In this document: in pieces, positions 1 to 47,655 of the stretch
Layout: each line of letters begins with the position of its first letter
How positions within the stretch are numbered: the first letter of the stretch is position 1
From: Faecalibacterium sp.
GTDB taxonomy: Bacteria; Bacillota; Clostridia; Oscillospirales; Ruminococcaceae
Reading direction: 5' to 3'
Assembly: GCA_029264955.1 (NCBI GenBank)
Contig: JARHYC010000017.1
Location: forward strand, 1 to 47,655
DNA: 47,655 bases
Made by a program: the position numbers and the translations under genes
Notes under the pieces: model-generated
Database searches by the model: none
Told to the model about the DNA's origin: nothing
The model's input: the letters and a program-made list of their open reading frames with translations, nothing else

Positions 1-1
1 A

Positions 2-127
2 GTCAGCGCACAGGCAGCAGCTGCCGCGGCAATCGATGCAATCGGCAATGCAGAACCTGCTGAAGAAGCAAAACCCGCCGCAGAAGAGTCTGCCGCACCT
101 GCTGCGGAAGAAACTGCAAACGTTTAA
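2..127 (+). CDS. C-terminal tail of an Ala/Glu-rich protein (partial)
   Basis: Only the last 41 codons are present, ending at TAA 125-127, and the 5' end lies outside the window. The visible tail is a run of Ala, Glu and Pro with one short Ile-Asp-Ala-Ile stretch. Tails of this kind are common on TatA/TatB-type proteins and on some ribosome-associated proteins. Because tatA and tatC follow directly, an upstream Tat-family subunit is possible, but no diagnostic residue is visible, so the function stays unassigned. Confidence 0.6.
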   Translation, partial: VSAQAAAAAAIDAIGNAEPAEEAKPAAEESAAPAAEETANV

Positions 128-137
128 TTCTGTCGCA

Positions 138-159
138 ACTGCCCTTATATAAGGGCAGT
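138..159. repeat. 22-bp perfect palindrome upstream of tatA
   Basis: A perfect 22-bp inverted repeat with half-site ACTGCCCTTAT lies between the upstream stop and tatA. There is no spacer and no T-run after it, so it is a poor terminator. It could be an operator, or an mRNA hairpin separating the upstream gene from tatAC. Confidence 0.5.
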
Positions 160-221
160 GGCAATATAAGTGGAACATGGCCGGCCGGCTGAGCTGGATG
201 GCCCAAAAAGGAGAGTTACTT

Positions 222-416
222 ATGAGAATCGGAACCCAAGAATTGATGATCATCCTGCTGGTTGTCCTGATTATTTTTGGACCCAAGCAGCTGCCGAAGC
301 TGGGCAAGATGTTCGGCAAGACCATGCGTAGTTTTAAGGACGGCATCAACGAAGTAGCTGATGACGACGAAGCACCCGCAGAAAAGAAAGAAGCAAAGAC
401 CGAGGATAAAGAGTAA
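222..416 (+). CDS. tatA: Sec-independent translocase subunit TatA/TatE
   Basis: This 64-residue protein is a pore-forming subunit of the twin-arginine translocase, which moves folded proteins across the membrane. It has the canonical TatA plan: a short N terminus, a single hydrophobic helix at about residues 5-18, the FGP hinge at 19-21, an LPKLGK amphipathic helix running to about 42, and a charged Glu/Lys tail. ATG 222 is chosen because AAGGAGAG sits about 10 bases upstream; the in-frame ATG at 177 has no such site. tatC follows after 3 bases, so the two form a minimal TatAC operon of the type known in Firmicutes. Confidence 0.93.
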   Translation: MRIGTQELMIILLVVLIIFGPKQLPKLGKMFGKTMRSFKDGINEVADDDEAPAEKKEAKTEDKE

Positions 417-419
417 GAT

Positions 420-1208
420 ATGGCCAAAACACTGACGAAAAAAACGGCAGTGGAACGGGACGGAAGCATGAGTCTTGGCGGCCATATGAAAGAGCTGCGC
501 AATCGTCTGTTCGTTTGTGCAGCTGTCTTTGCAATCGGCACGGTATTCTTCCTGGCACATGCGGCTGAGCTGGTTACGCTGATGGCTGATATGGGCTGGC
601 AGTGTGGCTACACCCTGGTCACCATCTCTCCGCAGGAAAAACTGTTGCAGTATTTCCGCTTGGCGCTGATGGCGGCTATCATTATTACTGTCCCAGTTGT
701 GCTGTATCAAATTTGGGCCTTTGCAAAACCGGGCCTGAGAAAAAATGAAAATCTGTTCTTCGGTATGACACTGCTGTTGGGCTTGGGCCTGTTCTGTGTA
801 GGCGTATTTTTCGCCTATAAAGTCACCCTGCCCTTCATGCTGAACTTCTTGATCACACTGGAAGGCACAGACCAAATTACGGCGCAGATTAGTTTGGCAA
901 AGTATCTGGACTTTGTTTTGATGATTTTTACCATTTTCGGATGCATTTTTGAAATTCCGCTGGTAACAATTATTCTGGCAAAGCTGGGTATTGCTAGCCC
1001 TGCGCTGATGACAAAGGGCCGCGGTATTGCAATCGTAATTTGCTTCTTTGTCGCAGCAATCATTACCCCGCCTGACATCGTATCGCAGACTTTGGTTGCA
1101 ATTCCGATGGTTTTGTTGTATCAAATCTCTATCTGGTTGGCGAAGATTTTCTACAAGCCCCGCCTAGAGGATGATGACGACGAGGATGCGGATGACGACG
1201 AAGACTAA
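420..1208 (+). CDS. tatC: Sec-independent translocase subunit TatC
   Basis: This 262-residue, six-helix membrane protein is the TatC signal-peptide receptor. It shows the N-terminal HMKELRNRL segment that matches the TatC HLxELRxRL signature, alternating hydrophobic helices, and a late ITPPD motif typical of the family. The C terminus is a long Asp/Glu run. It begins 3 bases after tatA and has no independent promoter, so it is co-transcribed. ATG 468 is an alternative start, but it would leave little sequence before the signature. A strong terminator follows at 1233. Confidence 0.95.
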   Translation: MAKTLTKKTAVERDGSMSLGGHMKELRNRLFVCAAVFAIGTVFFLAHAAELVTLMADMGWQCGYTLVTISPQEKLLQYFRLALMAAIIITVPVVLYQIWAFAKPGLRKNENLFFGMTLLLGLGLFCVGVFFAYKVTLPFMLNFLITLEGTDQITAQISLAKYLDFVLMIFTIFGCIFEIPLVTIILAKLGIASPALMTKGRGIAIVICFFVAAIITPPDIVSQTLVAIPMVLLYQISIWLAKIFYKPRLEDDDDEDADDDED

Positions 1209-1232
1209 TCGCGTTTTATGATTCTATGAAAT

Positions 1233-1275
1233 AAAAGGCCGACAGAGAACACAAATCTCTGTCGGCCTTTTTATT
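1233..1275 (+). terminator. Intrinsic terminator after tatAC
   Basis: A 16-bp perfect stem (1233-1248 with 1256-1271) with a 7-base loop runs into TTTTTATTTT. It ends the tatAC transcript. Confidence 0.93.
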
Positions 1276-1843
1276 TTAAGATAAAAGAAACATATTTTTC
1301 TATTAGGCATGATTGATGCAAGTACTAAATCTGTGTGAGCCGACATAAATGCCAGACTTTATTTATACGAGCTGTATTTTATGTTCAGAATAGTCTATTT
1401 GGATATTGCTCATAGAAGAATCAGATCTCATTACAACCGGGAGATTCAGGATTTTATGAGTCTTTATGTTAGAGAAATACATTGTTCGGCGGGGGGCGTA
1501 TGCAGTGACGGTATCGTTCAAAAACAGATGTTTTTATTTTACTGCTTTTGGATTCAACATCGGTAGATTCTGCGGCACCCAGGTGCGTTTTGAAATTGCA
1601 ATATTCCCGGCATACATCCGATTGCAAAGTGGTATACGATTCTGTCGTTGTACGCACAGAATGGCACATTCTGTGTATCTTGTCATGTTTTTTATGTGCA
1701 TCATAAACTATATGCTGCAGAGAGTGCATGTGTTCTAATTTATATCGAATTATCAGCTGTTTTGTGATAGATGTCCACTTTGGAATATAGTACCTTTTTT
1801 ATGCTGGAAAAGACAAAAGTCTATGCCACTGACCAACGAACTA
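1276..1843. other. AT-rich stretch without a supported gene
   Basis: About 570 bases separate the tatC terminator from the ROK kinase promoter. Short open frames exist (for example 1381-1566 plus) but lack ribosome sites and protein-like composition. The only structure I see is an inverted repeat at 1655-1675 (9-base arms CACAGAATG/CATTCTGTG, 3-base spacer), with a further ATTCTGT half-site just upstream. It may be a decayed gene or a regulatory region. Confidence 0.4.
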
Positions 1844-1852
1844 TGCTATACT
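1844..1852 (+). promoter_or_regulatory. Extended -10 promoter for the ROK kinase
   Basis: TGCTATACT (TG at 1844, TATACT at 1847-1852) matches an extended -10 element. No good -35 box is visible. It lies 45 bases before the chosen start codon. Confidence 0.6.
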
Positions 1853-1896
1853 GAATATAATAGGCCAATCGGAAAGAGAAAAGGAGAATGGACATT

Positions 1897-2844
1897 ATGA
1901 AAGAGTATGCATTTGGTATTGATTTAGGTGGTACAACTGCAAAAATTGGTTTGTTTCATGTTACTGGCACACTGCTGGAAAAATGGGAGGTTGCCACGGA
2001 TACCTCTGACAATGGTGTACATATCCTGCCGAATCTAGCTGCAAGTGTAAAGAGCAAAATGGCGGAAAAGCAGCTGACCGCCGATCAGGTTGTGGGCGTT
2101 GGTATCGGTGTACCTGGTCCGGTCGTCAATGATTGCTATGTGCCCATCGTTTGCGCAAACCTGGGCGGCTGGGGCAAGCTGGATGTTGCGCAGGCATTGA
2201 GCGAGTTGTTGGACGGTATGTCTGTTAAGGTTGGCAACGACGCAAACATTGCGGCTCTGGGCGAAATCTGGGTGGGTACTGCAAAGGGCTGCCACAACAT
2301 GGTTATGGTCACGCTGGGTACTGGCGTTGGTGGTGGCGTTATCGTCAATGGTAAGGTCATTTGCGGGGAACATGGCGCAGGCGGCGAAATCGGCCATATT
2401 ACGGTGAATCGTCACGAAACCGAGTGCTGTGGTTGTGGCAAAAAGGGCTGCTTGGAGCAGTATTCCAGTGCAACCGGTATTGTCCGCTGCATGAAGAAGC
2501 TGCTGGCAGAGAGCGATGCACCCAGTGTGCTGCGGGATCGTGACTTTACGGCAAAAGATGTTCTGGATGCTGCCCGTGAAGGTGATGCGCTAGCTTTGCA
2601 GGAGCTGCATGACTGTGCAGATCTGTTGGGCTTTGCACTGTCCAGCATTGCAGCGACGGCTGACCCGGAAATGTTCCTGCTGGGCGGTGGCGTAAGCCGT
2701 GCCGGTGATATTCTGGTCAATGCAGTAACCGAAGCATATCAGAAGTACTGCTTTAGTGCAATCCGCGAAATTCCCATCAAGGTTGCCTCTCTGGGCAACG
2801 ATGCAGGCATTTGTGGTGCGGTTCGTCTGGTTAAGGGTGAATGA
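1897..2844 (+). CDS. glcK: ROK-family sugar kinase, probable glucokinase
   Basis: This 315-residue ROK protein probably phosphorylates glucose to glucose 6-phosphate in the cytoplasm. Visible features are the N-terminal ATP-binding loop GIDLGGTTAKIG, the catalytic GNDANIAALGE segment, GTGVGGG, a GEIGH zinc-ligand motif and the Cys-rich CCGCGKKGCLE zinc site that defines ROK proteins. ATG 1897 is preferred over ATG 1888 because GGAG at 1883 lies 10 bases from the former and only 1 base from the latter. It is monocistronic, between an extended -10 promoter and a strong terminator. Glucose is the likeliest substrate; another hexose is possible. Confidence 0.9.
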   Translation: MKEYAFGIDLGGTTAKIGLFHVTGTLLEKWEVATDTSDNGVHILPNLAASVKSKMAEKQLTADQVVGVGIGVPGPVVNDCYVPIVCANLGGWGKLDVAQALSELLDGMSVKVGNDANIAALGEIWVGTAKGCHNMVMVTLGTGVGGGVIVNGKVICGEHGAGGEIGHITVNRHETECCGCGKKGCLEQYSSATGIVRCMKKLLAESDAPSVLRDRDFTAKDVLDAAREGDALALQELHDCADLLGFALSSIAATADPEMFLLGGGVSRAGDILVNAVTEAYQKYCFSAIREIPIKVASLGNDAGICGAVRLVKGE

Positions 2845-2869
2845 TACTGCAAATATAAAACGCATAATA

Positions 2870-2905
2870 AAGCCCCCGGCAGAGCGTCTGCCGGGGGCTT
2901 TTGCT
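2870..2905. terminator. Bidirectional terminator
   Basis: A 14-bp stem (2870-2883 with 2887-2900, 3-base loop) followed by T-rich sequence. It lies between the convergent ROK kinase and the ABC exporter and can serve both strands. Confidence 0.9.
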
Positions 2906-2918
2906 ATTTTAACAGAAG

Positions 2919-4730
2919 TTATGATTCGGGAATGGGAGCGTCGGCGGGAATCTGATTCCACAAACGATAGTACACACCCTTCTTTTCCAGAAGCTGTTCG
3001 TGATTGCCTTCTTCGCAAATACCGTCTGCACCCAAAACCAGAATGCGGTCATAATCTTTGACAGTGGTCAAGCGGTGTGCAATGGTCAGTGTAGTGCGGC
3101 CATGTGCCAAGGCTTCCAGACTTTGACCAACCAGAATTTCGCTTTCATTATCCAGTGCGCTGGTTGCCTCGTCCAAAATCAGGATGCGGGGATCTTTCAG
3201 GAATACACGGGCAATCGCAATACGCTGTTTCTGTCCGCCGGACAGTTTCACACCGCGTTCGCCCACATAAGTGTCGTAGCCGTCTTTTAGGTCATGGATA
3301 AACCCATCTGCACCAGCCAGCACAGCAGCTTTCTGGATTTCCTCACGGGTCGCATCCGATTTGCCGTAAGCGATATTTTCCGCTACGGTACCACTGAACA
3401 TATGCACATCCTGCTGTACGATACCGATTGCACCACGCAGGCTCTTCAGCGTCACATCGCGCACGTCCTGACCGTCTACCTGAATGCTGCCGCTGGTTAC
3501 TTCATAGAAGCGGGGAATCAGATTGCACAGAGTGGTCTTACCGCCACCGGACGGACCCACCAGAGCCACACGCTCACCGGGACGAATGTGCAGATTTACA
3601 TGGTGCAGTACACGATTGTGGTCATCCGGATATTCAAAGCTCACATCATTGAAATCGATGCAGCCATTGGTTGCCTGCAAAGGCTTTGCATCGGGCTTAT
3701 CCTGAATCTCTATGGGAGTGTCCAGAATGTCGAAGAAACGCTCAATGCCGGTAACGCCCTGCTCAAAGTTTTCCGCAAACTCTACAATGCGGCGAATGGT
3801 GGCAATCAGCGTGGACACATACAAAGTATAAGCAACCAGATCACCGGCAGTAATCCAGCCTTTAACCATAAACAGACCGCCACCGCAGATGACGACCAGA
3901 TACATCAGACCGTCAAACAGGCGGGTGGAAAACTGGAAACGAGCCATATACTTATAGGATTCCTGCTTGACCCGCAGAAACTCCATGTTGCCCTGTTCGA
4001 ACTTTTTGTTTTCGGTATCTTCGGCGCAGAAGGCCTTGATGACACGTTCGCCCAGCAGACTGTCCTCAATACGACTGTTCAGATCACCGACCTGTACACG
4101 GCGACGGCGAAACGCAGCGCGCTGCTGATGATTGATCTGGATGGATACATAGATCATCGGAGGTACGCACAGGAACAGCAGAATTGTCAGCGGTACGTTG
4201 TAGGAGCAGAGAATACAGAAGCTGACCAGAATTTTCAGCCCGGCAATGAAGAATTCTTCCGGGCAGTGGTGTGCAAACTCGGTTACATCAAATAGGTCGC
4301 TGGTGATGCGCCCCATAATTTCACCGATCTTGGTGTTGGAGTAGTAGGTCAGCCCCAGTTTTTGCAGATGGGTGAATGCGTCTCGACGCATATCGGTTTC
4401 AATGGCAACACCCATGCAGTGTCCCACATCTGCCATATAATACTGGGCAGCCGCATCAATCAGGCGCAGAACCAGATATAGCAGCGACATCCGCAAAATC
4501 AGCGAAATGGTCAGCGCAGCGGCATTGTTCATCGCCGTATTGGTAATGGTACGCATAATCAGCGGCAGAACCATGTCACACAGGCAGGTCAGCGATGCGC
4601 AGAACAAATCCAGCGCAACGGTGCGACGGTATTTGTACAAATACGGCCAGAAGCGGCGCAGCAAAGTGCTGCTTGGCATAGCATGTGCACCCGGATCATC
4701 TACCGGGGGCGTCTTTTTACTTTTCAACAT
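2919..4730 (-). CDS. ABC exporter, fused membrane and ATPase domains
   Basis: A 603-residue half-transporter of the MsbA/LmrA type. The N-terminal 330 or so residues hold the transmembrane domain. The C-terminal ATPase has Walker A GPSGGGKTT near residue 391, signature LSGGQKQR near 495, Walker B ILILDEATSALD near 517, and the switch AHRL. The start at 4730 has GGAGAG five bases upstream; a longer frame upstream lacks a ribosome site. It is the last gene of a four-gene operon (6047-7324, 5473-6033, 4747-5469, then this). The substrate cannot be told from sequence; lipid, peptide or drug export are all possible. It probably works as a homodimer, since no partner half-transporter is adjacent. 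Confidence 0.92.
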   Translation of the reverse strand: MLKSKKTPPVDDPGAHAMPSSTLLRRFWPYLYKYRRTVALDLFCASLTCLCDMVLPLIMRTITNTAMNNAAALTISLILRMSLLYLVLRLIDAAAQYYMADVGHCMGVAIETDMRRDAFTHLQKLGLTYYSNTKIGEIMGRITSDLFDVTEFAHHCPEEFFIAGLKILVSFCILCSYNVPLTILLFLCVPPMIYVSIQINHQQRAAFRRRRVQVGDLNSRIEDSLLGERVIKAFCAEDTENKKFEQGNMEFLRVKQESYKYMARFQFSTRLFDGLMYLVVICGGGLFMVKGWITAGDLVAYTLYVSTLIATIRRIVEFAENFEQGVTGIERFFDILDTPIEIQDKPDAKPLQATNGCIDFNDVSFEYPDDHNRVLHHVNLHIRPGERVALVGPSGGGKTTLCNLIPRFYEVTSGSIQVDGQDVRDVTLKSLRGAIGIVQQDVHMFSGTVAENIAYGKSDATREEIQKAAVLAGADGFIHDLKDGYDTYVGERGVKLSGGQKQRIAIARVFLKDPRILILDEATSALDNESEILVGQSLEALAHGRTTLTIAHRLTTVKDYDRILVLGADGICEEGNHEQLLEKKGVYYRLWNQIPADAPIPES

Positions 4731-4746
4731 TTTTCTCTCCGTTTGT

Positions 4747-5469
4747 TCAAAGCTTGCGACTGTAATCTCGTGCACCGTAAATAGCAGTACCGATGCGCAC
4801 GATGGTTGCACCCTCTCGTACCGCGTTTTCGTAATCGCCGCTCATCCCCATAGAAAGCTGCTCCATAGAAACGTGTTCCAGGTGACGCTGCTGGGCTGCA
4901 AACGCAAGCTCACGCATACGGGCAAAATAACGACGATTTTCTGTATCACTTTGGTCTGCAGGGGGGATCGCCATCAAACCCTTGATACGCAGATGGTCAA
5001 ATCCGGCGGCAGCCTCCAGCAATGCAGGAAGTTCCGTTTCCGCTAAGCCGGTTTTGGATTCTTCGGCACCAATATTGACTTCCAGTAGAATATCCTGCAC
5101 CAAGTCCAGCTTGGCAGCTTCTTTTTCAATCGCCTGCATCAGGCGCAGACTGTCAACGCTCTGAATCAGGCTGGCACGACCCAGCACTTTTTTAATTTTG
5201 TTGGTCTGCAAATGTCCAATCAGATGTGCAGGTTTGCCCAGATAGCTACCAGCATCTGCATTGCGAACCAATTCCTGTACATGGTTTTCACCAAACAAAT
5301 CAATGGGGAGCTTGGCGCTTTCCATTACGGTTTCCGGTGAGCGGGTCTTGCAGGCTGCGCACAGTAGAACCTCTGCCGGGTCACGACCGGCCTCTTTGGC
5401 AGCGGCGGCGATTTTGTCGCGGATTTCCGCAATGACTTGCTGCATTTGCTGCGTAGTAACTTCTGGCAT
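4747..5469 (-). CDS. yggS: PLP-binding homeostasis protein, YggS/PLPBP family
   Basis: A 240-residue single-domain TIM-barrel protein that binds pyridoxal phosphate and is known in the family to buffer PLP and affect amino-acid balance. Lys41, in the sequence CKT, corresponds to the PLP Schiff-base lysine. Other family marks are FGENHVQE, IGHLQTNK, SMGMSGD and the terminal VRIGTAIYG phosphate-binding stretch. An AGGAGG site lies at the end of the preceding gene, whose stop is 3 bases away. It belongs to the four-gene operon ending with the ABC exporter. Confidence 0.93.
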   Translation of the reverse strand: MPEVTTQQMQQVIAEIRDKIAAAAKEAGRDPAEVLLCAACKTRSPETVMESAKLPIDLFGENHVQELVRNADAGSYLGKPAHLIGHLQTNKIKKVLGRASLIQSVDSLRLMQAIEKEAAKLDLVQDILLEVNIGAEESKTGLAETELPALLEAAAGFDHLRIKGLMAIPPADQSDTENRRYFARMRELAFAAQQRHLEHVSMEQLSMGMSGDYENAVREGATIVRIGTAIYGARDYSRKL

Positions 5470-5472
5470 GGG

Positions 5473-6033
5473 TTACACCTCCTCGGGGTAGTGGGCACGA
5501 ATGCCACCAATCAGTTTGGGGCGAGTGCGTGCGCACAGCAAAATAGCGCTGCCGATGTGGTCCACACTGAGCCGAACCGGTACCGCTACACGCTTTAGAT
5601 GCATACCAATCAAAGTGCCGCCAATATCCAAGCCTGCATTGGCGCGGACTTCTTCTACAGCGACAGGGTGTGAGAAATTCTGCCAGCAGGTGGTAGCCCA
5701 GCTGCCGCCTGCATGGGGCTGAGGCAGGACGCATACCGGCTCATAGCCAAAGCGTTCCGCAGCTTCTTGCTCCAGTACGATAGCGCGGTTCAGGTGCTCG
5801 CAGCACTGGGCAGCCAGATAAATGCCATGTTCTGCCAAAAGGGGAGCGATACCCTGATACACAGCAGCAGCAGCTTCCATGCTGGAATCCTTGCCAATGT
5901 GACCGCCTACGATTTCGCTGGAAGAACAGCCCACAATGAATAAATCACCGGCTTTCAGATGTGCCGCCTCGATTAGTTCGGCAGCAGCCTGCCGCGCCTG
6001 CATTTCAATATGTTCTCGTTCGATTGCTTCCAT
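5473..6033 (-). CDS. DUF436 / UPF0340 (YwlG-like) protein
   Basis: A 186-residue protein of the conserved Firmicute family DUF436, whose function is not established. Typical features are GDLFIVGCSSSEIVGG near the N terminus, the central QCCEHLNRA segment, and the NAGLDIGGTLIGMHLKRVAVPVR region. A strong GGAGG ribosome site precedes ATG 6033; an upstream in-frame ATG has none. It is co-transcribed with the neighbours on both sides (gaps of 13 and 3 bases). Confidence 0.88.
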   Translation of the reverse strand: MEAIEREHIEMQARQAAAELIEAAHLKAGDLFIVGCSSSEIVGGHIGKDSSMEAAAAVYQGIAPLLAEHGIYLAAQCCEHLNRAIVLEQEAAERFGYEPVCVLPQPHAGGSWATTCWQNFSHPVAVEEVRANAGLDIGGTLIGMHLKRVAVPVRLSVDHIGSAILLCARTRPKLIGGIRAHYPEEV

Positions 6034-6046
6034 AAATGAGCCTCCT

Positions 6047-7324
6047 TTATCGTGTAATACCATACAGTTGGTTGGCATCGGCATTGGCGAGCCAAATAGT
6101 GTTCGGAGTTTCGCAAACGCCAGTAATACGACCCTCCATCTTAGGTAATTGCGCAGCTACGGCACGGCGTAAAGTACCATCGTCCGATACAGAGAACGCC
6201 CAGCCGGTATCTGCTTTGGGGGTCAGCAGCCAGTGCTGTGTCAGGTCGGGCAAATTAAGCACAATTTTACGCAGTAAGGGATGTCCTGCAGTTTTATCCA
6301 CCCAAGAAATGGGGGTTCCGCAGACAGCTGCCCACACATCACCATTTTGTGATAATGACAACCCTGCGGCATAACCGTCCAGACCATCCAAAAGGATCTG
6401 CCCGGCATCTTGCACGGATTCTGTGCGTGCATCAGCAGGATAAGCCCAAACCCGGCGGGCATTGGTTTCGCTGAGGTAAACAGTTTTGCCGTCCGGAGAA
6501 ACTGCAATGCCGCCAGCACCGGATAAACCACCGGTCAGGCGTTCCACTTCACCTGTCTGTGGATTGAATATGTAAGCGGTTCCACTTCCGGTATGTGCCA
6601 TCAACTCAGTATGAAAACGCATCGATAGCCCCTCCAGCGCAGCAGGCTGCAGTGCATACTGGGTGAAATAAATCATACCATCCTTTGTAACAGCAATTGC
6701 AGAGGGCGAAACCAAAGGTTCACCGTCAATGCTGGTGAGAATGGGCTTTACATCAACCGCCCAGCCATCGAAGCTGGCACGGTAAAGCCCATTGCTGCCA
6801 GCCAGATACAGGCTGCCATCCGGGCCAAACATCATGCCGGAAATAGGACTGTCGGTAGAGAATACTTCCGCCAGACCCGTACCGTCCTCCCGAATGCGAA
6901 TGACCTTGTTGCCTTTCACGGCAACATATAACCAATCATCCTGTGAAGCAACACAAATCGGTTTTTCATAAGGTGCGATATCCAGTGCAGTTGTTTGTGT
7001 GTTGCCAGCGGTGGTCAAAGACATCACTTCTGTGGAAGGTTCATAGCTTTGCGGGGGTGCAGCAGGCGCGTGCAGCAGAAGATAGCCGGAATAACCAATG
7101 GCACCTGCAATCAGCAGAAAGCTGGTAACAACCTGAAATCTATGGAGAATGGCATCTCGTTCCGCCGCCATCTGACGCTGTGCCTGAGCCTTCTGGCGCT
7201 GGATTTGTTTTTTGGTGCGATTTGCACGGCGCAGCCAGCCCTGAACCCAGGGGATAACGGTAGGACCAAATAAAATCAGAATAATGGAAAAGAGCAGAAC
7301 CAATTCCGAAAAGCCGAACTTCAT
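6047..7324 (-). CDS. TatA-like membrane anchor fused to a strictosidine-synthase-like beta-propeller
   Basis: A 425-residue protein. Residues 1-30 resemble a TatA N terminus: FSEL, a hydrophobic helix, then FGP at 19-21 and a Pro/Trp-containing amphipathic start, in the same register as TatA at 222-416. A basic, Gln-rich helix (about 32-62) and a second membrane helix (about 64-85) follow. From about residue 110 the sequence reads as a six-bladed SMP-30/strictosidine synthase-like propeller, for example GGIAVSPDGKTVYLSETNAR and GLSLSQNGDVWAAVCG. First gene of a four-gene operon. The catalytic activity is unknown. The propeller is probably outside the cell if residues 64-85 act as an N-in helix. 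Confidence 0.8.
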   Translation of the reverse strand: MKFGFSELVLLFSIILILFGPTVIPWVQGWLRRANRTKKQIQRQKAQAQRQMAAERDAILHRFQVVTSFLLIAGAIGYSGYLLLHAPAAPPQSYEPSTEVMSLTTAGNTQTTALDIAPYEKPICVASQDDWLYVAVKGNKVIRIREDGTGLAEVFSTDSPISGMMFGPDGSLYLAGSNGLYRASFDGWAVDVKPILTSIDGEPLVSPSAIAVTKDGMIYFTQYALQPAALEGLSMRFHTELMAHTGSGTAYIFNPQTGEVERLTGGLSGAGGIAVSPDGKTVYLSETNARRVWAYPADARTESVQDAGQILLDGLDGYAAGLSLSQNGDVWAAVCGTPISWVDKTAGHPLLRKIVLNLPDLTQHWLLTPKADTGWAFSVSDDGTLRRAVAAQLPKMEGRITGVCETPNTIWLANADANQLYGITR

Positions 7325-7662
7325 AGCGTGTTTCCTTCTCCGGTAGAAAGCCGGTAATATTTTAGGAGAAAAAGTGCATAATATCCACTTTACAATACTA
7401 CTACTATACCGCAAATTCTGTGAAAAATCGAGTGCCACGCGGGAAAATCTCCCAGCGTGACGGAATCGGCATCAAATGCATATATTTTTGTGGGAGAGGA
7501 GGCACTGTAAAAGAAGAAGGAGTGGATACAGTATGCGTTGTATCCGCTCCTTTTGCGAGAAAATATTGGTTCCATTGAATGAGATGCGATGTTTTGATTG
7601 AAACAGATGCTCTGTATAAACGAGGCGACCGCTCTAGCTGTAAGAACGAGAATGCCAGAAAA
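7325..7662. other. Intergenic region, DJ-1 gene to propeller gene
   Basis: This 338-base space holds the upstream region of the four-gene minus-strand operon and a hairpin at 7517-7552. Short frames here lack ribosome sites, and no coding sequence is supported. Confidence 0.5.
7517..7552 (-). terminator. Probable terminator of the DJ-1 family gene
   Basis: A 14-base stem with one wobble (7517-7530 with 7539-7552), followed on the minus strand by a pyrimidine tract TTCTTCTTTT. It lies about 110 bases past the stop of the DJ-1 family gene. Confidence 0.6.
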
Positions 7663-8214
7663 TCAGTGACGATACTGCACCGCTTCTCGTACTTTATCGG
7701 CAGCATCCTGACCGTTCAGGATACGTACTAACTCCAGACCAAAGGGGATCGCACCACCCAGACCAAAGCTGGTGGTGATGTTGCCGTCGGTGACAACTTC
7801 GGTGTCCAGCACTTCGGCACCAGTCAGCTCCTGACGGAAGGATACGAAACTGGTTGCACGCTTGCCAGCCAGTAATCCCAGATGCCCTAGAATACTGGGC
7901 GCTGCACAAATAGCAGCAATAGGCTTGCCTGCTTCGGCAAAATAGGTGACAGCACCAATCACAGCGGGGCACAGTTCCAGATTCTGTGTGCCGGGCCAGC
8001 CACCGGGCAGAACCAGCATATCATAATCGGCAGGGTTAACATCCTCTGCCAGTACATCTGCGGTGATTTTTACCTTGTGGCTGCTGACGACCTGCAAGCT
8101 GCCGCCGACGGCCGCAATCGTAACGTCGATGTTGGCACGGTACAGCAGATCAGCTGTAATCAGAGCCTCACATTCCTCAGTGTCATTTGCAAAAAATAAC
8201 AGAACTTTAGCCAT
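7663..8214 (-). CDS. DJ-1/PfpI family protein
   Basis: A 183-residue single-domain protein of the DJ-1/ThiJ/YajL subgroup. It has the acidic residue in the N-terminal ANDTEECE segment and the nucleophile-elbow cysteine in AAICAAPSILG, the pair that forms the family's oxidisable Cys-Glu site. Related proteins act as glyoxal-damage or oxidative-stress factors; the exact role here is inferred. GGAGAAAGGAG precedes the ATG. An intrinsic terminator sits immediately upstream of this ribosome site (8235-8261), so expression needs read-through or a promoter inside yerC. Confidence 0.92.
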   Translation of the reverse strand: MAKVLLFFANDTEECEALITADLLYRANIDVTIAAVGGSLQVVSSHKVKITADVLAEDVNPADYDMLVLPGGWPGTQNLELCPAVIGAVTYFAEAGKPIAAICAAPSILGHLGLLAGKRATSFVSFRQELTGAEVLDTEVVTDGNITTSFGLGGAIPFGLELVRILNGQDAADKVREAVQYRH

Positions 8215-8234
8215 AAAATGACTCCTTTCTCCAT

Positions 8235-8261
8235 CAAAAAAAGCCGACGCATTGCGTCGGC
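8235..8261 (-). terminator. Terminator or attenuator between yerC and the DJ-1 gene
   Basis: A perfect 8-bp stem GCCGACGC/GCGTCGGC with a 3-base loop, followed on the minus strand by seven T residues. The T-run ends only a few bases before the ribosome site of the DJ-1 gene. Confidence 0.85.
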
Positions 8262-8268
8262 AGGATTG

Positions 8269-8553
8269 TTATTTTGCGGAATCCGCCAAAACGCGCCGCA
8301 GGAAACTTTCCTCATTGGCCAGCACACGGTTTACACGGCTGATAATTGCACTGGATGCACCGGTTTTTTCCATGATATCCACATAAATCTGCTTGTCCAA
8401 CAGCATTTGTGCGATATCAAACCGCTGTTCCATGGCGCTCAGCTCAGAATAGCTGCATACGTCCTGTAAAAAGTGATAGACCTCTTCCGGTGTTTTCAGG
8501 CTCAGAATTGCCTGATACAGACCGGATTCTCCGGTAGGATGATCTTTAGGCAT
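8269..8553 (-). CDS. yerC: YerC/YecD family TrpR-like repressor protein
   Basis: A 94-residue helical protein of the YerC/YecD family, related to the TrpR repressor fold. The middle reads ELSAMEQRFDIAQMLL, followed by a helix-turn-helix with the family's TGASSAIISRVNR recognition region. The family is typically a small DNA-binding regulator of unknown effector. AGGAGG lies 10 bases before ATG 8553. A promoter TTGAAT-17-TAAAAT lies upstream and a terminator immediately downstream. Confidence 0.92.
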   Translation of the reverse strand: MPKDHPTGESGLYQAILSLKTPEEVYHFLQDVCSYSELSAMEQRFDIAQMLLDKQIYVDIMEKTGASSAIISRVNRVLANEESFLRRVLADSAK

Positions 8554-8623
8554 TGTGATAGTTCCTCCTGCATGAATTCTAAATAAAACTGACCAGCAGG
8601 CAGACTGGTGAATCAGCTTGATT

Positions 8624-8652
8624 ATTTTATTACATTACTGTACAAAATTCAA
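8624..8652 (-). promoter_or_regulatory. Promoter of yerC
   Basis: On the minus strand TTGAAT (8647-8652), a 17-base spacer and TAAAAT (8624-8629). The predicted start leaves a leader of about 65 bases. Confidence 0.6.
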
Positions 8653-8670
8653 GAGAAAAAACGAACGAAT

Positions 8671-9165
8671 TTACAGTCGCTTTTCCATCCAGTATTCCGG
8701 CCACAGGATACCGGGGGCAAGCTCGGTATCCATGGGGCGCAGAACACGGAAGCCTGCACCCTTGAAGAAACCCTGTGTATCCAGCTGTTTTTGACCGACA
8801 CGCACACCGATTGCACTTTTACCTTCTGCACGCGCCAGGCGCTCGATGCTTTGCAGCACGGTACGACCAATGCCTTTGCCGCGCCAAGGGCTTTCCAGAT
8901 AAAAATGTTTGATCAACAGCATACCGCCGGACATCTGCCAGGCAACATAGCCGGCAACCTTGCTGCCCTGCATGATAAGCTGGTAGTTCACATCTTCATC
9001 CATATCGGATTCGATGGCTTCGACGCTTTGCAAATTGTCCAGAATAGCGTCCAGCTGTTTCTTGTTAAAGCGGCGTGCGTAATATTCGCGCCAGATGCGG
9101 TCTGCCATATCAGCAGTCATCTGAATATAGCGAGCTTTTGCGACAAGTTTCAGTTCCGGTTTCAT
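8671..9165 (-). CDS. GNAT-family N-acetyltransferase
   Basis: A 164-residue GNAT protein. The acetyl-CoA pyrophosphate loop appears as SPWRGKGIGRTVLQ, preceded by the beta-4 strand LLIKHFYLES, with a typical C-terminal GFFKGAGFRVLR. The substrate is unknown. AAGGAG lies 4 bases before the ATG. It is the last gene of a minus-strand operon with the pentapeptide-repeat protein (17-base gap) and the GT2 glycosyltransferase. Confidence 0.92.
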   Translation of the reverse strand: MKPELKLVAKARYIQMTADMADRIWREYYARRFNKKQLDAILDNLQSVEAIESDMDEDVNYQLIMQGSKVAGYVAWQMSGGMLLIKHFYLESPWRGKGIGRTVLQSIERLARAEGKSAIGVRVGQKQLDTQGFFKGAGFRVLRPMDTELAPGILWPEYWMEKRL

Positions 9166-9182
9166 AGCTTCTCCTTTGTTTT

Positions 9183-9845
9183 TTACTCAATGTGTACGCC
9201 CAGCAGTTCTGCAAGGGCTACAGCACCCGTTTCATCCACGATGGCACCACGCAGTTCTTTCTTGTGTTCGCTGACCGAGAGTTGTTCCAGCGCACAGCCC
9301 CGTAAATCCACTCCATTTAGTGGGGTGTTGGTCAGACAAGCACCCCGCAGGTCACATTCCTTGAAAAGAGGCTGCTTTAACTTCATATCGGTCAGCATTG
9401 CGCCACCCAGATTGCATCCGGTCAGGGCAACGCTTGTCCATTTGCTTTCTTCAAAGGCAGACAGACGCATCATACAATTTTGCAGCGTCACATCCCGCCA
9501 ACTGCTTTCGGAAAAATTGGTACCCATCAGTTTGCAGCCTGACATATAGCAACGGAAAAAGTAACTGTCCAGCAGTTCGGCACCGGAAAAATCGCAGGAG
9601 CGGAATTCGCAGTCTACAAAGCTGGCTTTTTCCAAGGATGCCTGAGAGAATCGACACCCATCAAAGACGCAGCGGGCGGCGGATAGCCTGTCCAGTGTTT
9701 CTTCAGATAAATCTGCATTTTTCAAGGATAAATCCGTGAGTTCTTCTTCCTCTGCTGTGGTGCTATACACCTGCATGGCTGCTTGTGCACCCTCCACAAG
9801 CGGGAGATTTTTTGGTAGATATGGGGCGGTAATAGTATGTTTCAC
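9183..9845 (-). CDS. Pentapeptide-repeat protein
   Basis: A 220-residue protein. Residues of about 40-200 follow the A(D/N)LXX pentapeptide rule, with repeated F or L every five positions (for example CVFDG CRFSQ ASLEK ASFVD CEFRS CDFSG). This predicts a right-handed quadrilateral beta-helix, as in Qnr and MfpA, which mimic DNA and protect gyrase. Gyrase protection here is only a possibility. The start is GTG 9845, with AGGAGG 10 bases upstream; the first ATG would be later and without a site. Gaps to the neighbours are short (17 and 38 bases). Confidence 0.88.
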   Translation of the reverse strand: MKHTITAPYLPKNLPLVEGAQAAMQVYSTTAEEEELTDLSLKNADLSEETLDRLSAARCVFDGCRFSQASLEKASFVDCEFRSCDFSGAELLDSYFFRCYMSGCKLMGTNFSESSWRDVTLQNCMMRLSAFEESKWTSVALTGCNLGGAMLTDMKLKQPLFKECDLRGACLTNTPLNGVDLRGCALEQLSVSEHKKELRGAIVDETGAVALAELLGVHIE

Positions 9846-9883
9846 GGATTTTGCACCTCCTATACAGACGAAACATTTTTCGA

Positions 9884-10882
9884 TTATTTCAAATCAAAAC
9901 GCACAACGATCAGTCGATACCAGAGGTAAGGGAACATATTCCAAATCAGCCATAGCTCCATCAGGATATAGTTGGGCAGATCTTTCCAGCGAAAGGGGCG
10001 TTTTTCGATTTTTCCGGCTTTCAACAGATTGAAAGCTTCGTGCATACCCTGATCCCACTCTTTTGCATAGCCTTTTTTGTGGAATGCGTAGCGTTTCAGT
10101 GCATAACCCAGAGCCTGCGGAATGAAGTTCAAAATCAGCATAAGCAAGGGCTGATTTTTCCAGGGCAGCAAAATGCTGTTGCGGCCGCTCTGAATGCTCT
10201 TAAAGCCATTATACCGCACAGCGCCAGTGGTAGCGCCGCAAATATGGTAACACTTTGCATTGGGACAGATGATGTTTTTATAACCTGCATTGTTGGCACG
10301 CCAGGACAAATCAACGTCCTCAAAGTAGGCAAAGAAGTTTTCATCGAACAAGCCGATTTCGTTCAGAATCGAACGGCGATACAGCGCCGCGCCGCCGCAG
10401 GCGGAAAAGATTCGCTTCTGCTTGGTGTAACGTGCAACACTGCGTCCGTCACCTTCTTTTGCGGCAAAAGCAAGCAGGTTTACATAGTCGCCGGCATCGT
10501 CTGCTAAATCTCGCTCAAAGTGACGAATCATCAGGCTTTGCACAGCAAAGATTTTAGGATCACATTCGACAGCAGTCAATAGTTTTTCCAACCAGTCGGG
10601 TTCAGCAAAAGCATCATTGTTAAACAGTGCTATGTAGGGTGCTTTGCTGATTTGGATGCCTTGGTTCACCGCATGGGAAAAACCAGTGTTCTCGCTGTTT
10701 TCAATCAGGGTATAGTTGGGCAAATCCCGATAGCGGCGGGCAATATCCAGACTTTCATCGGTAGAACCGTTGTCGATGACAATTAGTTCAAAGTCCTGCT
10801 CGGTCTGGTTCAGGATAGACTGAATCGAATCTTCCAGCCAACCTTTTCCGTTTAAGTTGGGGATAATGACGCTTGCTTTCAT
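9884..10882 (-). CDS. Family 2 glycosyltransferase, rhamnosyltransferase-like
   Basis: A 332-residue GT-A fold enzyme. The N terminus SVIIPNLNG, then IDNGSTDES and the metal-binding FNNDA (a DXD equivalent), followed by the acceptor-site FFAYFEDVDLSWR (ED motif), match the WbbL/rhamnosyltransferase subgroup. It probably adds a sugar to a lipid-linked or cell-wall polysaccharide. A C-terminal aromatic, basic helix near residues 300-325 may touch the membrane. An extended -10 (TGTTATACT) lies just past the preceding terminator, giving it its own promoter. It heads the GT2-pentapeptide-GNAT operon. Confidence 0.93.
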   Translation of the reverse strand: MKASVIIPNLNGKGWLEDSIQSILNQTEQDFELIVIDNGSTDESLDIARRYRDLPNYTLIENSENTGFSHAVNQGIQISKAPYIALFNNDAFAEPDWLEKLLTAVECDPKIFAVQSLMIRHFERDLADDAGDYVNLLAFAAKEGDGRSVARYTKQKRIFSACGGAALYRRSILNEIGLFDENFFAYFEDVDLSWRANNAGYKNIICPNAKCYHICGATTGAVRYNGFKSIQSGRNSILLPWKNQPLLMLILNFIPQALGYALKRYAFHKKGYAKEWDQGMHEAFNLLKAGKIEKRPFRWKDLPNYILMELWLIWNMFPYLWYRLIVVRFDLK

Positions 10883-10916
10883 GGAATGTGCCCTCTCTTT
10901 GTCTGTAGTACCTTAA

Positions 10917-10925
10917 AGTATAACA
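10917..10925 (-). promoter_or_regulatory. Extended -10 promoter of the GT2 operon
   Basis: TGTTATACT on the minus strand. Its upstream half overlaps the T-run of the lipoprotein terminator. Confidence 0.5.
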
Positions 10926-10926
10926 T

Positions 10927-10957
10927 AAAAAAGCACTGCGGCACAGAGCCGCAGTGC
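10927..10957 (-). terminator. Terminator of the lipoprotein gene
   Basis: A perfect 10-bp GC-rich stem (10933-10942 with 10948-10957) with a 5-base loop, then a T-run on the minus strand. Confidence 0.92.
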
Positions 10958-10986
10958 AGAAACGCAGAGAATTTTTTAGGATATGC

Positions 10987-11937
10987 TCACATTGCCGGAT
11001 CGATTGCCGGATCCGGGTTTTCGGCGGTAGCGTTAATGGTCCAGCCTTCTGCCTCCAGCGCGGGGGTCAGTTCGGCATGGATGTCAGACAGAGTCATTAC
11101 AAACAGCACATTGTTGCCCTTGGAAGCGGTCAGTGCTACGTCAGGAGAAACACAGACCCACTTGCTCCAGTCAACCTTTTCCATCAGCTTGTTTTGTAGA
11201 GCAGTAACATCTGCGCCATCGTTCAGCTGGAACAGAACCATAGAGTGGGGGATAGTACCCATCATGTTCTGTACAACGGTGGTGGAAGCGATGTCTGCGG
11301 TTGCTTCGATACCAGCACTGTAAGCATAGTTTGCATCATCGGAAGGCAGGTTGGTAACCATAGTATTATCCAGAGCCTGATTGCTCAGCTGTGCAAACAG
11401 GGCTTCCAACTCGGCCTTGGCATCAACATTTACAGATTCGTCAAACGGAACTTCAGTGCGGTAGGGCTCCATAGTTTCCATAGCAGACAGGATAGCTTCT
11501 TCCATTGCCTTGTAACCGGTGACAAACTGTTCGGGAACTTTGCCGCCGAAAGCGCAGGAGAACATCTTGCCGTCAGCAAACTCCAGAGACATAGATGCAG
11601 AAGCATCACCGTCGCCGTATTCGTTCTTCTCGTTCAGGCTTGCCAGATCAGATTTCGCATACAGTTCAGTCAGAGTGTTCAGCAGGCTTTCATCGATAGT
11701 GCCGCGTTCCATCTTGTCTGCAGAGGTGTAGTCCAGCATGAACTTACCCTGGGTTTCAGTGGGAAAAATATTTACGTAAACAGTATTGTCCATGGTCTCG
11801 CCGTAAGAAGCCGAGAAGGACTTGATGGGGTTCTTGGATGCATTGTTGTTGGAATTTGATGCGCTGTTGCCGCAAGCGACCAGGGACAGAGCCGTCAGAC
11901 CTGCCACCAGTGCAGTCAGAATACGTTTCATGTTCAT
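10987..11937 (-). CDS. Predicted lipoprotein, function unknown
   Basis: A 316-residue protein with a Sec lipoprotein signal: basic N terminus, hydrophobic core and lipobox LVAC with the lipidated Cys at 22. A Ser/Asn-rich linker (about 23-36) tethers the rest. I do not recognise a family; composition suggests an extracellular alpha/beta domain with no enzymatic motif. ATG 11937 has AAGGAG 8 bases upstream. It is monocistronic, with its own terminator. Confidence 0.85.
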   Translation of the reverse strand: MNMKRILTALVAGLTALSLVACGNSASNSNNNASKNPIKSFSASYGETMDNTVYVNIFPTETQGKFMLDYTSADKMERGTIDESLLNTLTELYAKSDLASLNEKNEYGDGDASASMSLEFADGKMFSCAFGGKVPEQFVTGYKAMEEAILSAMETMEPYRTEVPFDESVNVDAKAELEALFAQLSNQALDNTMVTNLPSDDANYAYSAGIEATADIASTTVVQNMMGTIPHSMVLFQLNDGADVTALQNKLMEKVDWSKWVCVSPDVALTASKGNNVLFVMTLSDIHAELTPALEAEGWTINATAENPDPAIDPAM

Positions 11938-12047
11938 GGATCAATCTCCTTTAATATGAAATGGTTGGTTTCAATATGAAAAATGCGCTGTTTTATACAG
12001 CTTCATTCACCATACGTTTCAGAAAGTTAAAAAATTGCAGAAAAATT

Positions 12048-12740
12048 TCATTTTTTACCAATAACAGCAAATGGAACGAACTTCTGGGTATTGGAACAGC
12101 AAATGGAACGAACTTCTGGGTATTGGCTGCGTCGGTTAGAAATAGGACCGTGGTAAGATGCACTGTGATGATGGGACGGAGATTCCGGTGTAAAATTGGG
12201 GTCTTGAAAGTAGAACCAGTCATCCGAAGGAGGATTGGGCAGATTAAACGGTGCGTCATAATAGTCGCTGAATGGATCATATTCAGGGTACGCATGGTCG
12301 TACCATGTATCTGCCTGATTATACAGAGCGCGGAAGAATGCGATAGCAAGCGGGATAATAGCAATGGCGACAGTCACCAGCAAGACACAGCTTTTTATCA
12401 GAGCGGCACGTGCCAAACGCTTGCGAGGCGCTTCTACATGAGAACCGAAAGCCCAGTAGAATAAGAAAATCCAACCAATGACCGGAACTGCAAACAGAAT
12501 CAAGGACCAGAAATACTGTGCGGTGGTCAAGCCACCATCTGGGCAGACAGTCTGTTCCGGAGCATAGCGAGGACCATAGGTGTGTTGTGTGTTTCTTGCT
12601 GTATAAGATGCAGCGGAAGTAATTGTCTGTATAGCAGAAGGAGAAGGCGGAACTTGGCGATGGGCGCATGGTGCACCACAATACGGACAGTTGGAAACAT
12701 CGGGCGGCAGAGTGTTGCCGCAGTTCGGGCAGTGTCGCAT
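12048..12740 (-). CDS. Zinc-ribbon membrane protein with a C-terminal tandem duplication
   Basis: A 230-residue protein. Residues 1-25 are a zinc ribbon with two CXXC pairs (CPNC, CPYC). A Ser/Thr/Pro linker is followed by two membrane helices at about 75-100 and 115-140, and then an aromatic, Asp/Tyr/Pro-rich tail. The last 15 residues arise from a perfect 32-bp tandem duplication (12063-12126) that shifts frame and replaces a predicted two-residue end. Its ATG abuts the stop of the lrp-like gene (TGAATG) and its AGGAGG lies inside that gene, so translation is coupled. Function unknown. Confidence 0.85.
   Translation of the reverse strand: MRHCPNCGNTLPPDVSNCPYCGAPCAHRQVPPSPSAIQTITSAASYTARNTQHTYGPRYAPEQTVCPDGGLTTAQYFWSLILFAVPVIGWIFLFYWAFGSHVEAPRKRLARAALIKSCVLLVTVAIAIIPLAIAFFRALYNQADTWYDHAYPEYDPFSDYYDAPFNLPNPPSDDWFYFQDPNFTPESPSHHHSASYHGPISNRRSQYPEVRSICCSNTQKFVPFAVIGKK
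12063..12126. repeat. Perfect 32-bp tandem duplication
   Basis: Two identical adjacent 32-base copies (12063-12094 and 12095-12126) lie at the 3' end of the zinc-ribbon gene. 32 is not a multiple of three, so the second copy is read in another frame. Confidence 0.95.
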
Positions 12741-13193
12741 TCAAAAAACCTCCTGTTGAGCAAGAATATCCAATCCATTCCGATCTAGCGGAACGGAAAG
12801 AATCAATTGCGTGTTAGTCTGACCCAGCTTTTGGAATGCGTGAATCACACGTTCCAAATGGCTCATGTCGCTGCAGCTGACACGAACGATAAAGCTGTGG
12901 TCACCGGTGACATGATAGCATTGCAGCACTTCGGGATGTTGCTGCATAAGAGCCAGTAAGCGCTCGAAATTGTTGGGATGCGTGGAAACATTGATCAGTG
13001 CGTTGATACCGTTTTGTCCTTTCGGTCGGTTCAGGGTGATTGTGTAGCCACCGATAATGCCGGATTGTTCCAGCTTATGGATACGGCTGGATACAGCAGG
13101 ACTGGTCAACGAAACTTGATCGGCGATATCCTTTACGGACATACGCGCATTCGCAGATAGAAGTTTCAGGATTTTATAGTCCAGATCATCCAT
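12741..13193 (-). CDS. Lrp/AsnC-family transcriptional regulator
   Basis: A 150-residue regulator. The N-terminal winged helix begins MDDLDYKILKLL and carries ARMSVKDIADQVSLTSPAVSSR, typical of Lrp. The C-terminal RAM/ACT-like effector domain includes the VTGDHSFIVRV strand that contacts the amino-acid ligand in family members. ATG 13193 has AAAGGGGGA upstream; a frame extending to 13262 lacks a site. It abuts the zinc-ribbon gene. The long AT-rich region upstream (13194-13370) is where self-regulation would be expected. Confidence 0.92.
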   Translation of the reverse strand: MDDLDYKILKLLSANARMSVKDIADQVSLTSPAVSSRIHKLEQSGIIGGYTITLNRPKGQNGINALINVSTHPNNFERLLALMQQHPEVLQCYHVTGDHSFIVRVSCSDMSHLERVIHAFQKLGQTNTQLILSVPLDRNGLDILAQQEVF

Positions 13194-13374
13194 CCAAACA
13201 TCCCCCTTTGAAACAGCAAATGAAATATACAAATTTTCCTGAAATAAAACGTAAGTTTTCAAAACGTAAAAAAACGCAGAAATGTCAGAAAGAATTTGTC
13301 GAACAGCTTTATTATATAAAGCGTAAAAAGAAAAGTAAAGAGAAATGTTAAATAAATCGATGTGTCAGTACAGT

Positions 13375-13402
13375 TTGACAAAAACGATTTGTGCATTATA
13401 AT
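13375..13402 (+). promoter_or_regulatory. Consensus sigma-A promoter
   Basis: TTGACA (13375-13380), a 16-base spacer and TATAAT (13397-13402). Both hexamers are perfect. The predicted start is near 13409, and no gene begins within 380 bases. Confidence 0.85.
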
Positions 13403-13408
13403 TTGATA

Positions 13409-13490
13409 TGCAAAAAAGATATTTTCCTACTTTATATACTTTCCCACCCCTCTATACACAAAAACCCGCTGCCAGGCGGGTTTTTGTGTT
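13409..13490 (+). ncRNA. Candidate small RNA or leader with strong hairpin
   Basis: The predicted transcript is about 80 nt. Its 3' part is a perfect 14-bp stem (13456-13469 with 13476-13489) around a 6-base loop, with a run of five T in the distal arm. It contains no supported coding sequence. It could be a stand-alone sRNA, or a leader for the membrane glycosyltransferase at 13797. Confidence 0.45.
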
Positions 13491-13796
13491 ATATAAAAGA
13501 AAAGACGGTGAAACGACAGAAATCGGATTTCCTGAATGTGGAGAAGCGGTTTTGTATATCAAATGCAAAAAAATAGTTCTTGTCGAGAAAGAGTATCTGA
13601 AGAAAAGGCTGCCGATGATAAAAATCGGCAGCTTTTTTTATAAAGCACTTCGCTTTCAACTACAAACAATGCCGCCTACTATAACCGGAATGGAAAGGCA
13701 GAAATATGGGAGTTAAAACAGGCATGATGTGATTTGTTTCAGCGGCAAAATTGTGTTAAAATAAATCAGATTTTGGCAAAAGTGAGGTATATGAAT
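13491..13796 (+). other. Gene-free interval with second terminator
   Basis: Between the first hairpin and the membrane protein lies about 300 bases with no convincing gene. A frame over 13408-13716 reads through both hairpins and looks non-coding. A clear terminator lies at 13608-13639. Confidence 0.4.
13608..13639 (+). terminator. Intrinsic terminator in a gene-free interval
   Basis: A perfect 9-bp stem GCTGCCGAT/ATCGGCAGC, a 7-base loop and seven T residues. Its partner transcript must start at 13409 or from an unseen promoter. Confidence 0.9.
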
Positions 13797-15236
13797 ATGA
13801 CGGCTCTTTGCAAACAAGATGCCTGTTCGGTTTTGAATCAGCGCAGGATAAAAAGCCCCACGCAAATGGAATATGTGTTTTTCGGCCTTGGTGCGGCAGT
13901 ATGCTTTTTGCTGTTTAATCATCCTGATATTATGGAAACTGCACGACATGGATATATTTTGATTCAAAGTACATTAGATGGCGATTTTTTGCAGTTCTTT
14001 GAAAACACATTGTCCAGGAAATATGGATTTCAATATGTAAATGCAGCACACTATAATATCGTAATGTATATCCTTTACGCAGTATGGGAGCTGCCGTTGT
14101 TTCTTGTGGAACGCATTGGCGGTTTTGTATTCGATGATGTGCTTCTGGCCATGTGGTGCAAAGTCATTGGCGTTGGCTTTTACTTGGGTTGCGGCGTTTT
14201 GGTGGGCAAGTTAGCGCAGCGTATTGGTTGTGACGAAACGGCGTGTCAGTGGGCGTTGCTTTTGTTCTGGATGAATCCCATCAGCTTTTTTAATACGTTG
14301 GTAATGGGGCAGTATGACAGCATCTGTTTGTTCTTTGTGTTGTGGGCAATGCTGCTATATTTTGACAAAAAGTATATAGGGTTTTCCCTGGTAATGGGTG
14401 TTGGGTTTGTCTTTAAGTTTTTTCCGCTATTTGTATTCATCCCGATGCTGCTCTTGGTGGAAAAACGGGTACCGCAGCTATTGAAATACGGTGCAGTTAG
14501 TTTGTGGCTGTACATTCCCACAACGCTGTTGTTTGCAGGACGCACAGGGGATGCGGCATTTTTTAATCAGCTGATGACGGATCGCCTGTTTACAGCGGTA
14601 TTCCCCGGCGGCACAGCAGACGCTTCTTATTTTGGTTTGGCTATGGTTCTGATTTGCGTGGCGGCATACTTGTACCGCCCGCAGGATGAACAGACTTGGT
14701 ATGATGTGACGGTATATGGTATCATGACCGTATTTTCCTTGTTGTTTATATTTGTCTTGTGGCATCCCCAGTGGTTGATCCTCCTGATTCCGTTTTTGAT
14801 TTTGTCGGCATTGCGCCAGCGAGAAAAGACAACTTATGCGTATCTGAATATTGCGCTCTGCATTGGATTTTTCCTGTTGGTAGCATTCGTTTACCCGCAT
14901 AGTTTGGAGGGCAACCTGTTTGACTGGGGGGTGCTGCGTCCGTTGACGGGCTGGTTCTATTCTATTGTTACTGAACCGCGCTGGAATGCGTTCTATCTGG
15001 CTTTGATTCCGTATCTGGATAAAATTGCACCAATTTTGTTCTATGGTGCATTGTTCTGTGGTATTTTGTTCCAGTTCCCGCTGCATGGTAAGAGTTTGGG
15101 AGATCGTCTGTCAGGGGAATGTGCGGATCGCATCCAGTATCGTTTGACCTGCTGGGGTACATTTGCCCTTGCGTTTGGTGGATTCTGGTTTGCCCCCACA
15201 TTGTTCAGCTATCTGAAGACCATCGGGATGTTATAA
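13797..15236 (+). CDS. Polytopic membrane glycosyltransferase-like protein (GT-C/GT87 type)
   Basis: A 479-residue protein with about 10-11 membrane helices. It has the motif pair typical of polyprenol-phosphate-dependent mannosyltransferases: NPISFFNTLVMGQYD in a periplasmic-type loop, and KFFPLFVF in the following helix. It probably transfers a sugar from a lipid carrier to a surface glycan. ATG 13797 is chosen because GTGAGG lies 9 bases upstream; ATG 13791 leaves only 3 bases. It stands alone on the plus strand. Confidence 0.75.
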   Translation: MTALCKQDACSVLNQRRIKSPTQMEYVFFGLGAAVCFLLFNHPDIMETARHGYILIQSTLDGDFLQFFENTLSRKYGFQYVNAAHYNIVMYILYAVWELPLFLVERIGGFVFDDVLLAMWCKVIGVGFYLGCGVLVGKLAQRIGCDETACQWALLLFWMNPISFFNTLVMGQYDSICLFFVLWAMLLYFDKKYIGFSLVMGVGFVFKFFPLFVFIPMLLLVEKRVPQLLKYGAVSLWLYIPTTLLFAGRTGDAAFFNQLMTDRLFTAVFPGGTADASYFGLAMVLICVAAYLYRPQDEQTWYDVTVYGIMTVFSLLFIFVLWHPQWLILLIPFLILSALRQREKTTYAYLNIALCIGFFLLVAFVYPHSLEGNLFDWGVLRPLTGWFYSIVTEPRWNAFYLALIPYLDKIAPILFYGALFCGILFQFPLHGKSLGDRLSGECADRIQYRLTCWGTFALAFGGFWFAPTLFSYLKTIGML

Positions 15237-15262
15237 GAGAGAAAGCTCCAGCTATGTCAATT

Positions 15263-15466
15263 CTAAGCCCCCTGTTTGTCTGCGGCAGGAGCAGCCGATA
15301 TAATGGCAATATGCAGTGCGCTTAATGCTTCTGGTGGGTACAACATTTCATTGACAGCAGGACATTTTTCCAAAGCCGCTTGCATATGCCGAATGCCGAA
15401 CTTTTGTTGTTTACTGATTTCAATGAGAGCGACAAGATCGGATACGGAATCAATGGTAAAAGGTTA
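15263..15466 (-). pseudogene. Remnant of an unrecognised protein
   Basis: Minus-strand codons here read as a protein-like 66-residue stretch without an N-terminal Met. It is bounded upstream by TAA and ends at TAG 15263-15265. It contains segments such as SDLVALIEISKQQKFGIRHM and YPPEALSALHIAIISAA, amphipathic and helix-like. There is no ribosome site or start codon at the proper place, so a decayed 3' end of a gene is likely. I cannot name the family. Confidence 0.35.
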
Positions 15467-15594
15467 TTCTTAAAACATTATGGAAGCACGAAGCAAGGGG
15501 GCGTTTTATCTAGCCAATAACCCGGAAGCCGATTGTGTACCATTGCAATAGAGAAAAGGGAACTTTCTCGGCAGTGAGGGAATCTTCATAAGCA
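15467..15594. other. Short interval between gene remnant and hflX terminator
   Basis: A 23-codon plus-strand frame begins at 15480, but it has no ribosome site. Nothing here is supported as a gene. Confidence 0.3.
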
Positions 15595-15631
15595 AAAACG
15601 GCAGTATCTCCATTTGAGATACTGCCGTTTT
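15595..15631 (-). terminator. Terminator of hflX
   Basis: A perfect 16-bp stem (15595-15610 with 15616-15631) with a 5-base loop and A/T flanks on both sides. Confidence 0.92.
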
Positions 15632-15664
15632 ATGATTGCTGTTGGGGTCTTATCAGCTTTGCGG

Positions 15665-16927
15665 TTACTGCAAGTAATCCTCGTAAACGTGCAGATCCTC
15701 TGCCTTGACGACACCCTCCAGATATAGACCATTCTCTTGGTATTTTTCCAGCGTGACGCTGCCGCGCTGGCGCATCGGACCAGCCAGGCTGATTTTGTCA
15801 TATGGCAACAAAACCCTGATGCTGCGCACACGGTCAGCCAGCAGTCGATCCAGTTCTTCCAGCAGCTGCGGCAGACCCTCGCCGGTTTTGGCACTGGTCA
15901 GCAGAATATCGGGGACAAAGCTTATGGCACCTGCCATATCGCATTTGTTGTAAACCGTCAGGCGGGGGATGTCATCGCAGTCCAAAGAGTGCAGAACTTC
16001 GTCAGTGACATTCAGCTGTTCGTCTCGCTGGTCATCGCCGGCATCGGCTACGCGGACAATTACGTCCGAAAATGCGGCTTCTTCCAGCGTACTCTTGAAG
16101 GCTTCCACCAGATGGTGGGGCAGGCGGGATACAAAGCCAACCGTATCGACCAGCAAAACGGCCAGACCGCTGGGCAGAACTAATTTACGGCTGGTGGGGT
16201 CCAGTGTGGCAAACAGCATATTCGCTTCCAGTACCTGTGCACCGCATAAAGCATTCATCAGGCTGGATTTGCCTACATTGGTATAGCCGACCAGACTGAC
16301 AACCGGCATGCCGGTGCGGCTGCGCGCACGCCGCAATTCGCCGCGGCGTTTTTCCATTTCAGCCAGACGCTCGCTCAGCATATCGATGCGAGCACGCACA
16401 TGGCGTTTGTCCAGTTCCAGTTTGGTTTCACCAGCACCACGGCGTGCACCGGCACCACCGCCGCCACCGCCGCCTTGACGGCTCATGGATGCACCCAGAC
16501 CGGAAAGGCGGGGGAGCTGATAGCGCAAATCAGCCAGTTCCGTTTGCAGTTTACCTTCGTTGGTGACGGCACGGCTCCGGAAGATTTCCAGAATCAGCAT
16601 AGTACGATCCAATACTTCGCATTGCAAAAGACCAGATAAGTTGCGAATTTGGCTGCCGGTCAGTTCTCCGTCAAAAATAGCGGTCTGTACATCCAGCTCT
16701 TCTACTGCCAAACGGGCTTCTTCCACTTTGCCACTGCCCAAAAGCGTTGCGGCTTCTGGGGTGGAACGCTTCTGCGTTACACGACCCACGGCGACCATGT
16801 GGTTTGCCTCGCACAGTGCAGCAAGCTCATCCAGACTGCGCGCGCAGTCCCATTCGCCCATGTCCAACGCCAGCAGAAGGACGCGAGCAGGTGGGGTTTC
16901 GGTTAAAATATCAATCAGTTCACTCAA
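15665..16927 (-). CDS. hflX: GTPase HflX, ribosome-splitting factor
   Basis: A 420-residue GTPase that, in studied bacteria, binds and splits stalled or 100S ribosomes. The N-terminal HflX domain is followed by a Gly-rich linker (RQGGGGGGGAGARRGAGETK). The G domain has G1 GYTNVGKSS near residue 214, G3 DTVGF near 259 and G4 NKCD near 324. The start is TTG 16927, with AAGGAG 7 bases upstream, and it overlaps the end of the preceding GNAT gene by 8 bases, which suggests translational coupling. Confidence 0.95.
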   Translation of the reverse strand: MSELIDILTETPPARVLLLALDMGEWDCARSLDELAALCEANHMVAVGRVTQKRSTPEAATLLGSGKVEEARLAVEELDVQTAIFDGELTGSQIRNLSGLLQCEVLDRTMLILEIFRSRAVTNEGKLQTELADLRYQLPRLSGLGASMSRQGGGGGGGAGARRGAGETKLELDKRHVRARIDMLSERLAEMEKRRGELRRARSRTGMPVVSLVGYTNVGKSSLMNALCGAQVLEANMLFATLDPTSRKLVLPSGLAVLLVDTVGFVSRLPHHLVEAFKSTLEEAAFSDVIVRVADAGDDQRDEQLNVTDEVLHSLDCDDIPRLTVYNKCDMAGAISFVPDILLTSAKTGEGLPQLLEELDRLLADRVRSIRVLLPYDKISLAGPMRQRGSVTLEKYQENGLYLEGVVKAEDLHVYEDYLQ

Positions 16928-17543
16928 GGGTGTTCTCCTTTTTCCTCGTTTCCCACAGAGGACGGGTCAAATCATAATACAAACATGCTATGGGGGTACC
17001 GTCGAACTTTCGATCCATGTCGGAATGACTGTGCTGAAAGCCAACCTGTTCCAATACACGGCCACTGGCGGGATTTTTAGTGGCATGACAACCTGCCAGC
17101 CATACGCCATTGCATACGCTAAACCAGTAATCGACTACGGCACGCAGCGCTTCTGTGGCAAAACCCTGCCCCCACCAAGGCTTGCCGATACAATATCCAG
17201 GTGACCACACGCCGTCGGATGTATCGAATCCGGCGGTACACCAGCAGTCGGATGCATTCCTGAGGGAGAGGCGGTCATCGAACAGACTGATTTCGCCAAT
17301 CAGCTGACCGGATGCTTTTTCCACGATGCCCCAATGGTAATAATCAGGCTGCGAATATGCCGTTTCCCATGCAGAAAGCAGGGAGTGCGTTATCGTTTCG
17401 CTACGGTGTGCAGGGCGGCGCAGGAAGCAAAATATCTGTGGATCACCCGCCCAGCCGGTAAACATTGCGTGCGTATCCTGCACAGAAAGGCGACGCAGCA
17501 GCAGACGCTGTGTTTCCAAGGGACAGGTGCCTTGATGCTGCAT
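16920..17543 (-). CDS. GNAT acetyltransferase, RimJ/RimL type
   Basis: A 207-residue GNAT protein of the RimJ/RimL group. It opens with LETQRLLLRRLS, carries the acetyl-CoA loop KPWWGQGFATEAL, and ends with ATKNPASGRVLEQVGFQ, the group's usual asparagine-containing motif. RimJ/RimL enzymes acetylate N termini of ribosomal proteins or modify small molecules. AAGGAG precedes ATG 17543, and an extended -10 lies 30 bases upstream. It is the first gene of a GNAT-hflX pair. Confidence 0.93.
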   Translation of the reverse strand: MQHQGTCPLETQRLLLRRLSVQDTHAMFTGWAGDPQIFCFLRRPAHRSETITHSLLSAWETAYSQPDYYHWGIVEKASGQLIGEISLFDDRLSLRNASDCWCTAGFDTSDGVWSPGYCIGKPWWGQGFATEALRAVVDYWFSVCNGVWLAGCHATKNPASGRVLEQVGFQHSHSDMDRKFDGTPIACLYYDLTRPLWETRKKENTLE

Positions 17544-17572
17544 GGTTTTCTCCTTTACATTGCGTTTGATTT

Positions 17573-17581
17573 AGTATAGCA
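17573..17581 (-). promoter_or_regulatory. Extended -10 promoter of GNAT-hflX
   Basis: TGCTATACT on the minus strand, identical to the element before the ROK kinase. Confidence 0.6.
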
Positions 17582-17719
17582 TAAACCACAGAAATTTCCA
17601 GCGGAGAGAAATAAGAAAAAACTGTGATAGTACCAAATTCTGCATGAAAATGTGGTACACTAAAAGCAGTTATCTGCATCTGTTAAAGTGATACCTCTTT
17701 ACAATATATGTCAAAAGGA

Positions 17720-17741
17720 TTACAATAATTGTAACTATAAT
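17720..17741 (+). promoter_or_regulatory. PerR/Fur-like 7-1-7 palindrome adjoining a -10 box
   Basis: TTACAAT-A-ATTGTAA (17720-17734) is a perfect 7-1-7 inverted repeat. It differs from the PerR consensus heptad TTATAAT at one symmetric position. TATAAT follows at 17736-17741, so a bound repressor would block the promoter of the DUF3048 pair. A related half-site (TTACAAT) occurs at 17699-17705. Confidence 0.5.
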
Positions 17742-17800
17742 CCTGCGGAATCGTCATATAGGAATGGCGAGAAACCAAAAAGGAAAGGAACCGTAATAAA

Positions 17801-19063
17801 ATGAAACTTTCACGTAGAGAATTTATTGAAAAAGCGGCCATCGCTGCAGCGGCAGCGGGCGTGTTGGTAGGCTGCGGCGGTCCATTGCCGTCCGCTACGC
17901 CGGAACCCACCGCTACACCAACGCCATCCCCCACGCCGGAACCTCCGTATGATCCGGATGTATTGACTGGTGAAGGGCGTGCACGCGACGCAAAGGACAG
18001 CCGTATTATTGGCATTATGATCAATAATATGTCCAATACCAGCCGCCAGAATGCACGACCCCATCGTGGTATTGGTGAGGCAAAGATCCTGATCGAGATT
18101 AAGGTGGAAGGCGGCATCACCCGTTTCTGCGCTTTGTTCGATGACGTAGATGATATTCCCGAAATCGGCCCCATTCGCTCCGGCCGTGACCAGTTCCTGC
18201 AGTTGATTCTGCCCTGGCAGGCCGTGTATTATCACGAGGGGGAAAGTGTGTTCTGTACCCGTTACATCAAGGACTGGGAGTACTGGGAGCTGAACTTTGG
18301 TGGTATGAGTTATTTCAAAACCCCAACACAGCGCAACTATTCCCACCGCGATAAGCGCGGTCGTGATGTGGCGACCGAGCATACACTGTTTACCAGCGGC
18401 GAGGAAGTCCAGAAGGCAATCGACAAGGCAGATCTGGACATGACCCGTGCGTACAAGAGTACCTTCTTTAAATTTGCAGACTATCGCTATGATGAGTATG
18501 TAAGCTTGGACGGCGGCGAGCCGGCTACCAGCGTCACCATTCGTCACTCTTCCAGCTATCGTACCTATTTTGATTATGATGCGGCATCTCAGACATATAA
18601 GATGAGCATGTACAGCAATGCGACCAAGCAGGTCAGCCCGACGATTGACGAGAATACCGGAAATCAGCTGAGTTTTACGAACTTGGTTGTCTTGTTTACC
18701 GCTATGGAGGCTTACCCCGGCGATTCCCACAATATTCAGGATGTGGACTATGACTACGGCGGAGTTGGCTATTACTTTACAAATGGTCGTTGTGAGATGA
18801 TTGGCTGGCAGAAGGGCAGCCCCGGAAACGTTTTGATCCTGAGCGATCATAACAGCCAGGAAGACGAGATGGTTACCCTGAACTGCGGTAAAACCTACTT
18901 GTCTTTTGTAGACCTAAAAGAGGCAGAACACTTCAGCTATGATGGTCAGGACGATGCCGCAAGTGGCGACGATCTAAGTGATGCAGAGGATGTGTCTGAT
19001 GTGACAGATGCAGATGATGCAGATGTGAGTGAAGACACGGCAGCCAATATCACTACAGACTAA
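17801..19063 (+). CDS. DUF3048 (YerB-like) lipoprotein with a twin-arginine signal
   Basis: A 420-residue surface lipoprotein. The signal begins MKLSRREFIEK, a strong Tat motif (SRRxF) with Arg5-Arg6, a weakly hydrophobic Ala-rich core, and lipobox LVGC with Cys25. A Thr/Pro linker (about 30-50) leads to the two DUF3048 domains. The first holds the family core EGGITRFCALF and IGPIRSGRDQF. The C terminus is an Asp-rich tail. The molecular role of DUF3048 is unknown; YerB-type proteins are cell-envelope lipoproteins. Its export probably uses the TatAC system at 222-1208. A PerR-like palindrome overlaps its promoter region. Confidence 0.9.
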   Translation: MKLSRREFIEKAAIAAAAAGVLVGCGGPLPSATPEPTATPTPSPTPEPPYDPDVLTGEGRARDAKDSRIIGIMINNMSNTSRQNARPHRGIGEAKILIEIKVEGGITRFCALFDDVDDIPEIGPIRSGRDQFLQLILPWQAVYYHEGESVFCTRYIKDWEYWELNFGGMSYFKTPTQRNYSHRDKRGRDVATEHTLFTSGEEVQKAIDKADLDMTRAYKSTFFKFADYRYDEYVSLDGGEPATSVTIRHSSSYRTYFDYDAASQTYKMSMYSNATKQVSPTIDENTGNQLSFTNLVVLFTAMEAYPGDSHNIQDVDYDYGGVGYYFTNGRCEMIGWQKGSPGNVLILSDHNSQEDEMVTLNCGKTYLSFVDLKEAEHFSYDGQDDAASGDDLSDAEDVSDVTDADDADVSEDTAANITTD

Positions 19064-19102
19064 TTTTGCCCCAATCCCCCAGATAAGGAGTTTTTGCGAT
19101 CC

Positions 19103-20188
19103 ATGAAACAATTAATTGCAATCATTTTGTGTATGACTCTGCTGTTGGCAGGTTGCGGTAATACATCCAGCAGCCACGCTACGACGGACCATGTGCCGGA
19201 GAGTTTACCGGCAGAAGGTACGATGCAGCCGTTGGTGCAGGCAAAAGCCGTATATCCGCTGACCGGTCAGGAAATGACAGGTGAAGTACAGCGTCCGGTG
19301 GCAGTTATGGTCAATAATGCTGCTCAGGCCAGTGCACGCCAGTGGGGTTTAGGCAGTGCCAGCGTGATTTTGGAAGCTCTGACCGAGGGCGAAACCACCA
19401 ACTGGATGCTCTGGTTCGATAACTTGGAGAGTGTTCCCAAAGTTGGTCCGGTTGCACCTGGTAAGGATTTGTTCTGGCAGTTTGCTCTGCCGATGAGCAG
19501 CATCCTGGTCCAGAAGGGCATGAATACTTATGCGGAAAACCTGCTGAATTGTTATGGATGGCAGCCTATGGATGCTCTGATGCTGGGTGTGAACAGTTTT
19601 GATTATGACGGCAGTGATCCGGTTATGCCAATGGAATACAGTTGGTACACGCAGGGCAGTTCTTTGCAGTATGGGATCAATCAGTACCAGATGCCTCTGA
19701 CGGCCGAAGTTCCGGTTTGGCAGTATTTCGGTTCTCCGGTTCAGGGCGATGCGGCTGCCGCAATCACGGTGAATTTCTCAGAAAAGCAGAGCACGACCCT
19801 GCGCTTTGAGAATGGAGGATGGGTGATGTATCGTGCTGACGGTACCCAGCAGTTGGATGCCAACAATGGCGTTCCGGTACAGGTGACCAACGTGTTGGTG
19901 CTGTGCAGTGAGTCGTCTGTCAAGGATGACAAATTCACCCGTGAGTATGATCTCACCGAAGGGACCGGTTTGTATCTGGTCAATGGAACCTGGCAGAAGA
20001 TCACCTGGAAAAAGGGTGATGTGGCAGAGGAGTTGCAGCTGTTTAGCGAAACGGGTACACCGTTGGTCATGGCACCGGGTAAGAGCTATGTTGCAGTTTA
20101 TGGTGGATTCAATGGGCAATCGCTGACCATTACAGATGCAGAAGATAACGTGGTTTATCCTGTTGCAGATGCAGAATCCGCTGCGTAA
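19103..20188 (+). CDS. Divergent DUF3048 lipoprotein
   Basis: A 361-residue paralogue of the preceding gene, with a Sec-type lipoprotein signal (lipobox LAGC, Cys18) and no twin arginine. The DUF3048 layout is kept (VMVNNAAQAS, ILEALTEGETTNW, PKVGPVAPGKD), but the conserved GPIRSxR motif is changed to GPVAPGK, so any function tied to it is probably lost or altered. ATG 19103 is chosen, with AAGGAG 12 bases upstream; TTG 19094 is too near the site. It lies 39 bases after its neighbour and shares its transcript. Confidence 0.87.
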   Translation: MKQLIAIILCMTLLLAGCGNTSSSHATTDHVPESLPAEGTMQPLVQAKAVYPLTGQEMTGEVQRPVAVMVNNAAQASARQWGLGSASVILEALTEGETTNWMLWFDNLESVPKVGPVAPGKDLFWQFALPMSSILVQKGMNTYAENLLNCYGWQPMDALMLGVNSFDYDGSDPVMPMEYSWYTQGSSLQYGINQYQMPLTAEVPVWQYFGSPVQGDAAAAITVNFSEKQSTTLRFENGGWVMYRADGTQQLDANNGVPVQVTNVLVLCSESSVKDDKFTREYDLTEGTGLYLVNGTWQKITWKKGDVAEELQLFSETGTPLVMAPGKSYVAVYGGFNGQSLTITDAEDNVVYPVADAESAA

Positions 20189-20196
20189 GTAAAAAC

Positions 20197-20234
20197 AAAA
20201 AAGCCGAACTCATATATACGAGTTCGGCTTTTTT
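20197..20234. terminator. Bidirectional terminator
   Basis: A 15-bp stem (20197-20211 with 20220-20234) with A- and T-runs on both sides, between the convergent DUF3048 and histidine phosphatase genes. Confidence 0.93.
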
Positions 20235-20236
20235 GC

Positions 20237-20884
20237 TTATTCTTGGTTGGCTACAGTATCCAGATAACCTTCCGGAATGATGTCGATGGCTTCGACCAAA
20301 CGGTCGCGCATCCACAGTTCCACATCCGTACGGACGGTGTAACCACAGCCGGGATCAGCCATCCACATTTCAGGTTTGCGGCTGGGTAGAGCACGCTGGC
20401 TGAGCATACTCATAATCACACCACCATGGGTGACACAGGCAGCTTCGGTGATTTGAGATTTGATCATATATTCAAACATTTTCAGTAAAGCGTCAGCGCA
20501 GCGCTGATGAAATTCAATAGTGGGTTCTGCACCTTCCGGCGTGTAACCGGAAGTGGGGTCCATCCAACGAACAAAGTCGGGATCTTTTACCAGATCCTGA
20601 ATGGGCTTACCCTCAAATTTGCCAAAGCCGGCCTCACGCAAAGCATCTACGCTATATTTATGGGGGGCGTTGGGGAACAGGATGTTGCTAGTTTCAACAG
20701 CACGCTTCAGAGGGCTGGAAAAAACAACCTCTGGGGTAGGATATTCGAACCGCTGGGTCAGATCAATCAGCTGCGCGCGACCGGTGTCACACAGCGGCAG
20801 ATCTGTACCGCTGCCTACATACAGACCATCCAGGTTGCCCTGGGTCAGACCATGACGAATCAGGTGCAGTTTGAAGGTTTTCAT
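20237..20884 (-). CDS. Histidine phosphatase (phosphoglycerate mutase-like)
   Basis: A 215-residue enzyme of the histidine phosphatase superfamily. The phospho-acceptor His11 lies in LIRHGLTQGN, and other marks are SPLKRAVETS and the second catalytic His in VTHGG. The short C-terminal half argues for a broad phosphatase of the PhoE/CobC kind and against a glycolytic mutase; the substrate is unknown. ATG 20884 has GAGGAG upstream, while an upstream in-frame ATG lacks a site. Confidence 0.93.
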   Translation of the reverse strand: MKTFKLHLIRHGLTQGNLDGLYVGSGTDLPLCDTGRAQLIDLTQRFEYPTPEVVFSSPLKRAVETSNILFPNAPHKYSVDALREAGFGKFEGKPIQDLVKDPDFVRWMDPTSGYTPEGAEPTIEFHQRCADALLKMFEYMIKSQITEAACVTHGGVIMSMLSQRALPSRKPEMWMADPGCGYTVRTDVELWMRDRLVEAIDIIPEGYLDTVANQE

Positions 20885-21087
20885 AAAAATACTCCTCTCT
20901 GCGGCAGTACCGCACATTGAAATTTATTGAAATGGAAAAATAGCGTTTTTCACAGAAGCGATGGAATGAAATTGGCGTAACCCTATATCTTGGGGCATAC
21001 GAAAGAAATATCCGCCACAGGTATGGCGAAAAATAGACCATCAGAGAGCAAGGTTACACAAAAGCGCGAACCCATACAAAATGTGTA

Positions 21088-21116
21088 TTTACAAATCGTT
21101 TTCTGCAGAGTATAAT
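21088..21116 (+). promoter_or_regulatory. Promoter of the XRE regulator gene
   Basis: TTTACA (21088-21093), a 17-base spacer and TATAAT (21111-21116). This leaves a leader of about 45 bases before ATG 21168. Confidence 0.75.
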
Positions 21117-21167
21117 CAACGTACCGTAAAAGAATGCGGGAATTGCAGAAATGGAGAGGAATCCACA

Positions 21168-21857
21168 ATGGAGTTCAACCGAATTATCACCCTGCTGCGA
21201 AAAGAGCGCGGGATCACACAAAAGCAGGCGGCATCTGACCTAGGCGTTTCGCAGGCATTGCTTTCTCACTATGAAAAAGGCATTCGGGAATGTGGCTTGG
21301 AATTCGTCGTGAAAGTGGCGGATTATTATGGTGTGTCCTGTGATTATCTGCTAGGGCGCAGTGCAGACCGCAGTGGTGCAGTGCTGAGCGCAGAAAATCT
21401 GCCAAACCCTGATGCCATGAAAGATGGCATCTACCGTGGCAGTGTGTTGCCGACGATGAATAAAAAGCTGATTTCCAATAGTTTGAACGTTTTGTACGCC
21501 AAGCTGGGAAGCTGCCAGAATAAGGAAATCGTTACCGAAGCCAGCGCTTATTTGATGCTGGCGGTATACAAGGTATTTCGCCATTTGTACAGTGCAGAAA
21601 GCCATAATACCAGCAGCCTGTTCAGTATATCACAAAATACCTGGCAAGGCTATTCCGATTCTGCAATGAAAGTGGCAGAAGCGAATCTGTGTGCAACACT
21701 AGCAGGTGAAGATGTAAGCGGTAAAGGTGAACCGATGAAGGATACGACCTGCCTGGCGATGACGACTGACAGCCTGGCACAGGAATACCCGCTGTATGCA
21801 TCCAGTCTGTTAAACCTGGTGAAAACCAGCGAAGAACGCATCGAAAAATTGAAGTAA
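21168..21857 (+). CDS. XRE-family helix-turn-helix regulator
   Basis: A 229-residue protein. Residues 1-60 are an XRE/HTH_3 domain (ITLLRKERGITQKQAASDLGVSQALLSHYEKG). The rest is helical, with no recognised sensor domain. ATG 21168 has GAGAGGA upstream. It has its own promoter and a terminator, with no obvious partner gene, so its target is unknown. Confidence 0.92.
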   Translation: MEFNRIITLLRKERGITQKQAASDLGVSQALLSHYEKGIRECGLEFVVKVADYYGVSCDYLLGRSADRSGAVLSAENLPNPDAMKDGIYRGSVLPTMNKKLISNSLNVLYAKLGSCQNKEIVTEASAYLMLAVYKVFRHLYSAESHNTSSLFSISQNTWQGYSDSAMKVAEANLCATLAGEDVSGKGEPMKDTTCLAMTTDSLAQEYPLYASSLLNLVKTSEERIEKLK

Positions 21858-21940
21858 GCAAAGAAAACCACCTGTTGTATGGGAATAGCAGATAGTTTTC
21901 TGCCAAAAAAGAAAAACGATACAGATGTATTCTATGCAAT

Positions 21941-21986
21941 AAAAAAAGCAAGGAATCTCCTTTCGGGGGATTGCCCTTGCTTTTTT
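21941..21986. terminator. Bidirectional terminator
   Basis: A/T-flanked stem (AAAAAAGCAAGG with CCTTGCTTTTTT, plus inner pairing) between the convergent XRE and AbrB-like genes. Confidence 0.85.
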
Positions 21987-22001
21987 GATTTATATAGACA
22001 A

Positions 22002-22253
22002 TTAAAGTGTACGGAGTTTGGAGAGACAATTTTGGCAAACGCACACATTGTTTATAGTGATAACATGGGGGTCTTCCATACCGCAAAAAACACAGCAGCC
22101 CTGCGCGCGATGTTTTTTGAGCAAAATCGTGTCGCCCTCCACGGAAATATCCATGGGGGTGCCAGCAGGAAGATCAAGACTATCACGCAATTCCTTGGGT
22201 AGAACAATGCGACCCAGATGGTCGACATTTCGTGTAATACCGATATGTTTCAT
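22002..22253 (-). CDS. AbrB/SpoVT-like DNA-binding protein with a CXXC pair
   Basis: An 83-residue protein. Residues 5-48 form a swapped-hairpin AbrB domain (VDHLGRIVLPKELRDSL). The tail adds two CXXC pairs (Cys54/Cys57 and Cys73/Cys76), which predict a small zinc site absent from classic AbrB. It is a transition-state type regulator. It follows trpS on the same strand after 31 bases, so it is probably co-transcribed with it. Confidence 0.9.
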   Translation of the reverse strand: MKHIGITRNVDHLGRIVLPKELRDSLDLPAGTPMDISVEGDTILLKKHRAQGCCVFCGMEDPHVITINNVCVCQNCLSKLRTL

Positions 22254-22284
22254 GTTGTGGTCCCTTTTCGTTATCGGTGAGAAA

Positions 22285-23295
22285 TCACAGCTGCAGCAGG
22301 CCTACTTTTTTGTAGACCTTCTGCACCATGCGATTCGCCAGGCGGGATGCGCCCTCGGCGCCATTTGTCAGTACCTGATCAACATAAGATTTGTCAGCCA
22401 GGATACGGCTGTATTCATTCTGGATAGGAGAAAGACCATCTGCAATGGCTTCACCGACAGCCAACTTGAAGTTGCCGTAGCCCTGACCGTCAAATTCTGC
22501 CTCGATCGCAGCCATATCCTTGCCGGTAAAGACGCTGTACATGGTCATCAGGTTGGAAACACCAGGCTTTTCTGTGGGATCAAAGCGAACGATGCCGTCG
22601 GAGTCGGTCACAGCACGCTTGCACTTGCGCAGGATGGTGTCCTTATCGTCCGTCATCAGGATGAAGCTGTTGACGTTTGTGTCACTCTTGCTCATCTTGC
22701 GGGTGGGTTCAGACAGGCTCATGATTTTTGCACCCGCCTTAGGAACATACCCTTCCGGCAAGGTAAAGGTGGGGCTGTATGCGTTGTTAAAGCGCTGTGC
22801 CACATTGCGAGCCAGCTCCAGATGCTGGGTCTGATCCTGACCAACGGGAACCAAATCGGCATTGTAAATCAGAATGTCAGCAGCCATCAGGCTGGGGTAC
22901 GTGAACAGACCGCCATTTACGTTGTCGGGGTGCTTGGCGCTCTTATCCTTAAATTGGGTCATGCGGCTCAGCTCGCCGAATTGAGAGTTGCAGGTCAGAA
23001 CCCAGCTCAGCTGGGTGTGTGCGGGAACATGGCTCTGTACAAACACCAAGCTGCGATTGGGGTCGATGCCTGCTGCCAGCACCATCGCAACTGCCTCGCG
23101 GGTGTTGCGGCGCAGTTCAGCAGGAACCTGACGCACTGTCAGTGCGTGCAGGTCAGCAATCATATACAGGCTTTCGAACTGATCCTGTAGTTTTGCCCAG
23201 TTGCGAATCGCACCGATGTAGTTGCCCAGAGTAAAGGTACCGGTGGGCTGAATGCCAGACAGGATGCGTTTTTTTCGCTCGATTGTTTCACTCAT
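22285..23295 (-). CDS. trpS: Tryptophanyl-tRNA synthetase
   Basis: A 336-residue class I synthetase that charges tRNA-Trp. The HIGH-type signature appears as PTGTFTLGNYIG, and KMSKS lies near residue 199. The middle DQTQHLELAR is the usual tryptophan-binding region. The length is normal. A promoter TTGTCA-17-TATACT lies upstream, back to back with the gltX promoter. The leader of about 65 bases is too short for a T-box. Confidence 0.97.
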   Translation of the reverse strand: MSETIERKKRILSGIQPTGTFTLGNYIGAIRNWAKLQDQFESLYMIADLHALTVRQVPAELRRNTREAVAMVLAAGIDPNRSLVFVQSHVPAHTQLSWVLTCNSQFGELSRMTQFKDKSAKHPDNVNGGLFTYPSLMAADILIYNADLVPVGQDQTQHLELARNVAQRFNNAYSPTFTLPEGYVPKAGAKIMSLSEPTRKMSKSDTNVNSFILMTDDKDTILRKCKRAVTDSDGIVRFDPTEKPGVSNLMTMYSVFTGKDMAAIEAEFDGQGYGNFKLAVGEAIADGLSPIQNEYSRILADKSYVDQVLTNGAEGASRLANRMVQKVYKKVGLLQL

Positions 23296-23367
23296 ACGGA
23301 TTTCCTCACTTTTATATACAAACTTAAGAATGACACTTTAGAAAACGAAAGTATTTGATGCAGAATA

Positions 23368-23396
23368 AGTATAGCACGTTTATTCTGCGTTGACAA
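23368..23396 (-). promoter_or_regulatory. Promoter of trpS
   Basis: On the minus strand TTGTCA (23391-23396), 17 bases, TATACT (23368-23373), preceded by TGC for an extended -10. Its -35 shares bases with the gltX -35. Confidence 0.8.
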
Positions 23397-23418
23397 ACGC
23401 ATTTGTAAAAGGTAGACT
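23390..23418 (+). promoter_or_regulatory. Promoter of gltX
   Basis: TTGACA (23390-23395), 17 bases, TAGACT (23413-23418). Its -35 overlaps the trpS -35 on the opposite strand by five bases, so the two promoters cannot be bound freely at once. Confidence 0.75.
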
Positions 23419-23492
23419 AAATTTAATGATATTGCGGCGCATGTCGCCCCGTTGTTGACCGAAAATGCGGTCAGATATAAGGAGAGAAAATT

Positions 23493-24962
23493 ATGGAAAC
23501 CAACAAAGTTCGCACTCGATTTGCACCCAGCCCTACGGGCTATATGCATGTAGGCAACCTGCGTACCGCTCTGTACGCTTACCTGATGGCAAAGCATGAG
23601 GACGGTACATTTATTCTGCGTATTGAAGATACCGATCAGGAGCGCTATGTGGAAGGTGCTGTGGACGTGATTTACAACACCTGCCGTGAAACAGGTTTGA
23701 TTTGGGATGAAGGCCCCGACATCGGCGGTCCGGTTGGCCCCTATGTGCAGAGTGAGCGCATGGGTATGTTCAAGCAGTACGCAGAGCAGCTGGTCAAGGC
23801 TGGCAAGGCGTACTACTGCTTCTGCACCCCGGAGCGTCTGGAAGAGATGCACGCAGAGCAGCAGGCTAAGGGCGAAATGACCCACTACGATGGCCATTGT
23901 CGTGATTTGCCGGCGGATGAAGTACAGGCATTGCTGGATGCAGGGACGCCTTATGTTATCCGTCAGAAGATCCCCAAGGGTCAGGTGGCAGGCTTTGATG
24001 ATTTGGTGTATGGTCATATTGAAATCAGCACCGATGAAATTGATGATCAGATCCTGATCAAGACGGACGGTATGCCCACTTACAACTTTGCAAACGTGGT
24101 GGACGACCATCTGATGGGGATTACCCATGTTATCCGTGGCAGTGAGTACTTGTCCTCTACACCTAAGTATAACCTGCTGTATGAGGCATTTGGCTGGGAT
24201 ATCCCCGTGTATATCCACTGCCCGCCGGTTATGAAGGACGCACAGAACAAGCTGTCTAAGCGCAACGGCGATGCAAGCTATCAGGATCTGGTGGCAAAGG
24301 GCTATCTGACCGAAGCAATCATGAACTACATCTGCCTGCTGGGCTGGAGCCCTCGCGGCGCGTATGCAGAGCAGGAAATCTTCTCTCTGGAAGAGCTGAA
24401 GCGGGTTTGGGAACCGTCCGGAATTTCCAAGTCTCCTGCGATTTTTGATCCCCTGAAGCTGCGCGCTATCAATGCGGAGTATATCCGCCGTCTGTCCCCA
24501 GAAGAATTCCTGGCAAAGGCTGAGCCTTGGATCGACAGCGCTGTGAAGCGCCCCATTAACAAGGCTCTGCTGTGCGCAAACCTGCAGCCTCGGTGCGAGG
24601 TTCTGGGCGAAATTCCCGAGCAGTTGGATTTCTTTGACGAAATGCCGGAATACGACGTTTCCCTGTATGCAAACAAGAAGCAGAAGACCAGCCCTGAAAC
24701 CGCTCTGGAGGCGCTGAAGGCTCTGGAAGTCGTACTGTCCGATGTAAATTTGGACTTCCATGACAAGGATGCTCTATTTGCAGCCTGCAAGGCAAAGGCA
24801 GAAGAAATGGGCAAGAAGAACGGCTGGCTGCTGTACCCGCTGGGTATTGCACTGTCCGGTAAGCAGCGTACCCCCGGCGGCGGTACCGATTTGGCTTGTA
24901 TGTTCGGTCAGGAAGAAACCCTGAACCGCATCCGTGCAGCAATCGCTAAGTTGGAAGCATAA
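23493..24962 (+). CDS. gltX: Glutamyl-tRNA synthetase
   Basis: A 489-residue class I synthetase. It has the HIGH-type PSPTGYMHVGNLRTAL near the N terminus and KLSKRNG near residue 253. The length and single-copy look fit the bacterial enzyme; whether it also charges tRNA-Gln (non-discriminating form) cannot be told here. AAGGAGAG lies 7 bases before the ATG. Confidence 0.97.
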   Translation: METNKVRTRFAPSPTGYMHVGNLRTALYAYLMAKHEDGTFILRIEDTDQERYVEGAVDVIYNTCRETGLIWDEGPDIGGPVGPYVQSERMGMFKQYAEQLVKAGKAYYCFCTPERLEEMHAEQQAKGEMTHYDGHCRDLPADEVQALLDAGTPYVIRQKIPKGQVAGFDDLVYGHIEISTDEIDDQILIKTDGMPTYNFANVVDDHLMGITHVIRGSEYLSSTPKYNLLYEAFGWDIPVYIHCPPVMKDAQNKLSKRNGDASYQDLVAKGYLTEAIMNYICLLGWSPRGAYAEQEIFSLEELKRVWEPSGISKSPAIFDPLKLRAINAEYIRRLSPEEFLAKAEPWIDSAVKRPINKALLCANLQPRCEVLGEIPEQLDFFDEMPEYDVSLYANKKQKTSPETALEALKALEVVLSDVNLDFHDKDALFAACKAKAEEMGKKNGWLLYPLGIALSGKQRTPGGGTDLACMFGQEETLNRIRAAIAKLEA

Positions 24963-25019
24963 AACGGGATTTTTCGGAAAAACCAGCGATAACACAAAAA
25001 TATTCCCCGAATAAATCAG

Positions 25020-25056
25020 AAAAAGCCCCTTTCCCATTACGGGAGAGGGGCTTTTT
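25020..25056 (+). terminator. Terminator of gltX
   Basis: A 16-bp stem with one wobble (25020-25035 with 25041-25056), a 5-base loop and a five-T run. Confidence 0.93.
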
Positions 25057-25154
25057 GCAGCTTTGTGCCGCTTCGCCGCCTGCGGCATTTTCCGCCGTTT
25101 GGGGCGTGGTATCCTTGTTCTTGCACGATGCAGAGGAACAGGGAGGGAAACAAT

Positions 25155-27422
25155 GTGGAAAAACTTTCGGAATGGCGGAACGATACGGAACAACACCCAG
25201 TTGCTGTGAGAAATACAGCAGCGCGGATGTTTGGGCATCAGGTGGCGTGCATGGCTTGGGGTGCGGCAGCAGGCTTTGGCAGTTGGTATGGTATGCTGCA
25301 TCCGCTGGGGCTGGCAGTTGTGCTGGGCGCAGCCGAAGCAGACTATTTTTGGGTTGCGCTGGGGGCAGGGGCAGTGTCGTTGCTGGTCCATGCACAGCCC
25401 ATGGCACTGGTGTATCTTTGCGTTATCATTGCAACCGCAGGAATGCGCTGGGCGAAACCGCATAGTTTCCCTTTGACTGCGGCATTGGGGGCGGGGATGC
25501 TGATTGGCATGAGCTGGCTTTTATGGTTGGGCGGTAGTATATCCATACAAACCGCGCTGGTGTCGTTAGCGGACGGTGTGCTGGCAGTTTTGCTGGGGTG
25601 GCAGCTTGTACGCTGCCCACCCAGCGGAAGCGAAAAAGGGCTGCTCTTGCCCGGTGTGGTGCTGGTTACGCTTTTAGCAAATCTTCCGGTTGGGCCATTT
25701 TGGATTGGCGCGCTTTTTTCTATCGGTACAGGATTGGTTTTATCTTGCCGCGGGCGTAGGGAACAGGCGTTGGTGACGATGGGTGTACTGGCAGCTGCTT
25801 TGTGTGCGGCAGCGCCGCAGCAAATGTTTGCGGGGCTTTCAGTTTTGGGCGGAACGCTGCTTGCTGTTACATACGCAGCCGGTGATCGGATGCGGTGCAG
25901 TGGTTTCTTCTTGCTGGGGTGTTTACCTGGTGCTATGTGTGCACCTGCGGCGGGTCAGGCAGGATGTTTTTGGTTAGCTTTTGTGTTGGGGCAAATCATG
26001 TTTTTCTGTATGCCTGCGCCGTTGGTGCTGGCGGTGCCACTATCAGACCCGACGGAAAGCGCTGGTCGACCTGCGGTTAGCCTTGCTGCAAATCGGTTGG
26101 AAGCGGCAGCAACCAGTTTAACTGAAATTGCTGATACGATTCACCAAATTTACGAGGTACTGCCCCCGCAGGGAGAGAATTATAACTGGGTCGTGGAACG
26201 TACGCAGGAAACCTTGTGTTCTCATTGCGAAAACCGAGAAATGTGCTGGCAGAATCGCTACAACGATACTATGGAAGCACTCTTTCACTTGAAACCTATG
26301 CTGGAACAACAGGGACAACTGGAATTCACCAAGCTGCCGGGGCAGCTTTCCTATTGTATTCATCCGTCGGCGCTGTGTGCCGCTGTAGAACGCAGCTGGG
26401 TAGAATACGGCGCACGCCGCAAAGCTCGCGCACGCTCTCAGGGAATGCGTGCAGCAATCACAGAACAGTATGAAGCCATCGCACAGGCATTGGCGGCATT
26501 GGCGCAGCAGCTGGGTGTACAGGGCAGCCGCGATGCAGGACGGACTGGACGTTTGGCGGCAGCGTTTGCTTCACTGGGACGTGAGCCGTTGGCTTGTTCG
26601 GTCACTTTTGGCGGACAAGGGCAACTGCAGGCAGCAGTAACGCTGCGGCGCATGGATTTTTCCAAGAACGATTTGCGGATTTTAGCAGAAGAAACCAGCC
26701 GTGTTTGTCATCGTCAGATGGATATTCCACAGGTATGTACCGGCAAAGATGCGATTACATTGATTTTTGCTGAAAAAGCACGGCTTCGCCCTATTTTTGG
26801 TATGGCAAACAGTCCGGCACAACAAGTATCTGGGGATGTGGTGCGGCAGTTCTGCGTGGGGGACACAGCGGCAATGCTGTTGTGCGATGGTATGGGGACC
26901 GGTCGACCTGCGGCGGTAGACGGTACGGTAGCAGCAAATTTGACTACCAGTCTGTTGCAGGCTGGTTTTCAACCCGAAACTGCGGCGCGTTTGACCAATG
27001 TGGCACTGGCACTGAAAAGCGATGATGAAAGCAGTGCAACACTGGATTTGATGCAGGTGGATTTGTATACTGGTTCAGCTTTGTTATATAAAGCAGGTGC
27101 GGCACCGGGATTTGTGGTACAGAATGGAAAAGCTCGTGTACTGGATGGTCCCAGCTTGCCAATGGGGCTGCTGGCTCGGGTAAAAAGTGAAACCCGAAGT
27201 TTGCGTCTATATGCGGGAGATTGGGCGGTTCTGGTTTCGGATGGAATGCTCATGGATGGCACAGATTGGATTGCGCAGCAGTTGGAGCTGTGTGCAGCCA
27301 GCGGCAGCAGCCCGGCGGATACCGCAGCGTTATTAGTGCGCACTGGAAAAATGCGTGCGCAGCGCAGTGGACGACCGGATGATATCACCGTAACAGTAAT
27401 GCGTCTGGAACAGGCAACCTAA
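25155..27422 (+). CDS. spoIIE: Stage II sporulation phosphatase SpoIIE-like
   Basis: A 755-residue protein. The first 330 residues hold about ten membrane helices. A linker containing ETLCSHCENREMCW follows, and the C-terminal third is a PP2C phosphatase with CDGMGTG near residue 577 and the metal-site SDGM near 694. In Bacillus and Clostridia, SpoIIE dephosphorylates SpoIIAA in the forespore to activate sigma-F. GTG 25155 is chosen: GGGAGG lies 8 bases upstream, and the longer frame covers this site. No other sporulation gene is in the window, so sporulation itself is not proven. Confidence 0.9.
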   Translation: MEKLSEWRNDTEQHPVAVRNTAARMFGHQVACMAWGAAAGFGSWYGMLHPLGLAVVLGAAEADYFWVALGAGAVSLLVHAQPMALVYLCVIIATAGMRWAKPHSFPLTAALGAGMLIGMSWLLWLGGSISIQTALVSLADGVLAVLLGWQLVRCPPSGSEKGLLLPGVVLVTLLANLPVGPFWIGALFSIGTGLVLSCRGRREQALVTMGVLAAALCAAAPQQMFAGLSVLGGTLLAVTYAAGDRMRCSGFFLLGCLPGAMCAPAAGQAGCFWLAFVLGQIMFFCMPAPLVLAVPLSDPTESAGRPAVSLAANRLEAAATSLTEIADTIHQIYEVLPPQGENYNWVVERTQETLCSHCENREMCWQNRYNDTMEALFHLKPMLEQQGQLEFTKLPGQLSYCIHPSALCAAVERSWVEYGARRKARARSQGMRAAITEQYEAIAQALAALAQQLGVQGSRDAGRTGRLAAAFASLGREPLACSVTFGGQGQLQAAVTLRRMDFSKNDLRILAEETSRVCHRQMDIPQVCTGKDAITLIFAEKARLRPIFGMANSPAQQVSGDVVRQFCVGDTAAMLLCDGMGTGRPAAVDGTVAANLTTSLLQAGFQPETAARLTNVALALKSDDESSATLDLMQVDLYTGSALLYKAGAAPGFVVQNGKARVLDGPSLPMGLLARVKSETRSLRLYAGDWAVLVSDGMLMDGTDWIAQQLELCAASGSSPADTAALLVRTGKMRAQRSGRPDDITVTVMRLEQAT

Positions 27423-27430
27423 ATCATAAC

Positions 27431-27468
27431 AAAAAGAGAGGACGATTTTTTCATCGTCCTCTCTTTTT
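27431..27468. terminator. Bidirectional terminator
   Basis: A perfect 16-bp stem (27431-27446 with 27453-27468) between spoIIE and the convergent aldolase gene. Confidence 0.95.
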
Positions 27469-27502
27469 ATACTTTTATGCGATTTGGAAAGTGGGGTAAG
27501 AA

Positions 27503-28366
27503 TTAAGCCTTGTTGCCGCAGCCAAACAGGTTGATCTTCTCGCGGCACTTGTCCTTGATAGCTTCGCAGCCGGGAGCCAGCAGCTTACGGGGGTCGAAGC
27601 CCTTGCCCTCCAGATCCTTACCTGCCTCGATGTACTTGCGAGTAGCCTCGGCAAATACCAGCTGGCAGTCGGTGTTCACGTTGATCTTGCAAACGCCCAG
27701 GCTGATTGCCTTAGCAACCATCTCGTCGGGGATGCCGGTGCCGCCATGCAGAACCAGAGGAATGTTGTCGGTTGCCTTGTGAATGCGGTCCAGAGCCTCG
27801 AAGTCCAGACCCTTCCAGTTTGCGGGGTACTTGCCGTGGATGTTGCCGATGCCTGCTGCCAGGAAGTCAACGCCCAGAGCTGCGATCTTTGCGCACTCTT
27901 CGGGATCAGCGATCTCGCCGCTGCCGATAACGCCGTCTTCTTCGCCGCCGATTGCACCAACCTCAGCCTCGATGGAGATGCCCTTGGAGTGTGCCAGAGC
28001 TACCAGCTCCTTGGTCTTCTCAACGTTCTCTTCGATGGGGTAGTGGCTGCCGTCGAACATGATAGAGGTGAAGCCTGCCTCGATGCAAGCCTTGCAGCCT
28101 TCGTAGCTGCCGTGATCCAGGTGCAGAGCAACAGGAACAGTGATGCCCAGGCTGTCGTGCATTGCACGAACCATAGCAGCAACGGTCTTGTAGCCGGTCA
28201 TGTACTTGCCAGCGCCTTCAGAAACACCCAGGATAACGGGGCTCTTCAGCTCTTCGCATGCCAGCAGGATGCTCTTGGTCCACTCCAGGTTGTTGATGTT
28301 GAACTGGGGCACGCCGTAGTGACCATCGCGAGCCTTCAGCAGCATTTCAGTTGCGTTTACCATCAT
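27503..28366 (-). CDS. fba: Class II fructose-bisphosphate aldolase
   Basis: A 287-residue zinc aldolase that splits fructose 1,6-bisphosphate in glycolysis. The zinc-site motifs are LHLDHG near residue 84, EAEVGAIGGEEDG, NIHGKY and LHGGTG, ending with KINVNTD. The length is normal for class IIA/B enzymes; tagatose-bisphosphate specificity cannot be excluded. Its codons are more biased than the neighbours' (repeated CTG, GCC, AAG), as expected of a highly expressed gene. Promoter TTGCAA-17-TATACT lies upstream. Confidence 0.95.
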   Translation of the reverse strand: MMVNATEMLLKARDGHYGVPQFNINNLEWTKSILLACEELKSPVILGVSEGAGKYMTGYKTVAAMVRAMHDSLGITVPVALHLDHGSYEGCKACIEAGFTSIMFDGSHYPIEENVEKTKELVALAHSKGISIEAEVGAIGGEEDGVIGSGEIADPEECAKIAALGVDFLAAGIGNIHGKYPANWKGLDFEALDRIHKATDNIPLVLHGGTGIPDEMVAKAISLGVCKINVNTDCQLVFAEATRKYIEAGKDLEGKGFDPRKLLAPGCEAIKDKCREKINLFGCGNKA

Positions 28367-28432
28367 GATAGATTACCTCACTTTATAATTGATACAAGGG
28401 AAAAGCCCCATGTATGTGTGATATGCGCTTAT

Positions 28433-28461
28433 AGTATAAACAAATTCGGGCGAAATTGCAA
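28433..28461 (-). promoter_or_regulatory. Promoter of fba
   Basis: On the minus strand TTGCAA (28456-28461), 17 bases, TATACT (28433-28438). The leader is about 60 bases. Confidence 0.75.
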
Positions 28462-28594
28462 TCAAAATCCGGCAGAATGCGCAATTTGTTATAAAAATCT
28501 CAACAGAAGTGCAGTTGCTGCCTGATATGGACTGTTGTTGCATAGCAATCAAATTTTATGGATTCAGGAAAGACAGGATACGACAATATTCCCA

Positions 28595-28745
28595 TGTGTA
28601 AAATTTCATACCTGTGGAAAACTGGAAAATCAGTGCGGAAAAACAGTGGAAAACTCTGTGGATAAAGTGGAAACAATTTGAGAAAGTACAGAAAACTCAT
28701 GGGTTTGTTCACATTTATAACAACATTTTCCACATGTGGAAAATG
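28595..28745. other. DnaA-box cluster, candidate replication-control site
   Basis: At least five DnaA-box-like 9-mers crowd into 150 bases of AT-rich, gene-free DNA. They are TGTGGAAAA (28613 and 28735), AGTGGAAAA (28645), the perfect consensus TGTGGATAA (28657) and its complement form TTTTCCACA (28726). Weaker copies lie at 28595, 28634 and 28666. The last two strong boxes face each other in a 22-bp perfect palindrome (28724-28745). Clusters like this occur at oriC, at titration loci such as datA, and at DnaA-regulated promoters. No dnaA or dnaN gene is in the window, so oriC is not established. Confidence 0.7.
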
Positions 28746-28909
28746 AAAGCGAGAAGTCTGTCTTATTTTACGACAAGTATAAAAATGCTTTTGCAGGGGT
28801 ATGATTCAAAAAGTAGCATATGTACTGTAAGAGAAAAATCAAAAGCACGGGGCAATGCGTAAAAAATGGAAAAACACCACGCGTTTTGCTAGAAAAGAAA
28901 GAGCGGGTA

Positions 28910-28918
28910 TGCTATAAT
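28910..28918 (+). promoter_or_regulatory. Extended -10 promoter of rlmB
   Basis: TGCTATAAT (TATAAT at 28913-28918). A GC-rich mini-hairpin (GCGCC/GGCGC) lies in the leader at about 28944-28958. Confidence 0.65.
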
Positions 28919-28979
28919 TTATCTGTATAGGTAGATAAAAGGTGCGCCTTTTCGGCGCGTGATGATAAAAGGAGTAGAT

Positions 28980-29861
28980 ATGGAACAGTTCAAGCCTTAT
29001 GGACGCCCCCCGCGTAAGGATCGCAACGAGCGTAAACCGCGTGAAAACCGCCCTTTCCGAGAGGATCGTCCCATTCGTGAGGAGCGTATCCCGCAGGAAG
29101 AACGCCCTGAAGGTGGCAACCTGAAGAGTGAAATCATTTATGGTAAAAATCCCGTTACTGAACTGCTCAAGAGCGGCAAGGGTGTAGATACCGTCCTGAT
29201 CAGTGACGGCATGGCTCCGGCGGTGGCTTCTTATTACACTGCAATGGCAAAAGATGTGGGTGCGGTTGTTAAGCGTGTGAATCCTAACAAACTGCGCGCT
29301 ATGACCGGCACCGAAAGCCATCAGGGCGTGGCAGCATTTGCCAGCGAAATCGGCTATGCTACGCTGGACGAACTGCTGAACATTGCAAAAGAAAAGGGCG
29401 AACCGCCGTTCCTGGTGCTGTCTGACGGCATTGAGGACCCGCACAATCTGGGTGCAGTGATTCGCAGTGCACTGCTGTGTGGTGCGCATGGTATTGTGAT
29501 TCCGAAACGTGGTGGTGCAGCGGTTACCGCTACTGTTATGAAGTCCAGTGCGGGTGCAGCAGAGCGTTTGCCGGTGGCGCGTGTGGCAAACATTGCGGAA
29601 ACCATTCGTCGTCTCAAGGATGAGGGCGTATTTGTGTATTGTGCCGATATGGATGGCACTTCCCTGAAAAAGACCAACCTGTCCGGTCCTGTTGCATTGG
29701 TTCTGGGCAGCGAGGGCAGCGGTGTCAGCCAGCTGGTCAAGAAGCGCTGTGACGGTGCCGTGCGCCTGGATATGGCTGCACCTGGTACTGGTGTGGACAG
29801 CTTTAATGTGTCGGTAGCAGCCGGTATCATTTTGTATGAGATCATGTCGCAGCGCGGCTAA
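28980..29861 (+). CDS. rlmB: 23S rRNA 2'-O-methyltransferase, RlmB/TrmH family
   Basis: A 293-residue SPOUT methyltransferase. Motif 1 is DGIEDPHNLGAVIRSA, motif 2 VLGSEGSGV and motif 3 DSFNVSVAAGI, as in RlmB, which methylates G2251 of 23S rRNA. The N-terminal 45 or so residues are an Arg/Glu/Pro-rich disordered extension not needed in the core family. ATG 28980 has GGAG 5 bases upstream; an earlier in-frame ATG has none. The next gene starts 17 bases on. Confidence 0.9.
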   Translation: MEQFKPYGRPPRKDRNERKPRENRPFREDRPIREERIPQEERPEGGNLKSEIIYGKNPVTELLKSGKGVDTVLISDGMAPAVASYYTAMAKDVGAVVKRVNPNKLRAMTGTESHQGVAAFASEIGYATLDELLNIAKEKGEPPFLVLSDGIEDPHNLGAVIRSALLCGAHGIVIPKRGGAAVTATVMKSSAGAAERLPVARVANIAETIRRLKDEGVFVYCADMDGTSLKKTNLSGPVALVLGSEGSGVSQLVKKRCDGAVRLDMAAPGTGVDSFNVSVAAGIILYEIMSQRG

Positions 29862-29878
29862 AAAAGGGGGAGAGAACG

Positions 29879-32800
29879 ATGCAGGAAAAGCAGGGAGAAA
29901 ATCGTTCTGACGATAACTGGTCCCAAAATATCTTTCATCGGGAAAACGGACCGGCAAACGGCGAGGAACTGCAACAGGATGAGGCGTTCCGCGAATTCTT
30001 TACCAATACTGTTATTGAGGTTCCAGAGGATATGCGCCATGTAACGGCACGTATTTTGCTGGAAGAACAAGCGGAGCCACCAAAGAAAAAAGGCTTTTTC
30101 TCTTGGTTGCGCCGCAAAGATGACGAGGATGAGGAAGAAGCGTTTTACGAAGAGGAAACGTCCGATGTGCAGGCAGAGGAAGAGGAATCTTTTGAAACGG
30201 ACTTCGAGGACGGCGATGACGATGCTTCGGAAGAAGATGTGCTGGAAGAGTCCAGCCTGATGGAGTTTGATCAGCAATCTCAGCCGGAGCCCCAGAAAAA
30301 AACAGAGCAGACACCGAAAGCAGAGCCTCAGCAGGAAGAGAAACCTGCAGAGAAACAGCATAGAATTACGGCAGATGAGCTGATGCGAAAAACGGCACAG
30401 CAAAAGGTGTCGGTAGACGAGCTGCTGAATCAAATTAACTATTTAGAAAACGGCGAGATCGATCCGGAACCCAAAAAGCTGGCTGCAGAGCCGCAGGAAC
30501 CCAAGGTGTTGATGCCGGAAATGCAGCCTTGCACAGAGATGCAGCCAGAAACCGAACCGGTACTGCCCCACGAAGAAGAGCCCCAGCCTGTACAAATGGA
30601 ATCTGCACAGGCAGAGAAAAAGCGCTTGGATGAAATGATGGCGGGTATCTATACACACGCAAGTGAAGCGGATGTGTCGCCTTCCATGATGCTTGTAGAA
30701 GAAGATGGCGAAGTTGGCGAGGAAAAGATTGACCGTGATACGGTAACGCTGGAAATTCCACTGAACCTTTCACAAGAGCTGCAGATGCCTGCGGAAGGAA
30801 CCGTGCAAACGGGTGAAATTCTACTGAGTGCAGAAGCGGATGCATCTGATGAAGATGCGTTGGTGAGCCAGTGGGACTTTGCGGAAAAAGAAGCAGAGCC
30901 TACGGGAGAAATCAGCTTTACCAAATTGGAAGAGCCGGAGACTGCTGCGGAGGATTTTATACCGGATGCAGATAACGATACACAGGGAACCGTTGCGCTT
31001 GAACGGGAAGGCGCCGACGATACATCCGATGCGGAAGAGGCATCGGAAGAAAAACATGGTGGCTGGCATGGCATCCTGAATATGCTGGGTCTGGACAGCA
31101 TTCGGGAAGAGGTGGAAGCCGATACAGATGAGGAAGAACTGGAAGAGGAATCCGAGGAGGATAGCGAAGCACAGGAAACCGAAAAAAACGGTTTTAAGTT
31201 TGTTTTCCGAAAATGGTTCGGCGGTGACAAATCCGAGTCTGAACAGGAAGAGCAAAGATTGGCAGAACAGGAATCGGCAGAACTGCCGATTGAAGAATAC
31301 ACGAATCCCGAGGATGCACCACAGCTGCAGGAGCGTCTGCAAAAACGTTGTTCTCAGCTGACGCTGGCAACAGCAATTTCTGGCATTTTAGCGGTAGCTT
31401 TGCTGGTGCTGGATATTCTGGGACAGTTTGGCACCGATATGCTGACTGGTGTGGACCCGATTGCATCTCCCGCCACATGGCTTTGCGTGAACCTGTTGCT
31501 GCTGTTGGGATGTGCGTTGCTGAACACACATGGTTTGATAGAAGGCTTAAAGAGTTTGTTGCCCGGCAACAAACCTACAGCAGATGGCTTGCCTGCGCTG
31601 GCGGTTTGTGCGGCTGCGATGCAGTTGGTGCTGGCACTGGTGTTCCTGAAAGATTTTGATTTGACCAAACAGGCTATGTTTGCCGGTATGGCAGCCATTC
31701 TGGTTTTTGCAAGTTTGCTGGGCAAGCGCATGAAAGCCGCGGTGGATCGTGACGGGTTTGCCGGTATGACCTCCGGTGTGAATCATTCGACGGCCTATCG
31801 TCTGGAAGATCGTGCCATGACACAGCTGTTGTGCAATGGGATGGACGAGGACGACCCAGTTGTGATGCTGAGCCGACCGGATGCAATGATGAAAGGCTTT
31901 GTCGCACAGAGCAGTGCGCCACACTATTGCGATCAGCGTTCGGTACTATTGGTTCGCCTGCTGGGGGCGGCGGCCTTGGTTGGTGCATTCATTACGATGG
32001 TGCGCGGCGGAAATGCCGTTACAGCAATGTCAGTGCTGGCAGGCGTGTTGTGCTTGGGCGCTCCTGTGGGAATGCTGCTGCTGTGTGGTGTGTCTACTCT
32101 GCTGATGCAGAAATCTGCCAGCCAGGTTGGCGCAGTGATACCCGGATGGCCGTCAATCGAAAAACTGGGCGAAGTGGATGTGCTGCAGGTAGATGCATCT
32201 GAGCTGTTCCCGCCGATTTGTGCACGACTGGACGGTATCAAAACCTTCCAGAAAGAGCGAATTGATTCAGCCATCCTGTATGCAACCAGCGTTCTGATTG
32301 CAGGCTGCAATACATTAGAAGGTTTGTTCCGGGGCATGATTGAAAATCATACGGATATGCTGTACCCAGTCAAGGATTTGGAAGTGCGTACCGGTCGTGG
32401 TTATGTGGCGTGGTGTGATCATTGCCGTGTGGTACTGGGTACCCGCGAAATGATGCAGGACGAAGGCATTGCTCTGCCGGCACTGGATTATGAAAAGCGC
32501 TATACCAAAGAAGGCAGCAGCCATGTGCTGTACTTGGCGGTTTCCGGTAAGCTGTATGCGATGTTCCTGTTTGGTTATAACGGTACGAAACAGGTAGCAC
32601 ATACGCTGAATATTTTGCGCAAGGAAAATATTCGTCTGCTGGTAACCGCACAGGACCCCACTCTTACCGAGCGCCGTATTGAAGAAATCTATCGTCTGCG
32701 TCCCGGTTTGGTAAAGGTTTTGAATGCGGATGAAACCGAGCGTCTGCGACCGGCGGTGGGCTATCTGCCGTATGAGGATGGCTGCATGGTGCATCTGGGC

Positions 32801-33025
32801 GGATTTGTCAGTATGGTAGGTGGTTTGCGTGCTGCGGCTGGTGCGGAAGACGCACAGCGCAGCGGAAGTACGATACAGACAGTTGCAGCAGCAGTGGCAA
32901 TAGTGATTGGCTTGCTGCTGAGTGTGACCGGAGGCATGGCCTCGATCAGCTTAGTTGCGGTGCTGCTGTACCAGCTGGCATGGGCAACGTTGGGCATTGT
33001 GCTTGCCGCAACTAAAAAATATTAA
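29879..33025 (+). CDS. Catalytically degenerate P-type ATPase-like membrane protein with acidic N-terminal extension
   Basis: A 1048-residue protein. Residues 1 to about 485 are Glu/Asp/Pro/Gln-rich and disordered, with two short non-acidic patches (for example KVSVDELLNQINYLENG). The rest follows a P1B/P-type ATPase plan: helices from about 495, a P-domain approach reading PSIEKLGEVDVLQVDASEL near residue 771 (a normal enzyme has DKTGT there), an N-domain match VVLGTREMMQDEG near 853, LLVTAQDP near 920 where MLTGDN is expected, and two terminal helices. The CPC metal motif is replaced by GAP. All catalytic motifs are lost, so it is probably not a pump and may be a scaffold or sensor. It follows rlmB by 17 bases. 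Confidence 0.75.
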   Translation: MQEKQGENRSDDNWSQNIFHRENGPANGEELQQDEAFREFFTNTVIEVPEDMRHVTARILLEEQAEPPKKKGFFSWLRRKDDEDEEEAFYEEETSDVQAEEEESFETDFEDGDDDASEEDVLEESSLMEFDQQSQPEPQKKTEQTPKAEPQQEEKPAEKQHRITADELMRKTAQQKVSVDELLNQINYLENGEIDPEPKKLAAEPQEPKVLMPEMQPCTEMQPETEPVLPHEEEPQPVQMESAQAEKKRLDEMMAGIYTHASEADVSPSMMLVEEDGEVGEEKIDRDTVTLEIPLNLSQELQMPAEGTVQTGEILLSAEADASDEDALVSQWDFAEKEAEPTGEISFTKLEEPETAAEDFIPDADNDTQGTVALEREGADDTSDAEEASEEKHGGWHGILNMLGLDSIREEVEADTDEEELEEESEEDSEAQETEKNGFKFVFRKWFGGDKSESEQEEQRLAEQESAELPIEEYTNPEDAPQLQERLQKRCSQLTLATAISGILAVALLVLDILGQFGTDMLTGVDPIASPATWLCVNLLLLLGCALLNTHGLIEGLKSLLPGNKPTADGLPALAVCAAAMQLVLALVFLKDFDLTKQAMFAGMAAILVFASLLGKRMKAAVDRDGFAGMTSGVNHSTAYRLEDRAMTQLLCNGMDEDDPVVMLSRPDAMMKGFVAQSSAPHYCDQRSVLLVRLLGAAALVGAFITMVRGGNAVTAMSVLAGVLCLGAPVGMLLLCGVSTLLMQKSASQVGAVIPGWPSIEKLGEVDVLQVDASELFPPICARLDGIKTFQKERIDSAILYATSVLIAGCNTLEGLFRGMIENHTDMLYPVKDLEVRTGRGYVAWCDHCRVVLGTREMMQDEGIALPALDYEKRYTKEGSSHVLYLAVSGKLYAMFLFGYNGTKQVAHTLNILRKENIRLLVTAQDPTLTERRIEEIYRLRPGLVKVLNADETERLRPAVGYLPYEDGCMVHLGGFVSMVGGLRAAAGAEDAQRSGSTIQTVAAAVAIVIGLLLSVTGGMASISLVAVLLYQLAWATLGIVLAATKKY

Positions 33026-33041
33026 GGCGAGTTTTCTCAAA

Positions 33042-33080
33042 TCAATACCAATTTGCAATCTTTTTGCAAATTGGTATTGA
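33042..33080. repeat. 17-bp perfect stem-loop
   Basis: A 17-bp perfect inverted repeat (33042-33058 with 33064-33080) with a 5-base loop. No T-run follows on the plus strand, so it is a weak terminator. The distal arm overlaps the -35 box of the next promoter. Confidence 0.85.
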
Positions 33081-33105
33081 AAAAATATCTTCAATGAAAT
33101 ATAAT
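33077..33105 (+). promoter_or_regulatory. Promoter of the 10TM permease leader
   Basis: TTGAAA (33077-33082), 17 bases, TATAAT (33100-33105). The predicted start is near 33112. Confidence 0.8.
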
Positions 33106-33107
33106 AG

Positions 33108-33181
33108 CACAGCAATGCAATGTTTTTGCAGTGCTGTGAAATTGCAGTCTGTTGCAGTTTTGCAACAGACTGTTTTGTTTT
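33108..33181 (+). ncRNA. Structured leader with terminator upstream of the permease
   Basis: The predicted transcript forms a first hairpin (33108-33120 with 33126-33138, one mismatch) and then a 12-bp perfect stem (33145-33156 with 33161-33172) followed by TTTTGTTTT, a full intrinsic terminator. TTGCAG occurs three times (33126, 33142, 33152), so the 5' arm GCAATGCAA could pair alternatively. The ribosome site of the permease lies 12 bases beyond. This looks like an attenuator or riboswitch-type leader, or a small terminated RNA. Confidence 0.6.
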
Positions 33182-33204
33182 GGGAAAGAAGAGGGGGATA
33201 AGCC

Positions 33205-34113
33205 TTGTTTGAAGAATTGTTTCATCACTTTATGCCACATATGCTGTCACACGTCTTGGATCATGCACTGACAGATACGATTCAAATGTTGCCGTTATTG
33301 TATCTGGCTTGTCTGCTGATTGAATATATCGAGAGCCGCCACGGCGAGTCCATCGAGCGTGCGCTGGCACGCAGCGGGCGATGGGGCTTTATCCCGGCAT
33401 CTGTGCTGGGCTGTGTGCCGCAGTGCGGATTTTCAGCAGTTGCTGCGAATCTATATTCTTCGAAAGTAATTACGCTGGGAACCTTAATGGCAGTGTTCCT
33501 GTCTACCAGTGATGAGGCGATTCCGCTGCTGGCATCTATGCCGGGTCAGTGGCATATGCTGGTGATTTTGCTGGGCATCAAAGTGGTTTACGCACTGGGT
33601 GTAGGCTTTCTGTTGGATGGCATTTTGCGCCGTCTGATGCCTGTTGGTCTGCGCGGCGGTTATACCGGCCATGCGGACGAAGTGGATTGCCACAGCGAGC
33701 ATGAAGGTGCAGAGAGTGTCAACATTTGGCGGGCTGCATTGCGTCATACATTGGAACTTTCCTTCTTTATTATTCTATTCAGCGTCCTGTTTGGATTGAT
33801 TGTGGAGCTGGTGGGGTATGATGCTTTCTCCGGTGCATTGCGCGGTCTGGGCGTGATTCAGCCGATGGTAGCCGCATTGGTTGGGCTGATTCCCAACTGC
33901 GCTGCAAGCGTGTTATTGACCCAGATGTATGTATCCGGTGCCATTCGTTTTTCCAGCTTGGTAGCTGGTTTGGCTACTGGTGCGGGTATCGGTCTGGCGG
34001 TGCTGTGGCGCACAAACCGCAGCTGGAAACAAAATCTCTTTATCACTGGTCTACTGTGGGCAGCAGGCTCCTTTGTGGGCATTTTCATCCAGGTGGTCAT
34101 GCTGTTTGTATAA
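33205..34113 (+). CDS. 10TM heavy-metal exporter-like permease (ArsP_2 type)
   Basis: A 302-residue polytopic protein. It has two related halves, each with a Cys-containing or Pro/Asn-containing loop (SVLGCVPQCGFSAVAANLYS and LIPNCAASVLLTQMYVSGAI), the arrangement of the putative manganese or heavy-metal permease family. A hydrophilic loop of about 40 residues with His/Asp separates the halves. TTG 33205 is chosen because GGGGG lies 7 bases upstream; ATG 33232 is the alternative. The substrate is not known. Expression is probably set by the leader terminator at 33145-33181. Confidence 0.82.
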   Translation: MFEELFHHFMPHMLSHVLDHALTDTIQMLPLLYLACLLIEYIESRHGESIERALARSGRWGFIPASVLGCVPQCGFSAVAANLYSSKVITLGTLMAVFLSTSDEAIPLLASMPGQWHMLVILLGIKVVYALGVGFLLDGILRRLMPVGLRGGYTGHADEVDCHSEHEGAESVNIWRAALRHTLELSFFIILFSVLFGLIVELVGYDAFSGALRGLGVIQPMVAALVGLIPNCAASVLLTQMYVSGAIRFSSLVAGLATGAGIGLAVLWRTNRSWKQNLFITGLLWAAGSFVGIFIQVVMLFV

Positions 34114-34141
34114 GATCTGTGAGTGAATTGTAAAATCATGC

Positions 34142-34187
34142 AAAAAACGATTTGTGCGTTGGAAAGATCGCGCAAATCGTTTTTTTT
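34142..34187 (+). terminator. Terminator of the permease gene
   Basis: A long A/T-flanked stem (34142-34158 with 34169-34185, one wobble) and an eight-T run. Confidence 0.9.
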
Positions 34188-34188
34188 G

Positions 34189-34197
34189 TGTTATACT
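34189..34197 (+). promoter_or_regulatory. Extended -10 promoter of the HAD gene
   Basis: TGTTATACT immediately after the terminator T-run. No clear -35 box is seen. Confidence 0.5.
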
Positions 34198-34230
34198 GTA
34201 ACATATGTAAGATGAAGTAAGGAGATCACC

Positions 34231-35076
34231 ATGGAGAACCAATATGTTTTATATGCCAGCGATTTTGATAACACGCTGGTTCCCCTGGGGGAAAGCTGCC
34301 CTCGGAAAGAAGTAGAGCGTGCCGTACAGAATTTGAAAGCACAGGGGGCGACGTTCGTGATTTGTACGGGCCGTTCCCAGAGTTCGCTTTGTGGCTCCAA
34401 AAAGTTGCTGGGCAAACTCAAATTTGATTATGCCGTATGCAATAACGGTGCTCATATCATCGATGCAAAGGGGCAGACCATCAGTAAGATTACGCTCACC
34501 AATGAAGAAATGTATGCACTGGTGGATTTCTGTGAGGATTATGATTACCCGCTGCAGTTTGCGTTCTCGGATGGATACTATGCATACGTCGGTTATGATC
34601 TGGTTAAGGAATCTTTTCAAAAACTGGCGCAAGCAGGTACAAATCTGATTGTGCTGGACGGCGAAGATCAAGATCGCCATCTGGATGAAATGCCGGTATC
34701 TGCCTTTTTGATGTTCCCGCCGGATGGCTTGGAGCGTTTCCGGGAAAAGTATGGATATCTGGGTTTGGAGTTTTTGCCCATTGCCAATGTATATGATATT
34801 GGCGACTGGTGCAGTTATGACGTCATGCGCTCTGGTGTGGATAAGGGCAAGAGCCTGACCGCTTTGTGCGAAAGCCTGGAAATCCCCATGAGCAAAGTAG
34901 TTGCTACTGGTGACGGACACAATGATCTGGGCATGATTCGTGCGGCAGGTTTGGGCTGTGCAATGGAAAATGCACCGCAGGCAGTAAAGGATGCGGCGGT
35001 TCGTGTTTTACCAAGCGCACGCAAGGAAGGTGTTGCACCACTGCTGAATGAATTGTGGTCTTGTGTAAAAGATTGA
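34231..35076 (+). CDS. HAD-superfamily phosphatase, Cof type
   Basis: A 281-residue cytosolic phosphatase of the Cof/YbjI kind (HAD IIB). Motif I is SDFDNTLVP with Asp11 as nucleophile and Asp13 as acid/base, motif II ICTGRS, motif III the Lys in VDKGKS, and motif IV ATGDGHNDLGM. Typical substrates are sugar phosphates or flavin/nucleotide phosphates; none can be chosen. AAGGAG precedes the ATG. A promoter TGTTATACT lies just after the previous terminator. Confidence 0.94.
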   Translation: MENQYVLYASDFDNTLVPLGESCPRKEVERAVQNLKAQGATFVICTGRSQSSLCGSKKLLGKLKFDYAVCNNGAHIIDAKGQTISKITLTNEEMYALVDFCEDYDYPLQFAFSDGYYAYVGYDLVKESFQKLAQAGTNLIVLDGEDQDRHLDEMPVSAFLMFPPDGLERFREKYGYLGLEFLPIANVYDIGDWCSYDVMRSGVDKGKSLTALCESLEIPMSKVVATGDGHNDLGMIRAAGLGCAMENAPQAVKDAAVRVLPSARKEGVAPLLNELWSCVKD

Positions 35077-35171
35077 TTCATTGTAAAATATGGATAAATT
35101 CTCCTGCTGTTTGCGCAATCTTAAAAAGAAGCAACGGCAGGCAATCATTTTACGATAGAGGGGACAATACC

Positions 35172-35795
35172 GTGAGTAAAATCATACGGATCGAGAAGCC
35201 TAGTGTACTGCCCTGGTATGGTGCAGCTGCGGTCTGGTTGGTCATGGGGCTGGCTGCACCGCTTTACAGTCTTCCTGTATTGATAGGTACAGCTGGTCTG
35301 AGTGGCGTTGTATTTGTGGCAGCAAAAAAGATTTGTCCGCCCCGTGTTGTGGAGCATGAGGTAGGATTCCATACTGGTGTGGATGACGTGGACCAGATGC
35401 TGGAAGCGATGGAAAAGGAACTAAGTGCCCTCCATACACTGAATGCTGCGCTGCCTGACCCGCAGTTATCTGCTGCGATGCAGCGGATGGAGCAAGCTGG
35501 ACGCAGTATTCTGGAAGTGGTGGAGCAAAATCCAGCGAAAGGCAAAACGGCACGACGATTTGCCAACTACTATCTGCCGGATGCGGTGCGTGTGTTAAGC
35601 CAGTATGCTGCATTGGCTCGACAGGGCGTGCGTGGTGAAAACGCCGCTTCGGTCAAGGCGGAAGTAGAGCAGAATGCGGCACAGATTGCAACCGCATTTG
35701 AAAATCAACTGGATGCATTGTATGCGGCAGAAAGTATGGACCTTTCGGCAGATTTGGAAGTTCTGCAGAACATGATGAAGGGCCAAGGGCTGTAA
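35172..35795 (+). CDS. xpaC: XpaC-like (BCIP-hydrolysis family) protein
   Basis: A 207-residue membrane-anchored protein of the XpaC family. Two hydrophobic helices (about 18-55) are followed by a helical cytoplasmic region with ADLEVLQNMMKGQGL at the end. The family is named for an indolyl-phosphate phenotype but has no proven enzyme activity. It is nearly always next to telA, as here (gap 50 bases). GTG 35172 has GGGGA upstream. Confidence 0.85.
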   Translation: MSKIIRIEKPSVLPWYGAAAVWLVMGLAAPLYSLPVLIGTAGLSGVVFVAAKKICPPRVVEHEVGFHTGVDDVDQMLEAMEKELSALHTLNAALPDPQLSAAMQRMEQAGRSILEVVEQNPAKGKTARRFANYYLPDAVRVLSQYAALARQGVRGENAASVKAEVEQNAAQIATAFENQLDALYAAESMDLSADLEVLQNMMKGQGL

Positions 35796-35845
35796 GCTGA
35801 AATATTGTAAATTGTTTAACGAAATGGAAAGGATGGAATTATATT

Positions 35846-37030
35846 ATGGCAGAGAACAATGAACTGAATCTGGAGTTGGAAGCACCCGTTAGTGTGCCGA
35901 CCCTGACGCTGGACCCGATGGAAACTGAGGCAGAAGCAGAAAAGCCTGTGGAAGAAGAAAAGCAGGAAGAAGTCGTTGCGGGAAAGCGAGTGGAAGAAAC
36001 CATCGAGTTGAGTGCCGAAGAGCAGGCTGTTGTGGATGCGTTTGTAGAAAAAATTGACGTGACCAACAGCCAGCAGGTTTTGCAGTATGGTGCTGCCAGC
36101 CAGAAGAAGATTGGCGATTTTTCTGAAACAGCCCTGGGCAAGGTTCGTACGAAGGACCTGGGCGAAGTGGGCGATATGGTTACGGACCTGATTGGTGAAC
36201 TGCAGAAATTTGATGCCGCTGAGGAAAGCAAGGGCTTTTTGGGCTTCTTTAAGAAAAAGGGTGCGCAGATTCAGCAGCTGAAGACCCGTTATGACAAGGC
36301 TGAAACCAATGTGGATAAGATTCAGTCCATGCTGGAGCAGCATCAGGTTACTTTGCTGAAAGATATTGCTATGATGGACAAGATGTACGAGCTGAATATG
36401 CAGTACTTCAAAGAGCTGAGTATGTATATCATTGCTGGTAAGAAGAAGCTGGAAATCGTGCGCGGCACCACACTGCAGCAGGCAATGGATAAGGCAAAGG
36501 AATCCGGTTTGCCGGAGGATGCGCAGGCTGCTCGTGATTTGAGCGATATGTGCGAGCGTTTTGAAAAGAAGCTGTATGATCTGGAACTGACCCGTAATAT
36601 CAGTCTGCAGATGGGCCCCCAGATTCGTCTAATTCAGAATAACGATAATATGATGGCAGAAAAGATCCAGTCTACCATCGTGAATACAATTCCCCTGTGG
36701 AAGAATCAGATGGTTCTGGCTTTGGGCCTGGCACACAGCCGTGAAGCAATGGAAGCTCAGCGCGCGGTGAGTGATATGACCAATGACCTGCTGAAGAAAA
36801 ATGCAGAGGTTCTGAAGGTTGGTACGGTGGAAACTGCCAAGGAATCCCAGCGCGGCATTGTGGATATTGAAACCCTGAAGGAAACAAACAAGAGCCTGAT
36901 TGATACCTTGGATGAGCTGAATAAGATTCAGGTTGACGGCCGTAAGAAACGAGCAGAAGCAGAGCAGGAGCTGACCAAGATCGAGGACGAACTGAAGAAC
37001 AAAATGCTGGAGGTATCCCAGCGTGGCTGA
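35846..37030 (+). CDS. telA: TelA family toxic-anion resistance protein
   Basis: A 394-residue helical protein of the TelA (tellurite/toxic anion) family. An acidic, Glu-rich N terminus precedes repeated amphipathic helices (about 70-390) that include KKKGAQIQQLKTRYDKAE and the family's late segment DIETLKETNKSLIDTLDEL. TelA proteins form coiled coils, and some are linked to envelope stress and peptide-antibiotic resistance; the direct function is unresolved. It follows xpaC. Confidence 0.9.
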   Translation: MAENNELNLELEAPVSVPTLTLDPMETEAEAEKPVEEEKQEEVVAGKRVEETIELSAEEQAVVDAFVEKIDVTNSQQVLQYGAASQKKIGDFSETALGKVRTKDLGEVGDMVTDLIGELQKFDAAEESKGFLGFFKKKGAQIQQLKTRYDKAETNVDKIQSMLEQHQVTLLKDIAMMDKMYELNMQYFKELSMYIIAGKKKLEIVRGTTLQQAMDKAKESGLPEDAQAARDLSDMCERFEKKLYDLELTRNISLQMGPQIRLIQNNDNMMAEKIQSTIVNTIPLWKNQMVLALGLAHSREAMEAQRAVSDMTNDLLKKNAEVLKVGTVETAKESQRGIVDIETLKETNKSLIDTLDELNKIQVDGRKKRAEAEQELTKIEDELKNKMLEVSQRG

Positions 37031-37061
37031 TGCCCGCTGCGTCCGGCAGAAGTGAGGAACT

Positions 37062-37781
37062 ATGGCAAACGCAGATTTTTCGAAACAGGAACAGACACCC
37101 GGCGGTTTTACAGCGAATAGTTATCGAGATAAAAAGACGCAGCAGGCGAAGCCCTTAACACCGGCACAGCAAAAGCTGGCCAAGATAGAAAAGGCATTGC
37201 CCGGTGCAATGCAGAAACAGGCTGTGGCAACGCTGGTACTGGTTCTGGTCATGGTGTTGAGTGTGTTTGGAATCGGCGGCGCAAAGCTGCGAATGAGCTA
37301 CCAGAAAGTATCCGGAAGTTTCACCCATGGTGTGGCTGAGGATGTGAAGAGCGGTGGCCAGTATACCATGCGGGCACAACTGGAAATTCGTGCAAAGTCT
37401 GCAAAGAATGTTCTGCTGGCGGCTTCCGGTTTCGATGGTGTGAATCAGAATGTTCTGGATGCAGCACAGGTCGCAGTAGAAGGCATGGAAGCGGCACTGG
37501 AGGCAGATCACGGCGGTACGCCGGATGCACTTTACGATGCGGATGTTGTATTGGAATCTGCCATCAATCTGCTGCACGCTGAAGTGCGGGCGAACGCTCC
37601 GGATCCCATGCAGACCGGATCGGAGCAGACTGCATTTTCCAAGTTTGCCAGTGCAGGCACAACCATCCATCACTTGAGCTATAACGAAACAGCACAGGAC
37701 TATAACAAAAAAGCTGGCGGATTCCCAGCAAATGTGATTGGTAAGCTGTGGGGCTGCGGAAAGGTGGATCTGTTTGCATGA
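37062..37781 (+). CDS. LemA-like membrane protein
   Basis: A 239-residue protein with a cytosolic N terminus of about 55 residues, one membrane helix near 50-70, and a helical domain that ends with the LemA-type signature (SYNETAQDYNKKAGGFPANV). LemA proteins are surface or membrane proteins of unknown function that are commonly paired with TPM-domain proteins. The stop overlaps the start of that TPM gene. GTGAGG precedes the ATG. Confidence 0.8.
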   Translation: MANADFSKQEQTPGGFTANSYRDKKTQQAKPLTPAQQKLAKIEKALPGAMQKQAVATLVLVLVMVLSVFGIGGAKLRMSYQKVSGSFTHGVAEDVKSGGQYTMRAQLEIRAKSAKNVLLAASGFDGVNQNVLDAAQVAVEGMEAALEADHGGTPDALYDADVVLESAINLLHAEVRANAPDPMQTGSEQTAFSKFASAGTTIHHLSYNETAQDYNKKAGGFPANVIGKLWGCGKVDLFA

Positions 37782-38668
37782 TGAAAAAAGCAGAATCGAT
37801 ATTTTTAGCGTTTCTATTGATGCTGGCCGTACTGGTTGTCCCTGTTTCTGCCGAAGGACTGGCAGAATTTCCAAATCTGCCAAAAGATGAAAGTATCGTT
37901 GATGCCGCCAATATGTTGAGTAGTGATACCGAAAACTGGCTGGATGAGGTCAACGGTACCCTGCAGGAAAAATGTAAAGGTGCAACCATTGCTGTGCTGA
38001 CGGTACAGGATACCGGTGTACTTTCCACAGCAGACTATGCAGCACAAGCTTTCAACCAGTGGGGCGTTGGCAATAAAAAGGAAAACAACGGTGTTTTGGT
38101 GTTGCTGACCAAAACATCGCCCCAATTCGCGGATGGCGATTATTATGTAGCGCTGGGGAAGGGATTGGACGGTACCCGTCTGAGCAATGAACTGAGTATG
38201 CTGCTCCAGAAAAAAATGGAAAGCAACTTTGGCTCTGGTAATTATGATACTGCAGTAAAAGACAGTGTTACGGCGATTGCAGAAATCATTGCAGATGAGT
38301 ATGGCGTTGACCTGTACGGAAACAGTACAAAAACCCATAAGAGTCAGGTTCTGCGTACCGTTTTAACGCTTCTGGTTTGGTTGCTGGTTCTGGGAGCAGT
38401 TTTGAGTATGTTCTCCGGCCCGGGCGGCGGGAATGGCGGTTCCCGTGGTGGTGGAATGCCGTTCTTTATCTGGATGGGCAGCCGTCCACGATATTACCGC
38501 CGACACGATCCACACTATGGTGGATACCATCCTCCGCATAATGGTGGCTTTGGCGGCGGCTTCGGTGGTTCTTCCGGCGGGTTCGGTGGAGGATTCGGCG
38601 GCAGCGGCGGTTTTGGCGGCATGGGCGGCGGCGGCAGCTTTGGCGGCGGCGCAGGTCGTGGTCAGTAA
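37778..38668 (+). CDS. TPM-domain protein with Gly-rich tail
   Basis: A 296-residue protein with a signal peptide (about 1-27), a TPM domain (about 33-180; VDAANMLSSDTENWLDEVN and NKKENNGVLVLLTK), a membrane helix near 198-220, and a tail of Gly/Phe/Ser repeats (for example FGGGFGGS). In other proteins the TPM fold acts as a phosphatase or chaperone-like domain. ATG 37778 has GGTGG upstream and overlaps the lemA-like stop (ATGA); ATG 37781 is an alternative. Confidence 0.9.
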   Translation: MMKKAESIFLAFLLMLAVLVVPVSAEGLAEFPNLPKDESIVDAANMLSSDTENWLDEVNGTLQEKCKGATIAVLTVQDTGVLSTADYAAQAFNQWGVGNKKENNGVLVLLTKTSPQFADGDYYVALGKGLDGTRLSNELSMLLQKKMESNFGSGNYDTAVKDSVTAIAEIIADEYGVDLYGNSTKTHKSQVLRTVLTLLVWLLVLGAVLSMFSGPGGGNGGSRGGGMPFFIWMGSRPRYYRRHDPHYGGYHPPHNGGFGGGFGGSSGGFGGGFGGSGGFGGMGGGGSFGGGAGRGQ

Positions 38669-38696
38669 TCGAACCTGCCATTGGGATCAAAAATAG

Positions 38697-38735
38697 AAAA
38701 GCGCGGCGAAGCAATTTTGCTTCGCCGCGCTTTTG
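38697..38735. terminator. Bidirectional terminator
   Basis: A 17-bp stem (AAAAGCGCGGCGAAGCA with TGCTTCGCCGCGCTTTT) with a 4-base loop, between the TPM and convergent queH genes. Confidence 0.95.
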
Positions 38736-38739
38736 CTTG

Positions 38740-39363
38740 TTAATCCTGCTGTGGCTGATGTGCTTTTGCGGAAAATTCACAGCCGCAATAATCCTGACGA
38801 TATAAGTGGTACGCATCGCTCAGTTGTAAGCTGCGCAGGTAGCCGTTTTGCTTTTTGAAATCAGCTGGCAGGTGATTGATGCCATACTTAGCCTCCAGTT
38901 CCTTGCCAATCGTATTGATGCGGACAGCATCTTTATGCGGGCTGATGGAAAGCGTTGTAGTGAACCAGTCGAAGCCATGTTCTTTTGCATAGCGTGCCGT
39001 ATATTCCATGCGCAGACGGTAGCAGACAGTACAGCGTCCACCACGTTCCGGTTCGTTTTCCAGACCTTCGATTTGGCTGTAAAATTCTTCGGGGTGGTAA
39101 TCTTCCACAACCACAGATACCCCCTGCGGATGGGATTGCTCAATAAAGCGCACCAGTTCTTCGCCGCGGCGGTGATATTCAGCAGCGGGCCAAGTATTGG
39201 GATTATAGTATAAAATGGTTATATCAAAATATTGGCTCAGCTTTTCCAGAACAGCAGAAGAACAGGGACCGCAGCAGGCGTGCAGCAAGAGGGTGGGACG
39301 ACTGCCGCCCAGTGTTTTCAGTAATTCGTCCAGCTGACGTGCGTAATTTTCGGGATTTGCCAT
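38740..39363 (-). CDS. queH: Epoxyqueuosine reductase QueH
   Basis: A 208-residue iron-sulfur enzyme that reduces epoxyqueuosine to queuosine in tRNA and replaces the unrelated QueG. Cysteine motifs are HACCGPCS (Cys30/31/34), GGRCTVCYRLR and the late YCGCEFS. SISPHKD and FKKQNGY complete the DUF208 pattern. ATG 39363 has GAGG upstream; a longer frame lacks a site. A promoter TTGCGG-17-TACAAT lies upstream, back to back with the DUF896 gene promoter. Confidence 0.95.
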   Translation of the reverse strand: MANPENYARQLDELLKTLGGSRPTLLLHACCGPCSSAVLEKLSQYFDITILYYNPNTWPAAEYHRRGEELVRFIEQSHPQGVSVVVEDYHPEEFYSQIEGLENEPERGGRCTVCYRLRMEYTARYAKEHGFDWFTTTLSISPHKDAVRINTIGKELEAKYGINHLPADFKKQNGYLRSLQLSDAYHLYRQDYCGCEFSAKAHQPQQD

Positions 39364-39397
39364 AAAAGAAACCTCGCTTTTTTGGGACATTTTCTTT

Positions 39398-39426
39398 ATT
39401 GTAGCACATCTGTTTGCAAACCGCAA
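39398..39426 (-). promoter_or_regulatory. Promoter of queH
   Basis: On the minus strand TTGCGG (39421-39426), 17 bases, TACAAT (39398-39403). Confidence 0.65.
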
Positions 39427-39441
39427 AAAAACTGGTATAAT
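39414..39441 (+). promoter_or_regulatory. Promoter of the DUF896 gene
   Basis: TTGCAA (39414-39419), 16 bases, TATAAT (39436-39441). The two divergent promoters overlap by 13 bases. Confidence 0.65.
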
Positions 39442-39481
39442 CATTTCTAATAAATGAAAAAGAACAGCGAGGAAATCCGCG

Positions 39482-39703
39482 ATGAAACAGGAAAAAATTG
39501 ATCGCATCAACGAATTGGCACGAAAGAGCAGAACGCCCGAAGGGCTGACAGAAGAAGAAAAGACTGAGCAGGCTGCGCTACGTGCAGAATATATTGCTGC
39601 TTTCCGTAACAGCTTGCGCAGCCAGCTGGACAACACCAGTATTCAGGGACCTGACGGCAAGATCCGTCCCCTGAAGAGCCGGAAAACTGAGGTAAAGCAT
39701 TGA
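39482..39703 (+). CDS. DUF896 (YnzC/UPF0291) protein
   Basis: A 73-residue protein of the small DUF896 family. It has the signature DRINELARKSRTPEGLTEEE and the basic tail GKIRPLKSRK. The Bacillus homologue YnzC has a two-helix solution structure and unknown function. GAGG lies before the ATG. It is monocistronic, between divergent promoters and a terminator. Confidence 0.92.
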   Translation: MKQEKIDRINELARKSRTPEGLTEEEKTEQAALRAEYIAAFRNSLRSQLDNTSIQGPDGKIRPLKSRKTEVKH

Positions 39704-39739
39704 TTCCATCAGACGCAGAAAGTGTCTGCAAATGCGTAA

Positions 39740-39775
39740 AAAAGCGAGCAGGGTGCATACTCTGCTCGCTTTTTC
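39740..39775 (+). terminator. Terminator of the DUF896 gene
   Basis: A 12-bp stem (AAAAGCGAGCAG with CTGCTCGCTTTT) and a T-run. On the minus strand it also borders the ElbB-like gene. Confidence 0.9.
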
Positions 39776-39784
39776 TGTAAAGGC

Positions 39785-40348
39785 TCAAATGCACGAATCC
39801 ATTGCCCGAACCATGCGTACAATGCCTTCCTGCACATCGCAAAGATTATCTGCCTTGCGAAAGGCAGGGGTGTAGTACACATTTTTATCAGGGTCAAAGC
39901 AAAAATCGTTGGGAGAAACATTTTTGCATTCTTCCTGCAAGAGGTCTGGGCCTAGAATATTGCGCAAAAAATCAATACCTGCACACATCGTTGCAATAGG
40001 TTTGTTATGGTTTTGAAAGGAGAGAACCAGATTACGAACGGACTCGTTTTTTCCGTAATTGCTTAGCAGTCCAATGCCGCCGGGAATAATCAGACAGTCG
40101 AAATCCTCTGGCCGGATCATATCAATTTTCTGGATTCTGCCTCGACCCATCCGGGCAGACTCTACCAGAATATTTCTATTTTCTTCCGATTGTTCGGTAA
40201 TGTGGTTGATGGACGGCATATTCATGTCATATGCCACTGGTTGATAGGAGCAGTTGGATTGTTCCAATGCAAGATACGTTAAAATTGCTTCTTCGATACA
40301 GGAGCCATCACCCAGACCACAACCAGCGAGTAAAACTAAACTTTTCAT
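39785..40348 (-). CDS. ElbB/ES1-type glyoxalase-like protein (DJ-1 superfamily)
   Basis: A 187-residue class I glutamine-amidotransferase-like protein of the ElbB/ES1 group. It opens with LVLLAGCGLGDGSCIEEA, carries IIPGGIGLLSNYG, and has the elbow cysteine in IATMCAGIDFL. ElbB was linked to glyoxalase activity and isoprenoid metabolism in E. coli; the role here is inferred. The N-terminal start at 40348 has GGAGAG upstream. Confidence 0.87.
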   Translation of the reverse strand: MKSLVLLAGCGLGDGSCIEEAILTYLALEQSNCSYQPVAYDMNMPSINHITEQSEENRNILVESARMGRGRIQKIDMIRPEDFDCLIIPGGIGLLSNYGKNESVRNLVLSFQNHNKPIATMCAGIDFLRNILGPDLLQEECKNVSPNDFCFDPDKNVYYTPAFRKADNLCDVQEGIVRMVRAMDSCI

Positions 40349-40434
40349 CCGTCTCTCTCCTTTCAAATTCCGAATTTCACTTTGCATCTATTGTGGAACA
40401 TTGAAACTATAATAGGTCCACCTGCTATCGCAGA

Positions 40435-41979
40435 TTACTCATCCTGATATGCCCAAGATACATCAATCAAGGGACCAAAGGGGTCGAATTGTACTCCATG
40501 CATGGAAGAAGCCAGTAAAAGGCGTGCATTCTGCCGATACAGCGGGGTCACAATTGCGTTGTCTGCAAGATAGTGTTCAATTTGTGCCAGTGCGTCAATC
40601 TTGGGGCTTCCGGTTGTAGAATTGGCAGCAGCCGTCAATTCCAGATAAGCAGACATCATTGTGTCTGGAATCAGCGGTGCAAAGCTGCTCAACAGGGCGG
40701 TGGGGTCACTGACCGTCATAGGGATTGGTGCGAGTGCAATGTTGAAGTCACCGGATTGGATGCGGCGTGCAAAAGTTTCAGCATCCACGGTTTCTATATT
40801 GAAAAATAAACCGTAATCCTTCTGCCAAGAGCCATTTAGACATTGCACATAGGTTTTGTCTGCACTTTCCGGAACCAACAAGGTAAGCCCCTTCAGGTCT
40901 TTGATTTGCACCTGTTGCAGCGCACGCTGCCATGCATCCTGACCGTCACCTAACTGTGCAAGTGTATCGCCAGCCTGTGCCCGGTAGTTCAAAGTATCCA
41001 CTTGTGCACCATCCGGTACAAGTCCATGTGTGATGCCATATAGGGTTTCATTGTTGGGAAGTGGTACGTTCTGCGCAGAAGCCGACAATGCCTGACGCAA
41101 ATCGGTATTATCAAATATGGTGCTTTTACCAAACAGAAGGCTCCACGTTGTATTCGAATACAGAATTTGCTGTAAATCAGTGGGCTCGGTACTCAAATCA
41201 ATCGCGGCGGTACACCGTTCGTTGCTTACCAGTTGTACAGGTGTCACATCCGGCGGGTTGCTGTTTGTAACGATGCGCAAACTGTTGACAGCATTTCCGC
41301 TTGCCTTGCGGCGCAGAAACAAACCACCCTCTGTCCAGTTGTACAGATAGAAACGACCATTGGATAGACTGGTCTTTTTCGTCAGACCGTAAGTGCCATC
41401 GGTAGATTCAAAATATTCCTCGTCACAAGGCATTGCACCTGGCAAAGTCAGCTTTTCCAAAAAGCTGGGGTCTGGGCTGTTCAGCTGAATTACCAGAGTG
41501 TGGGAGTCTGGTGCAGTAACAGCTAATTCGCTTTCAGGTTTTGTACCCTGAAAAACATCCATGCCGCCTGCGATGCCGGCAAAGCTGGTGACATAGGGGG
41601 AATTGGTTTCCGGGCGGAAAATCCGCTGGAACGCAAAAACAAAATCTTCTGCTGTGATAGCGTAAGCGCTGGTATCGCCACGGGCGGTGTGGTAATACAA
41701 ATCGGGGCGGATGGTAAAAGTATAGCGCAGACCATCTTCCGAAAGCGTATAACCTGACGCGCAGCCCGGCTGGGGAACGCCGGATTCATCCTTTTGGTAC
41801 AAACCGGTATATAAATGGTTGCAGGCAATTATCTCCGCACTGGTCTGGGCGAGCTGAGGGTCCAGATTAGTGGGGATTTTGTCTACAAACCAGGTAAAGC
41901 TGACGGTATGTGCGGTACTGCAGCCCGTTAAAAGCAAGGCAAACAGGGTGCCGCTGAGTACCCGGAACAGCCGTTTCAT
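40435..41979 (-). CDS. Peptide/oligopeptide-binding lipoprotein (SBP family 5)
   Basis: A 514-residue extracellular solute-binding lipoprotein like OppA. The signal ends with lipobox LTGC (Cys20). It shows the family 5 N-terminal TNLDPQLAQTSAEIIACNHLY, the LSEDGLRYTFTIRPDLYY strand and the AEDFVFAFQRIF helix. No permease or ATPase gene is nearby, so it probably serves a transporter elsewhere or acts as a chaperone or signal peptide binder. A promoter TTGCCT-17-TAAAAT lies upstream. GAGGAG precedes the ATG. Confidence 0.92.
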   Translation of the reverse strand: MKRLFRVLSGTLFALLLTGCSTAHTVSFTWFVDKIPTNLDPQLAQTSAEIIACNHLYTGLYQKDESGVPQPGCASGYTLSEDGLRYTFTIRPDLYYHTARGDTSAYAITAEDFVFAFQRIFRPETNSPYVTSFAGIAGGMDVFQGTKPESELAVTAPDSHTLVIQLNSPDPSFLEKLTLPGAMPCDEEYFESTDGTYGLTKKTSLSNGRFYLYNWTEGGLFLRRKASGNAVNSLRIVTNSNPPDVTPVQLVSNERCTAAIDLSTEPTDLQQILYSNTTWSLLFGKSTIFDNTDLRQALSASAQNVPLPNNETLYGITHGLVPDGAQVDTLNYRAQAGDTLAQLGDGQDAWQRALQQVQIKDLKGLTLLVPESADKTYVQCLNGSWQKDYGLFFNIETVDAETFARRIQSGDFNIALAPIPMTVSDPTALLSSFAPLIPDTMMSAYLELTAAANSTTGSPKIDALAQIEHYLADNAIVTPLYRQNARLLLASSMHGVQFDPFGPLIDVSWAYQDE

Positions 41980-42012
41980 AAGCAAATCTCCTCTCGTGTG
42001 TATCAACTTTAT

Positions 42013-42041
42013 ATTTTAGCAAAACCCATTGAAAAAGGCAA
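42013..42041 (-). promoter_or_regulatory. Promoter of the peptide-binding lipoprotein
   Basis: On the minus strand TTGCCT (42036-42041), 17 bases, TAAAAT (42013-42018) preceded by TGC. Confidence 0.65.
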
Positions 42042-42068
42042 ATCTGTGTCATTTTTATGAACCAGCCG

Positions 42069-42097
42069 TTGCACCATACCGGCGGATAGGCTATAAT
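42069..42097 (+). promoter_or_regulatory. Promoter of murD operon
   Basis: TTGCAC (42069-42074), 17 bases, TATAAT (42092-42097). Confidence 0.75.
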
Positions 42098-42138
42098 GAT
42101 TTATGTATTGTTATGAAATAGGAAGAGAGGATATACAG

Positions 42139-43536
42139 ATGCAAAAGCAACAGGAGATGCTGGCTGCGCTGGTGCGTGGCAAAAAGGTGGCATTTATCGG
42201 TGCAGGCGTCAGCCATAAGGCACTAATCCGAATTTTTGCCAATCTGGGTGCACAGGTAACGCTGTGTGATAAAAAACCTTCGCTGGAAGCGTTTGGTGAG
42301 TACGCCGCGGAGCTGAAACGCTGCAATGTCCAGTTGAGCCTGGGCGAAAATTATATGGATGGATTTGCCGGGCAGGATATTATTATGCGCACTCCTGGCT
42401 TTGAGTATTACCAGAAACCTCTACAGGATGCACTTGCAGCCGGCACTATGGTTACCAGTGAGGTAGAGCTGTTTTTCCGCTTCTGCCCATGTCCCATTGT
42501 GGCGGTGACAGGTTCGGACGGTAAGACCACCACTACCACCCTGATCAGCGAAATGCTGAAGGCTGCCGGTCGCCGTGTGCATCTGGGCGGTAATATTGGT
42601 GCAGCACTGTTGCCCATGTTGCCGGAAGTACAACCGGATGACATCGCTGTGGTAGAGCTGTCCAGCTTCCAGCTGATCAGTATGCGCCAGAGCCCACAGA
42701 TTGCAGTTGTTACCAATGTAACCCCCAATCATCTGGATCACCACAAAGATATGCAGGAGTATATCGACGCGAAGCGTAACATCCTGCTGTATCAGCAAAA
42801 GCCCTGCCGTGCAGTTCTGGGCTTTGAAAATGCAATCAGCAATGCAATGCAGGCAGACTGCAAGGGCGATCAGGTTTGGTTCACTCGCCTGCACGAAACC
42901 GACAACGGCACTTTCCTGCGTGAGGATGGAATGCTGTGCATGGCAGAAAAGGGCATTGTGACCCCATTCATGCACAGGGATGAAATCAAGCTGCGTGGTT
43001 TGCATAACATCGAAAACCTGCTGGCTGCTGCTGCTGCGGTATGGGAATTGGTATCTCCGGAAGTCATTCGTCAGGTGGGCAGCACATTTACTGGCGTAGA
43101 ACACCGCATTGAGCCGGTGCGCACGTTGGACGGTGTTACCTACTACAACGATTCGATTGCTTCCAGCCCCACGCGCACAATTGCAGGGCTGCGCAGCTTT
43201 GACCAGAAAATCATTCTGATTGCAGGTGGCTACGACAAGAAGATTCCCTATGAGCCGCTGGCACCGGAAATTCTGGCACACGTCAAGCATCTGATTCTGA
43301 TGGGCGCAACAGGTCCCCGTATTGAGGCTGCCCTGCGCGCACATCCGGATTTTGCGGCAAGCGATTTGGAAATCGAATACGCCGACGGCATGGAAGATGC
43401 TGTCAACCGTGCCCGCCAGGCGGCAAAACCCGGCGATGTGGTGAGCCTGTCTCCGGCAAGCGCATCCTTCGATTTGTACCCCAACTTTGAGGTGCGCGGC
43501 CGCCATTATAAGCAGATCGTAAAGGATTTGAAATGA
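42139..43536 (+). CDS. murD: UDP-N-acetylmuramoylalanine--D-glutamate ligase
   Basis: A 465-residue Mur ligase that adds D-Glu to UDP-MurNAc-L-Ala in peptidoglycan synthesis. The ATP loop GSDGKTTTT lies near residue 126, and VTPNHLDHH and the C-terminal YNDSIASSPTRT follow. The length is normal. It is away from the usual mra/dcw cluster. ATG 42139 has AGAGAGG upstream. Its stop overlaps the next gene (ATGA). Confidence 0.95.
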   Translation: MQKQQEMLAALVRGKKVAFIGAGVSHKALIRIFANLGAQVTLCDKKPSLEAFGEYAAELKRCNVQLSLGENYMDGFAGQDIIMRTPGFEYYQKPLQDALAAGTMVTSEVELFFRFCPCPIVAVTGSDGKTTTTTLISEMLKAAGRRVHLGGNIGAALLPMLPEVQPDDIAVVELSSFQLISMRQSPQIAVVTNVTPNHLDHHKDMQEYIDAKRNILLYQQKPCRAVLGFENAISNAMQADCKGDQVWFTRLHETDNGTFLREDGMLCMAEKGIVTPFMHRDEIKLRGLHNIENLLAAAAAVWELVSPEVIRQVGSTFTGVEHRIEPVRTLDGVTYYNDSIASSPTRTIAGLRSFDQKIILIAGGYDKKIPYEPLAPEILAHVKHLILMGATGPRIEAALRAHPDFAASDLEIEYADGMEDAVNRARQAAKPGDVVSLSPASASFDLYPNFEVRGRHYKQIVKDLK

Positions 43537-44285
43537 TCGCTCAGGTGACAAATGAAACCTATGCGGAGTGGTATCAAAAAGCGTGTGAAGGAAAACCATA
43601 TTTTGGTTGTGTGATGCCGGTGCAGTTGGAGCTGTTTGGAAAAGCCAGCGGCTGTTATTTTGCCGGGGAAGAAATCGCAATCGATGCAAATGGAAACAAA
43701 GCGATTGCCTGCGGCGTGGCTGACCCGGAGGAGCTGGCAAGTTTTCTGGCTTTTTTGGATAAGCACGAATTGCTGACCGATGGTACTATGCCGAAAGGTT
43801 GGCAGCAAAAAGAACAGCTGCATTTGTTTGCACTGGAAGCAGGGGCGAGTTTGCCCTTGCCACCGCAGCCGGATGCACTGCGGCTGAACGAAGTGCCCAG
43901 CCCGTTTCAGGTAGCACAATTTTTGTTTAGAGAGAAGCCCGAAAAGCGAGATAATTTTTATTCCGAGCTTTGCACCAAGCGCAATCATGGAAAAGCGATT
44001 GTGTGGTCACTGGAACAAGAAGGTAAAATGATTTCTACGGCGGGTGCGTATGCCATGCACGGTGGGCAGGCATATCTGGCTTGCGTAGAAACAGCTATGC
44101 ATCTGCGCGGGCAGGGCATAGGCGGATGGCTGGTGGCAACAATGGCGAATAGGCTGTCGGTGCAGGGCTGGCGTGTTGTACTGTTGGCAAAGCAGGAGCG
44201 TGAACATTTCTACCATAGATTGGGATTTGAACATCTGGGTACGCTGACCGTATGCAGTGATGAAAATACCGCCGAAGTGGAATAA
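43533..44285 (+). CDS. GNAT-family acetyltransferase
   Basis: A 250-residue protein. The C-terminal half is a GNAT domain (ACVETAMHLRGQGIGGWLVATM, then HFYHRLGFEHLG). The N-terminal 110 residues are unlike other GNATs in this window and may form a second degenerate GNAT fold. The start ATG overlaps the murD stop, so it is translationally coupled to murD; a link to wall synthesis is only suggested by this. Confidence 0.9.
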   Translation: MIAQVTNETYAEWYQKACEGKPYFGCVMPVQLELFGKASGCYFAGEEIAIDANGNKAIACGVADPEELASFLAFLDKHELLTDGTMPKGWQQKEQLHLFALEAGASLPLPPQPDALRLNEVPSPFQVAQFLFREKPEKRDNFYSELCTKRNHGKAIVWSLEQEGKMISTAGAYAMHGGQAYLACVETAMHLRGQGIGGWLVATMANRLSVQGWRVVLLAKQEREHFYHRLGFEHLGTLTVCSDENTAEVE

Positions 44286-44316
44286 TGAATATAAAATATA
44301 CAGATTGGAAAATATT

Positions 44317-45582
44317 ATGCTGAAAGAATTCTTTGATTTTAAGCCCGAGGTCCTGGAACTGGATAAAACCGCCATGGAAATGTGCCGTCCTTATTTTGAA
44401 AAGGTGGAGCAGATTCGTGATTACAACCAGCTGAAAATGCTGAAAGCATTTACCGATAACAACATGTCCGCAACCCATATGCTGGGCACCACCGGTTATG
44501 GTCTGTGGGATACCGGCCGTGATAAACTGGAAGAGATTTTTGCGCAGGTGATGGGGGCAGAAGATGCACTGGTGCGTACTCAGTTTATGTCTGGTACCCA
44601 CACCCTGACGGTTGCACTGTTTGGTTTGCTTCGCACTGGCGACACGCTGCTGGCAGCTACCGGTCGCCCCTATGATACGCTGGAAGGTGTTATTGGTCTG
44701 GACGGCAAGTGCAAGGGCAATGGTACGCTGATGGATTACGGCATCCAGTATGATGAAGCTCCGTTGAAAGAGGATATGACCCCGGACTACGACCTGATTG
44801 CCAAGAAGGCACCCGGCGCAAAAGTCTGCCATATTCAGCGCAGCCGCGGTTATATGCAGCGTACGGCCTTTGATTTGGATACCATTCAGAAGATTGCTGA
44901 CACCGCTAAGGCAGCAAACCCTGATATTATTATCTTCGTGGATAACTGCTACGGTGAGTTCACCCAGACTAAGGAGCCGACGCAGGCAGGCGCAGACCTG
45001 ATTGTGGGCAGCTTCATTAAGAATCCGGGCGGCGGTATTGCTCCCACTGGTGGTTACATTGCAGGTAAAAAAGAACTGGTGGAGCAGTGTGCTTATCGTT
45101 TAATGGGTCCCAGCTTGGGCAAAGAGCTGGGTTCTACGCTGGATACCCTGCGTGATATGTATCTGGGCTTCTACTATGCTCCCGGTGTGGTTTGCTCCGC
45201 CATTAAGACGGCAATCTATGCGGAGTGCCTGTTGGAAATGTGCGGTGTGAAGCCGGTGCCCCGTTATTGTGAGGATCACAATGATATCGTGACCAGCTTT
45301 GATTCCGGCAGCGCAGAGGCGCTGATTGGTTTCTGTACCGGAATCCAGAATGCAAGCCCAGTTGACAGTTACGTTTCTCCTCAGCCCAGCGAGGAGCCCG
45401 GCTACACCGATGAAGTTATCATGGCAAGTGGTTCCTTTACTTCCGGCAGTACCATTGAGATGAGCTGTGACGGTCCGCTGCGCGCACCTTACACCTGCTA
45501 TCTGCAGGGCGGTTTGAACTTTGCAGCCAGCCGTGCAGGTGTTCTGCTGGCTGTGCAGAATGCATACTTCACAAATAAGTAA
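44317..45582 (+). CDS. Methionine gamma-lyase-like PLP enzyme (aluminium resistance protein family)
   Basis: A 421-residue PLP-dependent enzyme of fold type I. It is from the family annotated as aluminium resistance protein or methionine gamma-lyase-like (YnbB of Bacillus). The PLP region shows VDNCYGEF (Asp), and the Schiff-base Lys lies in GSFIKNPGGG. The exact reaction is not proven; C-S lysis of cysteine or homocysteine derivatives is the family guess. It lies 31 bases after the GNAT gene, with a weak ribosome site (GGAA). Confidence 0.9.
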   Translation: MLKEFFDFKPEVLELDKTAMEMCRPYFEKVEQIRDYNQLKMLKAFTDNNMSATHMLGTTGYGLWDTGRDKLEEIFAQVMGAEDALVRTQFMSGTHTLTVALFGLLRTGDTLLAATGRPYDTLEGVIGLDGKCKGNGTLMDYGIQYDEAPLKEDMTPDYDLIAKKAPGAKVCHIQRSRGYMQRTAFDLDTIQKIADTAKAANPDIIIFVDNCYGEFTQTKEPTQAGADLIVGSFIKNPGGGIAPTGGYIAGKKELVEQCAYRLMGPSLGKELGSTLDTLRDMYLGFYYAPGVVCSAIKTAIYAECLLEMCGVKPVPRYCEDHNDIVTSFDSGSAEALIGFCTGIQNASPVDSYVSPQPSEEPGYTDEVIMASGSFTSGSTIEMSCDGPLRAPYTCYLQGGLNFAASRAGVLLAVQNAYFTNK

Positions 45583-45597
45583 AAACTAAGTAAAAAT

Positions 45598-45633
45598 AAA
45601 AAGCTGATGCGAATTTACGCATCAGCTTTTTAT
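45598..45633. terminator. Bidirectional terminator
   Basis: A perfect 14-bp stem (45598-45611 with 45618-45631) and a 6-base loop between convergent operons. Confidence 0.93.
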
Positions 45634-45642
45634 TTTGACGGG

Positions 45643-46077
45643 TTACGGTGTCACTTCGTCGAAAAAGAAAATGCCTTCTGCCAGATTGATAAAGAGTTCC
45701 TGTTCTTTCAAAGCGTGGGTTTTGCCGTTCCACCAGACGCTTTCCCTGCTGGCGGATACGGTTGCAGTAGTTCCATTTTTCAGGGTGAAATCCATTGTAA
45801 GGATGGGGGAGTCTGATTCATTTACTTTTGCAAAGGGATGATATCGCAAAAAGCCAAATAGCTGACAGGCGTGCCGGATCAGCTCGGGGTCAGATATTTC
45901 TTTTGCTTCGCTAGTCCGTGTGGGATATGTAATTGTCACAGTTTCAACCGTACTGGGTTTTGGTACACCGAAAAGCGGCATTCCCTGCATCAGGATACTG
46001 ACAATCACCAGAGCCAGTGCGATGCAGACAAACGAAAAGGATGTTTTCTTCAGGGCTTTTACGAAAGTATGTTTCAT
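45643..46077 (-). CDS. Small membrane-anchored hypothetical protein
   Basis: A 144-residue protein. One membrane helix (about 14-34) follows a basic N terminus, and the rest is predicted extracellular with beta strands (for example PILTMDFTLKNGTTATVSAS). It has no lipobox and no enzymatic motif. I do not recognise a family. GAGG precedes the ATG. It is the last gene of a three-gene minus-strand operon with gaps of 19 and 8 bases. Confidence 0.8.
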   Translation of the reverse strand: MKHTFVKALKKTSFSFVCIALALVIVSILMQGMPLFGVPKPSTVETVTITYPTRTSEAKEISDPELIRHACQLFGFLRYHPFAKVNESDSPILTMDFTLKNGTTATVSASRESVWWNGKTHALKEQELFINLAEGIFFFDEVTP

Positions 46078-46085
46078 GGTTTACC

Positions 46086-46406
46086 TCAGGAGTTCTTTTT
46101 GGGTTTCGGTGCGGGGAGCTGGTCATACATGGCATCAATGAGCTTGGTCAGAAAGGATTTGTCGTCCAGTTCTTCTACCAAAAGCATCTCTTTTGCGCCG
46201 GGATAAGGCAGTTCCCGGCGGGCGTTCGGCAGATAAGAAACTGCCGCCTTTACAGGTTTAATCAGCAGGCGGTCATCATAAATGCCGCCCACAATTTTCC
46301 CGCGATAATATAAAATATATTCACCCATCATGGGGCGGTAAGTAATTTCGTCCAAGTTGGATAGCTGATCCAGCACGAAATCCAGATATTCTTTCGTAGA
46401 TGCCAT
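46086..46406 (-). CDS. TfoX N-terminal domain protein
   Basis: A 106-residue protein with the TfoX/Sxy N-terminal fold only (TYRPMMGEYILYYRGKIVGGIYDDRLLIKP). The C-terminal half of the competence regulator is missing, as in many Firmicute homologues, so a link with competence is not implied. AGGAGG lies before ATG 46406. Confidence 0.92.
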   Translation of the reverse strand: MASTKEYLDFVLDQLSNLDEITYRPMMGEYILYYRGKIVGGIYDDRLLIKPVKAAVSYLPNARRELPYPGAKEMLLVEELDDKSFLTKLIDAMYDQLPAPKPKKNS

Positions 46407-46425
46407 AGAACCTCCTGACGGATGT

Positions 46426-47409
46426 TTAGTCCTGACGCTGGAACAAGGTTTCTCCATCCGCGTTAAACACGGCAGATACAGATGCTGCAGGCGCAGAGAA
46501 GACCACTTCGTCTTCCGCAACATAATCTGCGCCATCGCCGATGAATCGATAGGTCAAACCGTCGTCAGCATGAATGTCAATAGCAAACTGGAAGCTGTCA
46601 CCAAGCTTAAGCGGGATTTTTTCGTTGATATAGCAAACAAAGCCAGAAGCAGAGTCAACGCCTTCCGGCACGGCGAGCGCTTCATTGCCAATGGTCTGCT
46701 TTTGCATCGTTTCATAGTAGGAACGCTGCCCTTCTTGTGTCAAATCTACGGGAATACGTTTGTACTCCGTACCGTTCAAAAACAGAATCAAATCAGCACC
46801 AACAACAGAAAAATCGGAAATCCGAGGTTGTACGCGCACGAGACCGGATGCCTCGTAAAAGACGTGATCTCGATTGCTGGTTGTTTGTGCAGGCGCATCG
46901 ATAAAGAAGTCTGGTGCAGCTTCGTACATGGGGGAGAAAAAGCCCTGTAAAAGCTGTGTCTGAACGGTGTCGTTGGTATGAACCAACACCTGCTCTACCT
47001 GAATATCCTGCTCCAACGGGAAATCAGCCTGCAAAACAAATTCACCGGCATCGTTGAGTGTCATAGGATATGCGGTACCGTTTATCACCAAATCTACCAT
47101 AGTAGCCGAAGGGTCGTAGCTTTTCAAAGTGAGACGGTAGGTGAAAGAAACCGTTTTGTTTTGCCAGTTTACCGTACCACAGGCACCATCGGTAAACGAA
47201 GTTAATCGGGTTGCTTCCTCTGCGGCGGATTGGATTGACTGAGCAATGCCTTCGACGCGGTTGGATACTTGTTCAATTTGCTGACTGAGAGAGGCGTGGG
47301 TGTTCTGTACAGTCCGAAATAGTGCAGAAATCCGCCATAGGCACAGGGCGCACCCCAGGCAGGCAATCAAACAAAGAGCCGGTACAGCTTTTTTCCAGAA
47401 ATGTTCCAT
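46426..47409 (-). CDS. Membrane-anchored extracellular protein, function unknown
   Basis: A 327-residue protein with an N-terminal membrane anchor (about 9-29), a coiled-coil stretch (about 35-65: TVQNTHASLSQQIEQVSNR) and a beta-rich extracellular region to the end (for example SDFSVVGADLILFLNG). No catalytic motif is seen. Ig-like or carbohydrate-binding beta sandwiches are guesses. AGGAGG precedes ATG 47409. Extended -10 TGCTATACT lies 26 bases upstream. Confidence 0.82.
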   Translation of the reverse strand: MEHFWKKAVPALCLIACLGCALCLWRISALFRTVQNTHASLSQQIEQVSNRVEGIAQSIQSAAEEATRLTSFTDGACGTVNWQNKTVSFTYRLTLKSYDPSATMVDLVINGTAYPMTLNDAGEFVLQADFPLEQDIQVEQVLVHTNDTVQTQLLQGFFSPMYEAAPDFFIDAPAQTTSNRDHVFYEASGLVRVQPRISDFSVVGADLILFLNGTEYKRIPVDLTQEGQRSYYETMQKQTIGNEALAVPEGVDSASGFVCYINEKIPLKLGDSFQFAIDIHADDGLTYRFIGDGADYVAEDEVVFSAPAASVSAVFNADGETLFQRQD

Positions 47410-47434
47410 TGCAATCCCTCCTTTTGATAGCATG

Positions 47435-47464
47435 AGTATAGCACAGAGTAAGGAATGCACGCAA
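47435..47464 (-). promoter_or_regulatory. Promoter of the 47409-45643 operon
   Basis: On the minus strand TTGCGT (47459-47464), 18 bases, TATACT (47435-47440) preceded by TGC. Confidence 0.6.
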
Positions 47465-47466
47465 TA

Positions 47467-47504
47467 AAAAAGAAAGACATCCCGCTATGGGATGTCTTTC
47501 TTTT
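47467..47504 (-). terminator. Terminator of the ferredoxin gene
   Basis: A 16-bp stem (AAAAGAAAGACATCCC with its complement) and a 5-base loop, with a T-rich tail on the minus strand. Confidence 0.93.
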
Positions 47505-47518
47505 GAAACGCCGATGCG

Positions 47519-47655
47519 TCAATTTTGTAGTGAGATGGCGCCTACAGGACAGCCCTGCTCGGCCTGGACAGTCTGTGCATTGTACGCATCCGGAATTTGA
47601 CCCTCCATCGGATAAGCGAGATTTTCCTCCATGTGGAAAACCTCCGGACAGGTAC
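47519..47655 (-). CDS. Ferredoxin, [4Fe-4S] (partial, C-terminal part)
   Basis: The last 44 or so residues of a small ferredoxin are present; the 5' end lies beyond the window. The cluster-ligand CPEVFHM and the final EQGCPVGAISLQN match single-cluster clostridial-type ferredoxins, which carry electrons in anaerobes. The first Cys ligands are outside the window. Confidence 0.9.
   Translation of the reverse strand, partial: TCPEVFHMEENLAYPMEGQIPDAYNAQTVQAEQGCPVGAISLQN

Follow-up and report, generated by a model that had tools for sequence, protein, structure and literature searches.

A conserved bacterial family of P-type ATPase-like membrane proteins without catalytic motifs, with a possible role as a membrane scaffold

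Results

A family of proteins with the P-type ATPase fold and no intact catalytic motif

The window (the whole stretch of 47,655 nucleotides analysed here, from Faecalibacterium sp.) contains a gene, present as one copy in the genome, for a membrane protein with the predicted fold of a heavy-metal (P1B) P-type ATPase. The family to which it belongs is real, conserved and, as far as we have searched, undescribed. Judging from the missing motifs, its members probably lack catalytic activity; they combine a conserved fold with conserved loss of the catalytic residues and selection for function, i.e., they form a pseudoenzyme family of known fold. We put at about an even chance the reading that the protein is a membrane scaffold or adaptor, derived from a dead P1B pump, with a tail that would catch partners. 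The features of the gene and its surroundings are listed in Table 1.

Table 1. Features of the pseudo-P-type ATPase gene and the adjoining DNA (window positions)
Feature	Position	Strand	Basis or remark
Promoter-like site TAGAAA-17-TATAAT, TG before the second hexamer	28890..28918	+	Upstream of rlmB; consensus scan
rlmB, 23S rRNA (guanosine(2251)-2'-O)-methyltransferase	28959..29861	+	TIGR00186, E 6.1e-64, above cut-off
17-nt gap, rlmB stop to ATG, with purine-rich ribosome-binding-like stretch (GGGGGAGAG)	29862..29878	+	Sequence read directly
Pseudo-P-type ATPase gene	29879..33025	+	ORF, ATG start, 1048 aa
Acidic N-terminal tail (aa 1-476)	29879..31306	+	30% D+E, net charge -101; disordered by composition
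FxxFFxx[ST]V motif, FREFFTNTV (aa 37-45)	29987..30013	+	27/127 members vs shuffled mean 0.005
Basic-aromatic segment KKKGFFSWLRRK (aa 69-80)	30083..30118	+	13/127 members vs shuffled mean 0.075
Helices MA, MB, M1, M2 (aa 477-630)	31307..31768	+	Model helices 4-41, 55-82, 94-112, 126-154
Stub replacing actuator domain (aa 631-682)	31769..31924	+	Model residues 155-206; no TGE in window copy
Helices M3-M4, GAP at the place of CPC (aa 683-750)	31925..32128	+	Model and alignment
Degenerate phosphorylation site DASELFP (aa 772-778), P domain	32192..32212	+	Alignment, 127 members
N domain (aa 780-902), best conserved part	32216..32584	+
Asp926 of TGD loop, retained	32654..32656	+	Asp in 126/127 members
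Helices M5-M6 with conserved W1035 (aa 975-1048)	32801..33022	+	Model and conservation
Terminator-like hairpin, 13 pairs, T-rich tail	33144..33173	+	Closes the rlmB-pseudo-pump unit

A Pfam search with the window protein matched no family. Against NCBIfam, the open reading frame matched CopA (E = 4.1e-7) and the heavy-metal ATPase model TIGR01525 (E = 1.7e-5), both far below the curated cut-offs. In a sequence search of the PDB, 3rfu matched with E = 2.9e-5, improving to 6e-26 when the family profile was used as the query. An AlphaFold2 model, Foldseek and VIA-align agreed on a P-type ATPase fold for the window protein. As the initial annotation had proposed in reading a P-type plan in the C-terminal part, the structure search gave a clear match to the P and N domains of P-type ATPases; the sequence that it had singled out, VLGTREMMQDEG, starts at aa 852. 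Foldseek again assigned a P-type fold to L110, a divergent member without a tail that is 14-22% identical to its alignment partners. In its overall fold, i.e., the helices and the P and N domains, the protein is a member of the P1B class. In a Foldseek search of viral models, the matches at E 0.001 or better were all to pumps of giant viruses and had low scores.

With CopA from Legionella (LpCopA, 3rfu/4bbj) the protein shares the eight-helix layout with MA and MB, the P and N domains, a GNRELM-like loop in the N domain, the Asp of TGD and the proline of M4. Unlike CopA, it has no DKTGT, TGE, GDGxND, CPC or HP, its A domain is cut to ~50 residues, a long acidic tail replaces the metal-binding domains, and its gene lies behind rlmB.

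The catalytic residues are lost throughout the family

Motifs were counted in 127 aligned members (126 distinct, L063 and L071 being duplicates), a set that omits the second copies of loci fetched twice and also L132/L075, where an internal stop splits the gene. As controls we took the 28 open reading frames of true pumps that matched profile A1 (65 sequences) in the fetched loci, 26 from outside the order and two from the window's own genome. All 28 have DKTGT, TGES and GDG[IV]ND, and 21 have EHPL.

In the window protein, DKTGT has become DASEL (aa 772-776), CPC has become GAP (aa 727-729) and the TGD region reads LLVTAQD, ending at D926, exactly as first annotated. The loss is conserved across the host's order, DKTGT being kept in 0/127 aligned homologues as against 28/28 true pumps. 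Column by column, Asp of DKTGT is found in 40 of the 127 members, Lys in none, the first Thr in 15, Gly in one and the last Thr in none, with DKTG elsewhere in the sequence of a single member (L038). The Gly of TGD survives in one member and its Asp in 126. Neither Asp of GDGxND, nor its Asn, occurs in the aligned columns of any member (the column pairing being taken from the 3rfu sequence alignment), and GDGxxD is absent anywhere in the 127 cores. The actuator domain with its TGE is missing, M2 and M3 being 52 residues apart in the model; TGE[STA] occurs anywhere in the core in two members (L045 and L094), lying inside the stub in L094. In the CPC columns of M4, Cys precedes the Pro in eight members and follows it in one, and the Pro itself is present in 105. 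The claim of a total loss of catalysis thus holds for the catalytic residues, with D926, the N-domain glycines G841 and G854 and the M4 proline P729 being kept.

A different motif occupies the old DKTGT site. At aa 775-778 it consists of Asp or Glu (106 of 127 members), Leu, Ile or Val (123), Phe or Tyr (122, with Phe at aa 777 in 116) and Pro (108). The conservation of this motif in the place of DKTGT suggests that the phosphorylation site has been replaced and has not simply drifted. At aa 924-928, [TS]xD[PF]N is common among the members.

The retained Asp926 and the conserved [DE]LFP at the old site are what could be cited for a pump that still works, with an unorthodox catalytic site. Such a case has been made for ERMA/TMEM94, for which one paper claims activity, i.e., Mg2+ pumping (PMC13322241). 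We regard this as very improbable for the present family, from which the nucleophile (Asp in only 40 members), the Lys, GDGxND, TGE and most of the A domain have all been lost together. We know of no P-type cycle that works without the nucleophile, the Lys, GDGxND, TGE and the A domain.

Conservation is highest in the N domain, with a mean relative entropy of 1.89 against 1.19-1.77 elsewhere, and two glycines of its nucleotide loops are invariant (G841 in 126/126 and G854 in 127/127 members). In P1B pumps the His and Glu of the HP motif are among the main ATP contacts; in the family the HP columns hold His in none of the 127 members and Pro in 29, and the Glu is missing in 121. Few polar positions in the membrane are conserved. 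These results bear on the reading that the protein is a ligand or nucleotide sensor, in which the N domain still binds a small molecule, ATP or another nucleotide, and the helices relay the signal, or else an ATP-independent transporter or channel. In its favor are the conserved N domain with its glycines, the retained M4 proline Pro729 and the case of TMEM94, which binds AMPPCP with micromolar affinity, yet hydrolysed nothing in that study (PMC12134183). Set against it are the lost HP contacts and the paucity of conserved polar membrane positions. We consider such a role possible, if rather doubtful.

The gene is widespread in the order and under purifying selection

When the C-terminal part was used as the query, 240 of 247 genomes of the host family gave a match at 0.001 or better, and 237 at E 1e-15 or better. 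The seven genomes without a match include G125 and G200 (97% complete) and G227 (89% complete), a reduced genome of the 0.7-0.9 Mb class. In a sample of the order, which we take to be GTDB's Oscillospirales, profile A1 matched 196 of 197 genomes, 184 of them at 1e-35 or better, a class defined by score, the motifs having been read in the 127 aligned rows only. Of the 13 genomes with weaker or no match, nine are at most 90% complete; the other four (G307, G332, G345 and G373), 95-99% complete, gave weak matches only in this order-wide search, possibly through gene loss or a broken assembly. A named relative, from one Faecalibacterium MAG (L109), is 57% identical.

Outside the order, the best match (3.8e-32) came in pieces, mostly from M3 to the P domain. 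Control pumps scored up to 167 bits on the profile and the weakest aligned member 185, so that it is the motifs, and not the score margin alone, that part the family from true pumps. A FastTree analysis split 41 members from 27 controls with a support of 1.0; with 255 columns aligned to the family's own profile and a midpoint root inside the family, this gives one split and not an origin.

Over the C-terminal part, dN/dS was 0.05-0.34 in 15 close pairs, several of which share a member and are not all independent, and one of which has a dS of 2.6, near saturation. The gene is retained in four genomes of 0.7-0.9 Mb (G068, G087, G160 and G174; the first two were also found by the profile), and in G068 rlmB adjoins it (L332). 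That the gene is decaying on its way out might be supposed from the missing catalytic motifs and from internal stops in at least two places among the matches listed (G268 and G367), but this is refuted by the dN/dS values, the presence throughout the order and the retention in reduced genomes, which leave it almost no probability.

The gene lies behind rlmB and has no constant pump as a neighbor

Of the 79 loci longer than 9 kb, 78 have rlmB immediately upstream of the pseudo-pump gene and in the same orientation. In the remaining one (L132) the pseudo-pump gene is in pieces, the first of which follows rlmB. Co-transcription with rlmB is probable. The scan for promoter-like sites found five against 4.4 expected, no more than chance and hence weak evidence. 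An opposite-strand frame of 372 aa lies over rlmB (window 28839-29957) and can mask it in simple gene calling; the frame recurs, and rlmB was masked in this way in at least 10 loci.

An EF-G-like gene, identified from one annotated representative, follows the pseudo-pump gene in 25 of 75 loci and is not found beside the window copy. There, a membrane protein of the arsenic-efflux type (ArsP_2/NF037962; window 33205-34113) is encoded directly downstream, behind the terminator, and an XpaC-like gene (PF10112) and telA, separated by 50 nt, occupy window 35055-37030. A link to sporulation could not be separated from background, a Spo0A domain being present in 35/35 genomes tested, reduced ones included.

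A dead pump might also act as a regulatory partner of an active P-type ATPase, in a mixed complex with a true pump. All 35 genomes tested have at least one true P-type ATPase, and a search for partners of this kind, proposed in the initial annotation, found two true pumps in the window's own genome, both with DKTGT and both on other contigs. In four of 79 loci (L044, L045, L046 and L070) a pump with DKTGT and CPC is encoded on the opposite strand, at a distance of 0.3-5.1 kb. By the places listed, a pump lies within ~7 kb in five of 35 genomes (G185, G303, G220, G416 and G053) as against an estimated 1.4 expected, a small and post hoc excess in which G185 is the same case as L045 and G053 as L070. 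However, from 157 pumps in ~69.6 Mb about 3.2 pumps would be expected in the 79 loci (1.41 Mb), so the four observed are no excess, and true pumps number from 1 to 11 per genome. Four reduced genomes (G068, G087, G160 and G174) have only one true P-type ATPase each (L328, L329, L330 and L331, the pump in L328 being cut by the locus end). These pumps carry DKTGT but are of unclear class, as they clear the general P-type threshold and that of none of the subtype models, so that no constant P1B partner remains in these genomes. We therefore judge this role unlikely. The loci with a nearby pump (L044, L045, L046 and L070) also contain a small gene resembling a regulator (cluster 18), which adjoins the P1B-like pump in three of the four.

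The acidic tail carries short motifs

The front of the protein had been described as a 485-residue acidic disordered domain. Its acidity is borne out, its length is 476 aa, and its disorder is judged from composition. As for conservation of the fusion, an N-terminal extension of at least 97 aa is present in 126/127 members, the exception within the order being the family f10. Tails have a median length of 326 aa, a value that rests on predicted and uncertain starts, and are net negative in 120 of the 127 members. In f10 there are, among the matches listed, at least 11 frames of 550-564 aa without a tail (G279, G297, G312, G325, G337, G349, G376, G387, G408, G419 and G428); L110 is also tail-less.

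FxxFFxx[ST]V is a motif of the window's branch. A second pattern, [VILFA][DE][DES][IL][LIM]x[ED], was found in 67 of 127 tails as against 1.4 in shuffles, mostly within the first 40 residues; the strict VDDIL motif is absent from the window's own copy. The regular expressions for these motifs were composed after the motifs had been seen.

Genome-wide pattern scans for the tail motif mostly returned the pseudo-pump itself. The motif also occurred at the cytoplasmic ends of MltG/YceG (L177), an ABC-2 permease (L181, the same genes as L200), sortase-domain proteins (L230 and L233) and an LCP protein (L232, the same genes as L292). In addition, a membrane protein without a Pfam family (L197:1482-2501) ends in RYDIDDILADIEKRHH, the same motif. 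These six examples (L177, L181, L197, L230, L232 and L233) are illustrations from pattern scans and not a rate: one scan gave 100 places as against ~30 with the reversed pattern, of which 30 automatic loci and 20 chosen motif-like places were inspected, and many other matches, e.g., L205 and L214, lie inside unrelated proteins and are due to chance. The C-terminal end of RpoB in L235:40-1431, DFGLDDILDDAMDGEEDL, resembles the tail motif, probably by chance. VDDIL does not appear to be a general feature of MltG or LCP proteins: the strict motif was near the N-terminus in two of 57 loci (1/30 YceG and 1/27 LCP, the latter in a genome chosen for known presence of the motif), a rough lower bound because several of the open reading frames were opposite-strand frames or had wrong starts. 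The sharing of the motif between pseudo-pump and envelope proteins is thus sporadic and should be treated as a lead only.

Discussion

Established here are the fold (as a model), the catalytic loss and its conservation, purifying selection, the place behind rlmB and the short motifs of the tail. From these we infer a role of the kind suggested in the initial annotation, i.e., as scaffold, sensor or regulatory pseudoenzyme. The scaffold reading and its rivals are not fully exclusive of each other.

For the membrane scaffold, the proposed course of events is as follows. A heavy-metal (P1B, CopA-like) ancestor would have lost phosphorylation, dephosphorylation, the metal site and the ATP contacts, a loss that seems to predate the divergence of today's families in the host's order. 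The P-type fold would have been kept as a housekeeping scaffold. The eight-helix body may serve as the membrane anchor, and the P and N domains as a cytoplasmic head whose former active-site edge, with its [AD]x[DE]LFP and TxD[PF]N loops, may have become a binding face. Short motifs of the tail would catch partners, which are likely to be cytoplasmic or envelope proteins because sortase, LCP, MltG and ABC-2 permease proteins sporadically carry the tail motif at a cytoplasmic end. If, as is probable, the gene is transcribed together with rlmB, the protein may be made in step with the translation machinery.

Several results weigh against a scaffold. Members from f10 have no tail, so no tail-based role can be universal. 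It is the N domain and not the active-site edge that is best conserved, a pattern that a ligand sensor could show as well. The sharing of the motif with envelope proteins is sporadic, the window copy lacks a strict VDDIL, and the gene is not universal. A bolder form of the scaffold reading, which we think improbable, is that this first order-wide pseudo-P-type family in bacteria is a membrane hub, retained even in some genomes of 0.7 Mb, with the peptide [FY]x[VIL]D[DE]IL of its tail as a docking tag shared with envelope-building proteins (sortase, LCP, MltG and an ABC-2 exporter), by which the dead pump would organise the assembly of the cell envelope.

Literature searches for inactive P-type ATPases, with most subscription papers outside their reach, returned no bacterial family of such a kind. 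The view that no such system had been described therefore stands for bacteria as far as the literature was searched; in eukaryotes there is a parallel, human TMEM94/ERMA, a P-type fold that has lost TGES and for which one study found neither ATPase activity nor any indication of phosphorylation (PMC12134183). Unlike the present family, TMEM94/ERMA resides in the ER, has ten helices and a full A-like domain and comes closest to SPCA pumps and not to P1B, and the accessible parts of the sources report no comparable acidic tail. PcrP, of the PA2803 subfamily, is a bacterial protein of the HAD superfamily that has lost catalysis and binds protein partners; it is a phosphonatase relative, and the accessible text mentions no membrane part (PMC12632274). 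By analogy, it may be taken as a precedent for a dead bacterial HAD protein turned partner binder. In the apicomplexan guanylyl cyclase a P4-ATPase module is used in signalling, but according to the accessible text the conserved catalytic Asp is present there and P4-ATPase activity is needed (PMC7858053).

The family appears to be without a description in the searchable papers, as a whole conserved family of bacterial P-type ATPases in which all catalysis has been lost. Among other enzymes, pseudokinases and pseudophosphatases are well known. Nearly all genomes of the order, to which major gut bacteria belong, have the gene, and some reduced genomes retain it; it therefore probably has a basic role, one missed by present annotation, in which it matches no Pfam family. 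The family also offers a natural test of what the P-type fold can do without ATP, a question that is disputed for TMEM94/ERMA.
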